Positions 1 through 64,000 of a stretch of 64,000 bases of DNA are shown here, in pieces. The position numbers were made by a program, and so were the translations under genes. Source of the DNA: Zoogloea sp. (lineage in GTDB: Bacteria > Pseudomonadota > Gammaproteobacteria > Burkholderiales > Rhodocyclaceae); the NCBI RefSeq assembly GCF_030157465.1, contig NZ_JAOAUU010000060.1:62001-126000 (forward strand), given 5' to 3'. How positions within the stretch are numbered: the first letter of the stretch is position 1; the number at the start of each line of letters is the position of its first letter. Under the pieces are notes generated by a model. That model was not told the DNA's origin, did no database searches, and was given only the letters and a program-made list of their open reading frames with translations.

Positions 1-1
1 T

Positions 2-112
2 CCGCTCAAAACGCCGCCTGAAAAACTGGGTGAAATCCGCGTCACGGGCACGATCAAGGAAGGCGTCACCGTGTTTGGCGGCGCCGACGGCGGCGTGCCG
101 ATCACCCGCTGA
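2..112 (+). CDS. C-terminal end of an unidentified protein (partial)
   Basis: The window opens inside a reading frame that runs from base 2 to a TGA at 110-112. The 36 visible residues end in VPITR and contain the stretch EIRVTGTIKEGVTVFGG. This reads like a beta-strand-rich tail, but I do not recognise the family. The gene converges on the anti-sigma gene, leaving 16 bases between the two stop codons. The start and most of the gene lie outside the window, so no function is assigned. Confidence 0.5.
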   Translation, partial: PLKTPPEKLGEIRVTGTIKEGVTVFGGADGGVPITR

Positions 113-128
113 GCGGCCGGCGGCGGGC

Positions 129-326
129 TTAATCCTTGCCGTTGCCGTCGCCGCGCCAGCGGGCAAAACCGTGGCTAATCTCGCGCAGCCACCCGATCTG
201 GCTCCGAAAGGCGCGGCAGCCGCGGCAAAAAACCAGATGCAGGCGCAGATTGAAGCGCTCGCCGCGGCCGAGGGGACGGTCGAGGCTGTCGGACATCAAG
301 CGGGTTGCCTTTTTACAGGTCAGCAT
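129..326 (-). CDS. small zinc-finger anti-sigma factor (zf-HC2 type, soluble)
   Basis: This 65-residue protein carries the zinc-binding anti-sigma signature H30-x3-C34-x2-C37 (sequence HLVFCRGC), with a further Cys at position 4. Proteins of this family bind the partner ECF sigma factor and release it when the zinc thiolates react or lose metal. There is no membrane segment, so it should act in the cytoplasm, unlike the membrane-anchored anti-sigma factors. Its ATG lies inside the end of the sigma gene (7-base overlap), so the two are probably translationally coupled. A longer upstream reading frame exists but is only the sigma gene read out of frame. It is the last gene of the bufA-bufB-bufC-sigma-anti-sigma operon. 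Confidence 0.8.
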   Translation of the reverse strand: MLTCKKATRLMSDSLDRPLGRGERFNLRLHLVFCRGCRAFRSQIGWLREISHGFARWRGDGNGKD

Positions 327-904
327 GCGGCAGGCTCCGTGCCGAACCAGCCCTGGGTGAGGCATTGCCTCAAGCCGGCGCGGGCCCGGTGAAGAATGAC
401 GTGGCAATGGCTCGTCGTGAGTGAAAGGGTGCTGCAGATCTCGTCGGTTTCCAGCCCGAGAAATTCGCGCATCATGAAAACCCGCCCGGTACGCGCCGGC
501 AGCACTTCGAGGCAGGCCTCGAACACCTCCCAGAACTGGCGCTGCTCCAGCGCCGCGTGCGGGTCGCCCCAGGGCCGCGGGCGGCTGTCGGGGCGCCAGT
601 GCTCGTTGGCCTTGAAGAGCGCATCGAAGGTGTCGTCCATGCTCTCGTCGTCCCGCTCCAGGCTGGACACCTGCACCGTGCGGCTGCGCTCCCGCAGCGC
701 GTCGACGATCTTGTGCCGCAAGATGGTGAACACCCAGGTCTTGAGCGCCGCCCGGCCGGCAAAACGGTCGATGCCGGCCAGCGCCGCCTCGATGGCCTCC
801 TGCACCACGTCCTCGCCGGCCGCGTCGTCCTGCAACTGCAGGCGGGCAAACTTGACCATCTGGGGGCGAAAAGCAGAAATCGATTCGGCGGCGGCAGACG
901 TCAA
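320..904 (-). CDS. ECF-family RNA polymerase sigma factor
   Basis: The 194-residue protein has a sigma-70 region 2 at about residues 10-75 (QDDAAGEDVVQEAIEAAL, then ALKTWVFTILRHKIVDALR) and a region 4 helix-turn-helix at about 125-185 (FMMREFLGLETDEICSTL, then HVILHRARAGLRQCL). It lacks regions 1 and 3, as ECF factors do. The start is a TTG at 904 that overlaps the bufC stop in a TTGA quartet. A GGGAG Shine-Dalgarno sits seven bases upstream. It should direct transcription of its own operon, including the bufferin-like genes, and be held inactive by the small zinc-finger protein downstream. That partnership is inferred from gene order and family. Confidence 0.88.
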   Translation of the reverse strand: MTSAAAESISAFRPQMVKFARLQLQDDAAGEDVVQEAIEAALAGIDRFAGRAALKTWVFTILRHKIVDALRERSRTVQVSSLERDDESMDDTFDALFKANEHWRPDSRPRPWGDPHAALEQRQFWEVFEACLEVLPARTGRVFMMREFLGLETDEICSTLSLTTSHCHVILHRARAGLRQCLTQGWFGTEPAAC

Positions 905-1638
905 GCGCGTACTCCCAGAATGACGCCGGCGTGGCGCAGGGCTTGCAGGTTGTGGTGGCCAAAATCGACAAAAGCCCCATCGGCCGGCCGGCCCAGTTCA
1001 AGGGCCAGCTGCGCGATGGCGTCACGGCCGCGGGCCCCGGCGGCCAGCACCTGCAGCAGGCGCGCCGTGGCCGGGCTCAGTTCCATGAAACAGACCTCGT
1101 CGTCCGGGTCGCGATACACCAGCATGTTGAAAGGCTGCGGCCGCCGTGGCCGAAACGCCGGGCCAATGCGATGCACCGGCCATTCAAAGGCCAGCTGCAG
1201 GGACGCCGGATTCACCACCGGCACACCATCCAGCAAATCGCCCGCGGCACCGACAGGCGGCAGCGCCACGTCCATCACATCCACCGCCAGCTCGGCCCAT
1301 TCATAACGGGCCAGGTCCACAAACCAGCGTGGCAGGGGCGCCCGGCAGGCAGCGCCCAGGTAATCGACGAACTCCCGCGGGATTTCGCGAAACCATGCTG
1401 TGCGGCACGGCCAGTCGCGAAAGAAGGCCCGGCACAGCCGCCTCCAGCGCACTTCGCCAAGGCAGGCGTGGGCCACCGGAAAACAGCGGTCGAGAAAACC
1501 ACACAGATTGTTGAACAGCAGTTCTTCATACACCGCCATGCGCCGGGCCGGCACGCCGGCAGGTTTGGGCGCCCGACGGCCGGCCCGGATACGGCGGCCG
1601 AAGGCGGTCTGGAAGGCCTGCAGCGTGGGCGCACTCAT
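901..1638 (-). CDS. bufC: BufC/HvfC-like DUF2063 protein, partner of the DUF692 enzyme
   Basis: The 245-residue protein starts with a DUF2063 domain (about residues 6-95; motif RRMAVYEELLFNNLCGFLDR, then CFPVAHACLG), followed by a less conserved C-terminal half. In the well-studied gene pairs, the DUF2063 protein binds the DUF692 iron enzyme and recruits the precursor peptide for modification of its cysteines. The old label putative DNA-binding domain is not supported by that work. The gene overlaps bufB by four bases and the sigma gene by four bases, so the three are tightly coupled. The family call is confident; the exact chemistry is inferred from homologs. Confidence 0.87.
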   Translation of the reverse strand: MSAPTLQAFQTAFGRRIRAGRRAPKPAGVPARRMAVYEELLFNNLCGFLDRCFPVAHACLGEVRWRRLCRAFFRDWPCRTAWFREIPREFVDYLGAACRAPLPRWFVDLARYEWAELAVDVMDVALPPVGAAGDLLDGVPVVNPASLQLAFEWPVHRIGPAFRPRRPQPFNMLVYRDPDDEVCFMELSPATARLLQVLAAGARGRDAIAQLALELGRPADGAFVDFGHHNLQALRHAGVILGVRA

Positions 1639-2477
1639 GCCGCAGCCCTCGTCATTCCGGCCTGCGCCTGAAGGCGGGCGATCTGCGCGACTTCCTGGCC
1701 CAGCTCGGCCAGCGGCGGAAAGTTGAAATCCCGCTCAAGGCAGGTTGGCAGCACGCCGGCCCGGCGATAGGCCGCTTCCAGCAAGCGCCACACATCAATG
1801 ATCACGCTGGCGCCGTGGGTGTCGATGACGAGGCCGTCCGGCTCGGTGTGATGGCCGGCCACATGGATGTAGCAGGCGCGATCGAGCGGAAGCTGGTGCA
1901 GGAAGCCGAGCGGATCGAAACCAAAATTGCGGGCATTGACGAGAATGTTGTTCACGTCGAGGTGCAGCAGGCAGTCGGCCTCGTCGACCACCGCGCGGAT
2001 GAATTCCGCCTCGCTCATCTCGGCGCCCGGCGGGGCCACGTAAAACGAGGCGTTTTCGATGCCGATGCGCATGCCGAGCACATCCTGCGCCTGGCGGATG
2101 CGGGCGGCCGTCCAGCGCACCGCCTCATGGGTGCAGGGCAGCGGCAGCAGGTCGTAGAGCTGGCCGGCGTCGTTGCTCCATGACAGGTGCTCGGTGTACA
2201 GCCGGATGCCGTGGCTGGCCATGAAGGCGCGGGTCTGTTTGAGCAGATCCACATCCAGGGGCAGCATGCCGCCCAGCGACAGCGACAGGCCGTGGCAGAC
2301 AAAGGGATAGCGCTCGGTGAAGGCGCGCAGCTGCCGCGCCGAGCGACCGCCCATGCCGGCCCAGTTCTCGGGCGCCAGCTCGAAGAACTCCACCGCGTCG
2401 GGCACGCCGGCTTCGAGTTCCGGCAGCAGCTCGCGGCGAAACCCCAGCCCGGCGCCGCGGGGCCAGTGTTCAGTCAT
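1635..2477 (-). CDS. bufB: BufB/HvfB-like DUF692 multinuclear non-heme iron enzyme (MNIO)
   Basis: The 280-residue protein is a DUF692 TIM barrel of normal length. The candidate metal ligands follow the family order: H62 in CHGLSLSLGG, E96-H97 in EHLSW, the Glu of IGIEN, HLDVNN, HVAGHH, DTHG and ERDFNFP. MNIO enzymes oxidise Cys residues of a peptide substrate, for example to thiooxazole or oxazolone-thioamide groups. Here the probable substrate is the Cys-rich peptide encoded 53 bases upstream. The ATG is at 2477 and the stop overlaps the DUF2063 gene by four bases. No key residue appears to be missing by eye. Confidence 0.9.
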   Translation of the reverse strand: MTEHWPRGAGLGFRRELLPELEAGVPDAVEFFELAPENWAGMGGRSARQLRAFTERYPFVCHGLSLSLGGMLPLDVDLLKQTRAFMASHGIRLYTEHLSWSNDAGQLYDLLPLPCTHEAVRWTAARIRQAQDVLGMRIGIENASFYVAPPGAEMSEAEFIRAVVDEADCLLHLDVNNILVNARNFGFDPLGFLHQLPLDRACYIHVAGHHTEPDGLVIDTHGASVIIDVWRLLEAAYRRAGVLPTCLERDFNFPPLAELGQEVAQIARLQAQAGMTRAAA

Positions 2478-2530
2478 GTCGCGCGCTCCTGGCAGCGGGC
2501 GGGCTTGCCCGCCCTGCCGGAATCAGGGGA

Positions 2531-2845
2531 TTACTTTTTGTCGCCACCGCACTTGGCGTCCATTTTTTTATCGGCGCCGCACTTGGCATCCGCCTTTTTG
2601 CCCCCACAGCTGCCGTCCGCCTTTTTGCCGGCGGCTTTCTTGTCGCTGCCGCATTTGGCGTCGCCCATCTTGCCGGGCATCTTGTCGCCCGTGGCCTTGT
2701 CGTCCATCGCCTTGGTGTCGGCCTGGGCGAGCTGGTAGCCCGCCGACAGGGCGGTGGCGGCAAAGGGGTTGTCGGCGGCGTGGGCGGCGGAGCCGAGGGC
2801 AAAGGTGGAGGCCAGCACGGCGGTGATCGCAGCAGTTTTTTTCAT
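2531..2845 (-). CDS. bufA: BufA1/HvfA-like secreted Cys-rich RiPP metallophore precursor
   Basis: The encoded protein of 104 residues has a signal peptide (MKKTAAITAVLASTF, cleavage likely after AHA) and a mature part rich in Lys, Asp and Gly. The mature part has four Cys in near-repeats: DAKCGSDKK, DGSCGGKK, DAKCGADKK and DAKCGGDKK. This matches the bufferin/HvfA precursors, whose Cys in KCG motifs are modified by DUF692 enzymes and which bind copper or other metals in the periplasm. I chose the ATG at 2845 because GGAG lies nine bases upstream. An in-frame ATG at 2854 abuts that GGAG and would have no spacer. It is the first gene of the operon with bufB, bufC, the ECF sigma factor and its anti-sigma factor. 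Confidence 0.87.
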   Translation of the reverse strand: MKKTAAITAVLASTFALGSAAHAADNPFAATALSAGYQLAQADTKAMDDKATGDKMPGKMGDAKCGSDKKAAGKKADGSCGGKKADAKCGADKKMDAKCGGDKK

Positions 2846-2901
2846 GATTTTCATCTCCGTTGGGGCAGCATGAGCACCGTTCCGGATGGAAGGTGCTGGC
2901 G

Positions 2902-2932
2902 AATAGTCGGCGACATCCGGGTGTTTATTACA
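2902..2932 (-). promoter_or_regulatory. candidate ECF-type promoter of the buf operon
   Basis: Read on the minus strand, TGTAATAA (2925-2932) is followed after 15 bases by CGACTATT (2902-2909). The -10-like box lies about 57 bases ahead of the bufA start. The pair has the look of an ECF promoter (TGTAA-like -35, CGA/CGTC-like -10) and would let the encoded sigma factor drive its own operon. The match is by eye only. Confidence 0.4.
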
Positions 2933-2950
2933 GGGCGGACCAAAAATATT

Positions 2951-4153
2951 TCAGCGCAGCGCCACCCGGTGGCGAAGCACTGCGAGGCCAGCGAGGGCCA
3001 GCGCTGCAAAGGCGGCGCCGCAGAAAAAGGTGGCCTGGGAGCCGAAGGCGTCCCACAGCCCGCCGGCCAGCACGCTGGCCACCAGCAGCGCCACGCCGCC
3101 CACCAGGTTGAAAACGCCAAAGGCCGTGCCGCGCAGCGTCGCCGGCGCCACATCCGCCACCAGCGCCGCCAGCAGGCCCTGGGTCATGCCCATGTGCAGG
3201 CCCCACAGGGCCACGCCGAGCGCGAGGCCCACGAGGCCGTCGACCAGCGCCAGCACCAGGTCGGCCGCCACCAGCAGCGCAAAGCCCAGCGCCAGCAAGG
3301 TGCCACGATGGACCCGGTCGGCCAGCAGGCCCACCGGATAGGAAGTGGCCGAATACACCACGTTCATGAGCACCAGCACCGCCGGAATCAGCATCAGCGC
3401 CACGCCCAGCTCCTGCGCCCGCAGCACCAGAAAAGCCTCGCTGAAGCGCGCCACCGTGAACACCGCCGACACCCCGACGACCCACCAGTAAGCCGCCGGC
3501 AGCTTTGCCAGTTCGGCCCGCGACAGCGGTGCGCGAGGCGCGTCGGCCGCCACATGGGGCGCGTCGTGCACCGCAAAGACGATCAGCGCGAAGGCGGCGA
3601 CGGCCGGCAGCACGGCCCACCCGAAAACCCGCCGGATGTCGTCGTCGAACAGCGCCATCAGCCCGATGGCAATGAGCGGCCCCATGAAGGCGCCGGCGGT
3701 ATCGAGGGACTGGCGCAGGCCGAAGGCCGCGCCGCGCAAGCCCGGCGGCGCCAGATCGGCGATGAGGGCGTCCCGCGGGGCGCCGCGGATACCCTTGCCG
3801 ATGCGGTCGACAAAGCGCGCCGCCACCACCCAGCCGATGCTGCCCGCCAGCGGAAAGACCGGCTTGGAGCAGGCCGCCAGACCATAGCCGATGGCCGCCA
3901 GCAGCTTCCTCTTGCCGAGCTTGTCGGACAGCGCACCGGAAAACACCTTGGTGATCGACGCCGTGGCCTCGGCAATGCCTTCGATGAGGCCGACCGCCAG
4001 CGTCGAAGCCCCGAGCGCCCCGACCATATAGAGCGGCAGCAGCGCGTGGATCATCTCGGAGGAGATATCCATCAGCATCGAAACAAAGCCCAGCGCCCAG
4101 ATGCCGGGCGGCAAACGGGCGCTGGCAGGCGCGTTCGGACGAGGGGGCATCAT
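2951..4153 (-). CDS. MFS transporter
   Basis: The 400-residue inner-membrane protein shows about 12 hydrophobic segments and the MFS loop signature between segments 2 and 3 (SGALSDKLGKRKLLAAIGYG). It also has a conserved DRIGKGIRGAPRDALIADL stretch that is typical of a subgroup of bacterial MFS proteins related to drug or multidrug exporters. The substrate cannot be read from sequence. It lies 105 bases upstream of bufA on the same strand, but a probable promoter separates them, so a link to metal handling is only a guess. The ATG at 4153 is followed by a second Met; either could be used. Confidence 0.85.
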   Translation of the reverse strand: MMPPRPNAPASARLPPGIWALGFVSMLMDISSEMIHALLPLYMVGALGASTLAVGLIEGIAEATASITKVFSGALSDKLGKRKLLAAIGYGLAACSKPVFPLAGSIGWVVAARFVDRIGKGIRGAPRDALIADLAPPGLRGAAFGLRQSLDTAGAFMGPLIAIGLMALFDDDIRRVFGWAVLPAVAAFALIVFAVHDAPHVAADAPRAPLSRAELAKLPAAYWWVVGVSAVFTVARFSEAFLVLRAQELGVALMLIPAVLVLMNVVYSATSYPVGLLADRVHRGTLLALGFALLVAADLVLALVDGLVGLALGVALWGLHMGMTQGLLAALVADVAPATLRGTAFGVFNLVGGVALLVASVLAGGLWDAFGSQATFFCGAAFAALALAGLAVLRHRVALR

Positions 4154-4314
4154 GCGGAGAATCCACCGGTCATTATTTTTCCAGGCACGCCAATTGTGCC
4201 GATTGCTATCGAAATACGAACAATACCCGCAGGCGGGGAGTCGGGTTATCCTACGCCGCGCACCGCCCCCGGACAGGCTGGGCGAAAGAATGACATGCCA
4301 GGAGTAAACACAAA

Positions 4315-4758
4315 ATGACCGACCAACAGGGTTTGCCGTGGACCGATGCGTTTTTGCTCGGCTACGAGGCGATGGACGAGACCCACCGGGAATTCGTCGA
4401 CATCGTCGACCGCCTGCTGACCTGCACCGACGCCGACATGGCCGCCTCCATGCGCGCGTTCATTGAGCATGCCGAGGCGCATTTTGGCCAGGAAAAGACG
4501 TGGATGGAGGAAACCGACTTTCCCCCCCGCGATTGCCACATTGACGACCATGACGCGGTGATGGATTCGGCCCGCCAGGTGGAAGAGCTGGTCAAGGCCG
4601 GCGACGTGGAGATCGGCCGCGAATTTGCCGGGGAGCTGGCGCGCTGGTTTCCCAGCCACGCCGACTACCTGGATTCGGCGCTGGCCCAGTGGATGGCCAA
4701 GAAGAAGCTCGGCGGCGTGCCGGTGGTGCTGCGCCGCAATCTCAACATCGAGCGCTGA
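4315..4758 (+). CDS. bacteriohemerythrin
   Basis: The 147-residue protein carries a full set of di-iron ligands for a hemerythrin: H24 (DETHREF), H56 and E60 (AHFGQE), H75 and H79 (CHIDDH), H115 and D120 (HADYLD). Bacteriohemerythrins bind oxygen reversibly and serve as oxygen carriers or sensors in the cytoplasm. It has no signal peptide and no fused domain. It converges on a chemoreceptor gene and is followed by two more signalling genes, one of which carries a second hemerythrin domain. A role in oxygen sensing or delivery for taxis is plausible but inferred from context. Confidence 0.93.
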   Translation: MTDQQGLPWTDAFLLGYEAMDETHREFVDIVDRLLTCTDADMAASMRAFIEHAEAHFGQEKTWMEETDFPPRDCHIDDHDAVMDSARQVEELVKAGDVEIGREFAGELARWFPSHADYLDSALAQWMAKKKLGGVPVVLRRNLNIER

Positions 4759-4774
4759 CCCGGCAAGCGCCGGG
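4759..4774. terminator. hairpin between convergent genes
   Basis: CCCGGC (4759-4764) and GCCGGG (4769-4774) form a six-pair stem with an AAGC loop, starting right after the hemerythrin stop codon and 20 bases from the stop of the facing chemoreceptor gene. There is no T-run, so this is a weak bidirectional terminator candidate. Confidence 0.4.
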
Positions 4775-4794
4775 CCAGGTTCACACCCCGGGCG

Positions 4795-6816
4795 TCAGGC
4801 CCGGAAACGCGACGACGCATCGGCCAGCCCGGCCACCTGGGCCGACAGGTCGATGGCCAGCTGATCCACATCGCGGGTCTGCCGGCTGATGGCATCGGCC
4901 AGGTGGGCGACGGCCTCGACCTTGTGGGCAATATCGTGGCCGGCCCGGCTCTGCTCACCGGCGGCGCTGGCGATCTGGTCCACCGCATCCACTGTTTGCG
5001 CGGAGCGCTGCTCGATGCTGGCGAGGGCCGCTTCCACCAGGCGCGAACGTGTGGCGCTGTCGCGGGCGTTGTCCGAGGCCTCGACAATGTCGCCCGCCAC
5101 GCTGCTCACCTGCTCCAGCAGCGAACCCAGAATATCGTTGATGTCGCTGGCCGAACTCTTGGCCCGCTCGGCCAGCTTGCGCACCTCGTCGGCCACCACC
5201 GCGAAACCGCGCCCGGCCTCGCCCGCGCGGGCCGCTTCGATGGCCGCATTGAGGGCCAGCAGGTTGGTCTGGTCGGCGATGCTCTGGATCACCGCGGCAA
5301 TGTCCTGAACCTGATGGCCACGCTCGCCCAGGTCTCGCACCTTGTCGGCCGCCTGGGCAACCTTGGTGGCGGAGTTTTCCATGGCGCCGATGGTGCCCTG
5401 CACCGCCATGCGGCCTTCATCCACCGCGGCCTTGGTTTCGCGGGTCAGCGTCAAGGCGTGGGCGGCGTTGTGGGCCACCTGGTCGATGCTCGCCGAGAGT
5501 TCTTCGGTGGCCGCCGACATGCCGGCGGCGGCCTCGGTCTGCCGGTCCGTCGCATCTTCCACGGCACGGATCAGCGTACCCAGCTGGGTGGCATTGCCCT
5601 CGACACCTCCGACCGTGGTCTGAATGCTGCCCATCAGCTCACAGAGCCCGGTGCTGGCTTCGTTGAGGGCCACGGCCATCACGTCCGCCTCGTGGCGGCT
5701 GGCCGGATCGCACGGCAACTGGCGACCGAGTTCGCCCGCCGCGAGGGCGTGGATGCCCTTCACCACCGGCCCGAGCCGCCGCAGGCTGACCCAGGTGTAG
5801 CCGCCGATCCCGGCGGTCAGCAGCACGCCGAAGCCGAGGCTGAGTCCGATCAGGATGTTGCGCAGGGCATCGCTGCCTTCGGTCAGTTCGCCGATTTCGG
5901 CGCTGCTCGCAACGATCCAGCCGAGTTCCTTTTGCTCCTTGAAGATGGCGATCTTCTCGAGCTTGCGGCCGGAGGCATCAACCCACGGGTAGCGATGGGC
6001 GCCGTTGCGCTCGGCGATCTGTTTTTCCAGCTCCGGACGGCTCGTCGCCGCGTCCAGCTCGGAGATGCGCTTGCCCTCCAGCGCGGGATGCAACAGCACG
6101 CGGCTTTCCTTGGCATCGCCGCTGGGCAGGGCCAGCACATAGAAGTAACCGCTACGCCCGACGGGAATGCTGCGCAACCGGTCCTTGAGCATGGAAATAT
6201 TGGTTTCTGCATCCATGCGCACGGTGATCGCCCCGATCACCTTTCCGCTGGCATCCTTGACCGGCTTGGCCCCCAGCGCGAAGCGGCGACCGTTGCGCTC
6301 GAGCGTACCGGTGTAGGTCTCGCCACGCAGAACAATGGCCGCGTAGTCGTCCTTGATCGACTCGCCGACCCGGTATTGGCCTTCGGCATTCTTGAGCAGG
6401 GTCGAGGCCCGGTACAGCGCATCGCCGTCACGCACCAGGAATGCGGAATCGACCTGGTTGCGCTTGCGGTAGGACTCCAGGAATTCCGGGTTGTTGTTGC
6501 CTTCCAGCTCGCCAAAACGCAGGCGCGGCAGGCTGCGGGCGCCGGTGACGACAGGGGCGCCCACGCTGGCGGCGCCCGGCAGGTCGTGCTCCAGCAGGGT
6601 CAGCATGTCGCCGACGCGGGTCTTGAGGGATTCCTGTGCGTAATCGAGCATCGTCACCACCAGGTCGAGCTGGGTACGCATGCCGAGCTCGGCCTGCTCC
6701 ACGGCACTTTGGCGGGACTGCTGGACTGAGATGGTGACAAGCGTGCCGAAGGCCAGAGTAACGGCCACAGCAATTCCGCCAATAAGGCGCTGGGTCAGGG
6801 TGAATTTTTTGAGCAT
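4795..6816 (-). CDS. methyl-accepting chemotaxis protein with periplasmic Cache sensor
   Basis: The 673-residue receptor has an N-terminal membrane segment (about residues 9-30) and a large periplasmic region of about 290 residues resembling the Cache_3-Cache_2 fusion ([18 protein letters not shown] is typical of the membrane-proximal half). A second membrane segment (about 320-342) and a HAMP linker follow. The C-terminal signalling coil contains the invariant tip ([18 protein letters not shown] then [18 protein letters not shown]). It should pass a small-molecule or energy signal to CheA/CheW at the cell pole. No C-terminal CheR-tethering pentapeptide is present. No che genes are in the window, so it must feed a chemosensory system elsewhere. 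Confidence 0.93.
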
Positions 6817-6895
6817 GGTGGGCGTAATACGTCATGGGCCTGGAACGGGACGTTCCTCGGACAGACTTATTACGTCCGCACCGGACGATTCTTGA

Positions 6896-8701
6896 TCAGC
6901 CGGAATGCGGCGCAATCGGCGTGGCGGGCATCGCCGGCTGCCGCAGCCAGTGGACCAGGGTGGCAAAAAGCACGTCCGGGTCGACCGGCTTGGTGACGAA
7001 GTCGTTCATGCCCGCCGCCAGGCAACGGGCGCGATCCTCGGCGAAGACGTTGGCCGTCATCGCCAGAATCGGCATGCGGCGCCCGCCCGGCAGCTGGCGG
7101 ATCAGGCGCGTCGCCTCGAGGCCATCCATGCGCGGCATCTGCATGTCCATCAGGATCAGCGCGTAGTCCTTGCTGCGGGCCATATCCACGGCCTCGATGC
7201 CGTCGGCGGCCGTATCGACGGCCAGTGCGGCCTCGCCGAGCAGATCGACGGCAATCTCGCGGTTGATCTCGTTGTCCTCGACGAGCAGCACGGCAGCCCC
7301 CTTGAAATCACGGCGCAGGATGGTTTCCGCCAGTTCCGGTGCCGCCGGGGAGGCCGGCACGGCCGCCACCTGCCCCTTCTTGAGCCGCGCGGTCAGCCAG
7401 AAAGTGCTGCCGACGCCCGGTTCGCTTTCGGCTCCCGTCTCGCCACCCATCAAGCCGGCGAGCTTGCGGGTAATCACAAGGCCCAGGCCGGTGCCACCGT
7501 ACTTGCGGGTGGTGTCGGTCTCGGCCTGCTCGAAACTCGAAAACAGCCGGGCCAGTGAATCGCGGGCGATGCCAATGCCGCTATCGACGACATCGAAGCG
7601 CAGCAGCACGCTGTCCAACCCGTCTTCGTCCAGGCGCACGCGCAGGGTGACGCTGCCTTCGGCGGTGAACTTGACCGCGTTGGAGGCGTAGTTGAGCAGC
7701 GCCTGCCGCAGCCGCGTCGCGTCACCGATCAGGCCCACCGGCAGCGGGCCGATATCGAGCTTCAGCACCAGCCCCTTGGCCTGGGCGGCGTCTTGCAGCA
7801 TCGATGCGACACCGCTGACGAGTTCACCCACATCGAGCAGGGTTTCTTCGAGGCGGAGCTTGTCGGCCTCGATCTTCGACAGATCGAGGATGTCGTTGAT
7901 GATCGACAGCAGGTGCTGCGAGGCGTCCTGCAGACGGTTGAGGTGTTCTGCCTGGCGGGGCGGCAGCCCTTCGCGCCGCAGCAGCTGAACCACGCCGGCG
8001 ATGGTGTTCATCGGGGTGCGGATCTCGTGGCTCATGCTGGCCAGAAAATCAGATTTGGCGCGGTTGGCCGCCTCGGCTTCGTCCTTGGCCTTGCGCAGGG
8101 CCGCGTGGGCGCGCATCAGTTCGCGCTCGGCACGCCGGCGGCCGTTGATCTCGCGGGTCAGCTGCAAGGTGCGGTTGGCCAGCTTGTCGTACATCGCCAT
8201 CACGGTTTCAACCATAGCCCGGGTGGCGCCGGACATCTGCTCGTCGGCGGTCTTCTTGGCGGCCTCGATCGATGCGCCGCCGCGAATGGCCAGCACGGCC
8301 TTGGCCATGCGCTTGTCGGATTCGATGATGTGCAGGGCCAGCCAGTGGGTGAGAAAGCCCACGATGTCCTCGATCACCTCCTCGAGGGGCTTTTCGCCCT
8401 CCTCAGCCTTCAGCCGCAGCACCTCTTCGACAAAACCGGCGTGGCCGGCCTGGTGTCCGGTTTCCCATGCGTCACCGGCAAAGGCCTCGTGCCAGAGGAC
8501 TTCCTCGGTTGCAAAATGAACGACGGTGTAGTCCTTGAGCTGATCAAAAATGTCGTTCAGCATCGGCGCTTCACTCTGCTGGGTCAGGTGGCTGACCAGC
8601 AGGTTGAGCAGTTCGACCAGCCGCTGGTGCTGACTGTCGATCTCGGCAATCCCTGTCTCGAAATTGGCATTCCAGGGAAAAATTTCGATGGTGTCGATCA
8701 T
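6896..8701 (-). CDS. hemerythrin-histidine kinase-receiver hybrid sensor
   Basis: The 601-residue cytoplasmic protein begins with a hemerythrin domain (about 1-140) with ligands H25 (DSQHQRL), HFATEE, HQAGH and HIIESD. A helical linker (about 150-215) follows. Next come a HisKA domain with phospho-acceptor H225 ([11 protein letters not shown]), an ATPase domain (N box about 325-335, G boxes DSGIGIA and KYGGTGLGL) and a receiver with D519 (LILMDMQMP). There is no membrane segment and no HPt domain, so phosphate must go to a separate HPt or regulator. The hemerythrin should make activity depend on oxygen or redox state. The gene is followed at 33 bases spacing on the same strand side by the orphan binding lipoprotein gene, which lies upstream of it in transcription order. 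Confidence 0.93.
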
Positions 8702-8734
8702 TGCTCTCGTTCCACTGCGCCTATGGGGGGTGTC

Positions 8735-9844
8735 TCACTTGATCAACACGAAGCGCCCCTCGCTGATCTCGGTAAAAAATACCTTGCGTTGCGTATCGCC
8801 GTTGGCATCGAAGACGATCTGCTGCTGCAGCCCCTGGTAGGGTCCGCTGCGCAGCACGGCCGCCTTCACGGTTTCGCCGGCCTCGCGTTTGCGAAGGGCA
8901 TCGAACAGCACCGTTGCCGCGTCGTAGGCCGACACGGAACTGTAGCCCGGGTTTTTCTGGAAACGCTTGAAATAGGCCTCTCGAAACGCCCGAAAACGCG
9001 GCGAGTCGTCTTCACGGTTGTAGTTCTGGACAATCACCAGCCCATCCACCACCTTGCCGCCCAGTTCGAGCAACTGCTCGGTGGCGGCCCATTCAGACGC
9101 CGAAACCGGCAGCTTCGGCGCCTGCCGGCGGGATTGCTGGGCCAGCCGCGCCACGTCGATGCCTCCGGCTATATACAGAAGGCCGTCCGGCTGCCCCTTC
9201 AGCATCTTGCCCACCACATCGCTGAAATCCACGTCGGGCCGCGATTCGTAGGGCACTTCGGCCGCCAGCGTCCCGCCCACATCCGTAAAGGCCTTGCGGA
9301 ACTCCTTCAGCCACGATTCGGTGAAAGACCTGTTGCGGATGTCGTAGGCCACCGCGATGCGCCGCTGGCCGCGACCGAACAGCACGCGGGCGTAATCGGT
9401 GGCGTTATCGCGGGTGCTGCGATTGATGCGGACGAGATTGTCGTCCTTGCCGAAGAAGTCCATCGAGGTGATGGTGGGGCTGATCACCAGCGTGTCCGTT
9501 TTTGCCAGCACCGGCACCAGCGCCGCGGCCATGGCGCTGGTAAAGGGGCCGATCACCGCCTCGACCTTCTCGGCGGCCAGCTCATCGGCCGATCTGGCGG
9601 CGGTCTCGCGGTTCTGCGCATCGTCGCGGGAAACAAGCTCGACCTTGCGCCCATTGATGCCACCGGCACGGTTGACCTGCTCGACCGCCAGGATCACGCC
9701 ATTGTGGCCGGCCTGCCCGTTGTCGGAATTGCGGTCGGACAGCCCCCCGATGAAACCCACCCGCAAGGGCGCCTCCGGGCCACATCCAAAAAGCAGCACA
9801 CTGCTCGCCACAAGCGCCCACACGCTCTTTTTCCACATGGCCAT
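8735..9844 (-). CDS. orphan ABC-type ligand-binding lipoprotein (Peripla_BP_6, amino-acid type)
   Basis: The 369-residue protein has a lipoprotein signal ending in the lipobox LFGC with Cys21. Next comes a type I periplasmic binding fold of the branched-chain amino acid family (LRVGFIGGLSDRNSDNGQ near the N-terminus; VEQVNRAGGINGRKVELV; AVIGPFTSAMAAALVPVL). No permease or ATPase genes are nearby. It sits directly upstream of the hemerythrin kinase, on the same strand, and diverges from a large Cache-type hybrid kinase. A role as a ligand-presenting partner for one of these sensors is therefore more likely than transport. That is an inference from context. A second ATG six bases inside the frame could also be the start. 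Confidence 0.85.
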   Translation of the reverse strand: MAMWKKSVWALVASSVLLFGCGPEAPLRVGFIGGLSDRNSDNGQAGHNGVILAVEQVNRAGGINGRKVELVSRDDAQNRETAARSADELAAEKVEAVIGPFTSAMAAALVPVLAKTDTLVISPTITSMDFFGKDDNLVRINRSTRDNATDYARVLFGRGQRRIAVAYDIRNRSFTESWLKEFRKAFTDVGGTLAAEVPYESRPDVDFSDVVGKMLKGQPDGLLYIAGGIDVARLAQQSRRQAPKLPVSASEWAATEQLLELGGKVVDGLVIVQNYNREDDSPRFRAFREAYFKRFQKNPGYSSVSAYDAATVLFDALRKREAGETVKAAVLRSGPYQGLQQQIVFDANGDTQRKVFFTEISEGRFVLIK

Positions 9845-10023
9845 ATCGTTCCGTCTGTTCAGTCAAAAAACCGGGGCAGGCCGCGGATCAACGGCAAAAA
9901 AACGCTCCAACTTGAGTCCCGCCCCGCCAGGCGCGCCCCCGAAACCCGGGAAGCGCGCGTGGTGTGTGAGAAAAATCAAACTCCGTCACAAGCCGGAATT
10001 ATTTTTCATTTTGTGGTGATAAT

Positions 10024-10044
10024 ATCAAAATTGTAATTTTTGAT
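10024..10044. promoter_or_regulatory. AT-rich inverted repeat in a divergent promoter region
   Basis: ATCAAAA (10024-10030) and TTTTGAT (10038-10044) form a perfect inverted repeat with a seven-base spacer. It lies inside an unusually AT-rich patch (about 10000-10046) of the 287-base gap between the binding lipoprotein gene and the large hybrid kinase gene. It looks like an operator or promoter element controlling one or both divergent genes. The binding protein is unknown, and nothing else was recognised in this gap. Confidence 0.35.
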
Positions 10045-10131
10045 GAATCATTGCCGCAGCTTGCCCACGCCCCGCTCAAGGCGGGAAGCTGAGCGCCGTA
10101 TAGGCCATAAAACCCGGCACGGACTTTCTCC

Positions 10132-13100
10132 ATGCACCCCCGCTTCATGCCTCTCTTTCGTCCAGGTCGCTGGCGCGGCTCCCTTCGCCTGCGACTGGTG
10201 GCACTGGGCCTGGCGCCGCTGCTCGTCGCCTTTCCGATCATCCTCGGCATCCTGATGTTTTTCGGCGGCGAGCGTTTCGACACCCTGCTCGAGACCAACG
10301 CACGCAGCAACCTCGCCAGCGCCCACAACTACATGGAGCAGCTGCGCACCCAGACCCTGCAGCACATTGAAGAAATCATCCGCTCGGAAAGCCTGCCCCG
10401 GCTGCTCGCCGCCCATGGCCAAAAGGCGGCACGGCAAGCCGCCCCCGCCCTCGACCAGATGCTGGCGACCCGCGCCGACGCGTCCCGCCTCGACTTCCTG
10501 ATCATCGCCACCCAGGACGGAAGGGTCATCGCCTCCAGTTCCGGCCTCGCCCCCGGCAGCACGCTGCCGGCCAGCTTCGCCTACCGACAGGCCAACACCG
10601 GCGTGGCAGCCGTCGAATATGCCCGCTTCGATGCCGACGAACTGGCGGCCCTGTCGCCCCTGCTGCCCGAACGGGCGCTGATCCGGCTCGATCAGGACAG
10701 CCCCACCGCCACGCCCACCGAGACGCGCGGCCTGCTGATCAATGCCGCGGCCCATTTCCCGCTCACCAACATCCACCCGGACGCAATCCTCATCGGCGGC
10801 GTGTTGCTCAACAACAACCTGCCGATGATCGACCGCATCCGCGAAGTGGTCTTTCCGATCAACGCCAGTTTCGGAGAAAGCGGCGGAACCACGACGATCT
10901 TTCTGGACGATGTACGCATCGCCACGACGGTAACCCGGCAGGACAACCAGCGCGCCATCGGCACCCACGCCAGCCCGGAGGTGCGCGAGCAGGTGCTCGA
11001 CAAGGGCATCCCGTGGGCCCGGCGCGCCCTTGTCGTGGACAGCTGGCAGATCGCCGGTTACGCCCCCCTCATGAACGGTGAGGGCACGCGGGTCGGCATG
11101 CTGTACACGGGCTTCCCGGAAGAACGCTTCCGGCAGGAAAAATGGCTGCTCACCGGCAGCATCGCCGCCCTGCTGGCCCTCGCCATGCTGGCGCTGTCGC
11201 TGTCCTTCCTGCGCGGCGCGCGGGACATCACGCGCCGGCTGGCCAGCATGGCCGAGACCATGACCGCCATCCACCTGGGCAACGGCCAGGCCCGCGCACG
11301 GCTCGACGACGAAACCGACGAGATCGCCCAGCTTGCCCGGCACTTCAACGAACTCCTCGACACCCTGAGCGCCCAGAAGCGCGCCCGGCTCCAGGCCCAG
11401 AAAGTGATCGAGGAAGAAGCCTCGCGCCGGCGCGCGCAGTTTGAGATGGACCGTGACGGCATCGTTGTCCTCACCGATGACGGCAGCGTCTTCGAGGCCA
11501 ACCCGCAGTTTGCGGCGATGCTCGGCTACACATCCGACGAGATGACCCGGCTCCATGTCTGGGACTGGGAATCCCGGTTCACCAAGGAGCAATTGCTGGC
11601 CATGGTGCGCACCACGCGGCCGCAAGGCGGCGAGTTCGAAACCCTTCACAGGCGCAAGGACGGCAGCACCTACCCGGCCGAGGTCAAGTCGAGCCGCGTC
11701 GAATGGGGCGGCAGGATCTACGTCATGTGCCTTGCCCGCGACATCACCGAACGCAAGCAGCTCGACAGCGAACTGGCGCAGCACCGCCACCACCTGGCCG
11801 AGCTTGTCGAGCAGCGCACCCTCCAGCTGGCCGCGGCCCGCGACGAGGCGGAAAGCGCCAACCGCGCCAAGAGCGCCTTCCTGGCCAACATGAGCCACGA
11901 AATCCGCACCCCGATGAACGCCATCATCGGGCTGTCACACCTACTCAACCGGGAGATCCGGGAGCCGCAACAGCTCGACCGCGTCACCAAGATCAGCGGC
12001 GCGGCACGGCACCTGCTGCGCATCATCAACGACATCCTCGACCTGTCGAAGATCGAGGCCGACAAGATCACCATCGAATCCATCGACTTTCCGCTGCGCG
12101 AAACCCTCGACAAAGCCGCCGGCCTGCTCCGCGAGAGCGCCCGCCAGAAGGGCCTCGCGCTCTCCGTCACCATCGATCCGGAACTGCCGGCCATGCTGCG
12201 CGGCGACCCGGTGCGCATCGAGCAGGTGATCGTCAACTTCCTGTCCAACGCGATCAAGTTTTCCGAGCGCGGCCAGGTCAGCCTGCGCGCCCGCCGGCTC
12301 CCCTCCGGCGACGCCAGCGCCGTGGGCCTGCACCTGGAAGTCGAAGACCACGGTATCGGCCTGAACGAAAACCAGCAGGCCTCGCTGTTCAAGGCCTTCC
12401 AGCAGGCCGACAACTCGACCACCCGCAAATACGGCGGCACGGGCCTCGGCCTCGCCATCAGCAAGCGGCTGACCGAACTCATGGGCGGCGAAATCGGCGT
12501 GACGAGCACGCCCGGTGCCGGCAGCACCTTCTGGATCACACTGCGCCTCGGCACCGGCCAGGCTTCAGCCAGCGACAACGCCCCCTGCCCGGCCCGAAAC
12601 AGTGGCGCGGATGCGGCCGACACCCCGGCAATCACCCGCGGACGACTGCTTGCAGCCTGCACCGGCCGTCGCGTGCTGCTGGCCGAGGACAATCCGCTCA
12701 ACCAGGAAATCGCCCACGAACTGCTCACGGACGCCGGCCTCGAAGTGGAACTCGCCCAGGATGGCCGCGAAGCCGTGGAGAAGGCCCAGCATGGCCACTT
12801 CGACCTGATCCTGATGGATCTGAGCATGCCGGTCATGGGCGGTCTGGAGGCCAGCACAAGCCTTCGCGGCCTGCCTGGCGTCGGCCCCGTGCCCATTGTG
12901 GCCATGACCGCCAACGCCTTCGACGAAGACCGCAAGCGCTGCCTGGCCGCCGGCATGAACGACCACGTGCCCAAGCCGGTCGACCCGGACGTGCTCTACC
13001 AGGCGCTGCTGCGCTGGCTGCCGGCACCCGACCCCCGCATGGCGCCCGATACGGCCCATGCCACGCCGACCGACACCCTGCCCGACATCGCCGGGCTCAG

Positions 13101-13695
13101 CATCTCCGACGGACTTCGCGGCATGCTCGGCAACGTGGAGCGCTACCGGCGTGTCATCGGCATGTTCGCCAAAACCCACCGCAACAATCCTGCACACCTG
13201 CGCCAATATCTGGCCGATGGCCGGAGCGACGAGGCCAGGCGCCTCATCCACACCCTGCGCGGCAGTGCCGCCTCGATTGGCGCGCTGGATGTCACCCACT
13301 GCGCCAGCACGCTCGAAGCCGCACTCCACCACTTCGGGCAGACGAGTACACAACTACAGCCGCTGATTGACGAACTCGAGGCCGCGCTCGGGGTGCTCAT
13401 TCAGGGCATCGCGCAGGCACAGCAGCAGCCGGGCAGCCCCCCGCCGCCCCATGAGGTAAAGGGCGCCAGCCTGGAAAAAATCCGGCGCTTCGCGGCCGAA
13501 CTGGGCGCACTGCTGGCAGAAGATGACATCCTGAGCGTCACGCACTGGCGTAGCCAGGGCGCTTTGCTGGAGGCGCTGCAGCCCGTCGAGGCGCGGCAGA
13601 TCGGCGAGGCCATCGACAACTTCGAGTTCGAACTGGCCCATCAATACCTCAACGCCTACATCACTCACCACCTGGAAGACCCCGCCTGCACCTGA
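10132..13695 (+). CDS. hybrid histidine kinase: Cache-HAMP-PAS-HisKA-ATPase-receiver-HPt
   Basis: The 1187-residue membrane kinase has a membrane segment at about 20-44, a periplasmic Cache-like sensor (about 45-335), a second membrane segment (about 337-360) and a HAMP linker. A PAS domain (about 430-545, ending in the ITERKQ signature) and a coiled coil precede HisKA with H589 ([13 protein letters not shown]). The ATPase domain ([12 protein letters not shown]), a receiver with D896 (LILMDLSMP) and an HPt domain with H1040 ([10 protein letters not shown]) follow. All phosphorelay residues are present. About 70 residues follow the HPt (from about 1114) and resemble the tails of the two kinases encoded next. 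The gene diverges from the binding-lipoprotein gene, which might supply its ligand. Confidence 0.93.
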
Positions 13696-13716
13696 AACCG
13701 AAGTCCGGCGGCAGGC

Positions 13717-17706
<3,990 letters not shown>

Positions 17707-17718
17707 GACGACCTTCCA

Positions 17719-21255
<3,537 letters not shown>

Positions 21256-21269
21256 CCGGGCTGCGGCCT

Positions 21270-21917
21270 TCAGCGCAGGAGTTCAGGCCATTGGGCCGGC
21301 GCGACGCTGGCCACGTATTCGAAACCGGCGGCGCCCATGGGGCGAAATACCACCAGCGTGGCCTCCCGCGGAAAATATCCGATGAGGTCCATCAGGTTGG
21401 GGGCGTGGGCCACCAGCACCCGGTTAGTGCCGGGCGGCACCGGCGCCGACAGCAGATGCCGGGTATTGGCGATGATCGGCGCCTTCTGCACGTCGGTCAG
21501 GTTGGCCGTGTACATCAGGTTCTTGTCGGAGATCGCCGCCTGCCCGGGAAAGGCGATGGCGACCGTATCGCGGACACGGCACATCGGGCTGATGCGGATC
21601 TCGGCAACGGGAATCCGGGCCTTGCGGATCGCCTCGCCGACGCGCGCTGCAACCTGCCGCCCCTCTTCGGTGAGCGGACGCTGGGTCGCACAGTCGTTGA
21701 GGTCCACGCTCGGCACACGGTCGGCACGGGTGTTGTCGGTGTTGCCGTGGCGCAGATAGAGAACGAAACCGCCGGCGCGCAGGCTCTGGAGCGTTTGCTG
21801 GGTGGCGAAAACCTCGACAAAACGCGCAGGCGGACGCGTCGCCGGATCGGCTGCCGCAGCCGGCAGGACTGCGCATGACAGTACGCAGGCGAACCGCAGG
21901 ACGAAGTTTTTAGCCAT
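21270..21917 (-). CDS. secreted histidine phosphatase superfamily protein
   Basis: The 215-residue protein starts with a signal peptide (residues about 1-23, AAAA site). It then shows the branch-1-like histidine phosphatase core: [10 protein letters not shown] with the catalytic His of the RHG motif, [21 protein letters not shown] and the second His in [12 protein letters not shown]. The signal peptide places it in the periplasm. It therefore should not act on cytoplasmic HPt domains as SixA does, although it lies between a phosphorelay kinase and a response regulator. The substrate is unknown. Its ATG shares one base with the stop codon of the HD-GYP gene upstream (TAATG), which suggests coupled translation. 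Confidence 0.85.
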
Positions 21918-23101
21918 TACATGGCCTCGTGCGCTTCCGGGTCGGGGTCGGCAAAACGCAGCGCGATGTCGGCAAACTGCTCCCGGCAGGCCTGGAAGGC
22001 ATCGACCACGTCCGGGTCAAAATGCTTGCCGCGCCCTTCGTTGATGATCCGCGTGGTTTCATCGATATCGAAAGCCGGCTTGTAAACACGGCGGGTCATC
22101 AGCGCATCGAAGACATCCGCCAGGGCCATCAGGCGCGCCGAAACGGGAATCGCATCGCCGGCCAGCCCCACCGGATAGCCGCTGCCGTCCCATTTTTCGT
22201 GGTGGCCCGCGGCGATTTCCTTGGCCACTTCAAGAAAATCGAAGGCCTTCACGGCACGTTCGGCGGCCTCGGCATCGGTACAGGCCGCAATCGCCTGCGC
22301 CATGGCCTTGTTGATGGCGTCGGCGCCGATCATGGCGTGGGATTTCATGATTTCGAACTCTTCCGGCGTCAGGCGGCCGGGCTTGAGCAGGATGCTGTCC
22401 GGCACACCCACCTTGCCCACGTCGTGGAGCGGAGCCGCCTTGACGATGCGGCCGAGGTGCTCACCGGCCAGCGCATCGCGAAAGCGGTCGTGGTTTTCAA
22501 GGTGACGGGCGAGAAGCTCGACGTAAGTCTGGGTGCGCACGATGTGCAGACCGGTTTCGTTGTCCCTGGCCTCGGAGAGGCAGGCCAGCGCCCGCACGCT
22601 CAGATCCTGGATCAACAGGTTCTCGCTCATCCGCCGTGCCACCTCGCTTTCGAGCCACTCGTTCTCGACAGCCAGGCGGTCGCGGGCGTGCTTGAGCTCG
22701 AGGTGGGTGCGCACCCGGGCCAGCACGATGGCGGGGTTGATCGGCTTGGTGATGTAATCGACCGCGCCCAGTTCGAGCCCGTGCTCCTCGCTTTCGGCGT
22801 CATGCATGGCGGTGACGAAGATCACCGGAATATTGGATGTGGAGGCGTCGGCGTGGAGGTGCTGCATCACGGCATAACCGTCCATCTCGGGCATCATCAC
22901 GTCGAGCAGGATCAGGTCGGGACGCGGCTGCAGGCTCGCCGCCCGCAACGCCCGCTCGCCGGAGTTGGCCGCCCTCACCCGGTAATGGGGTTGCAACAGC
23001 TCACCGAGAATCGTGAGGTTTTGCGGCGTGTCGTCAACGATCAGGATCGTCTGCTTCTGGGCACTGGCCGCCCGCACGTCGCGGTTTGTTGCAAGAGTCA
23101 T
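21917..23101 (-). CDS. response regulator with HD-GYP phosphodiesterase output
   Basis: The 394-residue protein has a receiver domain (about 15-135) with phospho-acceptor D67 (LILLDVMMPEMDG) and the conserved Lys in ITKPINP. A short coiled linker leads to an HD-GYP domain (about 160-360) with H226-D227 (LHDVGKVGVP), HH in AAGHHEKWDGSGYP and DVFDAL. Active members hydrolyse cyclic-di-GMP. All visible catalytic residues are intact. The start at 23101 has GAGG nine bases upstream; an in-frame ATG at 23140 has no good ribosome site. It is the first gene of a run with the phosphatase and two large kinases and could be the output of their phosphorelay. Confidence 0.92.
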   Translation of the reverse strand: MTLATNRDVRAASAQKQTILIVDDTPQNLTILGELLQPHYRVRAANSGERALRAASLQPRPDLILLDVMMPEMDGYAVMQHLHADASTSNIPVIFVTAMHDAESEEHGLELGAVDYITKPINPAIVLARVRTHLELKHARDRLAVENEWLESEVARRMSENLLIQDLSVRALACLSEARDNETGLHIVRTQTYVELLARHLENHDRFRDALAGEHLGRIVKAAPLHDVGKVGVPDSILLKPGRLTPEEFEIMKSHAMIGADAINKAMAQAIAACTDAEAAERAVKAFDFLEVAKEIAAGHHEKWDGSGYPVGLAGDAIPVSARLMALADVFDALMTRRVYKPAFDIDETTRIINEGRGKHFDPDVVDAFQACREQFADIALRFADPDPEAHEAM

Positions 23102-23348
23102 TACCGAACACCTCAAACGGGTAAGCAGGCTGTTGGTCAAACGGGCAACGGCCGGAAAAATCTGCTGCGACCACCTGCGCCCTTCGATCGGACGCTCTGG
23201 AGCTCAGCACCGTAAACGGCAGCACCCCGTCCGGCTTTAGTTTTGACGGCGGATACGATTGCCGCCCTGCAAACAGCCTCCTGCGCACCTTCCGGCAGGC
23301 ATCATCACGCCCTGCCGGGGTGACATGACCATGGAACCAATCGTCCCC

Positions 23349-23375
23349 TTAGCACTCACAGGCAGGGAGTGCTAA
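23349..23375. promoter_or_regulatory. perfect CIRCE operator (HrcA site) with overlapping promoter, upstream of rpoH
   Basis: TTAGCACTC (23349-23357), a nine-base spacer and GAGTGCTAA (23367-23375) match the CIRCE consensus exactly. HrcA binds this repeat and represses class I heat-shock genes such as groESL. A -10-like TAATAT (23373-23378) overlaps the right arm and TTAGCA in the left arm could serve as -35, so bound HrcA would block polymerase directly. The site ends 26 bases before the rpoH start. Confidence 0.93.
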
Positions 23376-23401
23376 TATTCTGGCCAAGGAGGTTGTTACT
23401 G

Positions 23402-24256
23402 ATGTCCCATACCTTGTCGTTCCCCGTTCCGTCCGCGGTTGGCAGCCTGGATCAATACATCCAGAGCGTGAATCGCGTTCCCCTGCTGACCGAGAAGGAA
23501 GAATCCGACCTCGCCCACAGCTTCCGGGAAAACGAGGATCTCGACGCCGCACGCAAGCTGGTGATGTCCCACCTGCGGCTGGTGGTCGCCATTGCACGCG
23601 GCTACCTCGGCTACGGCCTGCCCCACGCCGACCTCATCCAGGAAGGCAACGTCGGCCTCATGAAGGCCGTCAAGCGCTTCGACCCGGATCGCGGCGTGCG
23701 GCTGGTGTCGTTTGCCATTCACTGGATCAAGGCCGAAATCCACGAATACATCGTCAAAAACTGGCGACTGGTGAAGATCGCCACGACCAAGGCCCAGCGC
23801 AAGCTGTTCTTCAACCTGCGCAGCATGAAGAGCAGCAGCAACACCCTGCAGGGCGACGACGTCCTGGCCGTGGCGCAGCAACTGGGCGTCAAGCCCGAAG
23901 AAGTGCGCGAAATGGAAACCCGCCTGTCGGGCCAGGAAGTCGCACTCGAAGCCGGCCCCGACGATGACGAGGAGCGTTTCGCCCCCATCGCCTACCTGGC
24001 CGATCCGCATGCCGAGCCGTCCGAAGTGCTGGCCCAGCGGCAATCCGCCCGCCTCCAGGACGAAGGCCTGCATCAGGCACTGGCCATGCTCGACGAGCGC
24101 AGCCGTGCCATCGTCCAGCGCCGCTGGCTCACCGAAGGTGACAGCGCAACCCTGCACGAACTGGCCGCCGAATACGGCGTCTCCGCCGAACGCATCCGCC
24201 AGATCGAAGCCAAGGCGATGCAAAAAATGCGCAACCAGCTCGCCGCCCTCGCCTGA
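23402..24256 (+). CDS. rpoH: RNA polymerase sigma-32 factor (heat shock)
   Basis: The 284-residue protein has the RpoH features: region 1.2/2 (SLDQYIQSVNRVPLLTEKEE, then DLIQEGNVGLMKAVKRFDP), the RpoH box QRKLFFNLR at residues 132-140, and a region 4 helix-turn-helix (LHELAAEYGVSAERIRQIEA). It directs transcription of chaperone and protease genes on heat stress. The ATG at 23402 is preceded by AAGGAGG at a good distance, so upstream in-frame starts that lie inside the CIRCE/promoter region are unlikely. The CIRCE element just upstream puts it under HrcA, linking the two heat-shock regulons. A strong hairpin follows the stop codon. Confidence 0.96.
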   Translation: MSHTLSFPVPSAVGSLDQYIQSVNRVPLLTEKEESDLAHSFRENEDLDAARKLVMSHLRLVVAIARGYLGYGLPHADLIQEGNVGLMKAVKRFDPDRGVRLVSFAIHWIKAEIHEYIVKNWRLVKIATTKAQRKLFFNLRSMKSSSNTLQGDDVLAVAQQLGVKPEEVREMETRLSGQEVALEAGPDDDEERFAPIAYLADPHAEPSEVLAQRQSARLQDEGLHQALAMLDERSRAIVQRRWLTEGDSATLHELAAEYGVSAERIRQIEAKAMQKMRNQLAALA

Positions 24257-24279
24257 TCGACGGCAGCGCAGCAGCATTG

Positions 24280-24305
24280 AAAGGGCAACCCGCGGGTTGC
24301 CCTTT
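24280..24305. terminator. hairpin terminator between rpoH and sco
   Basis: AAAGGGCAACC (24280-24290) pairs perfectly with GGTTGCCCTTT (24295-24305). The repeat lies 24 bases after the rpoH stop and 16 bases before the stop of the converging sco gene. The A- and T-rich ends of the stem let it work as a terminator on both strands. Confidence 0.75.
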
Positions 24306-24321
24306 CTGTTTCCGGAACCCT

Positions 24322-24924
24322 TTACTTTCCGGCGAGCAGCTTCCGGATATCCGCCGCGATCAACTCGGGCTTCTCGGCGTGCTTCACATACAGGCGCAAA
24401 TGTCCCTGCGGGTCGAAAACGTAGGTGCCGGTGGAGTGATCCACCGTGTAGGCCTTGCCGTTCACGTCACCCTGCTTCTGGTAGAACACCTTGAAATCCG
24501 TTGCCACCGCCCGGGTCGTGGGCAGGTCGCCGTATAGCCCGACAAAACGCGCGTCGAAGGCAGGCACATACTCGGCCAGCAAGGTCTGGGTATCACGCTC
24601 CGGATCGACGGTCATGAAGAGCACCTGAACCTTGTCTGCATCCGGCCCGAGCTGGCGCATCACCTCGGCCATGCCCGACAGATTGGTCGGGCATACATCA
24701 GGGCACTGAACGTAGCCAAAGAACAGGGTCACCACCTTGCCCCGGTAGTCGGCAAGGCTGCGCGGCTGGCCATGATGGTCGAGCAGTTTGAAATCCTGCC
24801 CGTACTTTGCGCCGGTAATGTCGGTGTTGACGAATCCCGCCCCGCCGTCCCCGGGCTGCGAGCAGGCCCCGAGCAGCCCAAGGGCCAAGCCCGCCACGAT
24901 AGTGCGCCGCAACATCGAAATCAT
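24322..24924 (-). CDS. SCO family copper chaperone lipoprotein
   Basis: The 200-residue protein has a lipoprotein signal with lipobox LGAC, then a thioredoxin-like Sco fold. The copper ligands are present: CPDVCP in GYVQCPDVCPTNL and the distal His in YTVDHSTGTYVFD. Sco proteins deliver copper to, or reduce, the CuA site of cytochrome oxidase subunit II from the outer face of the inner membrane. The start at 24924 has AGAGG six bases upstream. It diverges from the cox operon and shares the intergenic region that contains an FNR/ANR-like box. Confidence 0.93.
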   Translation of the reverse strand: MISMLRRTIVAGLALGLLGACSQPGDGGAGFVNTDITGAKYGQDFKLLDHHGQPRSLADYRGKVVTLFFGYVQCPDVCPTNLSGMAEVMRQLGPDADKVQVLFMTVDPERDTQTLLAEYVPAFDARFVGLYGDLPTTRAVATDFKVFYQKQGDVNGKAYTVDHSTGTYVFDPQGHLRLYVKHAEKPELIAADIRKLLAGK

Positions 24925-25009
24925 TTGAAACCTCTTTTAATTTCAAAAACTTGCGCGCTCTTTAAGTGCACTGCGCAAATAAAATCTGATGCTACACTGA
25001 TCAACATTA

Positions 25010-25023
25010 TTGATCTGCGTCAA
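25010..25023. promoter_or_regulatory. FNR/ANR/DNR-type box
   Basis: TTGAT-CTGC-GTCAA matches the FNR-family consensus TTGAT-N4-ATCAA at nine of ten positions; the G variant is common in ANR/DNR sites. It lies 309 bases before coxB and 86 bases before the divergent sco start. It could give oxygen-dependent control of the aa3 oxidase or of sco. Binding is not shown. Confidence 0.5.
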
Positions 25024-25077
25024 AAAGTCGCAGACGAGGCCTGGAGGAGACGCCATGGCTGCAACAACAGAGACGGA

Positions 25078-25104
25078 GGGCGCGCAACACAGCGTTGCGC
25101 GCCC
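25078..25104 (+). repeat. perfect GC-rich hairpin in the cox leader
   Basis: GGGCGCGCAAC (25078-25088) and GTTGCGCGCCC (25094-25104) form an 11-pair stem with the loop ACAGC. No T-run follows, so it is not a standard terminator. It may be a leader-stability element or a protein-binding site. It lies about 230 bases ahead of the coxB start. Confidence 0.5.
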
Positions 25105-25331
25105 CAACCGCACCCCGACAGCTTGCCACGACCATGTTCGCGGTGCGCTACGTCACATCCGAACAGCTTCCCCCGAATGCTCTCGCCTGATAGTCGTCAA
25201 CGTGCGTGCTGGCGCCGCCGGTCACGTCACGCGCCGGGCGGCTCCTCGATTCGACTTCAACCTGCAATCCATCCCGAACAGCCGGCTTCGCACCTGAAGC
25301 CGATCCTCCCACGAAGATAAGAGGACGAGCC

Positions 25332-26513
25332 TTGACGACACTCAACCCCCGCGCCAGCGGCCTCTATCGGCTTTTTGCAGGGCTGGGCCTCACCCTTGCC
25401 GCGGGTACGGCCATCGCCGACTACACCTGGAACTTCCCCAAGCCCGTCACACCCATCGGCCGCGACACGCTGTCGATGCACAACCAGTTCATGATCATCA
25501 TCACCGTGCTGTTCGTGGTGGTGTTTGCAATCATGATTTATTCGATGCTCAAGCACCGCAAGAGCGTCGGCGCCCAGCCCGCCAGCTTCAGCGGCCCCAG
25601 AAACGCGCTCCAGTGGTTCTGGGTGCTGGTGCCCTTCGCGATCCTCCTCTTCATCGATTTCGTGCTGATGGGCATCCCGGCCTTCCACGCGGTAATCGAC
25701 ATGGAAGACACCCGCACCCGGGCCGACATGGTGCTGAAGGTCACCGGCCTGCAATGGAAATGGCAGTACGAATACCCCGATTCCGGCATCAAGTTCGTCA
25801 GCACCCTGACCACCCCCCGCGCACAGATCGAGGGCACCGAGGCCAAGGGCGAGAACTACCTGCTCGAGGTGGATAACGAAGTGGTGCTGCCGGTCGGCAA
25901 GAAGGTGCGCATCCTGCTCACCTCCACCGACGTGATCCACACCTGGTGGGTGCCGCAGTTCGGCGTCAAGCGCGACGCGATTCCCGGCTTCCTGCGCGAA
26001 ACCTGGGTGCGCATCGAGGAGCCCGGCGTCTATCGCGGCCAGTGCGCCGAACTGTGCGGCAAGGATCACGGCTTCATGCCGGTGGTGGTGCGGGCCGTAC
26101 CCGAAGCCGAATACACCGCCTGGGTCGACAAGAAGAAAACAGAAATGGCCGCCGCAGCCGCCGGCAGCGACAAGGCCTGGACCAAGGACGAGCTGATGGC
26201 CGCCGGCAAGGCCGCCTACGACAAGAACTGCGCCGCCTGCCACCAGGCCGAAGGCCAGGGCATTCCGCCGGCCTTCCCGGCACTGGCCGGCAGCAAGATC
26301 GTCAATGGCCCGCTGCTCTCGGCCGACGGCAAGCTCATCCCCGACAGCCACGTCGATCGCGTGATGAACGGCAAGGCCGGCACCGCCATGCAATCCTTCA
26401 AGGCCACGCTTTCGGATGCTGATCTGGCCGCCATCATCACCTTCGAGCGCAACAGTTTTGGCAACAAAAAGGGCGACATGATCCAGCCCGCCCAGATCAA
26501 GGCCCTGCGATGA
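25332..26513 (+). CDS. coxB: cytochrome c oxidase subunit II with fused cytochrome c domain
   Basis: The 393-residue protein has a signal peptide, two membrane segments (HNQFMIIITVLFVVVFAIMI and ALQWFWVLVPFAILLFIDFV) and a periplasmic cupredoxin domain. The CuA ligands are H203, C238, C242, H246 and M249 (CAELCGKDHGFM). A C-terminal class I cytochrome c domain has C300-x2-C303-H304 (CAACH) and probable ligand M353. The fused heme marks a caa3-like layout. I place the start at a TTG (25332) because AGGA lies six bases upstream and the signal peptide begins there; the frame is open further upstream without homology. It accepts electrons from cytochrome c and passes them to subunit I. Confidence 0.94.
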   Translation: MTTLNPRASGLYRLFAGLGLTLAAGTAIADYTWNFPKPVTPIGRDTLSMHNQFMIIITVLFVVVFAIMIYSMLKHRKSVGAQPASFSGPRNALQWFWVLVPFAILLFIDFVLMGIPAFHAVIDMEDTRTRADMVLKVTGLQWKWQYEYPDSGIKFVSTLTTPRAQIEGTEAKGENYLLEVDNEVVLPVGKKVRILLTSTDVIHTWWVPQFGVKRDAIPGFLRETWVRIEEPGVYRGQCAELCGKDHGFMPVVVRAVPEAEYTAWVDKKKTEMAAAAAGSDKAWTKDELMAAGKAAYDKNCAACHQAEGQGIPPAFPALAGSKIVNGPLLSADGKLIPDSHVDRVMNGKAGTAMQSFKATLSDADLAAIITFERNSFGNKKGDMIQPAQIKALR

Positions 26514-26604
26514 GCCCCCCCAACGCTCCCGCGTCACGCAAGCTCCCCCGAGGGGATCAGGAAAACCCGGGAGCGACCCTTCATTTTCCTGAGAGGAATC
26601 CAGG

Positions 26605-28206
26605 ATGAACACTGCCACCCACACCCTCGATCCCCACGGCGCTCACGCCGCCGCCCCCACCGGAATCCTGCGCTGGCTCACCACCACGAACCACAAGGAT
26701 ATCGGCACGATGTACATGACCTTCTCGCTGCTGATGTTCTTTGTCGGCGGCGCGATGATCCTGGCTGTGCGGGCCGAACTCTTCCAGCCCGGCCTGCAGC
26801 TCATGAAGCCGGAGTTCTTCAACCAGCTGATCGGCGTCCATGCGCTGGTGATGATCTTCGCGGCGCTCATGCCGGCCGCCACCGGCTTTGCCAACTGGAT
26901 GATCCCGCTGATGATCGGCGCGCCCGACATGGCCCTGCCGCGCCTCAACAACTGGGGTTTCTGGCTGCTGCCACCGGCCGCCATCCTGCTCACCCTGCCC
27001 TTCGTGCTGGCCCTGTTCGGCATTGGCGACGGGGCCGTGGCCACGGGCTGGACGCTCTATGCGCCGCTGTCGGTGCAGGGCGGCATCGGCGTGGATTTCG
27101 CCATCTTCGCGATCCACATCCTCGGCGTCAGCTCCATCATGGGCTCGATCAACATCATCGCCACCATCCTCAACATGCGCGCCCCGGGCATGACGCTGAT
27201 GCAGATGCCGCTCTTCTGCTGGGGCTGGCTGGTCACCGCGGTGCTGCTGATCATCACCCTGCCGGTGCTCGCCGGCGGCGTGACCATGCTGCTCACCGAC
27301 CGCCATTTCGGCACCCACTTCTTCGACGCGGCCGGCGGCGGCGATCCGATCCTCTTCCAGCACCTGTTCTGGTTCTTCGGCCACCCGGAGGTCTACATCC
27401 TGCTGCTGCCGGTGTGGGGCCTGATGCCCCACGTGCTGTCCACCTTCACCCGCAAGCCCATCTATGGCCACACGGCCCAGGTGTGGTCCTTCATCGCCAT
27501 CGGCGTGCTTGGCCTGGTTGTATGGGCCCACCACTTCCTGACCGCCGGCCTGCCGGTGCCGGCGTTGCTGTATTTCATGTACAGCACCATGTCGATCTCG
27601 CTGCCGCTGGCCGTGCTGTTCTTCTGCTGGATCGCCACCATGTGGCGCGGCGCCATGAGCTTCGAGACGCCCATGCTGTTCGCGGTCGGCTTCATCGTGC
27701 TGTTCGGCATCGCCGGCCTCACCGGGCTGGTGCTGGCCGACGTGGCCGCCGACGCCCAGTACCACCACAGCTACTTCGTCGTCGCCCACTTTCACTACGC
27801 CCTTTTCACCGGCGGAATCATGGGCGTGATGACCGGCGTGTACTATTGGCTGCCCAAATGGACCGGCCACATGTACAGCGAAAAGCTCGGCAAGCTGCAC
27901 TTCTGGCTCACCGTGGTCAGCTTCAACCTCACCTTCATGCCTCAGTTCTTCCTCGGTCTCGCGGGCATGCCGCGGCGCATTCCCGACTACGCGCTGCAGT
28001 TCGCCGAGTTCAACGCCATCTCAACCGTCGGCTCCTTCATCCTCGGCCTGTCGCAGCTGATCTTCGCCTACAACATCTGGCGGTGCGTGAAGGGCGGCGA
28101 GAAAGCCAGCAACACCGTCTGGGAAGGCACCAGCGGCCTCGAATGGGAACTCAGCTCCCCGCCGCCCCACCACTCCTGGGAAACCCAGCCTGTCATCAAG
28201 GCCTAA
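26605..28206 (+). CDS. ctaD: cytochrome c oxidase subunit I
   Basis: The 533-residue, roughly 12-helix membrane protein holds heme a and the heme a3-CuB center. Ligands are visible: H79 (GVHALVM), H260 with cross-linked Y264 (FGHPEVYIL), H309 and H310 (VWAHHFLT), H395 and H397 (VAHFHYAL). The Tyr next to HPEV places it in the A-type heme-copper oxidases. GAGAGGA precedes the ATG. It follows coxB by 91 bases and is followed by assembly genes in the same direction. Confidence 0.97.
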   Translation: MNTATHTLDPHGAHAAAPTGILRWLTTTNHKDIGTMYMTFSLLMFFVGGAMILAVRAELFQPGLQLMKPEFFNQLIGVHALVMIFAALMPAATGFANWMIPLMIGAPDMALPRLNNWGFWLLPPAAILLTLPFVLALFGIGDGAVATGWTLYAPLSVQGGIGVDFAIFAIHILGVSSIMGSINIIATILNMRAPGMTLMQMPLFCWGWLVTAVLLIITLPVLAGGVTMLLTDRHFGTHFFDAAGGGDPILFQHLFWFFGHPEVYILLLPVWGLMPHVLSTFTRKPIYGHTAQVWSFIAIGVLGLVVWAHHFLTAGLPVPALLYFMYSTMSISLPLAVLFFCWIATMWRGAMSFETPMLFAVGFIVLFGIAGLTGLVLADVAADAQYHHSYFVVAHFHYALFTGGIMGVMTGVYYWLPKWTGHMYSEKLGKLHFWLTVVSFNLTFMPQFFLGLAGMPRRIPDYALQFAEFNAISTVGSFILGLSQLIFAYNIWRCVKGGEKASNTVWEGTSGLEWELSSPPPHHSWETQPVIKA

Positions 28207-28216
28207 GGAGGCCGCC

Positions 28217-28333
28217 ATGCACCTCACCGAATCCGACCTCGCCCAGCGCCGCAAATCCTCGTCCCGCTTTGCCTGGATGCTCGGCGCAATTGCCGCCAGC
28301 CTCTACGTCATCGGCTTTTTCATCGAACGCTGA
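28217..28333 (+). CDS. cytochrome oxidase small assembly protein (38 residues)
   Basis: A 38-residue reading frame begins at an ATG with AAGGAG upstream, ten bases after ctaD, and ends five bases before ctaG. It has a short charged N-terminus (HLTESDLAQRRKSSSRF) and one hydrophobic segment (AWMLGAIAASLYVIGFFIE), so it is a single-pass membrane peptide. Peptides of this size and position occur between ctaD and ctaG in many betaproteobacteria and are named small assembly proteins. The function has not been worked out in detail as far as I know. Position and ribosome site strongly support that it is real. Confidence 0.85.
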   Translation: MHLTESDLAQRRKSSSRFAWMLGAIAASLYVIGFFIER

Positions 28334-28338
28334 TCACG

Positions 28339-28896
28339 ATGCGCGAAGCCGCACTGCCCCCGCCCCGCAGGCACGGCCGGTTGGTCGTCCGGCTGCTGCT
28401 GCTGGCCGCGGCCTTCTTTGGCTTCGGCTTTGCGCTCGTGCCGCTCTACGACACCCTCTGCGCGGCAATTGGCTTCAACGGCAAAACGCTGAAGGACGCC
28501 ATAGCCGCCAAGGATCTGCCGCCCTCGGCCATCAATTACCAGCGCAAGCTCGGCGTGCAATTCACATCGACACTGATGCCCGGCCTGCCCTGGGAAATCC
28601 GTCCGCTGGAACCCGCCATCGAAATCCACCCAGGCGAGCTGCGCACCACGCGCTTTCTGGTGCGCAACCTCTCCGACCAGACCATCGTCGGCCAGGCCGT
28701 GCCCAGCGTGACACCAACGGTGGCCGCCCGGCACTTTCGCAAGCTCGACTGCTTCTGCTTCACGCAACAAACCCTCGCCCCCGGCGAAAGCCGCGAAATG
28801 GCGCTGACCTTCATCGTGGACGGCGACATCGGCGACGAGATCAGCGAACTCACCCTCGCCTACGCATTTTTCCCTGCACCGAAAGACCCCGGTTAA
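28339..28896 (+). CDS. ctaG: cytochrome c oxidase assembly protein CtaG (Cox11 family)
   Basis: The 185-residue protein has one N-terminal membrane anchor (VVRLLLLAAAFFGFGFALVP) followed by VPLYDTLCAAIGFNGKT, which is typical of Cox11/CtaG. The periplasmic domain has the copper ligands C138 and C140 in DCFCFTQQ. It delivers copper to the CuB site of subunit I. Its position between ctaD and ctaE and its normal length fit the family. Confidence 0.95.
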   Translation: MREAALPPPRRHGRLVVRLLLLAAAFFGFGFALVPLYDTLCAAIGFNGKTLKDAIAAKDLPPSAINYQRKLGVQFTSTLMPGLPWEIRPLEPAIEIHPGELRTTRFLVRNLSDQTIVGQAVPSVTPTVAARHFRKLDCFCFTQQTLAPGESREMALTFIVDGDIGDEISELTLAYAFFPAPKDPG

Positions 28897-28906
28897 GGAG
28901 CCCGCC

Positions 28907-29773
28907 TTGAACGCCTCGCACGCCTCCACGCCCCACGCCGGCCACTACTACGTGCCGCAGCCCAGCCTGTACCCGGTTTTCCTGTCGGGCGGCATGTTCC
29001 TGCTGGCGCTGGGCTTCATCCTCCTGATGAACAAGTTCGCGCCCGGACCGTGGGTGATGACGGCCGGGGCGGCGGTGATCATCTTCGTGCTGTTCAGGTG
29101 GTTTGGCGCGGTGATCGGCGAAAACCAGCGAGGCGCCTACTCCGACTGGGAAGATCAATCCTTCCGCCAGGGCATGATCTGGTTCATCGGCTCGGAAGTC
29201 ATGTTCTTTGCCGCCTTCTTTGCCGCGCTGTTTTACTGCCGAACCATCTCGGTGCCCGCGCTGGCCGGCATGGATCCGCTATTCACGCTCTACCAGGGCT
29301 ACTCTGGTGGCTGGCCCACCTCCGGCCCCAAGGGCGCCAGCTTTACGCCGATGGGCGCCTGGGGCATTCCGGCGATCAACACCGCGCTGCTGCTCACCTC
29401 CGGCGTCACACTGACCTGGGCCCACTGGGGCCTGATGAAGGACAAGCGCAGCCAGCTCAACCTGGGCCTGATCCTCACCGTGCTGCTCGGCGTCATCTTT
29501 CTGGGCTTTCAGGCCTACGAATACCACCACGCCTACACCGAACTGGGCCTGACCATGGGCGCCGGCGTGTATGGCGCCACCTTCTTCATGCTCACCGGCT
29601 TCCACGGATTTCACGTCACCCTCGGCGCCATCATGCTGGCGGTGGTCGCAGGCCGCAGCCTTTCAGGGCATTTCGATTCCAAGCGCCACTTCGCCTTTGA
29701 AGCCGTGGCCTGGTACTGGCACTTCGTGGATGTGGTCTGGCTGCTGCTGTTTGTGGTGATCTACTGGCTGTAG
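28907..29773 (+). CDS. ctaE: cytochrome c oxidase subunit III
   Basis: The 288-residue protein has about seven hydrophobic segments. It shows subunit III features such as SDWEDQSFRQGMIWFIGSEV, YEYHHAYTELGLTMGAGVYG and the C-terminal WYWHFVDVVWLLLFVVIYW. It stabilises the oxidase and its proton uptake. The start is a TTG at 28907 with AAGGAG six bases upstream. Its last 13 bases overlap the 3-prime end of the small gene on the opposite strand. Confidence 0.96.
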   Translation: MNASHASTPHAGHYYVPQPSLYPVFLSGGMFLLALGFILLMNKFAPGPWVMTAGAAVIIFVLFRWFGAVIGENQRGAYSDWEDQSFRQGMIWFIGSEVMFFAAFFAALFYCRTISVPALAGMDPLFTLYQGYSGGWPTSGPKGASFTPMGAWGIPAINTALLLTSGVTLTWAHWGLMKDKRSQLNLGLILTVLLGVIFLGFQAYEYHHAYTELGLTMGAGVYGATFFMLTGFHGFHVTLGAIMLAVVAGRSLSGHFDSKRHFAFEAVAWYWHFVDVVWLLLFVVIYWL

Positions 29774-29973
29774 CCACCAAAACGGTAGGCCAGCAGCAAG
29801 GCAGCAAAGATCAGCACCGAAAGCGAGATGCGCAAGGTAAGCGCCCGCAACACACGGTCGCCATTGCCCTTGTCGCGATAAAGGAAGAACAAGCCCGAGA
29901 AAAGGCTGCCGATCACCAGCAACAGCATGAGCATCACCGCAAACTTGAATAGCACAGCCCACTCCCCGAACAT
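29761..29973 (-). CDS. DUF2909-type twin-transmembrane protein
   Basis: A 70-residue protein with two hydrophobic segments (FKFAVMLMLLLVIGSLFSGL and ISLSVLIFAALLLAYRF) separated by a charged loop (YRDKGNGDRVLRALTLR). Proteins of this kind sit on the opposite strand between ctaE and surf1 in many betaproteobacteria and are likely linked to oxidase biogenesis, though no function is known. Its stop overlaps the ctaE 3-prime end by 13 bases. The start at 29973 lies within ten bases of the probable surf1 start on the other strand. A longer upstream frame exists but is not conserved in character. Confidence 0.8.
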   Translation of the reverse strand: MFGEWAVLFKFAVMLMLLLVIGSLFSGLFFLYRDKGNGDRVLRALTLRISLSVLIFAALLLAYRFGGYSQ

Positions 29974-29983
29974 CGTCGGCCGA

Positions 29984-30718
29984 TTGTGCGCCGGCGCCAA
30001 GGCCGCCACAAGCGGCCGGCGCTTCCGCCCGTCGGTGTGGGGCGGCGCGCTTGCATTGATCGTCGCCGCGGGCTGCATCCAGCTTGGAAACTGGCAGCAC
30101 GCCAAGTTCGACCGCAAACAAACTGCGCAGGATCTTCTCGATTCCCGCGGCACCGATGCGCCACTCAAACTCGGCGCCAGCCCGGTCGACGCCGAAACGC
30201 TGCGCTTTCGCCCGGTGGTCGTGCGCGGCCAGTTTGAAACCGATCGCCAGTTCCTCGTCGACAATCGCGTCCACCGCGAGCAGGCCGGTTATCACGTCAT
30301 CACACCGCTGCGTATCGAAGGCAGCGACATGCGCATACTGGTGAACCGCGGCTGGATTCCGGCCAGCGCCCGCCACGCCGACCTGCCTGAAGTCACCACG
30401 CCCGCCGGGCCGCTCGAACTCCGCGGCATCGCCGTCGTGCCCGGCAGCCGCTTCTTTACCCTCGGCACCGAAGCCGCCAGCCCCGGCTGGCAACCCGTCT
30501 GGCAAAACCTCGACCTGGCCCGTTTCTCCGGGCAGGCACCCTACCCGGTCCAGCCCGTCATCCTGCAACTGGCTGCCAGTTCGCAGGCCGGCTTCGTGCG
30601 CGAGTGGCCGCGCCCCGATCAACGCGCCGAACGCCATCTCTCCTACGCCTGGCAGTGGTACGGCTTTGCCGCGTCGGCGCTGCTGATCTGGTTCGCCCTC
30701 GGCTGGCGGCGCGCATGA
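29984..30718 (+). CDS. SURF1 family cytochrome oxidase biogenesis protein
   Basis: The protein of about 244 residues has the Surf1 layout: an N-terminal membrane segment after RRFRPSVWGG, the motif LGNWQHAKFDRK, the central ADLPEVTTPAGPLELRGI region and a C-terminal membrane segment in SYAWQWYGFAASALLIWFA. It helps insert heme a into subunit I. The start is uncertain. I use the TTG at 29984, which gives a short leader before the arginine-rich segment and avoids overlap with the DUF2909 gene. An ATG at 29927 and a GTG at 30035 are alternatives. The last four bases overlap the next gene (ATGA). Confidence 0.85.
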   Translation: MCAGAKAATSGRRFRPSVWGGALALIVAAGCIQLGNWQHAKFDRKQTAQDLLDSRGTDAPLKLGASPVDAETLRFRPVVVRGQFETDRQFLVDNRVHREQAGYHVITPLRIEGSDMRILVNRGWIPASARHADLPEVTTPAGPLELRGIAVVPGSRFFTLGTEAASPGWQPVWQNLDLARFSGQAPYPVQPVILQLAASSQAGFVREWPRPDQRAERHLSYAWQWYGFAASALLIWFALGWRRA

Positions 30719-31293
30719 GCACCGCAAACGTCCCGATGCTCACCCGCTATCGCCCGCTGCTGCTGATCCTCGCGCTGCTGATCCTGCCCTTCATCATTGG
30801 CGGCGGTCTCTACGCCTGGGGCTGGCGGCCCGCCAAGGCCAGCAGCCACGGCGAACTCTTCACCCCGCCTCGCGAGCTTCCACCCCTTGTTGACGCCACC
30901 GGCAAGCCTCTCGACAAAACCGCTTTCAGCGACCACTGGAGCCTCGTCGTCGCCGGCGCCGGCCCCTGCGAGGCCGCCTGCAAAAAGTGGATCGTCGCCA
31001 CCCGCCAGATCCACGTCGCCCTCTACAAGCAGATGTCCCGCGTCCAGCGAAGCTGGCTGACCGACCAAAGCACGCCCGACGCCACCGCCCTGCTCGCCCT
31101 CCAGCCCGACCTGCATACCCTCGTGGCAACGGACAGCATGGCCCGCAGCGCCTTTAACCTCGACGCCGCCGGCCACCGTGTTTATGTGCTCGACCCGACG
31201 GGCCGGATCATCCTGCGCTACGCCCCCGACGCCGACCCGCGCGGCATCCTCAAGGACATGGAACGCCTGCTCCGATACGCCTGGGCAGGCTGA
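30715..31293 (+). CDS. membrane-anchored Sco-like protein of the cox locus
   Basis: The 192-residue protein has one N-terminal membrane anchor (LLLILALLILPFIIGGGLYA) and a periplasmic thioredoxin-like domain. In place of the Sco CxxxCP site it has GPCEAACKKWI, keeping two Cys with the spacing CEAAC. The C-terminal part (VYVLDPTGRIILRYAPDADP) resembles Sco and thioredoxin folds. Such genes are regular members of betaproteobacterial cox clusters between surf1 and ctaB. A copper or thiol role in CuA assembly is likely but inferred. The ATG overlaps the surf1 stop by four bases. Confidence 0.8.
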   Translation: MSTANVPMLTRYRPLLLILALLILPFIIGGGLYAWGWRPAKASSHGELFTPPRELPPLVDATGKPLDKTAFSDHWSLVVAGAGPCEAACKKWIVATRQIHVALYKQMSRVQRSWLTDQSTPDATALLALQPDLHTLVATDSMARSAFNLDAAGHRVYVLDPTGRIILRYAPDADPRGILKDMERLLRYAWAG

Positions 31294-31331
31294 CCCCGCA
31301 CAACCGCTGACGCATAACCGGAGACACCCCG

Positions 31332-32231
31332 ATGCCGACCACCCTCCGCAGCAGCACCGCCCCCACACCGCTCAGCCTCCGCCTGGCCGCCTTTGCCACC
31401 CAGTGCAAACCGCGGGTCAACAGCCTGATCGTGTTCACCGCGATGATCGGCATGTTCCTCGCCGTGCCCGGCTGGCCGCCCGCCGCGCTGATGCTCGCGG
31501 CCACCCTCGGCATCGCGCTGGTCGCAGGTGCCGCCGCCGCCATCAACTGCCTGGTCGAACGCACCATCGACGCCCGCATGGCCCGCACCCGCGGCCGCGC
31601 ACTTCCGCAAGGCCTCATCACCCCGGTCGAAACCCTCAGTCTCGCCTGCCTCACCGGCGGCGCCGGCCTGTGGTTGCTGCACATGGCCGTCAATCCGCTC
31701 ACCATGTGGCTCACGCTGGCCACCTTCCTCGGCTACGCCATCGTCTACACCGTCATCCTCAAGCCGGCCACCCCGATGAACATCGTCATTGGCGGCGCCT
31801 CGGGGGCCATGCCGCCGGTACTCGGCTGGGCCGCCATGACCGACACCATCGGCATGCCGGCGCTGGCCCTCTTCCTGATCATCTTTCTGTGGACGCCGCC
31901 CCACTTCTGGGCGCTGGCCTGCTACCGCCGCGACGACTACGCCCGCGCCGGTCTGCCCATGCTGCCGGTGAGCCACGGCGTGCCCCTCACCTGCCTGCAC
32001 ATCCTGCTCTACACCGTGCTGCTGGCCGCCGTGTCGTATCTGCCGGCCACCCTGGGCCTGTCGGGCGGCCTCTACGTCGCGCTCGTATCCATCCTCAACC
32101 TGGGCTACCTGCGCGAAGCCTGGTGCCTGTGGCGCGATTATTCCGACACCCGCGCCCGCCACGCCTTCCGCTATTCGCTGATCTACCTCACCGGGCTGTT
32201 CGCCGCGCTTTTTCTGGATCGGCTGCTGTGA
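31332..32231 (+). CDS. ctaB: protoheme IX farnesyltransferase (heme O synthase)
   Basis: The 299-residue membrane protein is a UbiA-superfamily prenyltransferase with about nine hydrophobic segments. The prenyl-diphosphate site is [18 protein letters not shown], and a second conserved loop is [16 protein letters not shown]. It converts heme b to heme o, the step before heme A synthase. Its stop overlaps the GTG of ctaA, so heme o and heme a synthesis are translationally coupled here. Confidence 0.96.
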
Positions 32232-33268
32232 GCAGGGCTTACCGCACGCTTCTCAGCACCGCGCTGCTGCTTGCACTCGTCGTCGTCTCGCTGGGCGCCT
32301 ACGTGCGCCTGTCCGACGCCGGCCTCGGCTGCCCCGACTGGCCCGGCTGCTACGGCCAACTGATCGGCGTGCCCGAACAGGCCCACGACGTCCACGCCGC
32401 CCAGTCGGCCTTTCCCGGCAAACCCGTCGAAGCCCCAAAGGCGTGGAAGGAGATGATCCACCGCTACGCCGCCGGCACCCTGGGCCTGGCGATCGCGGCG
32501 CTGGCCGTGCTGGCCTGGCGAGCACGCGCACGGCGCAGGCCATGGCTCGAGATCGCGCTGGTCGGGGTCGTGCTGATCCAGGCCCTGCTCGGCATGCTCA
32601 CCGTCACAAAACTGCTCAAACCGGTCATCGTCACCAGCCACCTGCTCGGCGGCATGAGCACACTCGCGCTCCTCGCCCTGCTGTGGCTGCGCGAAAGGCA
32701 CCCGGGCCGGCAGCCCGTCTCCACGCCCCCCGGCCTGCGCCTGCTGGCAGCTGCCGCACTCCTGGCCATACTCGTCCAGATCGCGCTGGGCGGCTGGGTC
32801 AGCAGCAATTACGCCGCAGCGATCTGCGCCGATTTCCCCACCTGCCAGGGCAGCTGGTGGCCCGAGATGGACACCCATCACGCCTTCACCCTCGATCGTG
32901 AACTCGGCGCCACCGCCAGCGGCGCCCTGTTGCCAGGCGCCGCACTCACCGCGATCCACTGGACGCACCGCCTGTTTGCCGGCCTCGTGCTGATCGTCGC
33001 CGGCGGCCTGGGCCTGCGCCTCCTCACCCGGGCCGAAACCCGCACTTGCGGCCGCATGCTGCTGGCCGCCCTCGGCCTCCAGATCGGCCTCGGCATCGCC
33101 AACGTGCTGCTGCAACTGCCCCTGCCGCTGGCCGTCGCCCACAATACCGGCGCGGCCCTTCTGCTATGCGCAACGCTGGCTGCGGTGTCACGGGTGTTCA
33201 CACGCAACGAAGCCCGCGGCCGATTTCCGGCGGCGGGCTTCCCGCGGCGCTTCCAGGTGGTTCGCTAA
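32228..33268 (+). CDS. ctaA: heme A synthase (COX15/CtaA family)
   Basis: The 346-residue membrane protein has about eight hydrophobic segments. It shows the motifs [17 protein letters not shown] near the N-terminus, [49 protein letters not shown] and [10 protein letters not shown], which carry the conserved His and Cys of heme A synthase. It oxidises the C8 methyl of heme o to the formyl group of heme a. The start is a GTG at 32228 overlapping the ctaB stop; the frame continues upstream only as a shadow of ctaB. It overlaps the converging GNAT gene by four bases. Confidence 0.95.
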
Positions 33269-33786
33269 ACGCCGGGCGTTTTGATCAGAATATCCAGCTC
33301 CAGACCCGCGACACACGGCTGGCCGGCACCGGCCGCAAGCGGAAAAGCCTCGCGAACGCCCGTGCGCTCGTAGCCGCGCCGCTCGTAAAAGGCCAGCAGT
33401 TCCGTACGGGCCGACAGCACCGACATCCTGAACGCCGTCGCGCCATGATGCGCCACCGCATGCTGCTCGGCACACGCGAGCATCCGCTTGCCGAGCCCCG
33501 CCGCCTGCGCGGCCGGCTCCGTGGCGAGCATTCCGATGTAGGCTGCAGATTCGCCACCCTGCACATGCACGCAGGCAACAATCTCCGCGCCCCGACACAA
33601 GACCAGCACGTCGGAATCCGGCCCGAAAAGCGACCGGACCATCGCCTCCGATGTCCGCGCCCCCGACACCAGACCGGACTCATGAGTCCAGCCGCCCAGC
33701 TCCGGAGCCGGCCGGTAGGGGCGATTGACCAAAGCCGCAATCTCGGCCGCATCCGCTGCTGACGCCACCCGCACAATCGCCTCCAT
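33265..33786 (-). CDS. GNAT family N-acetyltransferase
   Basis: The 173-residue protein has the GNAT fold with the acetyl-CoA loop region EPAAQAAGLGKRMLACAEQHA and the C-terminal FYERRGYERTG motif. The substrate is unknown. I start it at the ATG 33786 (MEAIVRVASAADAAEI), because longer frames run into the mpl stop region. It lies seven bases after mpl on the same strand and is probably cotranscribed with it. Confidence 0.82.
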   Translation of the reverse strand: MEAIVRVASAADAAEIAALVNRPYRPAPELGGWTHESGLVSGARTSEAMVRSLFGPDSDVLVLCRGAEIVACVHVQGGESAAYIGMLATEPAAQAAGLGKRMLACAEQHAVAHHGATAFRMSVLSARTELLAFYERRGYERTGVREAFPLAAGAGQPCVAGLELDILIKTPGV

Positions 33787-33793
33787 GGCGCGC

Positions 33794-35140
33794 CTAGCCT
33801 GCCAGCGCAGCCAGCAGCTTGCCGTGAATGCCGCCAAAGCCACCGTTACTCATCACCAGGATGCGGTCGCCATCACGCGCTTCGGCAACAATCGCCGCCA
33901 CCAGCGTATCCAGATCGTCGTCGACCACCGTCTTGGCAGCAATCGGCTCCAGCGCCCCGCGGGCATCCCAGCCCAGGTTGGCGGCGTAGCAGAACACCTT
34001 GTCGGCCTGCGCCAGGCTGGCCGGCAGCTGCTCCTTCATCACGCCCAGCTTCATCGTGTTGGAGCGCGGCTCCAGCACCGCCAGGATCCGCGCATCGCCC
34101 ACCTGCCGGCGCATGCCCTCGACGGTCAGCGTGATCGCCGTCGGGTGATGGGCAAAATCGTCATACACCGCCACCCCGCGCACCGTACCGCGCAGCTCGA
34201 GACGGCGCTTGACGCCCTCGAAACGGGTCAGCGCATCCAGCGCCACCTCGGGCGTCACGCCCACATGGCGCGCCGCGGCAATGGCCGCCAGCGCATTGGC
34301 CCGGTTGTGCGTGCCCGACAGAGGCAGGCGCTTGCGGCCGATTTCCTTGCCCTGGTGGCGCACCACCACTTCGTCCTCAAACGCCCCCTCGGCGATCGAC
34401 CAGCCCGCCGCATCGTTGAACCATTCCAGCTCCGACCAGCAACCGCGTTCGACAACACGCGGCAGCGACGCCTCGGCTCCGTTGGCGATGATCCGCCCGG
34501 ATCTCGGCACGATGCGCACAAGATGATGAAATTGCGTCTCGATCGCCGGCAGATCGGCAAAGATGTCCGCGTGGTCGAATTCCAGATTGTTGAGAATTGC
34601 CGTGCGCGGGCGGTAGTGCACAAACTTGGAACGCTTGTCGCAAAACGCCGTGTCGTACTCATCCGCTTCGATCACAAAGAAAGGCGTCCCGCCGAGCCGC
34701 GCCGACACACCGAAGTTCTTCGGCACGCCGCCCACCAGGAAGCCCGGCATCAGGCCGGCGTCTTCCAGAATCCACGCCAGCAACGAAGTGGTGGTCGTCT
34801 TGCCATGGGTGCCCGCAACAGCCAGCACCCAGCGCCCCTGCAGCACGTTCTCGGCCAGCCACTGGGGGCCGGAAACATAAGGCAGGCCCTTGTCGAGGAT
34901 TTCCTCGAGCAAGGGATTACCGCGGGAGATCGCATTGCCGACGACAAACACATCCGGCTTGAGATCAAGTTGCTGGACGCCGTAGCCTTCGACGAGGCCG
35001 ATGCCCTGCTCCTCGAGCTGGGTGCTCATCGGCGGATAGACGTTCGCATCGCAGCCCGTCACCTTGTGGCCGGCAGCCCGTGCCAGCAGCGCCACGCCAC
35101 CCATGAAAGTGCCGCAAATGCCAAGAATATGAATGTGCAT
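33794..35140 (-). CDS. mpl: UDP-N-acetylmuramate:L-Ala-gamma-D-Glu-meso-DAP ligase (murein recycling)
   Basis: The 448-residue cytoplasmic enzyme has the Mur ligase domains. The N-terminal fold begins MHIHILGICGTFMGGVALLA, the ATP site is VAGTHGKTTTTSLLAW, and later motifs are EADEYDTAFCDKRSKFVHY and YDDFAHHPTAI. The MHIHILGICGTFMG start is characteristic of Mpl rather than MurC. It joins recycled tripeptide to UDP-MurNAc. The start at 35140 fits that conserved N-terminus; 19 more residues upstream are not conserved. It is the upstream gene of a pair with the acetyltransferase. Confidence 0.95.
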   Translation of the reverse strand: MHIHILGICGTFMGGVALLARAAGHKVTGCDANVYPPMSTQLEEQGIGLVEGYGVQQLDLKPDVFVVGNAISRGNPLLEEILDKGLPYVSGPQWLAENVLQGRWVLAVAGTHGKTTTTSLLAWILEDAGLMPGFLVGGVPKNFGVSARLGGTPFFVIEADEYDTAFCDKRSKFVHYRPRTAILNNLEFDHADIFADLPAIETQFHHLVRIVPRSGRIIANGAEASLPRVVERGCWSELEWFNDAAGWSIAEGAFEDEVVVRHQGKEIGRKRLPLSGTHNRANALAAIAAARHVGVTPEVALDALTRFEGVKRRLELRGTVRGVAVYDDFAHHPTAITLTVEGMRRQVGDARILAVLEPRSNTMKLGVMKEQLPASLAQADKVFCYAANLGWDARGALEPIAAKTVVDDDLDTLVAAIVAEARDGDRILVMSNGGFGGIHGKLLAALAG

Positions 35141-35226
35141 GAAGTCCAAAGGCGGCAGAAACAGCGCCGCAACAGTCGTGTGTAGAATGGACGGCATTCT
35201 AATCGAACGCGAAGCTCCAACCCTCC

Positions 35227-35853
35227 ATGCCGCGCCATGCCGTTCCGCACAGCAGCAACCTGCGCCGCGAGATTGCCGCCCTGGCGGCCCGCATGATCGC
35301 CGAAGACGGCATCTCTGATTACGGCTTCGCCAAGCGCAAAGCCGCCCGCCAGCTCGGCGCGGTCAATGCGGACGAGCTCCCGAACAACGCCGAGATCGAA
35401 GCCGAAGTCCGCACCTATCTGTCGGTTTTCCAGGACGAAGAACACCTCGAACGCCAGCTGGCCATGCGCCTCGGCGCCGTCGAGATCATGCGCGAACTCC
35501 AGCCGTTTCGCCCCTATCTCACCGGCGCCGTGCTTGAAGGCACCGCCGGGCGTTACTCGGAAATCGAGATCGACCTCTTTCCCGAAAGCGCAAAGGAAGT
35601 CGAAATCTTCTTCCTCAACAACAACGTTGCCTACGAACACCGGGAGCCGCGCCGCAACCAGCCGGACGCCCCCGAAGCCATTCTCGTCTTCGACTGGGAC
35701 GACATTCCCGTCAAGCTGCGCATCTATTCGCCGGACATCGAACGCCTGACCCGCCGTGGCCCCCACGGTACCCGCCAGATGGAACGCGCCCGCCTCGCCG
35801 CCGTCGAAGCCCTCATCAAAGAAACCGCGGCCGCCGCCGACTCGCCCCCATGA
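35227..35853 (+). CDS. conserved hypothetical protein, possible nucleotidyltransferase fold
   Basis: The 208-residue soluble protein is not one I can name. The middle part, LTGAVLEGTAGRYSEIEIDL, resembles the GS-x8-D-x-D core of small nucleotidyltransferases, with G in place of S and E-I-E-I-D acids. The N-terminal 60 residues are helical and charged (LRREIAALAARMIAEDG, DYGFAKRKAARQLG). It overlaps the thioredoxin-like gene by four bases, so they are likely one unit. It diverges from mpl with an 86-base gap. The nucleotidyltransferase idea is an inference from one motif. Confidence 0.7.
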   Translation: MPRHAVPHSSNLRREIAALAARMIAEDGISDYGFAKRKAARQLGAVNADELPNNAEIEAEVRTYLSVFQDEEHLERQLAMRLGAVEIMRELQPFRPYLTGAVLEGTAGRYSEIEIDLFPESAKEVEIFFLNNNVAYEHREPRRNQPDAPEAILVFDWDDIPVKLRIYSPDIERLTRRGPHGTRQMERARLAAVEALIKETAAAADSPP

Positions 35854-36389
35854 ACCGCACCCTCACCGTACTTGTCGTCGTCGTTGCCCTAGTCGCAGCC
35901 GCAGCCGGGCTGCTGACAGCCCGCCAGAGCGAGCTGGTCAGTGCGCCGCCGGCCCCGAACCCGGCCCTCGAAAAGCTGCTGAACCTCGAATTCCCTGACA
36001 GCACCAGCAGCAAGCGCCCGCTCTCCGATGCAAAGGGCAAGGTGCTGGTGCTCAACTTCTGGGCAACCTGGTGCCCCCCCTGCCGCAAGGAAATGCCCGC
36101 CCTCTCGGCCATGAGCACCAAGTACCAGAACAAAGGCGTGCAGTTCTTCGGCCTCAGCATCGACACCGAAACCAACGTGCGCGCCTACCAGGCCAAGTAC
36201 CCGGTGAGCTATCCCCTGCTGATCACCCCGATGTCGGCCGTCGGCCTCACCGAAGCACTGGGCAACACCTCCCAAGCCCTGCCTTTTACCGTGATCGTCG
36301 ACAAAAACGGCATGATCAGCGTCGTAAAACTCGGCATGCTGTCCGAAGAAGAACTTGACCGCAAACTCGCAGAGCTAACCCGCTCCTGA
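35850..36389 (+). CDS. TlpA/ResA-like membrane-anchored thioredoxin
   Basis: The 179-residue protein has an N-terminal hydrophobic anchor (LTVLVVVVALVAAAAGLL) and a periplasmic thioredoxin domain. The active site is C75-P-P-C78 in FWATWCPPCRKEMPAL, and the cis-Pro region is ALPFTVIVDKNG. This family reduces thiols for cytochrome c maturation or for copper sites in oxidases. No ccm genes are nearby, so the target is open. The ATG overlaps the stop of the hypothetical gene by four bases. A hairpin follows the stop codon. Confidence 0.9.
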   Translation: MNRTLTVLVVVVALVAAAAGLLTARQSELVSAPPAPNPALEKLLNLEFPDSTSSKRPLSDAKGKVLVLNFWATWCPPCRKEMPALSAMSTKYQNKGVQFFGLSIDTETNVRAYQAKYPVSYPLLITPMSAVGLTEALGNTSQALPFTVIVDKNGMISVVKLGMLSEEELDRKLAELTRS

Positions 36390-36701
36390 GCCCCCGCCAC
36401 CGCCCCCCGCGGTGGACAACTTGCGTCGAATTACGGCAAACTTGCATTCATGACGCGCACAACCTGCATCCGGGAAGCCAACGCCACAGATCAGACGCAG
36501 CATCGTCTGCCTGTTCTGCGCGGCCCCGGAGCCATGCATTCCGGCAAGCCTGCCGGCACGGGCATCCGGGGCGGCCACTGCCAGATCAGTCCGCTCGCCC
36601 CCGAATTCGCTCTCTCCCGTTTCCGCGCCGCGCGCGGTTAAAAAAAGACATCAGGCGGCCCGCCCTCCCGGCACGCCGCCATCAACATCAAGGGGAACAC
36701 A
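36390..36701. other. 312-base intergenic region before accB
   Basis: The gap contains a hairpin (36397-36415) just after the thioredoxin stop, and presumably the accBC promoter. I could not pick a convincing -35/-10 pair. The aroQ gene that often precedes accB in related genomes is absent here. A short in-frame stretch (36450-36641) has no features of a real protein. Confidence 0.4.
36397..36415. terminator. hairpin after the thioredoxin-like gene
   Basis: CCACCGC (36397-36403) pairs with GCGGTGG (36409-36415) around a five-C loop, eight bases after the stop codon. There is no clear T-run, so termination is probable but not certain. Confidence 0.5.
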
Positions 36702-37151
36702 ATGGATCTTCGCAAGCTCAAGAAATTGATCGATCTGGTCCAGGAATCCGGCATTTCCGAGCTGGAAGTCACTGAAGGCGAGGAGAAAGTCCGCATCGCC
36801 AAGCACTCGACCGGCCCCGCACCGATCAGCTACATGACTCAAGCACCCGCCGCAGCCCCCGCCCCTGCTGCTGCGCCGGCCGTTGCCGCAGCCCCCGCCG
36901 AACCAGCCCTGCCGGACGGCCACGAGGTCAAGTCGCCGATGGTCGGCACCTTCTATCGCGCCAGCGCCCCCGGCGCCAAGCCGCTCGTCGAAATCGGCCA
37001 GACCGTTGCCGTGGGCGAAGTGCTGTGCATCATCGAAGCCATGAAGCTCATGAACGAGATCGAGTCTGACGCTGCCGGCACGGTCAAGGCCATCCTGCTG
37101 GAAAACGGCGAACCCGTGGAGTTCGGCGAACCTCTGTTCATCATCGGCTAA
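36702..37151 (+). CDS. accB: biotin carboxyl carrier protein of acetyl-CoA carboxylase
   Basis: The 149-residue protein has a helical N-terminus ([17 protein letters not shown]), an Ala/Pro-rich flexible linker (about 48-70) and a C-terminal biotinyl domain. The biotinylated Lys is K115 in EAMKLMNEI. It shuttles carboxylated biotin between AccC and the carboxyltransferase in the first step of fatty acid synthesis. It is the first gene of accB-accC-prmA, three bases ahead of accC. Confidence 0.97.
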
Positions 37152-37154
37152 ACC

Positions 37155-38522
37155 ATGGCCATGTTCGAAAAGATCCTCATCGCCAACCGGGGTGAAATCG
37201 CCCTCCGGGTGCTGCGCGCCTGCCGCGAGCTGGGCATCAAGACCGTCGCGGTCCATTCCCAGCCCGATGCCGAGGCCAAGTACGTCAAGCTGGCCGACGA
37301 ATCGGTCTGCATCGGTCCCGCCTCTTCCACGCTGAGCTACCTCAACATCCCGGCGCTGATTTCCGCCGCCGAGGTCACCGACGCCGAGGCCATCCACCCC
37401 GGCTACGGCTTCCTCTCCGAAAACGCCGACTTCGCCGAACGCGTCGAGCAATCCGGCTTCGTTTTCATCGGCCCGCGCGCCGAAACCATCCGCCTGATGG
37501 GCGACAAGGTTTCCGCCAAAGACGCCATGAAGGCCGCCGGCGTGCCCTGCGTGCCGGGCTCCGAGGGCGCCCTGCCCGACGACCCCAAGGAGATCATCAA
37601 GATCGCCCGCGCCATCGGCTACCCGGTGATCATCAAGGCCGCCGGTGGCGGTGGCGGTCGCGGCATGCGCGTCGTGCATACCGAAGCAGCGCTGCTCAAC
37701 GCCGTCGCCACCACCCGTTCCGAAGCCGGTGCATTCTTCGGCAACCCGACGGTGTACATGGAAAAATTCCTGGAAAACCCGCGCCACGTGGAAATCCAGA
37801 TCCTCGCCGACCAGCATGGCAGCGCCATCCACCTGGGTGAGCGTGACTGCTCCATGCAGCGCCGTCACCAGAAGGTCATCGAGGAAGCCCCCGCACCAGG
37901 CATTGAGCGCCGCCACATCCTGCGCATCGGCGAACGCTGTGCCGAGGCCTGCCGCAAGATCGGCTACCGGGGCGCCGGCACCTTCGAATTCCTCTACGAA
38001 AACGGCGAGTTCTACTTCATCGAGATGAACACCCGGGTCCAGGTCGAACACCCGGTCACCGAACTCATCACCGGCGTCGACATCGTCCAGGAACAGATCC
38101 GCGTCGCGGCCGGCCAGAAGCTGCGCTACAAGCAGAAGGACATCGAATTCCGCGGCCACGCGATCGAATGCCGCATCAACGCCGAGGATCCGTTCAAGTT
38201 CACGCCCTGCCCCGGCAAGATCACCAACTGGCACGTTCCCGGCGGCCCCGGCATCCGCGTCGACTCGCATGTGTACAACGGCTACACCGTGCCGCAGCAC
38301 TACGACTCGATGATCGGCAAGCTGATCGCCTACGGCGACACCCGCGACCAGGCCATCCGCCGCATGCGCATCGCCCTGTCCGAAATGCTGGTCGAAGGCA
38401 TCAAGACCAACATCCCGCTGCACCAGGAACTGATGCTCGACGCCCGCTTCGTCGAAGGTGGCACGAGCATCCATTACCTCGAGCACAAGCTGGCCGGGCG
38501 CAACGAAGTCAGTAAAACCTGA
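37155..38522 (+). CDS. accC: biotin carboxylase subunit of acetyl-CoA carboxylase
   Basis: The 455-residue enzyme has the biotin carboxylase and ATP-grasp domains: [20 protein letters not shown] at the start, the glycine-rich ATP loop [34 protein letters not shown] with the catalytic Glu and Arg, and the C-terminal domain. It carboxylates the biotin of AccB using ATP and bicarbonate. Its length and motifs are normal, and it is coupled to accB upstream and prmA downstream. Confidence 0.97.
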
Positions 38523-39418
38523 TGTGGATCTCAGTCATTCTGCAAGCTGACGCGACGCGCGCCGAAGCCCTCTCCGAGGCGCTGATGGACCACGGCGCGC
38601 TGTCGGTAAGCATCGACGACGCCGACGCCGGCACGGAGGCGGAAAAGCCCCAGTTCGGCGAACCGGGCATGCACCCGGCCAGCCTGTGGGATCACAGCCG
38701 CGTTGTTGCCCTTTTCGACACCGACGCCGATCTCGCCGAAGCCCTGGCTACCGCCTCGGCCGCCGCCGGGCTCGACGCGGTGCCGCCCTTCACCATCGAG
38801 GAAGTGGAAGAACAAAACTGGGTGCAGCTTACCCAAAGCCAGTTCGACCCGATCCGCATCACCGACCGCCTGTGGATCGTGCCCACCTGGCACACCGCAC
38901 CGGACGCCAACGCGATCAACCTGGTCCTCGACCCCGGCATGGCCTTCGGCACCGGCTCCCACCCCACCACCCGGCTGTGCCTCGAATGGCTCACCAGCGT
39001 GGTTGCGCCGGGCGTGAGCGTGCTGGACTACGGCTGCGGCTCGGGCATCCTCGGCATCGCCGCAGTCAAGCTCGGGGCCGGTGACGTCACCGGCGTCGAC
39101 ATCGACGAGAAAGCCGTCGAAACCGCGGCCAACAACGCCGCCGCCAACGGCGTGAGCCTGCATCTGCAGGTTTCCGCCAAGCCCCTCGACGGCACCTTCC
39201 AACTGGTCGTAGCCAACATCCTGACCAATCCGCTCAAGATGCTCGCCCCGCTGCTCGCCGCCCGTGTTGCGCCTGGTGGCAAGCTCGCATTATCCGGCGT
39301 GCTCGAAGCCCAGGCTGACGACGTCATCGCTGCCTACGCCCCCTTCATCGCACTGAAGGTCGGAGCCAGCTTCGACGGCTGGGTTCGCCTCGAAGGCGAG
39401 CGCCCCGAGGCCGTGTGA
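38522..39418 (+). CDS. prmA: ribosomal protein L11 methyltransferase
   Basis: The 298-residue protein has the PrmA N-terminal domain with EEVEEQNWVQLTQSQFDPI, then a class I methyltransferase domain with FGTGSHPTTRLCLEWL, LDYGCGSGILGIAAVKLGA and the NPPY-like VVANILTNPLKML. It trimethylates L11 on the ribosome. It begins at the last base of the accC stop and ends against the DUF3426 gene (TGATG), an arrangement common in betaproteobacteria. Confidence 0.95.
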   Translation: MWISVILQADATRAEALSEALMDHGALSVSIDDADAGTEAEKPQFGEPGMHPASLWDHSRVVALFDTDADLAEALATASAAAGLDAVPPFTIEEVEEQNWVQLTQSQFDPIRITDRLWIVPTWHTAPDANAINLVLDPGMAFGTGSHPTTRLCLEWLTSVVAPGVSVLDYGCGSGILGIAAVKLGAGDVTGVDIDEKAVETAANNAAANGVSLHLQVSAKPLDGTFQLVVANILTNPLKMLAPLLAARVAPGGKLALSGVLEAQADDVIAAYAPFIALKVGASFDGWVRLEGERPEAV

Positions 39419-40803
39419 TGATCCTGGCCCGCTGCCCCGCGTGCGGCACCACCTTCCGGGTGCGCCCGGAGCAGCTCCAGGCACGTGCCGGACGGGTGCG
39501 CTGCGGCCAGTGCAATCACGCCTTCAACGCACTCGAAGCCCGCGTCGAACACAGCCCGCTCGACGACGAAGACTTCGAATCGCCCCCCCCGCCTGCGCAA
39601 CCTGAACCGCAGGCAGCCGTCGCCACCCCATCGCTGTTCGTCCTCGAAGAGAAAACGCCCGCTGAACCTCCGCCCGCCGAAATCGAAGCGGCAGAACCCC
39701 CCGATGCCGGGTTTGGCCCTTTCGACGAGACGCCTGCAGACGAAGCCCCGGAGCCCCCCTTGGAGGAGCCCGCGTTTTCTGCCGAAGACGACGAAGCCCC
39801 GCCTGAAGCGGTTTTCGAACGCCCGGCCCCCGAGGTTCCGCCAGACGCCGACGAACGGATCGAACCCGTTTTCGACCTCGACACCGAACCCCTGGATGAA
39901 TGGCCCGCCGTCGACATCAACACTGACGACGACCTCGCGCCGGCGCCGTTTGCAGCCGACCCCGCCGACGCACCGCCCGTCATCGAGCCCCTGCCCTTTC
40001 AGCCGGACTGGCCCGCCGCCGCCGACCTCGACCTGACCACGCCGATCGACGAGGCCATCGACTTCGACGCCCTGCTGCGCAAGCCCGACCCCGACGAAAC
40101 AGCCTCCCGCACCCTGGCCTCGGCGCCCGAAGAGCAGCCCTGGCCGGGCGGCACCGAACTGGAAGTCGAGCCCTTTGCGGCGCCCGCGGCTGCCCTCGTC
40201 ACGCCTGTTCCAGCCACTCACGCGCGTGACACAGACACCGCGGCAATCCGCCCGGAAGCCCTGCCCGACGAGCCCGACGACAACCCCGAAGAGGATGCCG
40301 ACGACACCGAGAGCGCCCCCGGCCCGGCCCTGCGCCAGGCCGCCTGGGCCGCCGGCGCCACCCTGCTCAGCCTGGCTCTGCTCGCCCAGGGCGTCCTCAT
40401 GTTCCGCGGCGAGATCGTGCAGTCCTCGCCACAAATGCGCCCCTTCATGGAAAGCCTGTGCGCCGGCCTCGGCTGCGAACTGCCCCTGCCCCGGGATTCC
40501 ACCGAAATCGCCATCGAAAGCTCCGACATCCAGCCCGACGCCGGCCGCGAAGCTTTTTTCACGCTACACGCCACCCTGCGCAACCGGGCCGAATTCCAGC
40601 AAGCCTACCCCTACCTGGAAATCACCCTCACCGACGCCCGCGACAAGGCCCTCGTCCGAAAGGTGCTGGAGCCCAAGGAATGGCTGCCCGCCAGCGCCCC
40701 GAAAGACGCCTTCCCGGCCAAGCGCGAACTCGTCACCCGGGTCAGCTTCGAAGCCCCCGGCGTCGCTGCGGCAGGCTATCGCGTCTACGTTTTCTACCCG
40801 TAA
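39418..40803 (+). CDS. DUF3426 zinc-ribbon membrane protein
   Basis: The 461-residue protein starts with an MJ0042-type zinc ribbon: C6-P-A-C9 and RCGQC. A long acidic, Pro- and Ala-rich linker (about 45-300) follows. It has one membrane segment (about 308-330; AAGATLLSLALLAQGVLMFR) and a C-terminal DUF3426 domain. It is probably an inner-membrane protein with the zinc ribbon in the cytoplasm and DUF3426 outside. The function is unknown. It starts at an ATG overlapping the prmA stop; a GTG three bases earlier is possible. Confidence 0.87.
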   Translation: MILARCPACGTTFRVRPEQLQARAGRVRCGQCNHAFNALEARVEHSPLDDEDFESPPPPAQPEPQAAVATPSLFVLEEKTPAEPPPAEIEAAEPPDAGFGPFDETPADEAPEPPLEEPAFSAEDDEAPPEAVFERPAPEVPPDADERIEPVFDLDTEPLDEWPAVDINTDDDLAPAPFAADPADAPPVIEPLPFQPDWPAAADLDLTTPIDEAIDFDALLRKPDPDETASRTLASAPEEQPWPGGTELEVEPFAAPAAALVTPVPATHARDTDTAAIRPEALPDEPDDNPEEDADDTESAPGPALRQAAWAAGATLLSLALLAQGVLMFRGEIVQSSPQMRPFMESLCAGLGCELPLPRDSTEIAIESSDIQPDAGREAFFTLHATLRNRAEFQQAYPYLEITLTDARDKALVRKVLEPKEWLPASAPKDAFPAKRELVTRVSFEAPGVAAAGYRVYVFYP

Positions 40804-40884
40804 CCGGAAGGCCATCCGCCAGGCTGCCGTCAGGGGCCGCCCGAACGGCCCGCATCCAAACCGATCATTCATCTCCCCGAATCC

Positions 40885-41820
40885 ATGTCCACGCTCATCT
40901 GCGGTTCCATCGCCTTCGATTCGATCATGGTTTTCCATGACCGCTTCCGCAACCACATCCTGCCCGAGCAACTGCATATCCTGAACGTCTCCTTCTTCGT
41001 GCCCGAAATGCGGCGCGAATTCGGTGGCTGTGCCGGCAACATCGCCTACAACCTCAAGCTGCTCGGTGGCGACCCGCTGATCATGGCCACCGTTGGCGAC
41101 GACGCCGCGCCCTATCTCGGCCGCCTCGAAACGCTCGGTCTGTCCCGCGCCCACGTCACCCAGGTGCCGGGCAGCTTCACCGCCCAGGCCTTCATCACCA
41201 CCGACCTGGACGACAACCAGATCACCGCCTTCCATCCCGGCGCAATGGTGCATTCGCATCTCAACAAGGTCGAGCAGGCCACCGGCGTTCAACTCGGCAT
41301 CGTGTCACCGGACGGGCGCGACGGCATGCTCGAGCATTGCCGCCAGTTCGCCGATGCCAAAATCCCCTTCATCTTCGATCCGGGCCAGGGGCTGCCGATG
41401 TTCAACGGCGAGGAACTTCTCGCCTGTCTGAAACTGGCCGACTACTGCACGGTCAACGACTACGAGGCGCGCCTGCTTTGCGAGCGCACCGGCCGCTCGA
41501 TCGAATCCCTGGCCGGCGAAGTCAAGGCCCTGATCGTCACCCTGGGTGGCGAAGGCTCGGAGATCCACACCGCCGGCCGCAAGATCGACATTCCCTGTGC
41601 CGTGCCGACCAGCGTCGAAGACCCGACCGGCTGCGGCGACGCCTACCGGGCCGGCCTGCTGTACGGTATCGAGCAAGGCATGGATCTCGAACAAAGCGGG
41701 CGCCTGGCCTCCGTGATGGGCGCCATCAAGATTGCCAGCCGCGGCGGCCAGAACCATGCGCCCAGCCGTGAAGAAATCGCCGAGGCCTACCGCAAGGCCT
41801 TCGGCTCAACCCTGTGGTGA
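40885..41820 (+). CDS. PfkB family carbohydrate or nucleoside kinase
   Basis: The 311-residue protein has the ribokinase fold: GGCAGNIAYNLKLLGGDPL in the substrate region and DPTGCGDAYRAGLLYG near the C-terminus, with catalytic base D252. The N-terminal ICGSIAFDSIMVF is close to the adenosine kinase-like branch. The substrate (adenosine, ribose or other sugar) cannot be fixed from sequence. It is followed 11 bases later by a small lipoprotein gene. Confidence 0.87.
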   Translation: MSTLICGSIAFDSIMVFHDRFRNHILPEQLHILNVSFFVPEMRREFGGCAGNIAYNLKLLGGDPLIMATVGDDAAPYLGRLETLGLSRAHVTQVPGSFTAQAFITTDLDDNQITAFHPGAMVHSHLNKVEQATGVQLGIVSPDGRDGMLEHCRQFADAKIPFIFDPGQGLPMFNGEELLACLKLADYCTVNDYEARLLCERTGRSIESLAGEVKALIVTLGGEGSEIHTAGRKIDIPCAVPTSVEDPTGCGDAYRAGLLYGIEQGMDLEQSGRLASVMGAIKIASRGGQNHAPSREEIAEAYRKAFGSTLW

Positions 41821-41831
41821 AAGGAAGAAAC

Positions 41832-42287
41832 ATGCGAATCGCAAATCTGGTCATCGCCCTGCTGGCCTCCGTGACCGTTGCCGGCTGCGCGAGCGGCCTC
41901 GGCGGCGGCGACTATGAACGTGCAGAAGCCCGGCGCGTGATCAACGTGCGCATGGGCATCGTCGAAAGCGTGCGCCCGGTGAAACTCGAAGGCACCAAGT
42001 CGCCGGTCGGCACCATCGGCGGCGCCGCAATTGGCGGCATTGCCGGCAGCACCGTCGGCCAGGGCAAGGGCTCGGCGATCGCCGCGGTGGTCGGCGCGGT
42101 GGTTGGCGGCCTCGCCGGTGCGGCAGCCGAAGAAGGCGTCACCCGCAAGCAGGGCATCGAGATCACCCTCAAGATGGACAACGGCGAAATACTTGCCGTG
42201 ATGCAGGAAGACGGCGGCGAGAAGTTCGCGCCGGGCGAACGCGTTCGCCTGTTGCAGGACGGCCGCACCACCCGCGTCACCCGCTAA
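41832..42287 (+). CDS. glycine-zipper outer-membrane lipoprotein (SlyB/Pcp-like)
   Basis: The 151-residue protein has a lipoprotein signal with lipobox VAGC (Cys at about 20) and a glycine-zipper 2TM segment (GTIGGAAIGGIAGSTVGQGK, then IAAVVGAVVGGLAG). The C-terminal domain is SH3-like (GIEITLKMDNGEILAVMQ, GERVRLLQDGRTTRVTR). SlyB-type proteins sit in the outer membrane and help keep it intact. The ATG at 41832 has AAAGGAAG upstream. A strong hairpin lies 106 bases after the stop. Confidence 0.9.
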   Translation: MRIANLVIALLASVTVAGCASGLGGGDYERAEARRVINVRMGIVESVRPVKLEGTKSPVGTIGGAAIGGIAGSTVGQGKGSAIAAVVGAVVGGLAGAAAEEGVTRKQGIEITLKMDNGEILAVMQEDGGEKFAPGERVRLLQDGRTTRVTR

Positions 42288-42392
42288 CGCTTCCGGCCGA
42301 GGCGCGGGCAGGCCATTGCTGGCGCTCTGGCCGCAGGGGTAGCCCTTCGCCCATCTGTGAAATCCACAGGGTGAGGCTTGAGGCAACACGTG

Positions 42393-42437
42393 CGTAAACA
42401 CGAAAAGGGACCAAGTCGGCCCCTTTTCGCGTTTACG
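42393..42437. terminator. long near-perfect hairpin in the slyB-olsB gap
   Basis: CGTAAAC-A-CGAAAAGGG (42393-42409) pairs with CCCTTTTCG-C-GTTTACG (42421-42437). This gives 16 Watson-Crick pairs around one A/C mismatch and an 11-base loop. The stem length and A/T-rich outer parts would suit a bidirectional terminator, although it lies 106 bases from the upstream stop. The rest of the 243-base gap shows no gene. Confidence 0.6.
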
Positions 42438-42530
42438 GGCAGCGCTTTCGTCACCACTTCGTAACCACGCTTTAACGGCACCGCAACGCAGCATTCAGAC
42501 AATGCATGGAAACCCCAAGAGGATTCCACC

Positions 42531-43289
42531 ATGCTGCAGAAGGAACAACACGTCGCCCACCGCCCCGGACGCAACCTGCACGTCGGGCTCGCCAGCAGCC
42601 CCACCGAAGTGCTGGAAGCCCAGAAGCTGCGCTACCGGGTTTTCGCCGACGAAATGGGCGCCCGCCTCTCGACCCGCACACCGGGCGTCGATCGCGACAT
42701 CTACGACCCTTTCTGCGAGCACCTGATCGTCCGCGATGAAGACGCCGGCCGCATCGTCGGCACCTACCGCATCCTGTCCCCCAGCGCCGCGCGCGAAGTG
42801 GGCAGCTATTACTCCGAGAACGAATTCGACCTGACCCGGCTGCGCCACCTGCGCGGCCGCATGGTCGAGATCGGCCGCGCCTGCATCGACGCCGATTACC
42901 GCTCCGGCGCGGTCATCACCCTGCTGTGGTCCGGACTTGCACGCTACATGCTCGAAAACGGCTACGATTACCTGATCGGCTGCGCGTCGGTCAGCATGGC
43001 CGACGGCGGTCACACCGCGGCCAGCCTGTATAATCGGCTCAAGGAAGAGCACCTCTGCCCCCTCGAATACCGCGTGTTTCCCCGCACTCCGCTGCCCATG
43101 CAGGCCCTGCGCCAGGATCTCGAAGCCGACACCCCGCCCCTCGTCAAGGGCTACCTGCGGGCCGGCGCGTGGATTTGCGGCGAACCGGCGTGGGATCCTG
43201 ATTTCAACACCGCCGACCTGCCCGTCCTGCTGCCGGTTTCCCGGCTCGACGCCCGCTACGCCAAGCACTTCCTGGGACGCAAGGACTGA
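42531..43289 (+). CDS. olsB: ornithine-acyl-ACP N-acyltransferase (OlsB family, GNAT-like)
   Basis: The 252-residue protein has the OlsB/autoinducer-synthase-like GNAT fold: EAQKLRYRVFADEMGARLS, YDPFCEHLIVRD, VGTYRILSPSAA, MVEIGRACIDADYRSGAVI and FLIG-like YDYLIGCASVSM. It would make lyso-ornithine lipid from ornithine and acyl-ACP. The gene next door encodes the matching O-acyltransferase, which supports the assignment. The ATG is preceded by a modest GAGG-like site. Confidence 0.9.
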   Translation: MLQKEQHVAHRPGRNLHVGLASSPTEVLEAQKLRYRVFADEMGARLSTRTPGVDRDIYDPFCEHLIVRDEDAGRIVGTYRILSPSAAREVGSYYSENEFDLTRLRHLRGRMVEIGRACIDADYRSGAVITLLWSGLARYMLENGYDYLIGCASVSMADGGHTAASLYNRLKEEHLCPLEYRVFPRTPLPMQALRQDLEADTPPLVKGYLRAGAWICGEPAWDPDFNTADLPVLLPVSRLDARYAKHFLGRKD

Positions 43290-43351
43290 AACCCGACACC
43301 CCCGCTTCCGGCCTCGTACGCGCGGCCCGCTACGCCCGCCTTGCCGCTCAC

Positions 43352-44041
43352 GTGATCGGAGGGCTGGTCATGACGGCCGCCGGCTTTCCATTCATCACGC
43401 CGGCCCGCCAGCTCCACCTCAAGCAGCGCTGGTCGGCCCGGCTGCTGAAAATCCTGGGCATCCGGCTGGAGACAAACGAACCCTATGTCAGCCCCGGCAG
43501 CCTGCTGGTGGCCAACCACATCTCGTGGCTGGACATTTTCGTCATCAACGCCGCCTATCCGGCAGCCTTCATCTCGAAAGCCGAAGTACGCCAGTGGCCG
43601 GTGATGGGCTGGCTGGCCTCGAAAAACGAAACCGTCTTCCTGCGTCGTGGCAGTCGCGGCCACGCCAAGGTCGTGAATGGCGAAATTGCGGCTCTGCTCG
43701 AACGCGGCAGGCACGTGGCGCTGTTTCCTGAAGGCACGACCACCGACGGCAGCCATATTCACCCCTTCCACGGCGCCCTGCTGCAACCCGCCATCGATGC
43801 AGGGGCACCGATCCAGCCCCTCGCCATTGCGTATCGCCTGCCGGACGGCCGCTTTACCCGCGCGCCGGCCTACGACGGCGATGTCAGCCTCGGGCAAAGC
43901 ATCAAGGCCATCATTGCCGAACGGGAAATCGTGGCCCGCGTGCACATCACCCCGGCCCTGGCAACCTGCGACAAGCCGGATCGCAAGGCCCTCGCCCACA
44001 CGGCGAGAGAGGTGATCGCCGAACGGATCGCCCAGACTTGA
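43352..44041 (+). CDS. olsA: lyso-ornithine lipid / 1-acylglycerol-phosphate O-acyltransferase (OlsA family)
   Basis: The protein has the PlsC motifs: NHISWLDIFV (the HX4D site), FISKAEVRQWPVMGWLA, VFLRRG and FPEGTTTDGSHI. It would add the second acyl chain to lyso-ornithine lipid made by OlsB, in the inner membrane. The GTG at 43352 gives 229 residues, but similar-looking sequence (RAARYARLAAHVIGG) continues upstream in frame to the olsB stop. No ATG, GTG or TTG is found there, only a CTG at 43286 preceded directly by AAGGA. The true N-terminus is therefore uncertain. Confidence 0.87.
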   Translation: MIGGLVMTAAGFPFITPARQLHLKQRWSARLLKILGIRLETNEPYVSPGSLLVANHISWLDIFVINAAYPAAFISKAEVRQWPVMGWLASKNETVFLRRGSRGHAKVVNGEIAALLERGRHVALFPEGTTTDGSHIHPFHGALLQPAIDAGAPIQPLAIAYRLPDGRFTRAPAYDGDVSLGQSIKAIIAEREIVARVHITPALATCDKPDRKALAHTAREVIAERIAQT

Positions 44042-44110
44042 AAGCGCAGCCGGCTGCGAGGGCACCGGCAGCAACACGGAGGGCAGACCCGCCCGCCCCC
44101 GCCCTTCAAT

Positions 44111-44944
44111 TCAGGACGGCTTCACCTTGCCGTGACTCAGGCCCGGGCACTGGACCTGAAACACCACCCGGTCTTCCAGGCGCACCGCAGTAAGCTCGCG
44201 GCCCCACAGGCAACCCGAATCCAGCGCCAGCAGCTTGGGCTCGACAAGCAGGCCAAGGGCCGACCAGTGGCCAAACACCACGGTGGTGTCCGCACTCTTG
44301 CGGCCCGGCGCCTCGAACCAGGGCAAGTAGCCCTTGGGCGCCTTGGTCACCTCGCCCTTCACCTTGAAATCCATGACGCCCTCGGGCGTGCAGAAGCGCA
44401 TGCGCGTCATCGCGTTGATGATCACCCGCATGCGCTCATAGTCGCGCAGCTTGTCGCTCCAGGCCGACGGCTCGCTGCCCCACATGTTGTGCAGCAGTTC
44501 GGCGTGATAGGGGCCGGCAAGTGCGCCTTCCACCTCACGGGCCAGGGCCCGCGCCTGGGTCACCGTCCAGCCTGGCAGCAAGCCGGCGTGGACCATCGCG
44601 AAGCCGTTTTCCACGTGCATCAGCGGGCGGGTGCGCAACCACGCGAGCAGGGCCTCGCGGTCCGGCGCATCGAGGATGGCCTGGATGGTGTCGTCCTTAC
44701 CGCGGCTGCGAATGGAGCCATAGGCCACCATCAGCAGGTAGAGATCATGGTTGCCGAGCACGGTGATGGCTGCCGGGCCCAGATCGCGCACGAAACGAAG
44801 GGTTTCGAGGGAATCCGGGCCGCGGTTGACCAGGTCGCCAACCAGCCACAGGCGGTCTTTTGAAGGGTCGAAGGACACCCGCTCGAGCAGGGCTTTGAGC
44901 GAGCAGAAGCAGCCCTGGATGTCACCGATTGCGTAAGTTGCCAT
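44111..44944 (-). CDS. apaH: bis(5'-nucleosyl)-tetraphosphatase, symmetrical
   Basis: The 277-residue enzyme has the calcineurin-like phosphatase motifs GDIQGCFCSL, GDLVNRGPDSLE, GNHDLYLL and HAGLLPGW. It hydrolyses Ap4A to two ADP and can remove Np4N caps from RNA. It is three bases downstream of the CapD-like gene on the same strand. The coupling looks positional rather than functional. Confidence 0.95.
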   Translation of the reverse strand: MATYAIGDIQGCFCSLKALLERVSFDPSKDRLWLVGDLVNRGPDSLETLRFVRDLGPAAITVLGNHDLYLLMVAYGSIRSRGKDDTIQAILDAPDREALLAWLRTRPLMHVENGFAMVHAGLLPGWTVTQARALAREVEGALAGPYHAELLHNMWGSEPSAWSDKLRDYERMRVIINAMTRMRFCTPEGVMDFKVKGEVTKAPKGYLPWFEAPGRKSADTTVVFGHWSALGLLVEPKLLALDSGCLWGRELTAVRLEDRVVFQVQCPGLSHGKVKPS

Positions 44945-44947
44945 GGG

Positions 44948-46822
44948 TCAGGCTCGATGTGCGGCAGGCTCGACAACCTGCAGAGGCGGGGTGCTCACCG
45001 CCGGGGAATATTCGGGAACCCAGCGCCGCAGTTCGCGCCGAACCTCGGGCGCGCCCACCGCCCGGCGCTGGCGCAACCACTGCAACAGCGCAGCCAGCCG
45101 ACCGTCCTCGACAGGCTGGGCGCGGGCGATGCGCAGCTTGGGGTGATGGGTGGCGCGGGTTTCCTCGGCGTCGGCCAGCACCTCCTCGAAAAGTTTCTCG
45201 CCGGGCCGCAGACCGGTGAACACCACCCGGATCTCCTCCTCGGTATGCCCCGACAGGCGGATCATGTCCCGCGCGAGTTCGGCGATCTTCACCGGCTCGC
45301 CCATGTCGAGCACGAAAATCTCGCCGCCCTGCCCCATCGACCCCGCCTGCAGCACCAGCTGCGCGGCCTCGGGGATCGACATGAAATAGCGCGTGATGTC
45401 CGGATGGGTCACCGTGACCGGGCCGCCGCCGGCGATCTGCTCCTGGAACTTGGGAATCACGCTGCCCGCGCTGCCCAGCACGTTGCCAAAGCGGACGATC
45501 TCGAACTGGGTCTTGCCCTCGCTCGACAACGCCTGGCACACCTGCTCGGCAAGCCGCTTGGTGGCCCCCATCACGTTGGTCGGATTCACCGCCTTGTCGG
45601 TCGACACCAGCACGAAGCGCGCCACGCCGCAGGCCACGGCGCTGCGCCCCACTTGCCAGGTGCCGAGCACGTTGTTGCGCACCGCCTGCCAGGCGTTGTC
45701 GTCCTCCATCAGCGGCACATGCTTGTAGGCCGCGGCATGGAAGATCACGTGGGGGTGGAAACGGGTGATCACCTCGTCCACGCGAATGGCGTCCTTCACG
45801 TCACCGGCCAGGGCAACCAGCTGAATGGTCGGAAAATGAGCGGCGAATTCTTCACCGAGGCGGTACAGCGCATATTCGCTGATATCAAAGCAGATCAGCA
45901 CAGAGGGCTCGAAGCGGGCAATCTGCCGGCACAGCTCGGCACCGATGGAGCCGCCGGCACCGGTCACCATCACCGCCTTGCCGCGCAGGTATTCACGCAC
46001 TTCGACGGTATTGATGCGCACCGGATCGCGCCCGAGCAGATCCTCGACATCCACACGGCGAACCTCGCTGACGCTGATCCGGCCGGTCATCAGGTCTTCA
46101 ATCGCCGGCACGATCAGCGCCTTGACCCCCGCCCGCACGCAAACGCTGGCCACCTTGCGGCGCACCTCGTGGCGTGCATTGGGCATCGCGATGATGGCGT
46201 GGCCAACCTTGAACTCCTCGGCAACCCGTTCGAGATCGGCGATGCGGCCCAACACCTTGCAACCGTAAACCTCACGCCCCTGGATGGTCGGCTCGTCGTC
46301 GAGCAGGCCGACGACCCGCCATTCGGCCGAACGGGACAAATCCCGCAGCAAGCCCGCCGCCGCATCGCCGGCCCCCAGCACGACCACCGGCTGACCCAGC
46401 GCCCGCAGCCCGCCATACAGCCGCGATTCTTTCCAGGTGCGATACAGCGCCCGCGTGCCGCCCATGTATACGGCCAGCGCCAGCGGCTGCAGCAGGAACA
46501 CCAGTCGCGGCACTTCGGGCGCGAAGCGCACCGCCACCACCACGACCAGCGGCGTGAGTACGGTTGCCACCGCCACCGCACGGCCGATGCACACCAGATC
46601 GGGCAGGCTCGCAAAAACCCACAGGCTCCGGTAGAGGCCGAATGCCTGCAACAACAGGCCCTGCAGCACGACGACGATCCCGAGGCCGAGGAAAAACCCC
46701 GGCAAAAACTCTGGCGGAATGGCGAGATTGAAGCGGATGAGATACGCCACCCACCACGCCAGGGCAACCCCGACGACATCCGAAAAGTAAACCAGAAGGG
46801 GGTGATACGTTTTTCTAATCAA
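44948..46822 (-). CDS. membrane NDP-sugar 4,6-dehydratase/epimerase (CapD/WbpM family)
   Basis: The 624-residue protein has four N-terminal membrane segments (about 10-115), a first Rossmann region with VVVLGAGDAAAGLLRDL and a second catalytic domain with VTGAGGSIGAELCRQIARFE. The active-site motifs are VSTDKAVNPTNVMGATKR, with Met in place of the usual Tyr, as is typical of WbpM-type enzymes. Such enzymes convert UDP-GlcNAc to a 4-keto-6-deoxy sugar for O-antigen or capsule. The start is a TTG at 46822 overlapping the stop of the upstream glycosyltransferase (TTGA), with GGGAAG nine bases upstream. Confidence 0.92.
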   Translation of the reverse strand: MIRKTYHPLLVYFSDVVGVALAWWVAYLIRFNLAIPPEFLPGFFLGLGIVVVLQGLLLQAFGLYRSLWVFASLPDLVCIGRAVAVATVLTPLVVVVAVRFAPEVPRLVFLLQPLALAVYMGGTRALYRTWKESRLYGGLRALGQPVVVLGAGDAAAGLLRDLSRSAEWRVVGLLDDEPTIQGREVYGCKVLGRIADLERVAEEFKVGHAIIAMPNARHEVRRKVASVCVRAGVKALIVPAIEDLMTGRISVSEVRRVDVEDLLGRDPVRINTVEVREYLRGKAVMVTGAGGSIGAELCRQIARFEPSVLICFDISEYALYRLGEEFAAHFPTIQLVALAGDVKDAIRVDEVITRFHPHVIFHAAAYKHVPLMEDDNAWQAVRNNVLGTWQVGRSAVACGVARFVLVSTDKAVNPTNVMGATKRLAEQVCQALSSEGKTQFEIVRFGNVLGSAGSVIPKFQEQIAGGGPVTVTHPDITRYFMSIPEAAQLVLQAGSMGQGGEIFVLDMGEPVKIAELARDMIRLSGHTEEEIRVVFTGLRPGEKLFEEVLADAEETRATHHPKLRIARAQPVEDGRLAALLQWLRQRRAVGAPEVRRELRRWVPEYSPAVSTPPLQVVEPAAHRA

Positions 46823-47832
46823 GACTTTGGCTTCCCGGCCGGGTCATGACGGCGCCACGCGCGGTCAATCTGCCAGCCCAGGATCAGGTAAATGAACAAG
46901 CATAGTGTAATGATGCCGCATTGCAGCGAAAACTTCAGCGGCAAGGCAACAAGGCCACCGACTGCCGAGCCCGCCATCAACACATAGGCCAGCAGCGCCG
47001 TCCTCCGGTGGCCAGCGCCCATGCGTACCAGGCGCTGATAATAATGGCTGCGGTGGGCCTGCCAGACCTTCTCGCCGCGCAGCGCCCGGCGCAGCAGGGT
47101 AAGGCTCGCATCCACGATGAAAGGCGAAAACACCAGCAGCGGAAACCACAGCGGCCACGCCCCCGCGTCGCGGCCGGCAAGGCCCAGCGTGCCGGCCAGA
47201 AAGCCGAGGGGCACCGAGCCCACGTCGCCCATGAAGATTCGCGCCGGATGAAAATTGAAACACAGGAAGCCCGCCGCCGCCGCTGCGATGCCGGCGCAGA
47301 CCAGGGCCAGCGAAAGCTGTCCGGCCAGCGCCGCCGCCACGCCCAGCGCCGCAAAGCCAAACAGCGCCATGCCGCCCGCGAGTCCGTCGGCGCCGTCCAT
47401 GAAATTGTAAAGATTGGCCATCCAGACCAGCCCGAGCAGTAACAGCCCGGCAAGCGCCCAGCCGCCGGGGGGCGCCACAAGCACCAGGAAGACGCCGGCA
47501 GCAAGTGCCTGGGCCAGAAACCGGGCCCGCGCCGACAGGCTGCGCCGGTCGTCCATCAAGCCCAGTGCGGCCAGCCCCAGCGCGCCGCCAAGGGCAGCCA
47601 GCAGCGCACGGTCGAGCCCGGCGCCAAGCCACACCAGCAGGCCGGCAGCCGCCACACCCGCCATCACGCCGACGCCACCGGTGCGCGGCACCGGCGTGGT
47701 GTGCATCGAACGTTCGTTGGGCTGGTCGAGAAAATACAGCAGCGAACCCGGCCGGCAGCAGCCGCGGGTAAGGCTCCAGGCGACGGCAAAAGCCACGACC
47801 GGCACCAGCAGGGCCAGGCCTTCAAACACCAC
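46819..47832 (-). CDS. polyprenyl-phosphate GlcNAc-1-P/sugar transferase (WecA/WbpL-like)
   Basis: The 337-residue membrane protein has about ten hydrophobic segments. It carries the family motifs DQPNERSMHTTPVPRTGG, LMDDRRSLSARARFLAQ with the catalytic Asp pair, NLYNFMDGADGLAGGMA, FMGDVGSVPLGF and AHRSHYYQRLVRMG. It starts O-unit or capsule assembly by loading a sugar phosphate on undecaprenyl phosphate. I place the start at GTG 47832 because GGAG lies seven bases upstream; the open frame continues upstream without homology. It overlaps the next upstream epimerase gene by 11 bases. Confidence 0.92.
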   Translation of the reverse strand: MVFEGLALLVPVVAFAVAWSLTRGCCRPGSLLYFLDQPNERSMHTTPVPRTGGVGVMAGVAAAGLLVWLGAGLDRALLAALGGALGLAALGLMDDRRSLSARARFLAQALAAGVFLVLVAPPGGWALAGLLLLGLVWMANLYNFMDGADGLAGGMALFGFAALGVAAALAGQLSLALVCAGIAAAAAGFLCFNFHPARIFMGDVGSVPLGFLAGTLGLAGRDAGAWPLWFPLLVFSPFIVDASLTLLRRALRGEKVWQAHRSHYYQRLVRMGAGHRRTALLAYVLMAGSAVGGLVALPLKFSLQCGIITLCLFIYLILGWQIDRAWRRHDPAGKPKS

Positions 47833-48787
47833 CGAGCATCTCCTGCAGCCCTTCAGCCAGGCCCGTTTGTGCGCGCCAGCCCAGCTCTCGATGGATGCGT
47901 GCCGGCGAATAGCAGGCCGAGCCGAGCAGGCGATCCAGCGCCTCGCTGTCGAGGGGCACCCGCCGCCCGGCCAGCGCCTCGATGCCGTCGCCAAGGCGGG
48001 CCAGCGCGGCCAGCACCCCGCGCGGCACCGACCAGCGCACCGGCGCCAGCCCGCAGGCCGCCCGCAACGCGTCGTAGAGGCCGCGCCCGGAATGGGTTTG
48101 CGGATGGGCGACGATGTAGCTGCGCCCCGCCGCACGGGCGTCGCCGGCAACCAGACGCATGGCGGCCACCACATCGGCCACATGAACCATCGAGCGCCGG
48201 TTGCCGGTTTCGGGCAGCGGCGGAAAAACCCCACGCCGCACCAGCGACGCCATGCGTTCGAGATTGCCGCGCCCCCCCGCGCCATACACCATGGCCAGGC
48301 GCAGGCTCACGACGTGCATGCCGTAGCGCTCGGCCGCGGCCAGGAGCGCGTCTTCCGCAGCGCGCTTGGCCTTGCCGTAGGCCGACTCGGGCGGCACCGG
48401 CCAGTCTTCGTCGATGCAGGCATCCAGCGGCTCGCCCATGGCCTTGACGCTGGAAAGGGAGACGAAACGCGCCACTCCGGCCTCGCCCGCCGCCTCGGCC
48501 AGCGCGCGGGTGGCCTCGAAATTGACCTGGCGGTGGCGCAGCGCGTCGGCCTCGCTCAGCGCACCAAAGGCATGGGCGTGGCCGGCGCAGTGAAAAACCG
48601 TGTCGATGCCGGCACAAGCCGCCGCAAGGCTGGCCGGGTCGCTCAGATCACCCTGCAGTTCATGGGACGCACGCGCGGCGCTGCGTGTCAGCACCCGGAG
48701 CGGCACGCCGTCGGCCTGCAGGGCCGCCACCAGCCGGCGGCCGATGAAACCTCGTCCGCCGGTGACGAGCGTCAGCCCCTGGCTCAA
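47822..48787 (-). CDS. NAD-dependent epimerase/dehydratase (extended SDR)
   Basis: The 321-residue enzyme has the extended SDR signature: LTLVTGGRGFIGRRLV at the N-terminus and the catalytic Ser-Tyr-Lys with SAYGKAKRAAE. Similar genes next to WecA/WbpL-like transferases reduce or epimerise nucleotide sugars (for example WbpV/WbpK-type). The exact substrate is not clear. It lies between the periplasmic ligase gene (4-base overlap) and the initiating transferase gene, so it belongs to the polysaccharide unit. Confidence 0.87.
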   Translation of the reverse strand: MSQGLTLVTGGRGFIGRRLVAALQADGVPLRVLTRSAARASHELQGDLSDPASLAAACAGIDTVFHCAGHAHAFGALSEADALRHRQVNFEATRALAEAAGEAGVARFVSLSSVKAMGEPLDACIDEDWPVPPESAYGKAKRAAEDALLAAAERYGMHVVSLRLAMVYGAGGRGNLERMASLVRRGVFPPLPETGNRRSMVHVADVVAAMRLVAGDARAAGRSYIVAHPQTHSGRGLYDALRAACGLAPVRWSVPRGVLAALARLGDGIEALAGRRVPLDSEALDRLLGSACYSPARIHRELGWRAQTGLAEGLQEMLGGV

Positions 48788-49641
48788 AAGGCCTCCCGCC
48801 GGCGCAGGTAACTTGCAAAGCGCGGCACACCGTCCTGGGTCAGATCCCGGTAAACAAAAGTGATCTGGCTACCCACCGGAGGCGGCGCACGGCGTTCGAC
48901 GTCGCTGAAGCCGGTGCCGATCTGGAAACGCACGCCGCCGGCAGTTTCCACCAGCAGCGAGCCCATCATGCCCTCGAGCCGCCCACGGCCCGGCAGATGG
49001 GCGATGACCGTGGCCTCGGTGTCGAAGAGCGGCTTCAATTTGAGCAGGGCGTCGCTGCGGCCGGTGACGTAGGGCGCGTCGGCCCGGTGCAGCATCAGGC
49101 CCTCGCCGCCGCCCTTCACCACTTCGTCGAGCCTGGCCTGAAGCGCCGCCCGGTCGGCCACGCGAAACTGTTCAACGACCTGCAGCCAGGGCACGCCGGC
49201 CCGCGCGACGATGGCGCGCAGGCTGTCGATGCGTTCGCTGAAGCTGCCGGCGCCGTCCGGCTGCTCGAAAACCATGAACTTAACGCGGCGCCAGTCTTCA
49301 TCCCGCGGCGCCTTGCGGCGCACGATGCCGGAAAGCGCCTCGAACTGGCCGCGGGCGATCCACAACTCGCCATCCAGCGGCTCGGCGGGCAGGCCGGCGA
49401 TAAACCATTCGGGCGCATTCACCGGGCGCCCGCTCCGAAAGCGCAGACTGCGCCCATCCCACAGGGCACGGGCGCCATCGAGTTTTTCGCTGACCCAGTA
49501 ACGCGTCACGTCCACGTCGCCGCGCAGCACTTCGGCGAGCAACAGCGGCGGCGCAGCCAGGGACAGCCCCGGCGCCGTAAAAGCAAGAAGCATCACCCCG
49601 CAGCGCAACCAGACGCGACGGGCAAGGCGTGAAGGCGTCAT
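48784..49641 (-). CDS. periplasmic ATP-dependent DNA ligase (LigE type)
   Basis: The 285-residue protein has an N-terminal signal sequence (RCGVMLLAFTAPGLSLAA) and a minimal ATP-dependent DNA ligase core. The adenylated Lys is in VSEKLDGARALWDG, with LDGELW, GGEGLMLHR, LLKLKP and an OB fold to the end. There is no DNA-binding accessory domain, as in LigE enzymes, which are thought to seal nicks in the periplasm during DNA uptake. The ATG at 49641 overlaps the glycosyltransferase stop (TGATG); an ATG at 49650 is also possible. It is surrounded by polysaccharide genes with tight overlaps, which is unexpected for its role. Confidence 0.9.
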   Translation of the reverse strand: MTPSRLARRVWLRCGVMLLAFTAPGLSLAAPPLLLAEVLRGDVDVTRYWVSEKLDGARALWDGRSLRFRSGRPVNAPEWFIAGLPAEPLDGELWIARGQFEALSGIVRRKAPRDEDWRRVKFMVFEQPDGAGSFSERIDSLRAIVARAGVPWLQVVEQFRVADRAALQARLDEVVKGGGEGLMLHRADAPYVTGRSDALLKLKPLFDTEATVIAHLPGRGRLEGMMGSLLVETAGGVRFQIGTGFSDVERRAPPPVGSQITFVYRDLTQDGVPRFASYLRRREAF

Positions 49642-50429
49642 CAGAACCATTTCCAGCCGTGCAGTCGAAAGAAAGTCGCGGCACCCCGCACGAACAGGCC
49701 GATGTGGCGCAATCCCTTGCGCGCCGCGTGGCCGCCATGATGCACGACTTTCACCGCCGGAACATATGCGATACGGGTTTTCCGGGCCACGCGCAGGCTG
49801 AGGTCGTAGTCTTCGAAATACAGGAAGAAACGCGGATCGAAACCGCCCGCCTCGCGCAGCACCGCGGTGCGGAACAGCATGCAGGCGCCGCTGACCAGGG
49901 GCGGATCCCAGACCACCTGATCGCCGATCACGTCGCGCATTTCGTAGCGGGCCAGGCGGGCCGCGAAACGCTGGCGCAACCAGCCGGGCGCAAAGCCCCG
50001 CAGGAAGAGATCGAACACCGCCGGCACGCGCTTGCAGAGATATTGCACGCGGCCGTCGTCCCAGTGGGCCGCGGGCGCCAGCAGGCCGCATTCGGGATGG
50101 GCACGCATGAAGGCCCGTGCCTCGCACAGGGCGTCGGGCGCCAGTTCGAGATCGGGATTGAGAATCAGGTGATAGTCGCCGGCACCGGCAAGGCTGAGGT
50201 TGTGGCCGCAGCCGAAACCCACGTTGCCCTGCCCCGAAAACACGTGCACGCGCCAGTCGTCCGGCAGCGCGAGAAAAGCCAGGGCCTCCTCGCTGCCGCC
50301 GTTGTCGATGAGAAAAAGGTCGGGGACGACACCCGCCTCGCGGCTCGCCACCACCAGCGAGGCGAGCGTGGCCCGCAAGAGGCCGGAGTCGGGCCGGTAC
50401 AGCACGAGGCTGACGGTCAGGCGCTCCAT
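49641..50429 (-). CDS. family 2 glycosyltransferase (rhamnosyltransferase-like)
   Basis: The 262-residue protein has the GT2 fold: VSLVLYRPDSGLLRATLASL at the start, FLIDNGGSEE, NVGFGCGHNLSL, the metal-binding LILNPDLEL and GGFDPRFFLYFEDYDLSLR. It would add a sugar to the O-unit or core oligosaccharide at the inner membrane. The start at 50429 is the ATG that keeps the GT2 beginning; longer frames overlap the epimerase gene and lack homology. It has no membrane segment of its own. Confidence 0.9.
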   Translation of the reverse strand: MERLTVSLVLYRPDSGLLRATLASLVVASREAGVVPDLFLIDNGGSEEALAFLALPDDWRVHVFSGQGNVGFGCGHNLSLAGAGDYHLILNPDLELAPDALCEARAFMRAHPECGLLAPAAHWDDGRVQYLCKRVPAVFDLFLRGFAPGWLRQRFAARLARYEMRDVIGDQVVWDPPLVSGACMLFRTAVLREAGGFDPRFFLYFEDYDLSLRVARKTRIAYVPAVKVVHHGGHAARKGLRHIGLFVRGAATFFRLHGWKWF

Positions 50430-50466
50430 GAACCCCTTGCCTTGTCGGCCACGGGCAGGCCCCGCA

Positions 50467-51474
50467 TCAAACCTTGTAGTAGTTGCGATACCACTCGACG
50501 AAGCGGCCGATACCCACCGGGACCGGGGTTTCCGGCTTGAAGCCGGTCCAGGCGTTGAGGGCGTCGGTGTTGGCGTAAGTCGCCGGCACGTCGCCGTCCT
50601 GCAGCGGCATGAAGTTCTTCTCGGCCTTCTTGCCGACAGCATCCTCGATGGCCTCGACGAAGGCCATCAGCTCGACCGGATTGTTGTTGCCGATGTTGAA
50701 CACGCGGAAGGGCACGTTGCTGGTGGCGGGATCGGGATTGTTGGCGTCGTAGGCCGGGTCCGCCTCGGCAACGCGATCGAGGGTGCGGATGACGCCCTCC
50801 ACGATGTCATCCACAAAGGTGAAGTCGCGCTTCATCTTGCCGTGGTTGAACACGTCGATGGGCCGCCCTTCGAGGATGGCCTTGGTGAACAGGAACAGCG
50901 CCATGTCCGGACGCCCCCACGGGCCATACACGGTGAAGAAGCGCAGGCCGGTGGTCGGCAGGCCGTAGAGATGGCTGTAGGTGTGAGCCATCAACTCGTT
51001 GGCCTTTTTGGTGGCGGCGTAAATGCTGACCGGATGATCGACGCTGTCGCTCTCCGAGAAAGGCATTTTGGTGTTGCCGCCATACACGCTGGAGCTGCTG
51101 GCATACACCAGGTGCTGCACCTTGTTGTGACGACAGCCTTCGAGGATGTTCATGAAGCCGGCGAGGTTGCTCTCCACGTAGGCGTGGGGATTGACCAGCG
51201 AGTAGCGCACGCCGGCCTGGGCGGCCAGGTGGATGACGCGATCGAACTTCTCTTCGGCGAAGAGCTTTTCCATGCCGTCCCGGTCGGCCACGTCGAGTTT
51301 CACGAAACGGAAGTTCGCGTGGGGCGTGAGGCGGGCCAGGCGGTCGAGCTTGAGCTGGACGTCGTAGTAGTCGTTGAGATTGTCGAGACCGACAACCTCG
51401 TCGCCTCGCGCCAGCAGGATCTGGCTGGCATGCATGCCGATGAAGCCGGCTGCGCCGGTGACGAGAATTTTCAT
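50467..51474 (-). CDS. UDP-glucuronate 4-epimerase-like NAD-dependent enzyme
   Basis: The 335-residue enzyme has the extended SDR motif [20 protein letters not shown] followed by [14 protein letters not shown], the Asn-Asp-Tyr-Tyr stretch typical of UDP-glucuronate 4-epimerases. The catalytic Tyr-Lys is in [13 protein letters not shown]. It would supply UDP-galacturonate for surface polysaccharide. The ATG at 51474 fits the conserved N-terminus. It heads the minus-strand polysaccharide run and diverges from waaA. Confidence 0.93.
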
Positions 51475-51696
51475 GGTCGTGGGGACGATGGGTGTTATTG
51501 GGGTGGGCAGCAACCGGGCAAAATTGCGACGGCGCCAGTCGTCAGCCCGGCATTTTCGCACGCTCACGTGACGCGGGTAAATGCAGGACACAACTTGTCC
51601 GTGGCATCTGCAACGCCCGCTATACTTCCGTCGCCCAAGCACCGGCCAGGCCTGCCCGAACCACCGAACAAGACACCCTCCGGGTCATCCATCCCC

Positions 51697-52995
51697 TTGA
51701 TTCTCCGAAACCTTTACACCGCCGTCTGGTATGTTGCCGCGCCCCTCATCGGCCTGCGCCTGGCATGGCGCGCGCGCCGCCAGCCGGAATACCTGCAACA
51801 TCTGGGCGAACGCGTGGGCGGCTACACAACGCAGATGGCCGGGCCGGTGATCTGGCTGCACGCGGTATCGGTGGGCGAAACCCGCGCCTGCGCGCCCCTG
51901 CTCCACGCCCTGCTCGAGGCCCACCCGGATCACAGCCTGCTCCTGACCCACATGACGCCCACCGGCCGGGCCACCGCCGCCGAGCTTTTTGGCGAACTCG
52001 CGCCACGGGTTCAAAGCGTCTATCTGCCCTACGACACGCCGTGGGCCGTGGCCCGCTTTCTGCGGCACTTTCACCCGCGCATCGGCATCCTGATGGAAAC
52101 CGAGCTGTGGCCCAACCTCATCGAGGGCTGCCGCAATACCGGCACCCCGCTGGCGATGGTCAATGCCCGCCTGTCAGCGCGCTCGGCCCGTGGCTACGGG
52201 CGCCTGGGAGCCCTGGCCCGCAAGGCCTTCGCCCACTTGTCGGCCATCGGCGCGCAAACCGAAGCCGACGGCCAGCGCATGTCGGCCCTCGGCGCCCGCT
52301 ACGTGATGGTCACCGGCAACATCAAGTTCGACATCACACCGCCGCCGGCCATGCTGGCGCTGGGTGCCGACTTCCGCAACCGCTTCGGCCCGGAGCGTCG
52401 GGTGCTCCTTGCCGCCAGCACCCGCGAGGGCGAGGAAGGGCCGCTGCTCGAAGCCTTTGGCCGCCTGTGCCCGCCGGATGTGCTGCTGGTGCTGGTGCCC
52501 CGCCACCCGCAGCGCTTCGACGAGGTGGCCAAACTGGTCAAGCGCGCCGGCCTCAGCCTGCAAAAGCGCTCGAAAGATGTTCCGGTAATGGCCGAAACCC
52601 GGGTCTGGCTGGGCGATTCGATGGGCGAGATGTACGCCTATTACGCCGCGGCCGGCGTGGCGGTGATTGGCGGATCATGGGAGAAACTCGGCGGGCAGAA
52701 CCCCATCGAGGCCAGCGCGGTGGGCTGCCCGGTGATCCTCGGCCCCCACACCTTCAATTTTTCGGTGGTGTGCGAGCAGGCCATCGAAGTCGATGCCGCC
52801 CTGCGCGCCGACAACATCGAGAACGGCATTCAGGCCGCGCTCGAAATCCTCGACAACCCGGCCCGCCGCAAGGCCATGGGCGAGGCCGGCAGCCGCTTCG
52901 CCCAGTCCCACCGGGGCGCCACCGGGCGCACGATGGACCTGCTGACCCCGCTCCTCAAAACAGCCCAGCCGCGCAAGCCTGGGCAACGCGAGTAA
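51697..52995 (+). CDS. waaA: 3-deoxy-D-manno-octulosonic acid (Kdo) transferase
   Basis: The 432-residue protein has an N-terminal membrane anchor (LYTAVWYVAAPLIGLRLAWR) and GT30 motifs: WLHAVSVGETRACAPL, METELWPNL, NARLSARSARGY, VTGNIKFD and GGSWEKLGGQNPIEAS. It transfers Kdo to lipid A precursors at the inner membrane. The TTG at 51697 gives the usual short N-terminus before the anchor. The open frame extends far upstream only as antisense to the epimerase gene. The stop lies 12 bases from that of ubiA on the other strand. Confidence 0.94.
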   Translation: MILRNLYTAVWYVAAPLIGLRLAWRARRQPEYLQHLGERVGGYTTQMAGPVIWLHAVSVGETRACAPLLHALLEAHPDHSLLLTHMTPTGRATAAELFGELAPRVQSVYLPYDTPWAVARFLRHFHPRIGILMETELWPNLIEGCRNTGTPLAMVNARLSARSARGYGRLGALARKAFAHLSAIGAQTEADGQRMSALGARYVMVTGNIKFDITPPPAMLALGADFRNRFGPERRVLLAASTREGEEGPLLEAFGRLCPPDVLLVLVPRHPQRFDEVAKLVKRAGLSLQKRSKDVPVMAETRVWLGDSMGEMYAYYAAAGVAVIGGSWEKLGGQNPIEASAVGCPVILGPHTFNFSVVCEQAIEVDAALRADNIENGIQAALEILDNPARRKAMGEAGSRFAQSHRGATGRTMDLLTPLLKTAQPRKPGQRE

Positions 52996-53007
52996 GCGCA
53001 GCCCCGG

Positions 53008-53892
53008 CTAACGCATCCAGTAGTCCAGCACCCAGCCTGCAAAAATCGCCGCGCCCACCCAGTTGTTGTGCAGGAAGGCCTTGAAGCACTTGGGCCGGTC
53101 GCGCTCGCGGATCAGCGTGTAGTGATAGGCGATGATCCCGGCCGACACCACCAGCCCGGCCAGAAAGATCGCGCCGCCGCCGGTGGCGAGGCCGACCCAG
53201 CCGAGAATCAGCAGGGTTGCCGCGTAGCACGCCATCACCGCCGCCACGTCAAAGCGGCCAAAGGTGATCGCCGAGGTCTTGATGCCGATCTTCAGGTCGT
53301 CGGGGCGATCGACCATCGCGTACTCGGTATCGTAGGCCACCGCCCAGAACACGTTGGCGAGCAGCATCATCCAGGCCTCGAGCGGAATGTCGTTCTGGAA
53401 GGCGGCAAAGGCCATCGGAATGCCAAAGCCGAAGGCAATCCCCAGGTAAGCCTGGGGAATCGCGAAAAAGCGCTTGGTAAAGGGGTAGCTCCCGGCCAGG
53501 AAAACCGCCGGCACGCTCATCGCGATGGTCAGGCCGTTGAGGGGCAGCACCAGCAAGAAGGACAGCACCGACAGCCCGGCCGCCAGCCACAGCGCCTCTT
53601 TCGGGCTGACCCGCCGGGCCGCCAGCGGGCGGTTGCGGGTGCGCTCCACATGGCCGTCGAAATCCTTGTCCGCGTAGTCGTTGATCACGCAGCCGGCCGA
53701 GCGCATCAGCACCGTGCCGATCACGAAGATCGCCACGATCCACGGCGCCGGCCGCCCGTCGCTGGCCACCCACAGCGCCCACAGGGTCGGCCACAGCAGC
53801 AGCAGGATGCCGATGGGCTTGTCGAGGCGCATCAGTTTTTCGTATTCGGACAGGCGCTGGCTCAGGGTCAGGGACGGGGTCGAGGAAGTCAT
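53008..53892 (-). CDS. ubiA: 4-hydroxybenzoate octaprenyltransferase
   Basis: The 294-residue membrane protein has about eight hydrophobic segments and the two Asp-rich prenyl sites [20 protein letters not shown] and [19 protein letters not shown]. It attaches the prenyl tail to 4-hydroxybenzoate in ubiquinone synthesis. The ATG at 53892 overlaps the stop of ubiC by four bases, so substrate supply and prenylation are coupled. Longer frames add residues without homology. Confidence 0.96.
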
Positions 53893-54443
53893 GGGGCCAG
53901 GTTCAGGATTGCAGGCAAAAAGATTTCGGTGATCAGGAGCGGCACGCCGCCCCGGTGAAAGGCCGAACGCCGCGCCCACAGGGCGGGCAGATCGTCATGG
54001 CCGGTGGCGCGCGCGGCATGATGCCAGCGCGAATCGCGGGCATCCAGGCGGGCCGCCTCCAGCGGCGCACGGCGCACCCGCGGATCATCGAACAGCACCG
54101 CCGCCAGCGGCCGCCCGCCCAGGCCGCGCAACAGGTGCCAGGCGGCCGGAACCGTCGTCTCCGCCACCAGCGAGCGGGCGAACACCACCGGCTCGCCGTC
54201 GGCGATCAGCAGCACTTCGCGCTGCCACACGCTGCCGTGGCGATGCACACCGAGGGCCGCCAGCTCGTCGGGCAGCACGGCGCCCTTGCCCTGAAAAACC
54301 ACCTGCAACGAAAACTGCCCGCAGCGGGCCCGGATACGTGCGGTGAGCGAACTATCGTCGGTCAGCCAGCCGCGCATGCCGCGCGGCGCACGCCAGGCCG
54401 CCATACGGAAGGGATCACGGCCCGGAAAATGGGCGAGGGTCAT
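53889..54443 (-). CDS. ubiC: chorismate lyase
   Basis: The 184-residue protein shows the UbiC features: [64 protein letters not shown] and ITEIFLPA at the end. It cleaves chorismate to 4-hydroxybenzoate and pyruvate, the first step of ubiquinone ring synthesis. It is followed directly by ubiA in an overlapping pair. Confidence 0.93.
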
Positions 54444-54527
54444 GGAAAGCGGAAAAGGGTTGAAGCGGGCGCAATTGTAGGGGGTCAGGGCACGACTTTG
54501 TAAGGGCGAACACCCACCGCCGCACCC

Positions 54528-56636
54528 TCACGCCTTGAGCAGCGAGGCGCGTCCGCCGAACCAGCGCGCGGTCACCGCGTCGGCCACCCGCGGCGCGTCC
54601 TGCAGGATTTCCTCGGCCAGTCCGCGGGCGATTTCCACGAGGCCGGCGTCTTCTTCCAGGTCGGCATAGCGCAGCAGCGGCACGCCGCTCTGGCGGGCAC
54701 CGATGAATTCGCCGGGGCCGCGGATGCGCAGATCCTCGCGGGCGATGATGAAGCCGTCGGTGTGCTCGTAGATCGCCTTGAGGCGCTCGCGGCCGGTTTG
54801 CGACAGCGGCTGGGCAAAGATCAGGATGCAGGCCGACTCATGGGCCCCGCGCCCCACGCGCCCGCGCAACTGGTGAAGCTGGGCGAGGCCGAAGCGTTCG
54901 GCGTGCTCGATGACCATCAGGCTGGCGTTGGGCACGTCCACGCCCACCTCGATCACCGTGGTCGCCACCAGCACCTTGATGTCGCCCGCCACAAAAGCCG
55001 CCATCGTCGCCGATTTGACGTCGTTCTTGAGGCGGCCATGCACCAGCCCGACGGCCAGATCAGGCAGCGCGGCAGACAGCATTTCATAGCTTTCTTCGGC
55101 CGTCTTGAGCTGCAACGCCTCGGATTCCTCGATCAGCGGGCACACCCAGTAGGCCTGGCGACCCGTCACGCAGGCGTCGTGGACGCGGCGAATCACCTCC
55201 TCGCGACGCGCCTCGGCCACCAGTTTGGTCACGATGGGGGTGCGCCCGGGGGGCAGTTCGTCGAGCACGGAGACGTCGAGGTCGGCGTAGTAGCTCATCG
55301 CCAGCGTGCGCGGAATCGGCGTGGCGGACATCATCAGCATGTGCGGCGATTCGCCGGCCTTGCCCTTTTCGCGCAGGGCCAGGCGCTGGCGCACGCCAAA
55401 GCGGTGCTGTTCATCGACCACCGCCAGCGCCAGGCCGGGCAGGGTGACCGGATCTTCGATCAGCGCGTGGGTGCCCACGGCCAGCAGGATTTCACCGGCG
55501 GCGAGGCGCGCCAGCGTGGCCTCTCGTTCTTTTTTCTTGCGGCTGCCGGACAGCCAGGCCACCTCCAGCCCGATCGGCGTGAGCCAGTCGGTGAGCTTGC
55601 GGTAGTGCTGCTCGGCAAGGATTTCGGTGGGCGCCATCAGCACCGCCTGGCGCCCGTTTTCGGCCGCCTGCAGCATGGCCAGCGCGGCGACGCAGGTTTT
55701 GCCGCTGCCCACGTCGCCCTGCAGGAGGCGCTGCATCGGATGATCCGAGGCGAGATCGGCGGCGATCTCGGAAAAAGCGCGGCGCTGGGCGCCAGTCAGC
55801 GCAAAGGGCAGCTGCTTGAGCAATTCGCGGGTCAGCGTGTCCCGCTGGGGCAGGCTGGCGGCGTTCTTGGCCCGGCGGGCGGCGTAGGCCCGGCGCAGCG
55901 AAATCTGCTGGGCCAGCAGTTCATCCAGTTTGATGCGCTGCCAGGCCGGATGGCCGCGATCCTCGATGTCGAGGATGGACACCGACGGCGGTGGCGCGTG
56001 CAGCATGCGCAGCGCGTCGGGCAGCGCCGGCAGGTTGAGGTTGCGACGCAGCGCCTCGGGCAGCTCGTCGCGCATGTCGTTGTGGCGCAGCGCGCCGGCG
56101 ATGATCTTGCGCAGCGCCGACTGGGCGAGGCCCGCGGTGGTCGGGTAGATCGGCGTGAGGCTTTCGGGCAGCGGCTCGCCGGCCGCCACCGGCTTGATCC
56201 GCGGATGGATCATTTCGGCGCCGAAAAAACCGTCGCGCAGCTCGCCAAAAATGCGCAGGCGGGCGCCGGCGGCCATCTGCTTTTGCTGGCTGGGGTAAAA
56301 GTGCACGAAGCGCAGCATCACCTCGCCGCTGGCATCCGCGGCGCGGGCCACCAGCTGGCGGCGCGGCGGCGGCGTGACTTCGCAGGACAGCACCTCGACC
56401 TCGCACTGCACCGCAATGCCGGGCCGGGCGTCGGCCAGCATGGTGAGGCGGGTTTCGTCCTCGTAGCGCAGCGGCAGGTGCAGGATCAGGTCGGCCGGCG
56501 AAAAAACGTCGATCTTCGCCAGCCGCTCGGCGAGCTGCGGCCCCACGCCCGGCCAGCCGCGCACCGCCGCCTTTTTGGGCGGCGCGGCTTCAGGCGCAGG
56601 ATCGGCCGGCTTTTCGCCGACGGGCTCGACGAGCAC
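54528..56636 (-). CDS. recG: ATP-dependent DNA helicase RecG
   Basis: The protein of about 702 residues has the RecG wedge/OB domain near the N-terminus (GVGPQLAERLAKIDVFSPAD, HLPLRYEDETRL) and helicase motifs: LQGDVGSGKTCVAALAML, MAPTEILAEQHYRKL, VDEQHRFGVRQRLAL, MSATPIPRTLAMS, VATTVIEVGVDVPNASLM and QLRGRVGRGAHES. It remodels stalled forks and Holliday junctions. I start it at GTG 56636, ten bases after the ridA stop; the frame is open upstream into ridA without family sequence. A short Pro/Ala-rich leader precedes the first domain. Confidence 0.93.
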   Translation of the reverse strand: MLVEPVGEKPADPAPEAAPPKKAAVRGWPGVGPQLAERLAKIDVFSPADLILHLPLRYEDETRLTMLADARPGIAVQCEVEVLSCEVTPPPRRQLVARAADASGEVMLRFVHFYPSQQKQMAAGARLRIFGELRDGFFGAEMIHPRIKPVAAGEPLPESLTPIYPTTAGLAQSALRKIIAGALRHNDMRDELPEALRRNLNLPALPDALRMLHAPPPSVSILDIEDRGHPAWQRIKLDELLAQQISLRRAYAARRAKNAASLPQRDTLTRELLKQLPFALTGAQRRAFSEIAADLASDHPMQRLLQGDVGSGKTCVAALAMLQAAENGRQAVLMAPTEILAEQHYRKLTDWLTPIGLEVAWLSGSRKKKEREATLARLAAGEILLAVGTHALIEDPVTLPGLALAVVDEQHRFGVRQRLALREKGKAGESPHMLMMSATPIPRTLAMSYYADLDVSVLDELPPGRTPIVTKLVAEARREEVIRRVHDACVTGRQAYWVCPLIEESEALQLKTAEESYEMLSAALPDLAVGLVHGRLKNDVKSATMAAFVAGDIKVLVATTVIEVGVDVPNASLMVIEHAERFGLAQLHQLRGRVGRGAHESACILIFAQPLSQTGRERLKAIYEHTDGFIIAREDLRIRGPGEFIGARQSGVPLLRYADLEEDAGLVEIARGLAEEILQDAPRVADAVTARWFGGRASLLKA

Positions 56637-56646
56637 GGGCTCAGGC

Positions 56647-57027
56647 TCAGCCGATGACGAGGATCGCGTCGGCCTCGACGACGGCGCCACGGGGCAGCTC
56701 CTTGACGCCGACGGCGGCGCGGGCTGGGTAGGGCTCGGCAAAGTAGCGGGCCATCACTTCGTTCACCTTGGCAAAGTTGGCCAGGTCGGTGAGGTAGATG
56801 GTCAGCTTGACCGCGTCGGCCAGCGAGCCGCCAGCGGCTTCGGCCACCGCCTTGAGGTTTTCGAAAACGCGCACGGTCTGGGCTTCGAAGCCTTCGATCA
56901 TCTGCATCGTCACCGGATCGAGGCCGATCTGGCCGGACAGGTAAACCGTGTTGCCGGCCTTGACGGCCTGGGAATAGGTGCCGATGGCGGCGGGGGCGCT
57001 GGGGGTGGCGACGATCTGTTTGGACAT
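56647..57027 (-). CDS. RidA family enamine/imine deaminase
   Basis: The 126-residue protein is a YjgF/RidA member: [20 protein letters not shown] at the start, SGQIGLDP, and the catalytic Arg in [18 protein letters not shown]. It removes reactive enamines made by PLP enzymes. The ATG at 57027 gives the usual length. It lies just upstream of recG on the same strand, a pairing that is positional only. Confidence 0.93.
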
Positions 57028-57177
57028 GCGGGAAGGCTCCGGTGGTTGGAATCGCAACGGGAAGTTTACTGCGGGCGAGTTTACCGGGGGAAATGGCCGC
57101 GCGGCGCAGCGCATGGGTGGAAGGACGCAGGAAAAGCGCGCTAACCTAGCGGTTTGCCGCTTTTACGTACCGATCCC

Positions 57178-58557
57178 ATGCCCTTGCCCGACACTTTCGC
57201 CCGCGCCCTCGCCGACCGCTTCGGCAAGCGCTTTTCGGCCGCCGAAGCCGTGCGCGCCCACCACGGCCACGACGAATCCCATTTTTCCGACGCCCTGCCC
57301 GACGGCGTGGTGTGGCCGCATTCCACCGCCGAGGTGGTCGAAATCGTCAATCTGTGCCGCGAACACCGCGTGCCGCTGATCCCCTTCGGCGTCGGCAGTT
57401 CGCTCGAAGGGCACATTCTCGCCACCCACGGCGGGCTCAGTATCGACCTGTCGGAGATGAAGCAGGTGGTCGCCATTCACGACGAAGACATGGACGCCGT
57501 CGTCCAGCCCGGCGTGACGCGCAAGACGCTCAACGCCGCGCTGCACGGCAGCGGCCTGTTCTTTCCGATCGATCCGGGCGCCGACGCGTCGCTGGGCGGC
57601 ATGGCCTCGACCCGCGCCTCCGGCACCAACGCCGTGCGCTACGGCACCATGCGCGAAAACGTGCTCGGGCTGGAAGTCGTTCTGGCGGACGGCCGCGTCA
57701 TCCGCACCGGCGGCCGCTCGCGCAAATCGTCGGCCGGCTACGATCTCACCCGCCTTTTCGTGGGCTCGGAAGGCACGCTCGGCATCATCACCGAACTCAC
57801 CGTGCGCCTGCACCCGCTGCCCGAAGCCGTATCCAGCGCCACCTGCGCCTTCCCGGATGTCGCCAGCGCCGTGCGCACCGTCATCCAGACCATCCAGCTC
57901 GGCGTGCCGGTGGCGCGCATCGAACTGCTCGACGCCCTCACCGTGCAGGCGGTCAATCGCTACAGCAAAACCACGCTGCGCGAATCGCCGATGCTGTTCT
58001 TCGAATTCCACGGCTCGCCCACCGGCGTCGAGGAGCAGGCCCACACCGTGCAGGACATCGCCCGCGACAACGGCGGCCAGGATTTCGAATGGGCCACCCG
58101 CCCCGAAGACCGCACCCGCCTGTGGCAGGCCCGCCACGACGTGCTCTTCGCCAGCCTCAACCTGCTGCCCGGCTGCCGCGGCATTTCCACCGATGTCTGC
58201 GTGCCCATCTCGCGCCTGGCCGAAGCCATCGCCGGCACCCAGCAAGACATCGCCCAGAGCGGCCTCATCGCCCCCATCGTCGGCCACGTGGGCGACGGCA
58301 ACTTCCACGTCGTGATCCTCACCACGCCGGACGACCCTGCCCAGGTTCACGCCTCGGAAGAACTCGGCCGGCGCATCGTCGAGCGCGCCCTCGCCCTCGA
58401 CGGCACCTGCACCGGCGAACATGGCATCGGCATCGGCAAGCGCGATTTCCTGCTCGCCGAACACGGCGAAGGCGTGGCCGTGATGCAGAGCCTCAAAGCC
58501 GCCCTCGATCCGCTGAACATGATGAATCCGGGCAAGATTTTTGCCCTGCCCGGCTAA
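57178..58557 (+). CDS. FAD-linked oxidoreductase (GlcD / D-lactate dehydrogenase type)
   Basis: The 459-residue protein has an N-terminal FAD-binding PCMH domain (PFGVGSSLEGHILATHGG, DPGADASLGGMASTRASGTN, GYDLTRLFVGSEGTLGIITE) and a C-terminal FAD-oxidase domain ending HVGDGNFHVVILT, GTCTGEHGIGIGKRDFL and NPGKIFALPG. Such enzymes oxidise D-lactate, glycolate or related 2-hydroxyacids and feed the quinone pool or a cytochrome. The ATG at 57178 is preferred to an in-frame TTG at 57154. It diverges from ridA. Confidence 0.93.
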   Translation: MPLPDTFARALADRFGKRFSAAEAVRAHHGHDESHFSDALPDGVVWPHSTAEVVEIVNLCREHRVPLIPFGVGSSLEGHILATHGGLSIDLSEMKQVVAIHDEDMDAVVQPGVTRKTLNAALHGSGLFFPIDPGADASLGGMASTRASGTNAVRYGTMRENVLGLEVVLADGRVIRTGGRSRKSSAGYDLTRLFVGSEGTLGIITELTVRLHPLPEAVSSATCAFPDVASAVRTVIQTIQLGVPVARIELLDALTVQAVNRYSKTTLRESPMLFFEFHGSPTGVEEQAHTVQDIARDNGGQDFEWATRPEDRTRLWQARHDVLFASLNLLPGCRGISTDVCVPISRLAEAIAGTQQDIAQSGLIAPIVGHVGDGNFHVVILTTPDDPAQVHASEELGRRIVERALALDGTCTGEHGIGIGKRDFLLAEHGEGVAVMQSLKAALDPLNMMNPGKIFALPG

Positions 58558-58568
58558 GCGCCAAGCCT

Positions 58569-58600
58569 GCGCACGCATCCACCCCCGGGCCTGCGTGCGC
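58569..58600. terminator. hairpin after the FAD oxidoreductase gene
   Basis: GCGCACGCA (58569-58577) pairs perfectly with TGCGTGCGC (58592-58600) around a 14-base loop, eleven bases after the stop codon. A small AT-rich patch with TAAAAT (58611-58616) follows and could be a -10 for the downstream cluster, though no -35 is evident. Confidence 0.55.
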
Positions 58601-58671
58601 GGGCTCGTGATAAAATTGCTCCCCGCCCAAGGCGCATGCAACACCCCGCCCGCCAAACCATCCGGAACACC

Positions 58672-58962
58672 ATGACCACGACGCCCACCGACGCCGCGCA
58701 GACTCCCCCTCCGTCCATTGCCGACATCGCAGAAATCATCGTGACCGCCCTGGGCCTGGAAATGACGCCCGACGAGATCGACCCCGACGCCCCCCTCTTC
58801 GGCGAAGGCCTCGGCCTCGACTCCATCGACATCCTAGAGATCGCCCTGGTCATCTCCAAGCGCTACGGCATCCAGCTGCGCGCCGACAACGACAACAACA
58901 CCACCATCTTCAGCTCCCTGCGCAACCTGACCGACTACGTGGTCAGCCAGCTCGAGGCATGA
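58672..58962 (+). CDS. acyl carrier protein of an aryl-polyene-type cluster
   Basis: The 96-residue protein has the phosphopantetheine site GLGLDSIDILEI with the modified Ser. ILEIALVISKRYGIQLR and a short C-terminal helix follow. It should carry the growing acyl or polyene chain. An ATG at 58636 would add 12 residues; both have weak ribosome sites. It overlaps the next gene by four bases. Its neighbours (AMP ligase, FabZ-like dehydratase, acyltransferase, LolA-like protein, MMPL exporter) match aryl polyene clusters of proteobacteria. Confidence 0.9.
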   Translation: MTTTPTDAAQTPPPSIADIAEIIVTALGLEMTPDEIDPDAPLFGEGLGLDSIDILEIALVISKRYGIQLRADNDNNTTIFSSLRNLTDYVVSQLEA

Positions 58963-59642
58963 CCGGCCCGCGCGAGCCGCTCCTTGCGCTGTTGTTGCCC
59001 GCCCTCCTTCTCGTCGCCTACGACGGCCTGGTTCACTACGTCAGCACCATCCCCAACGCCGCAAACTGGGCCGTGGCGGTCACGCTGCTGCCGGCCCTCG
59101 GCATCGGGCTCGGCCTCGTTGCCCGGCGGTTCGGCCCCCTTGCCGCCGCCCTCGGCGGGCTTGCCCTCGCTCTATTCGCCACCTTTTTCTGGCCCGCCTT
59201 GCAGCACCGCCTCGGCCTTCAGCCCGGCGGCCATCTCCGCGGGCTCTACCTCACCCAGTACCTCGCCACCAACCTGACGCTCGCCCTGTGGTTCGGGCGC
59301 ACCCTCGTCGGCGGGCGCACCCCCGCCTGCACCGCCTTCGCCGCCGCGCTCCAGCCTGCAGTCAGCCCGCTTGTGGCGCGCTACACTCGCCGGCTCACGC
59401 TCGCCTGGACCGCGTTTTTCGTGCTTTCGGCCGCCACCTCCGCGCTGCTCTACGCCGTCGCCCCGGCCGCCGTCTGGTCTTTCTTCTCCAACCTTTTCTA
59501 CCTGCCCTCGCTGGCGCTGATGTTCATCGTCGAAGGCCTGATCCGGCGCGTCGCGCTGCCGCCCGAAGAGCGGCACGGCATCGTCGAATCGATCCGCGCC
59601 TACATGGCCAGCACCCGCCCCGGCCCCCCGATCCGGCAATGA
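58959..59642 (+). CDS. COG4648-type membrane protein of the aryl-polyene cluster
   Basis: The 227-residue protein has about six hydrophobic segments (LLALLLPALLLVAYDGLVHY at the N-terminus, IGLGLVARRFG, AFFVLSAATSALLYAVAP, LFYLPSLALMFIVEGLIR). It is a regular member of such clusters between the ACP and AMP ligase genes. The function is unknown; a role in membrane organisation or transfer of the product is only a guess. Both ends overlap neighbours by four bases. Confidence 0.8.
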   Translation: MTGPREPLLALLLPALLLVAYDGLVHYVSTIPNAANWAVAVTLLPALGIGLGLVARRFGPLAAALGGLALALFATFFWPALQHRLGLQPGGHLRGLYLTQYLATNLTLALWFGRTLVGGRTPACTAFAAALQPAVSPLVARYTRRLTLAWTAFFVLSAATSALLYAVAPAAVWSFFSNLFYLPSLALMFIVEGLIRRVALPPEERHGIVESIRAYMASTRPGPPIRQ

Positions 59643-60985
59643 CGCCCCAAAGCCTCCCGCTCACCGACCACCCGACCCCGGACAGCATCGTCGCCTGGTG
59701 CCCCGACGGCCCGGTCAGCCGCGACCGCTTCCTCGCCGACGTGGCCCGGCTCGCCGAGCTTTTTCCCCCCGGCGGACACATCCTCAACGTCTGCCAGAAC
59801 CGCTACCACTTTCTCGTCGGCCTCTCTGCCGCGGCGGTCAGCGGGCGGGTCAGCCTGCTGCCCCCCAACCTCACCGAAGAAACCATCGCCCGGCTCGCCG
59901 CCGCCACCCCCGATCTCGTCTGCCTCCATGACGGACAGGGCGCCGTCGGCACCCTCCCCAGCCTCGCCTTCCCGCCCCCCGCACCGGTCGGCAGCGGCCA
60001 TCTCCCGGTGCCGCTCATCCCTGTCGACCAGGTCATCGCCCACGTCTACACCTCCGGCTCCACCGGCGTGCCCGGCACCCACCATAAAACCTGGGGTTCC
60101 CTCGTCACCAACGGCCTCGCCGCCGCCGAGCGCCTCGGCGCCGCCGGCCACGCCCTCGTCGGCACCGTGCCGGCCCAGCACATGTACGGCTTCGAATCCA
60201 CGGTGCTGATCTGCCTCCACGGTGGCGCCGCGCTCTCCAGCGGACATCCCTTCTACCCCGCCGACATCGCCGCCGCGCTGGCTGCCGTACCGCGCCCGCG
60301 CGCCCTCGTCACCACGCCCTTCCACCTGCGCGCGCTGCTCGACGCCGACGTCGCCGTGCCGCCCCTCGACTTCATCCTGTCCGCCACGGCGCCGCTCTCG
60401 GAAGACCTCGCCCGTCGTGCCGAAGCCGCCTTCGGTGCGCCGCTGCTCGAAATCTACGGCTGCACCGAAACCGGCCAGCTCGCCAGCCGGCGCTCCACCG
60501 CCACCCGCCTCTGGCACCTTCTCGACGACGTGCGCCTGTCGCCCCTCGGCGAGCGCCACGCCGCCAGCGGCGGCCACGTGGAAGGCCTGGTACCCCTCGG
60601 CGACGTGCTCGAACCCGTCGACGAACACCACTTCATCCTCCACGGCCGCGACGCCGATCTCATCAACATCGCCGGCAAGCGCACCTCCCTCGCCTACCTC
60701 AACGAACAACTCTGCGGCATCCCCGGCGTTATCGACGGCGCCTTCCTGATGCCCGACGACGAACCCGACGACCACGTCACCCGCCTGCGCGCCGCCGTCG
60801 TCGCCCCCGGCCTCACCACCCGCGACATCCTCGCCGCGCTGCGCCTGCACATCGACCCGATCTTCCTGCCGCGTCCGCTGATCTTCGTCGACCGCCTGCC
60901 GCGCAACGCCGCCAGCAAACTGCCCCGCGCCGATCTGGCGGCGCTGTTTGCCGCCTACGCTGCGGGTCACGGATCCGCCCGATGA
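59639..60985 (+). CDS. AMP-dependent acyl/aryl-ACP ligase of the aryl-polyene cluster
   Basis: The 448-residue protein has the AMP-binding fold: the P-loop HVYTSGSTGVPGTHHKT, YGCTETGQLASRR and LHGRDADLINIAGKRTSLAY. It likely activates the aryl starter (such as a 4-hydroxybenzoate- or coumarate-type acid) or an acyl group and loads it on the ACP. The ATG at 59639 overlaps the upstream gene by four bases; the open frame upstream is a shadow. Confidence 0.87.
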   Translation: MTPQSLPLTDHPTPDSIVAWCPDGPVSRDRFLADVARLAELFPPGGHILNVCQNRYHFLVGLSAAAVSGRVSLLPPNLTEETIARLAAATPDLVCLHDGQGAVGTLPSLAFPPPAPVGSGHLPVPLIPVDQVIAHVYTSGSTGVPGTHHKTWGSLVTNGLAAAERLGAAGHALVGTVPAQHMYGFESTVLICLHGGAALSSGHPFYPADIAAALAAVPRPRALVTTPFHLRALLDADVAVPPLDFILSATAPLSEDLARRAEAAFGAPLLEIYGCTETGQLASRRSTATRLWHLLDDVRLSPLGERHAASGGHVEGLVPLGDVLEPVDEHHFILHGRDADLINIAGKRTSLAYLNEQLCGIPGVIDGAFLMPDDEPDDHVTRLRAAVVAPGLTTRDILAALRLHIDPIFLPRPLIFVDRLPRNAASKLPRADLAALFAAYAAGHGSAR

Positions 60986-61278
60986 ACAAAATCCGCTGGA
61001 CGGTCCCGTCCGACCACCCCGCCTTTCCCGGCCACTTCCCCGGCCGCCCGATCCTGCCCGGCGTGGTGCTGATCGACCAGGCCATGCGCCTCGCCCCGCT
61101 CGCCGCCGGGCAAGCCATTCGCGGCCTCGCCAGCGCCAAGTTCTTCCAGCCGGTGCCGCCCGGCGCCGAACTCGTCTTCCGCTTCGCCCCGGCCACCGCC
61201 CGCGGGATGGGCTTCGAAATCCGCCTCGGCGAAACCACCGTCGCCAGCGGCAGCTTCACCTTCGGAGCCGCGCCGTGA
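60982..61278 (+). CDS. FabZ-like 3-hydroxyacyl-ACP dehydratase
   Basis: The 98-residue protein has a hotdog dehydratase core: FPGHFPGRPILPGVVLIDQA holds the catalytic His of the GHFP motif. It is shorter than housekeeping FabZ and resembles ApeI-type dehydratases. It would introduce the double bonds of the polyene. It overlaps its neighbours by four bases on both sides. Confidence 0.88.
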   Translation: MNKIRWTVPSDHPAFPGHFPGRPILPGVVLIDQAMRLAPLAAGQAIRGLASAKFFQPVPPGAELVFRFAPATARGMGFEIRLGETTVASGSFTFGAAP

Positions 61279-62219
61279 GCCAGCCGGCGGGCACCCCGCC
61301 GGCCACCGCAGCCACCTGGACCCGCCAGGCCGAGCGCAGCAGCGCGGCCGTCATGCGCTTCATGGTCTGGCTGTCACTCACCCTGGGGCGCCGCGCCAGC
61401 CGCGTCGTCCTCCACGGCATCGCCGCCTACTTCCTGCTCTTCGCCCCCGCTGCCGGGCGCGCCTCGCGGGGCTACCTGACGCGCATCCTCGGCCGCCCGC
61501 CCACGCTCGCCGAGCGCTACCGGCACGTGTTCACCTTCGCCACCACCATCCACGACCGGATCTACTTCCTCAACGGCCGCTTCGACAGCTTCGACATCGA
61601 GATCAAGGGCGCCGAACTCGTCGACGCCGCCCTCGCCGACGGTCGCGGCCTGCTGCTCTTCGGCGCCCACCTGGGCAGCTTCGAAGTGCTCCGCGCCCTC
61701 GGCCGCCACAACACCGACCGCGCCGTGTGCATGCTCATGCACGAAGAAAACGCCCGCAAGATCAACAGCGTCCTCGCCACCATCAACCCCGCCGCCACCC
61801 AGGACATGCTCGCCCTCGGGCACCTCGACTCCATGCTCGAGCTGCGCGACCGCCTCGACGCCGGCCAGATGATCGGCATTCTTGCCGACCGCGCCCCGCG
61901 CCTCGACGCCACGGCTCCGCAGCCCTTCCTCGGCGGCCCCGCCGCCTTCCCCGTCGGGCCCTTCCGTCTCGCCGCCATACTGCGCCGCCCGGTGATCTTC
62001 ATGAGCGGCCTGCACCTGGGCGGCGCGCGCTACCGGGTGGAGTTCTCGCAACTTGCCGACTTCGGCGAGGTCGACCGCAAATCCCGCGACGCCGCCATCG
62101 CCGCCGCCCAGCAACACTACGCCGCCCTGCTGGCGGAGCGCGCCCGCAGCGCCCCCTTCAACTGGTTCAACTTCTTCGACTTCTGGCGCGCCGCTGGCGC
62201 CGACGACACCCCACCATGA
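61275..62219 (+). CDS. LpxL-like acyltransferase of the aryl-polyene cluster
   Basis: The 314-residue protein has an N-terminal membrane segment and the LpxL/HtrB-type fold: GLLLFGAHLGSFEVLRALGR with the His-Asp/Glu site (H-x4-E), MIGILADRAPRLDA and PFNWFNFFDFW at the end. It would join the polyene acid to a glycerol or lipid carrier. The start is a GTG at 61275 overlapping the dehydratase stop. Longer frames are shadows. Confidence 0.87.
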   Translation: MSQPAGTPPATAATWTRQAERSSAAVMRFMVWLSLTLGRRASRVVLHGIAAYFLLFAPAAGRASRGYLTRILGRPPTLAERYRHVFTFATTIHDRIYFLNGRFDSFDIEIKGAELVDAALADGRGLLLFGAHLGSFEVLRALGRHNTDRAVCMLMHEENARKINSVLATINPAATQDMLALGHLDSMLELRDRLDAGQMIGILADRAPRLDATAPQPFLGGPAAFPVGPFRLAAILRRPVIFMSGLHLGGARYRVEFSQLADFGEVDRKSRDAAIAAAQQHYAALLAERARSAPFNWFNFFDFWRAAGADDTPP

Positions 62220-62788
62220 ACCTCCGCCAGCTCCTCGCCGCCCTCGCCCTCGCACTGTGCTGCCCCCCGGCCCTCGCCGCCTGGAACATCGCCAGCCTGA
62301 TGGGCGAACTCGCCCGCAACCCCGGCGGGCGGGCCGTATTCACCGAAAAAAAATACATCGCCCTGCTCGATCGCCCGGTCGTCTCCTCGGGCGAAATGCG
62401 CTACGTTGCCCCCGACTACCTGGAAAAGCGCACCCTCGCGCCCAAGCCCGACTACCTGCTGCTCGACAAGGACCAGATCACCGTCGAGCGCGGCAAGCAC
62501 AAATTCACCCTGCGCCTCGCCGAGCAGCCCGAAATCCTCGCCTTCGCCGCCAGCATCCGCGGCACCCTCTCCGGCGACCGTGCGGCCCTCGAACGCAACT
62601 ACGCCCTGCACCTCTCAGGCACCCGCGACAGCTGGACGCTGAACCTATCGCCAAGCAACCCGCGCATCGCCGAACTCGTCACCCGCATCACCATCGGCGG
62701 CAAGCGCGACCAGGTGCTCAGCGTCGAATACCTGCAGGCCGACGGCGACCGCGCCGTGATGACCATCGCCCCCATCCCCGGCCAATGA
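62216..62788 (+). CDS. LolA-like periplasmic carrier of the aryl-polyene cluster
   Basis: The 190-residue protein has a signal peptide (LLAALALALCCPPALAAW) and a LolA/LolB-like fold (GGRAVFTEKKYIALLDRPVV, GEMRYVAPDYLEKRTLAPKP). In aryl-polyene clusters such proteins are thought to move the lipid-linked product across the periplasm together with the MMPL exporter. It overlaps the acyltransferase and exporter genes by four bases each. Confidence 0.85.
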   Translation: MNLRQLLAALALALCCPPALAAWNIASLMGELARNPGGRAVFTEKKYIALLDRPVVSSGEMRYVAPDYLEKRTLAPKPDYLLLDKDQITVERGKHKFTLRLAEQPEILAFAASIRGTLSGDRAALERNYALHLSGTRDSWTLNLSPSNPRIAELVTRITIGGKRDQVLSVEYLQADGDRAVMTIAPIPGQ

Positions 62789-64000
62789 ACCTGCCGCTCA
62801 AGCCCGGCGCACGGGCCCGGATTCCCCGCGCCGTACTGGTCTGGCTCTGCGGCCTCGTCGCCTGCGCGGTGCTGGCCCTGCGCGCCGATTACACCGCGGA
62901 CATGTCCGCCTTCCTGCCGCGCAGCCCCACTCCGGCCCAGCAACTGCTCGTCGACCAGCTCACCGAAGGCGTGCTGTCGCGCCTGCTGCTGGTCGGCATC
63001 GAAGGCAGCACGCCGGAAGCCCGTGCCGGGCTGTCCCGCGCGCTCGCCAAACATTTGCAGGACGGCGGCCTGTTCGTCTCGGTGCGCAACGGCGACGCCG
63101 CCACCCTCGCCATCGACCGGGAAATCCTGTTCTCCAACCGATATCTGCTGAGCCCCGCGGTCACGCCGGAACACTTCAGCCCCGTCGGTCTCAGGGCCGC
63201 CATCGAAAACAGCATCGAGCTGCTCGGCTCGCCCGCCGGCATGATGCTCAAGCAACTGCTGCCCCGCGACCCGACCGGCGAAATGGTCGAGCTGATCGGC
63301 AGCCTCGACACCCAGGGCGGCCCCGCCAGCCAGCACGGCGTGTGGGCCTCGAAGGACGGCACGCGCGCCATCCTGATGCTGCAAACCCGCGCCGCGGGCT
63401 CCGACACCGACGCCCAGGAAGCCGCCATCGAGCGCGTACACAGCGATTTCGCCGCCCTCGCCAAGGCCGCGCAGCCCCCCGAAGCCCGCGTGCTCATCTC
63501 CGGCGCCCCCGTCTTCGCCGTCAATTCCCGCGCCGCCATCCAGTCCGAAGCCGTGCGCCTGTCCACCCTCGGCAGCGCCGCGGTGGTCTGCCTGCTGCTC
63601 ATCATTTACCGCTCCCTCACCGCCGTCGCCCTCGGCCTGCTGCCGGTGGCCAGCGGCGCGCTGGCCGGCATCGCCGCCGTGTCCCTCGGCTTCGGCAGCG
63701 TGCATGGGCTCACCATCGGCTTCGGCACCACCCTCATCGGCGAAGCGGTCGATTACAGCATCTACTACTTTGTCCAGTCCGACAGCGCCCGGCGCGACGG
63801 CAGCCAGGGCAACTGGATGGAACGCTTCTGGCCCACCATCCGGCTCGGCGTATTCACCTCGGCAATCGGCTTCGCCTCGCTGCTTTTTTCCGGCTTTCCC
63901 GGCCTCGCCCAGCTCGGCCTCTATTCCATCGCCGGTCTCGTCAGCGCCGCCGCGATCACCCGCTTCGTGCTGCCGCACCTCTGCCCGGCCACGCTGCCGA
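62785..64000 (+). CDS. MMPL/RND family exporter of the aryl-polyene cluster (partial)
   Basis: The visible 405 residues start with a membrane segment (AVLVWLCGLVACAVLALRAD), then a large periplasmic loop (DMSAFLPRSPTPAQQLLVDQ and on to about residue 255). A set of membrane helices follows (LSTLGSAAVVCLLLIIYRSL, GLTIGFGTTLIGEAVDYSIY), as in the first half of MMPL transporters. GEAVDYSIYYFV holds the conserved membrane Asp. It likely exports the polyene lipid. The gene runs past the window end, so the second half is not seen. Confidence 0.88.
   Translation, partial: MNLPLKPGARARIPRAVLVWLCGLVACAVLALRADYTADMSAFLPRSPTPAQQLLVDQLTEGVLSRLLLVGIEGSTPEARAGLSRALAKHLQDGGLFVSVRNGDAATLAIDREILFSNRYLLSPAVTPEHFSPVGLRAAIENSIELLGSPAGMMLKQLLPRDPTGEMVELIGSLDTQGGPASQHGVWASKDGTRAILMLQTRAAGSDTDAQEAAIERVHSDFAALAKAAQPPEARVLISGAPVFAVNSRAAIQSEAVRLSTLGSAAVVCLLLIIYRSLTAVALGLLPVASGALAGIAAVSLGFGSVHGLTIGFGTTLIGEAVDYSIYYFVQSDSARRDGSQGNWMERFWPTIRLGVFTSAIGFASLLFSGFPGLAQLGLYSIAGLVSAAAITRFVLPHLCPATLP

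Follow-up and report, generated by a model that had tools for sequence, protein, structure and literature searches.

The operon at positions 129-2932 of the window (the whole stretch of 64,000 nucleotides of Zoogloea DNA that was analysed) is best explained as an autoregulated HvfABC operon with an ECF sigma factor that would be released by oxidation of its anti-sigma factor and that would also read msrPQ, a reading to which we assign a probability of about 0.82. It lies on the minus strand and consists of five genes, which encode a secreted peptide, an HvfB-type MNIO enzyme, an HvfC-type partner, an ECF sigma factor, and a zinc anti-sigma factor. From the promoter onwards, the features are the following:

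2904-2932, minus strand: predicted ECF-type operon promoter, -35 region TGTAATAAAC, -10 region CGACTATT
2531-2854, minus strand: precursor peptide (HvfA/KCG-repeat type), assigned by sequence features, under the cut-offs of the HvfA models
1635-2477, minus strand: HvfB-type MNIO (DUF692) maturase, PF05114 320.6 bits, NF003818 383.1 bits
901-1638, minus strand: HvfC-type partner (DUF2063, PME1), NF050145 260.5 bits, PF09836, NGO1945_C
320-904, minus strand: ECF sigma factor with a TTG start that overlaps the partner stop, TIGR02943 254.1 bits
129-326, minus strand: zinc anti-sigma factor of 65 residues, NF052368 76.6 bits, zf-HC2 30.1 bits

The precursor and MNIO genes are separated by 53 bases, and from there on the genes overlap by 4 bases (1635-1638), 4 bases (901-904), and 7 bases (320-326). 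Because of these overlaps, the family matches and the conserved gene order, chance can be excluded. Five joined genes in this order and with these overlaps had been claimed by the first-pass annotation, and coordinates and family matches agree with it; the family search and gene-order comparison that it proposed gave the same picture, with four proteins passing curated models and the order recurring in relatives. The MNIO enzyme is above the cut-off of the NCBIfam HvfB model NF003818 (360) and matches PDB 3bww (E 4.6e-71). Missing metal ligands had been named as a point that would speak against the DUF692 assignment, but the His, Asp, and Glu residues are there, and H62, H97, E141, D174, H205, D219, H221, and E248 are near-invariant among 40 sequences, the window included. 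The partner, encoded directly downstream, is above the cut-off of NF050145 (142) and that of PF09836 (91.4 bits), and it matches PDB 3dee (E 1.9e-18), which is described as NGO1945 (PMC12668002, PMC2954202). The label "bufferin-type" had to be given up: the enzyme scores 244.7 bits with the BufB model NF050167, under its cut-off of 310, and a Pfam search found no DUF2282 match in the precursor, whereas the HvfB and HvfC models are passed, and thus the operon is, by curated models, an HvfABC cluster (oxazolin/captophorin, KCG-repeat) and not a strict bufferin cluster. Of 70 inspected loci (30 short loci and 40 fetched stretches, a subset of the MNIO-search matches), 20 are HvfB-type. A sigma and an anti-sigma gene are nearby in 14 of these, and three of the other six are on a short contig or begin at a contig edge.

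The sigma factor exceeds the TIGR02943 cut-off of 162.2 and matches Sigma70_r2 with 51.3 bits, also above cut-off, and its TTG start is backed by an ATG or GTG at the same position in three relatives (L231, L232, L247). The anti-sigma factor passes the antisigmaE model NF052368 (cut-off 50), and its putative zinc ligands Cys4, His30, Cys34, and Cys37 are at positions equal to those of NMB2145/MseR. A Cys near the start and the HxxxCxxC motif are found in all 80 sequences that were compared (window and 79 loci).

As judged from its conserved matching promoter, the sigma pair very probably feeds back on its own operon, and this part of the earlier idea of a self-regulating unit stands. The predicted promoter, located just upstream of the precursor gene and with an AT-rich stretch immediately upstream, has the top matrix score of the window on both strands (18.5, the next being 13.5) and resembles the sigma-E consensus published for Neisseria (PMC2893595). 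The matrix was built from 15 msrP promoters, all from other genomes. When the genus was excluded from training, a score of at least 12 was reached by 33 of the 37 regions upstream of a precursor gene, as compared to 2.4% of 1500 random pieces, but the independence of the matrix tests is incomplete, since the pattern used to select the msrP training sites had originally been noticed at the precursor promoters of these operons. Taken alone, the pattern is no evidence, because its reversed form, used as a control, matched more often (35 and 28) than the pattern itself (8 and 7), and it is position, orthology, and the matrix tests that count. Further sites in the own genome were dismissed, as three of the 15 pattern matches (L082, L083, L085) represent a single repeated sequence, and at least two others (L075, L080) fall within genes. 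A recurring pattern match in relatives, GTAAAGGTTCATGGGG..., is presumably 23S rRNA.

The promoter motif is also present before msrPQ, and the same sigma factor seems to read these genes too. The msrP sample comprised 79 matches (30 loci and 49 stretches), with weak paralogues, fragments, and one duplicate contig match omitted, and as 11 of them had no alignable gene start, 68 were left. A strict site was found in 15 of 45 msrP upstream pieces of sigma-bearing genomes and in 1 of 23 pieces of genomes without sigma, meaning no match at E 1e-30 (Fisher p 0.007); shuffles gave on average 0.065 for the 45 pieces, and the reverse strand gave none. The strict site is absent from 30 of the 45 pieces, and the msrP site of the window's own genome reaches only 11.4 with the genus-free matrix, which is under a repeated sequence at 12.1-12.6. 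The ordinary msrB, a target in Neisseria, was considered as well and rejected, since the genome has a single PF01641 gene, and its upstream region lacks such a site.

From the genes, the conserved residues, and the conserved promoter, we infer the following mechanism. HvfC would recognise the precursor and, together with the iron enzyme HvfB, would oxidise its four cysteines in the cytoplasm, with 5-thiooxazole as the probable product, and the Sec signal peptide would carry the modified peptide to the periplasm, where it may bind a soft metal such as copper. In the resting state, the anti-sigma factor, a small cytoplasmic protein presumably with bound zinc, would hold the sigma factor, and oxidation of its zinc-binding cysteines by HOCl, peroxide, or a thiophilic metal would release it. 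The freed sigma factor would then transcribe the operon from 2904-2932, resulting in more peptide, both maturation proteins, sigma and anti-sigma factor, and it would also read msrPQ for periplasmic methionine-sulfoxide repair.

As to the inducer, published support for this class of anti-sigma factors favours oxidants over metals. Autoregulation and anti-sigma action have a published precedent in Neisseria (PMC2893595), and HOCl-induced, sigma-dependent expression has been described for the Haemophilus operon (PMC7907618). It counts against our explanation that in N. meningitidis the tested oxidants are reported to have left sigma-E expression unchanged (PMC2893595). Alternatively, the system could be dedicated to metals, with an anti-sigma factor that senses copper, zinc, or gold directly by a metal swap at the zinc site, metal buffering as the main response, and msrPQ as a side target. 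This would agree with the copper-binding thiooxazoles described on the HvfA product (PMC13419390), with the copper binding reported for gonophorin (PMC12668002), and with the copper induction of E. coli MsrPQ via CusSR (PMC9302797), but the closest described sigma/anti-sigma relatives are tied to oxidants, HOCl and H2O2 are reported to induce H. influenzae rpoE2 (PMC7907618), and RsrA-type zinc sites are described as thiol switches (PMC2893595), and a metal-dedicated system is thus rather unlikely.

Our explanation also has to be reconciled with the distribution of the sigma factor. Of the best 80 sigma loci (of 408), 33 are HvfB-type, 7 are beside DUF2282-type genes, and 40 have neither peptide type and no MNIO of either type in the examined stretch. 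DUF2282-type and peptide-less sigma loci, together with the promoter motif before msrPQ, indicate that the sigma pair does not serve the operon alone, and in this respect the earlier idea has to be changed. One might go further and regard the pair as an accidental passenger, transcribed alone and with a function elsewhere, for which the position behind hvfABC is irrelevant. This would fit the 40 loci without MNIO and the 9-mer TGCTATGCT, an extended -10-like sequence that precedes the sigma gene in 13 of 13 HvfB-type loci (L233-L245). Such a passenger role is improbable in view of the matching promoter before the precursor gene in the 33 of 37 loci, the co-occurrence of sigma and MNIO genes in 121 genomes (49 with both, 12 with sigma only, 18 with MNIO only, 42 with neither; p 2e-8), and the situation in the four loci of the window's clade, where TGCTATGCT is absent and the start of the sigma gene overlaps with the stop of bufC.

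The 9-mer is located in the 3' end of doxX, within codons for Leu-Ala-Met-Leu, and in six of the loci L233-L245 it outlasts doxX, with nothing else recognisable of that gene left. A variant, TGGTATGCT, occupies this position in 7 of the 11 loci outside this group that have doxX. In the operon of the window, doxX, which is usual but not universal in HvfABC clusters, is absent, as had been noted at first, and DoxX was also not found elsewhere in the genome, neither with PF07681, a search that was positive in 7 of 14 control genomes, nor with the DoxX of a relative in a protein search that had no positive control of its own. In the sigma tree, the absence of doxX needs three changes, at least one of which is forced by well-supported branches, and doxX therefore has likely been lost repeatedly. 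The absence is not unique to the genus, as the sigma gene also lacks a preceding doxX in some loci from outside Zoogloea (L262, L277, L298, L300, L304, L306). The Zoogloea series of intact gene, relic, scar, and complete loss could reveal the role of DoxX for these peptides, and it could show how a sigma switch is rewired once a hidden promoter is lost. We would suggest, as a tentative and still somewhat doubtful idea, that the Zoogloea sigma pair had an always-on promoter TGCTATGCT in the doxX 3' end that the window's clade has lost together with doxX. If so, a buffered circuit would have changed to pure positive feedback, possibly a bistable one, and the switch of the window would be driven entirely by the operon promoter or by transcripts that read through from the MFS gene upstream of it. 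This gene (2951-4153), which has the same direction, was rejected as a part of the system: it is present in the window, L231, L232, and L247, and was not found at the other loci among the best 80 of 408 (L230 having no upstream DNA), nor at any other of the 70 inspected loci. It is possible as a source of read-through only.

The precursor likely starts at the second ATG (2845), which is better spaced (CGGAG, then nine bases) and gives a product of 104 aa. A signal peptide, recognised by eye, is followed by an NPF...GYQ segment and by four Cys-Gly sites in the order DAKCG, DGSCG, DAKCG, DAKCG. Pfam gives no match for the precursor up to E 1, and both HvfA models are missed as well (NF050137 with 13.3, cut-off 19.5; NF050188 with 13.8, cut-off 95), and the precursor of L034 from the same genus passes NF050137 at 24.5 and misses NF050188 at 26.5. 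Among the 15 loci with a precursor match within L231-L245 and L247, identity is 61-66% in eight and 49-58% in the other seven. That the operon is degenerate, with doxX gone, the repeat shortened to four sites (three of them KCG), and a peptide that is perhaps unmatured or has another role, is very improbable, because the negative DoxX searches of the genome and the six or more Cys in 12 of 16 relatives' precursors are outweighed by open frames, conserved enzyme residues, a retained promoter, several doxX-less sister operons whose other genes align, and further four-Cys precursors in L034, L046, and L058.

The combination of HvfABC genes with their own ECF/zinc anti-sigma pair has already been published for Neisseria. 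What is new is a genome in which no DoxX was found, with a doxX loss that can be traced across Zoogloea, a regulon that appears to include msrPQ, and the 9-mer before the sigma gene that is kept after doxX loss and absent in the window's clade. Among the matches listed, which covered few subscription journals, there was no publication on the operon promoter, the msrPQ link, or such a Zoogloea operon. For environmental bacteria, a young class of copper-binding peptides would thereby be connected with a defined promoter and with methionine repair in the periplasm, a link that was earlier described in few pathogens only.

Most similar is the Neisseria operon NMB2140-NMB2145/NGO1948-NGO1943, described as doxX, precursor, DUF692, DUF2063, rpoE, and mseR (PMC2954202, PMC2893595). 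It shares with the Zoogloea operon the succession of precursor, MNIO, partner, ECF sigma, and small zinc anti-sigma factor with Cys4/His30/Cys34/Cys37 (PMC2893595), and it is reported to be polycistronic and autoregulated from a promoter GTMAG...CGTCTAAH (PMC2954202, PMC2893595). However, the Neisseria operon begins with doxX, which the Zoogloea operon lacks, and the second target is msrA/msrB in Neisseria but apparently msrPQ in Zoogloea. Haemophilus influenzae shares the HvfABC maturation of a KCG-repeat peptide, a small cytoplasmic zinc anti-sigma factor, and the control of the doxX-hvf operon and of a methionine-sulfoxide reductase by RpoE2 (PMC7907618, PMC13419390). In contrast to Zoogloea, its RpoE2/HrsE pair is encoded away from the hvf operon, close to msrAB, and works in trans (PMC7907618), doxX (hvfX) is present, and the reductase genes are msrAB, whereas the Zoogloea regulon apparently includes msrPQ.

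Caulobacter SigF/NrsF is similar in that an ECF sigma factor has been described to act in a heavy-metal response. The system is reportedly connected to DUF692/DUF2063 operons, and it is said to have a DUF2282-type precursor and NrsF as anti-sigma factor, unlike the Zoogloea operon. In a survey from 2025, Buf1 clusters are reported to contain sigma and NrsF genes (PMC12452194). In the SigF/NrsF-yedYZ-mrpX system of perchlorate reducers, an ECF pair is likewise combined with MsrPQ (YedYZ), there against hypochlorite (PMC4623255), but the anti-sigma factor belongs to another family, and the available text of that report describes no MNIO peptide (PMC4623255).

The window (C58:62001-126000) belongs to a genome of 4.7 Mb; judged by the sigma factor, its closest named relatives are Zoogloea, as read from the 80 top-ranking of 408 named loci. 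The operon consists of five genes that run on the minus strand from 2854 to 129, listed here below their promoter:

2904-2932, minus strand, predicted ECF-type promoter of the precursor gene
2531-2854, minus strand, precursor peptide
1635-2477, minus strand, MNIO enzyme (HvfB-type, DUF692)
901-1638, minus strand, partner protein (bufC; HvfC-type, DUF2063)
320-904, minus strand, ECF sigma factor
129-326, minus strand, zinc anti-sigma factor

After a first gap of 53 bases between the precursor and MNIO genes, the gene ends share 4, 4 and 7 bases. These genes, their order and their overlaps had been described in the first-pass annotation, and the gene calls agree, as do the curated family cut-offs, which four of the five proteins pass. 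The MNIO enzyme matches PDB 3bww (E 4.6e-71), and its residues H62, H97, E141, D174, H205, D219, H221 and E248 are near-invariant among 40 sequences, the window counted. The partner protein matches PDB 3dee, which is gonococcal NGO1945. The anti-sigma factor has Cys4, His30, Cys34 and Cys37 at the positions described for meningococcal MseR, in which Cys34 is reported to be essential, with contributions from Cys4 and Cys37 (PMC2893595). The precursor stays under both HvfA cut-offs in the curated model search; by eye it has a signal peptide, and it has four CG sites and an NPF...GYQ segment that is found in all 17 precursors read (window included). An MFS transporter gene (2951-4153) lies directly upstream in the same direction; among the loci compared, such a neighbour was found solely in the window's clade (four loci).

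Relatives whose operon is followed by the sigma pair show TGTAAG-N16/17-CGWCYAAT upstream of the precursor. A search of the window's genome gave 15 matches, which is below the count of the reversed-pattern control, and the pattern by itself therefore proves nothing. A matrix from 15 msrP sites outside this genome ranked the window's precursor promoter first in the 64 kb (both strands), with 18.5 against 13.5 for the next site. A second matrix, trained on 13 msrP sites from outside the genus, was applied to 37 regions upstream of precursor genes (30 KCG-type, 7 DUF2282-type): 33 reached at least 12 and 30 at least 15, as compared to 2.4% and 2.1% of 1500 random pieces from the same loci. Such matrix tests are not fully independent, because the msrP sites were chosen via the pattern first seen at precursor promoters. 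Of the four regions below 12, two (L289, L302) have a recognisably similar site, and in the other two (L280, L283) the available upstream DNA is just 70 and 206 bases long.

The genes for periplasmic methionine-sulfoxide repair, msrPQ, seem to be linked to the same switch. In the window's genome, one pattern match with a modest matrix score (11.4) lies 61 bases ahead of the msrP start, and msrQ follows downstream. Across the sampled family, 45 pieces upstream of msrP came from genomes with the sigma factor, and 15 of them have the strict form of the site; in sigma-less genomes the count is 1 of 23 pieces (p 0.007). Shuffles of the 45 average 0.065, and the reverse strand of the pieces has none. 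A periplasmic thioredoxin-like protein of the window's genome is a candidate third target: an ECF-like site (L073 1501-1527, C8:18132-18158; score 15.0) precedes the start of this signal-peptide-bearing CPTC protein's gene by 67 bases. A different sequence, GTAAG...CGGTCT, is found ahead of msrP in 7 of 23 pieces from sigma-less genomes versus 4 of 45 from sigma-bearing ones (examples are L096, L115, L116, L119, L160, L164 and L186), and may reflect a takeover of msrPQ by another ECF sigma factor. In one relative (G069, C1:3403572, locus L089), a strict site lies 65 bases before the start of a secreted DUF1223 protein. In another (G066), 9 of the genome's 17 pattern matches are inside 47 kb of one contig (C49 13083-59640), a possible regulon island; the contig also carries the sigma gene, an MNIO gene and, by eye, a gene of a VTT-type membrane protein.

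Among 70 loci examined, 20 are of HvfB-type, and 14 of these have sigma and anti-sigma genes: behind the operon in five (the window, L034, L035, L048, L058), in front on the same strand in six, and with the sigma gene facing away in three. The 80 top-ranking named sigma loci (of 408) comprise 33 of HvfB-type, 7 of DUF2282-type and 40 with neither within the stretch examined, and 79 have the anti-sigma gene. The same switch thus adjoins two peptide types; in Zoogloea ramigera NBRC 15342 (L259), the DUF2282 kind stands beside the sigma pair, with a matching promoter (score 22.3). Sigma and MNIO genes tend to occur together: among 121 genomes, 49 have both, 12 only sigma, 18 only MNIO and 42 neither. 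L255 (5001-6913) carries two adjacent sigma/anti-sigma pairs of this family.

A doxX gene lies just before the sigma gene in 18 of the 33 HvfB-type named loci, counting a broken relic in L239. It is intact in L240-L245, about 16 bases are left in L233-L238, and in the window, L231, L232 and L247 there are none, the sigma start overlapping the bufC stop. Six more HvfB-type loci outside this group lack doxX at that place, and on the sigma tree its absence requires three changes. Neither a family search nor a search with a relative's DoxX found a match in the window's genome. The extended -10-like 9-mer TGCTATGCT lies within the retained doxX bases in all 13 loci L233-L245 (L239, L240 and L245 being titled only Proteobacteria bacterium), and is absent from all four window-clade loci, from L246 and from the DUF2282-type Zoogloea loci L259 and L296; the L230 stretch is too short to judge. 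The looser TGnTA[TC]nnT occurs in 63 of 2000 random 450-base pieces. Outside this group, doxX precedes the sigma gene in 11 loci. Seven of them (L260, L268, L269, L273, L278, L289, L302) have TGGTATGCT in the matching position, 104 to 123 bases ahead of the sigma start, and four (L246, L264, L282, L301) do not, but coding sequence alone may partly explain this likeness. The scar in L235-L238, where the 9-mer bases are identical and the remainder of the gap has diverged, is the stronger sign. From these sequence comparisons the 9-mer is read as a putative promoter that survived the loss of doxX and would give basal sigma expression.

The first-pass interpretation as a self-regulating unit is right in outline; the five-gene architecture is already in print. 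Neisseria has the order doxX, precursor, DUF692, DUF2063, rpoE and mseR, with co-transcription found by RT-PCR, autoregulation upon rpoE overexpression, and msrA/msrB as the other target (PMC2954202, PMC2893595). In Haemophilus, RpoE2 and HrsE are encoded elsewhere, yet control doxX-hvf and msrAB, with HOCl among the inducers (PMC7907618). The window's operon is therefore a new example of a kind already published. For Buf1 clusters, a survey of MNIO loci from 2025 describes genes for sigma factors and NrsF, and the passages concerned do not mention zinc anti-sigma factors (PMC12452194). What is added to the published work is the promoter, the apparent link to msrPQ, the swapping of peptide types next to a single switch, and the traces that doxX left as it was lost.
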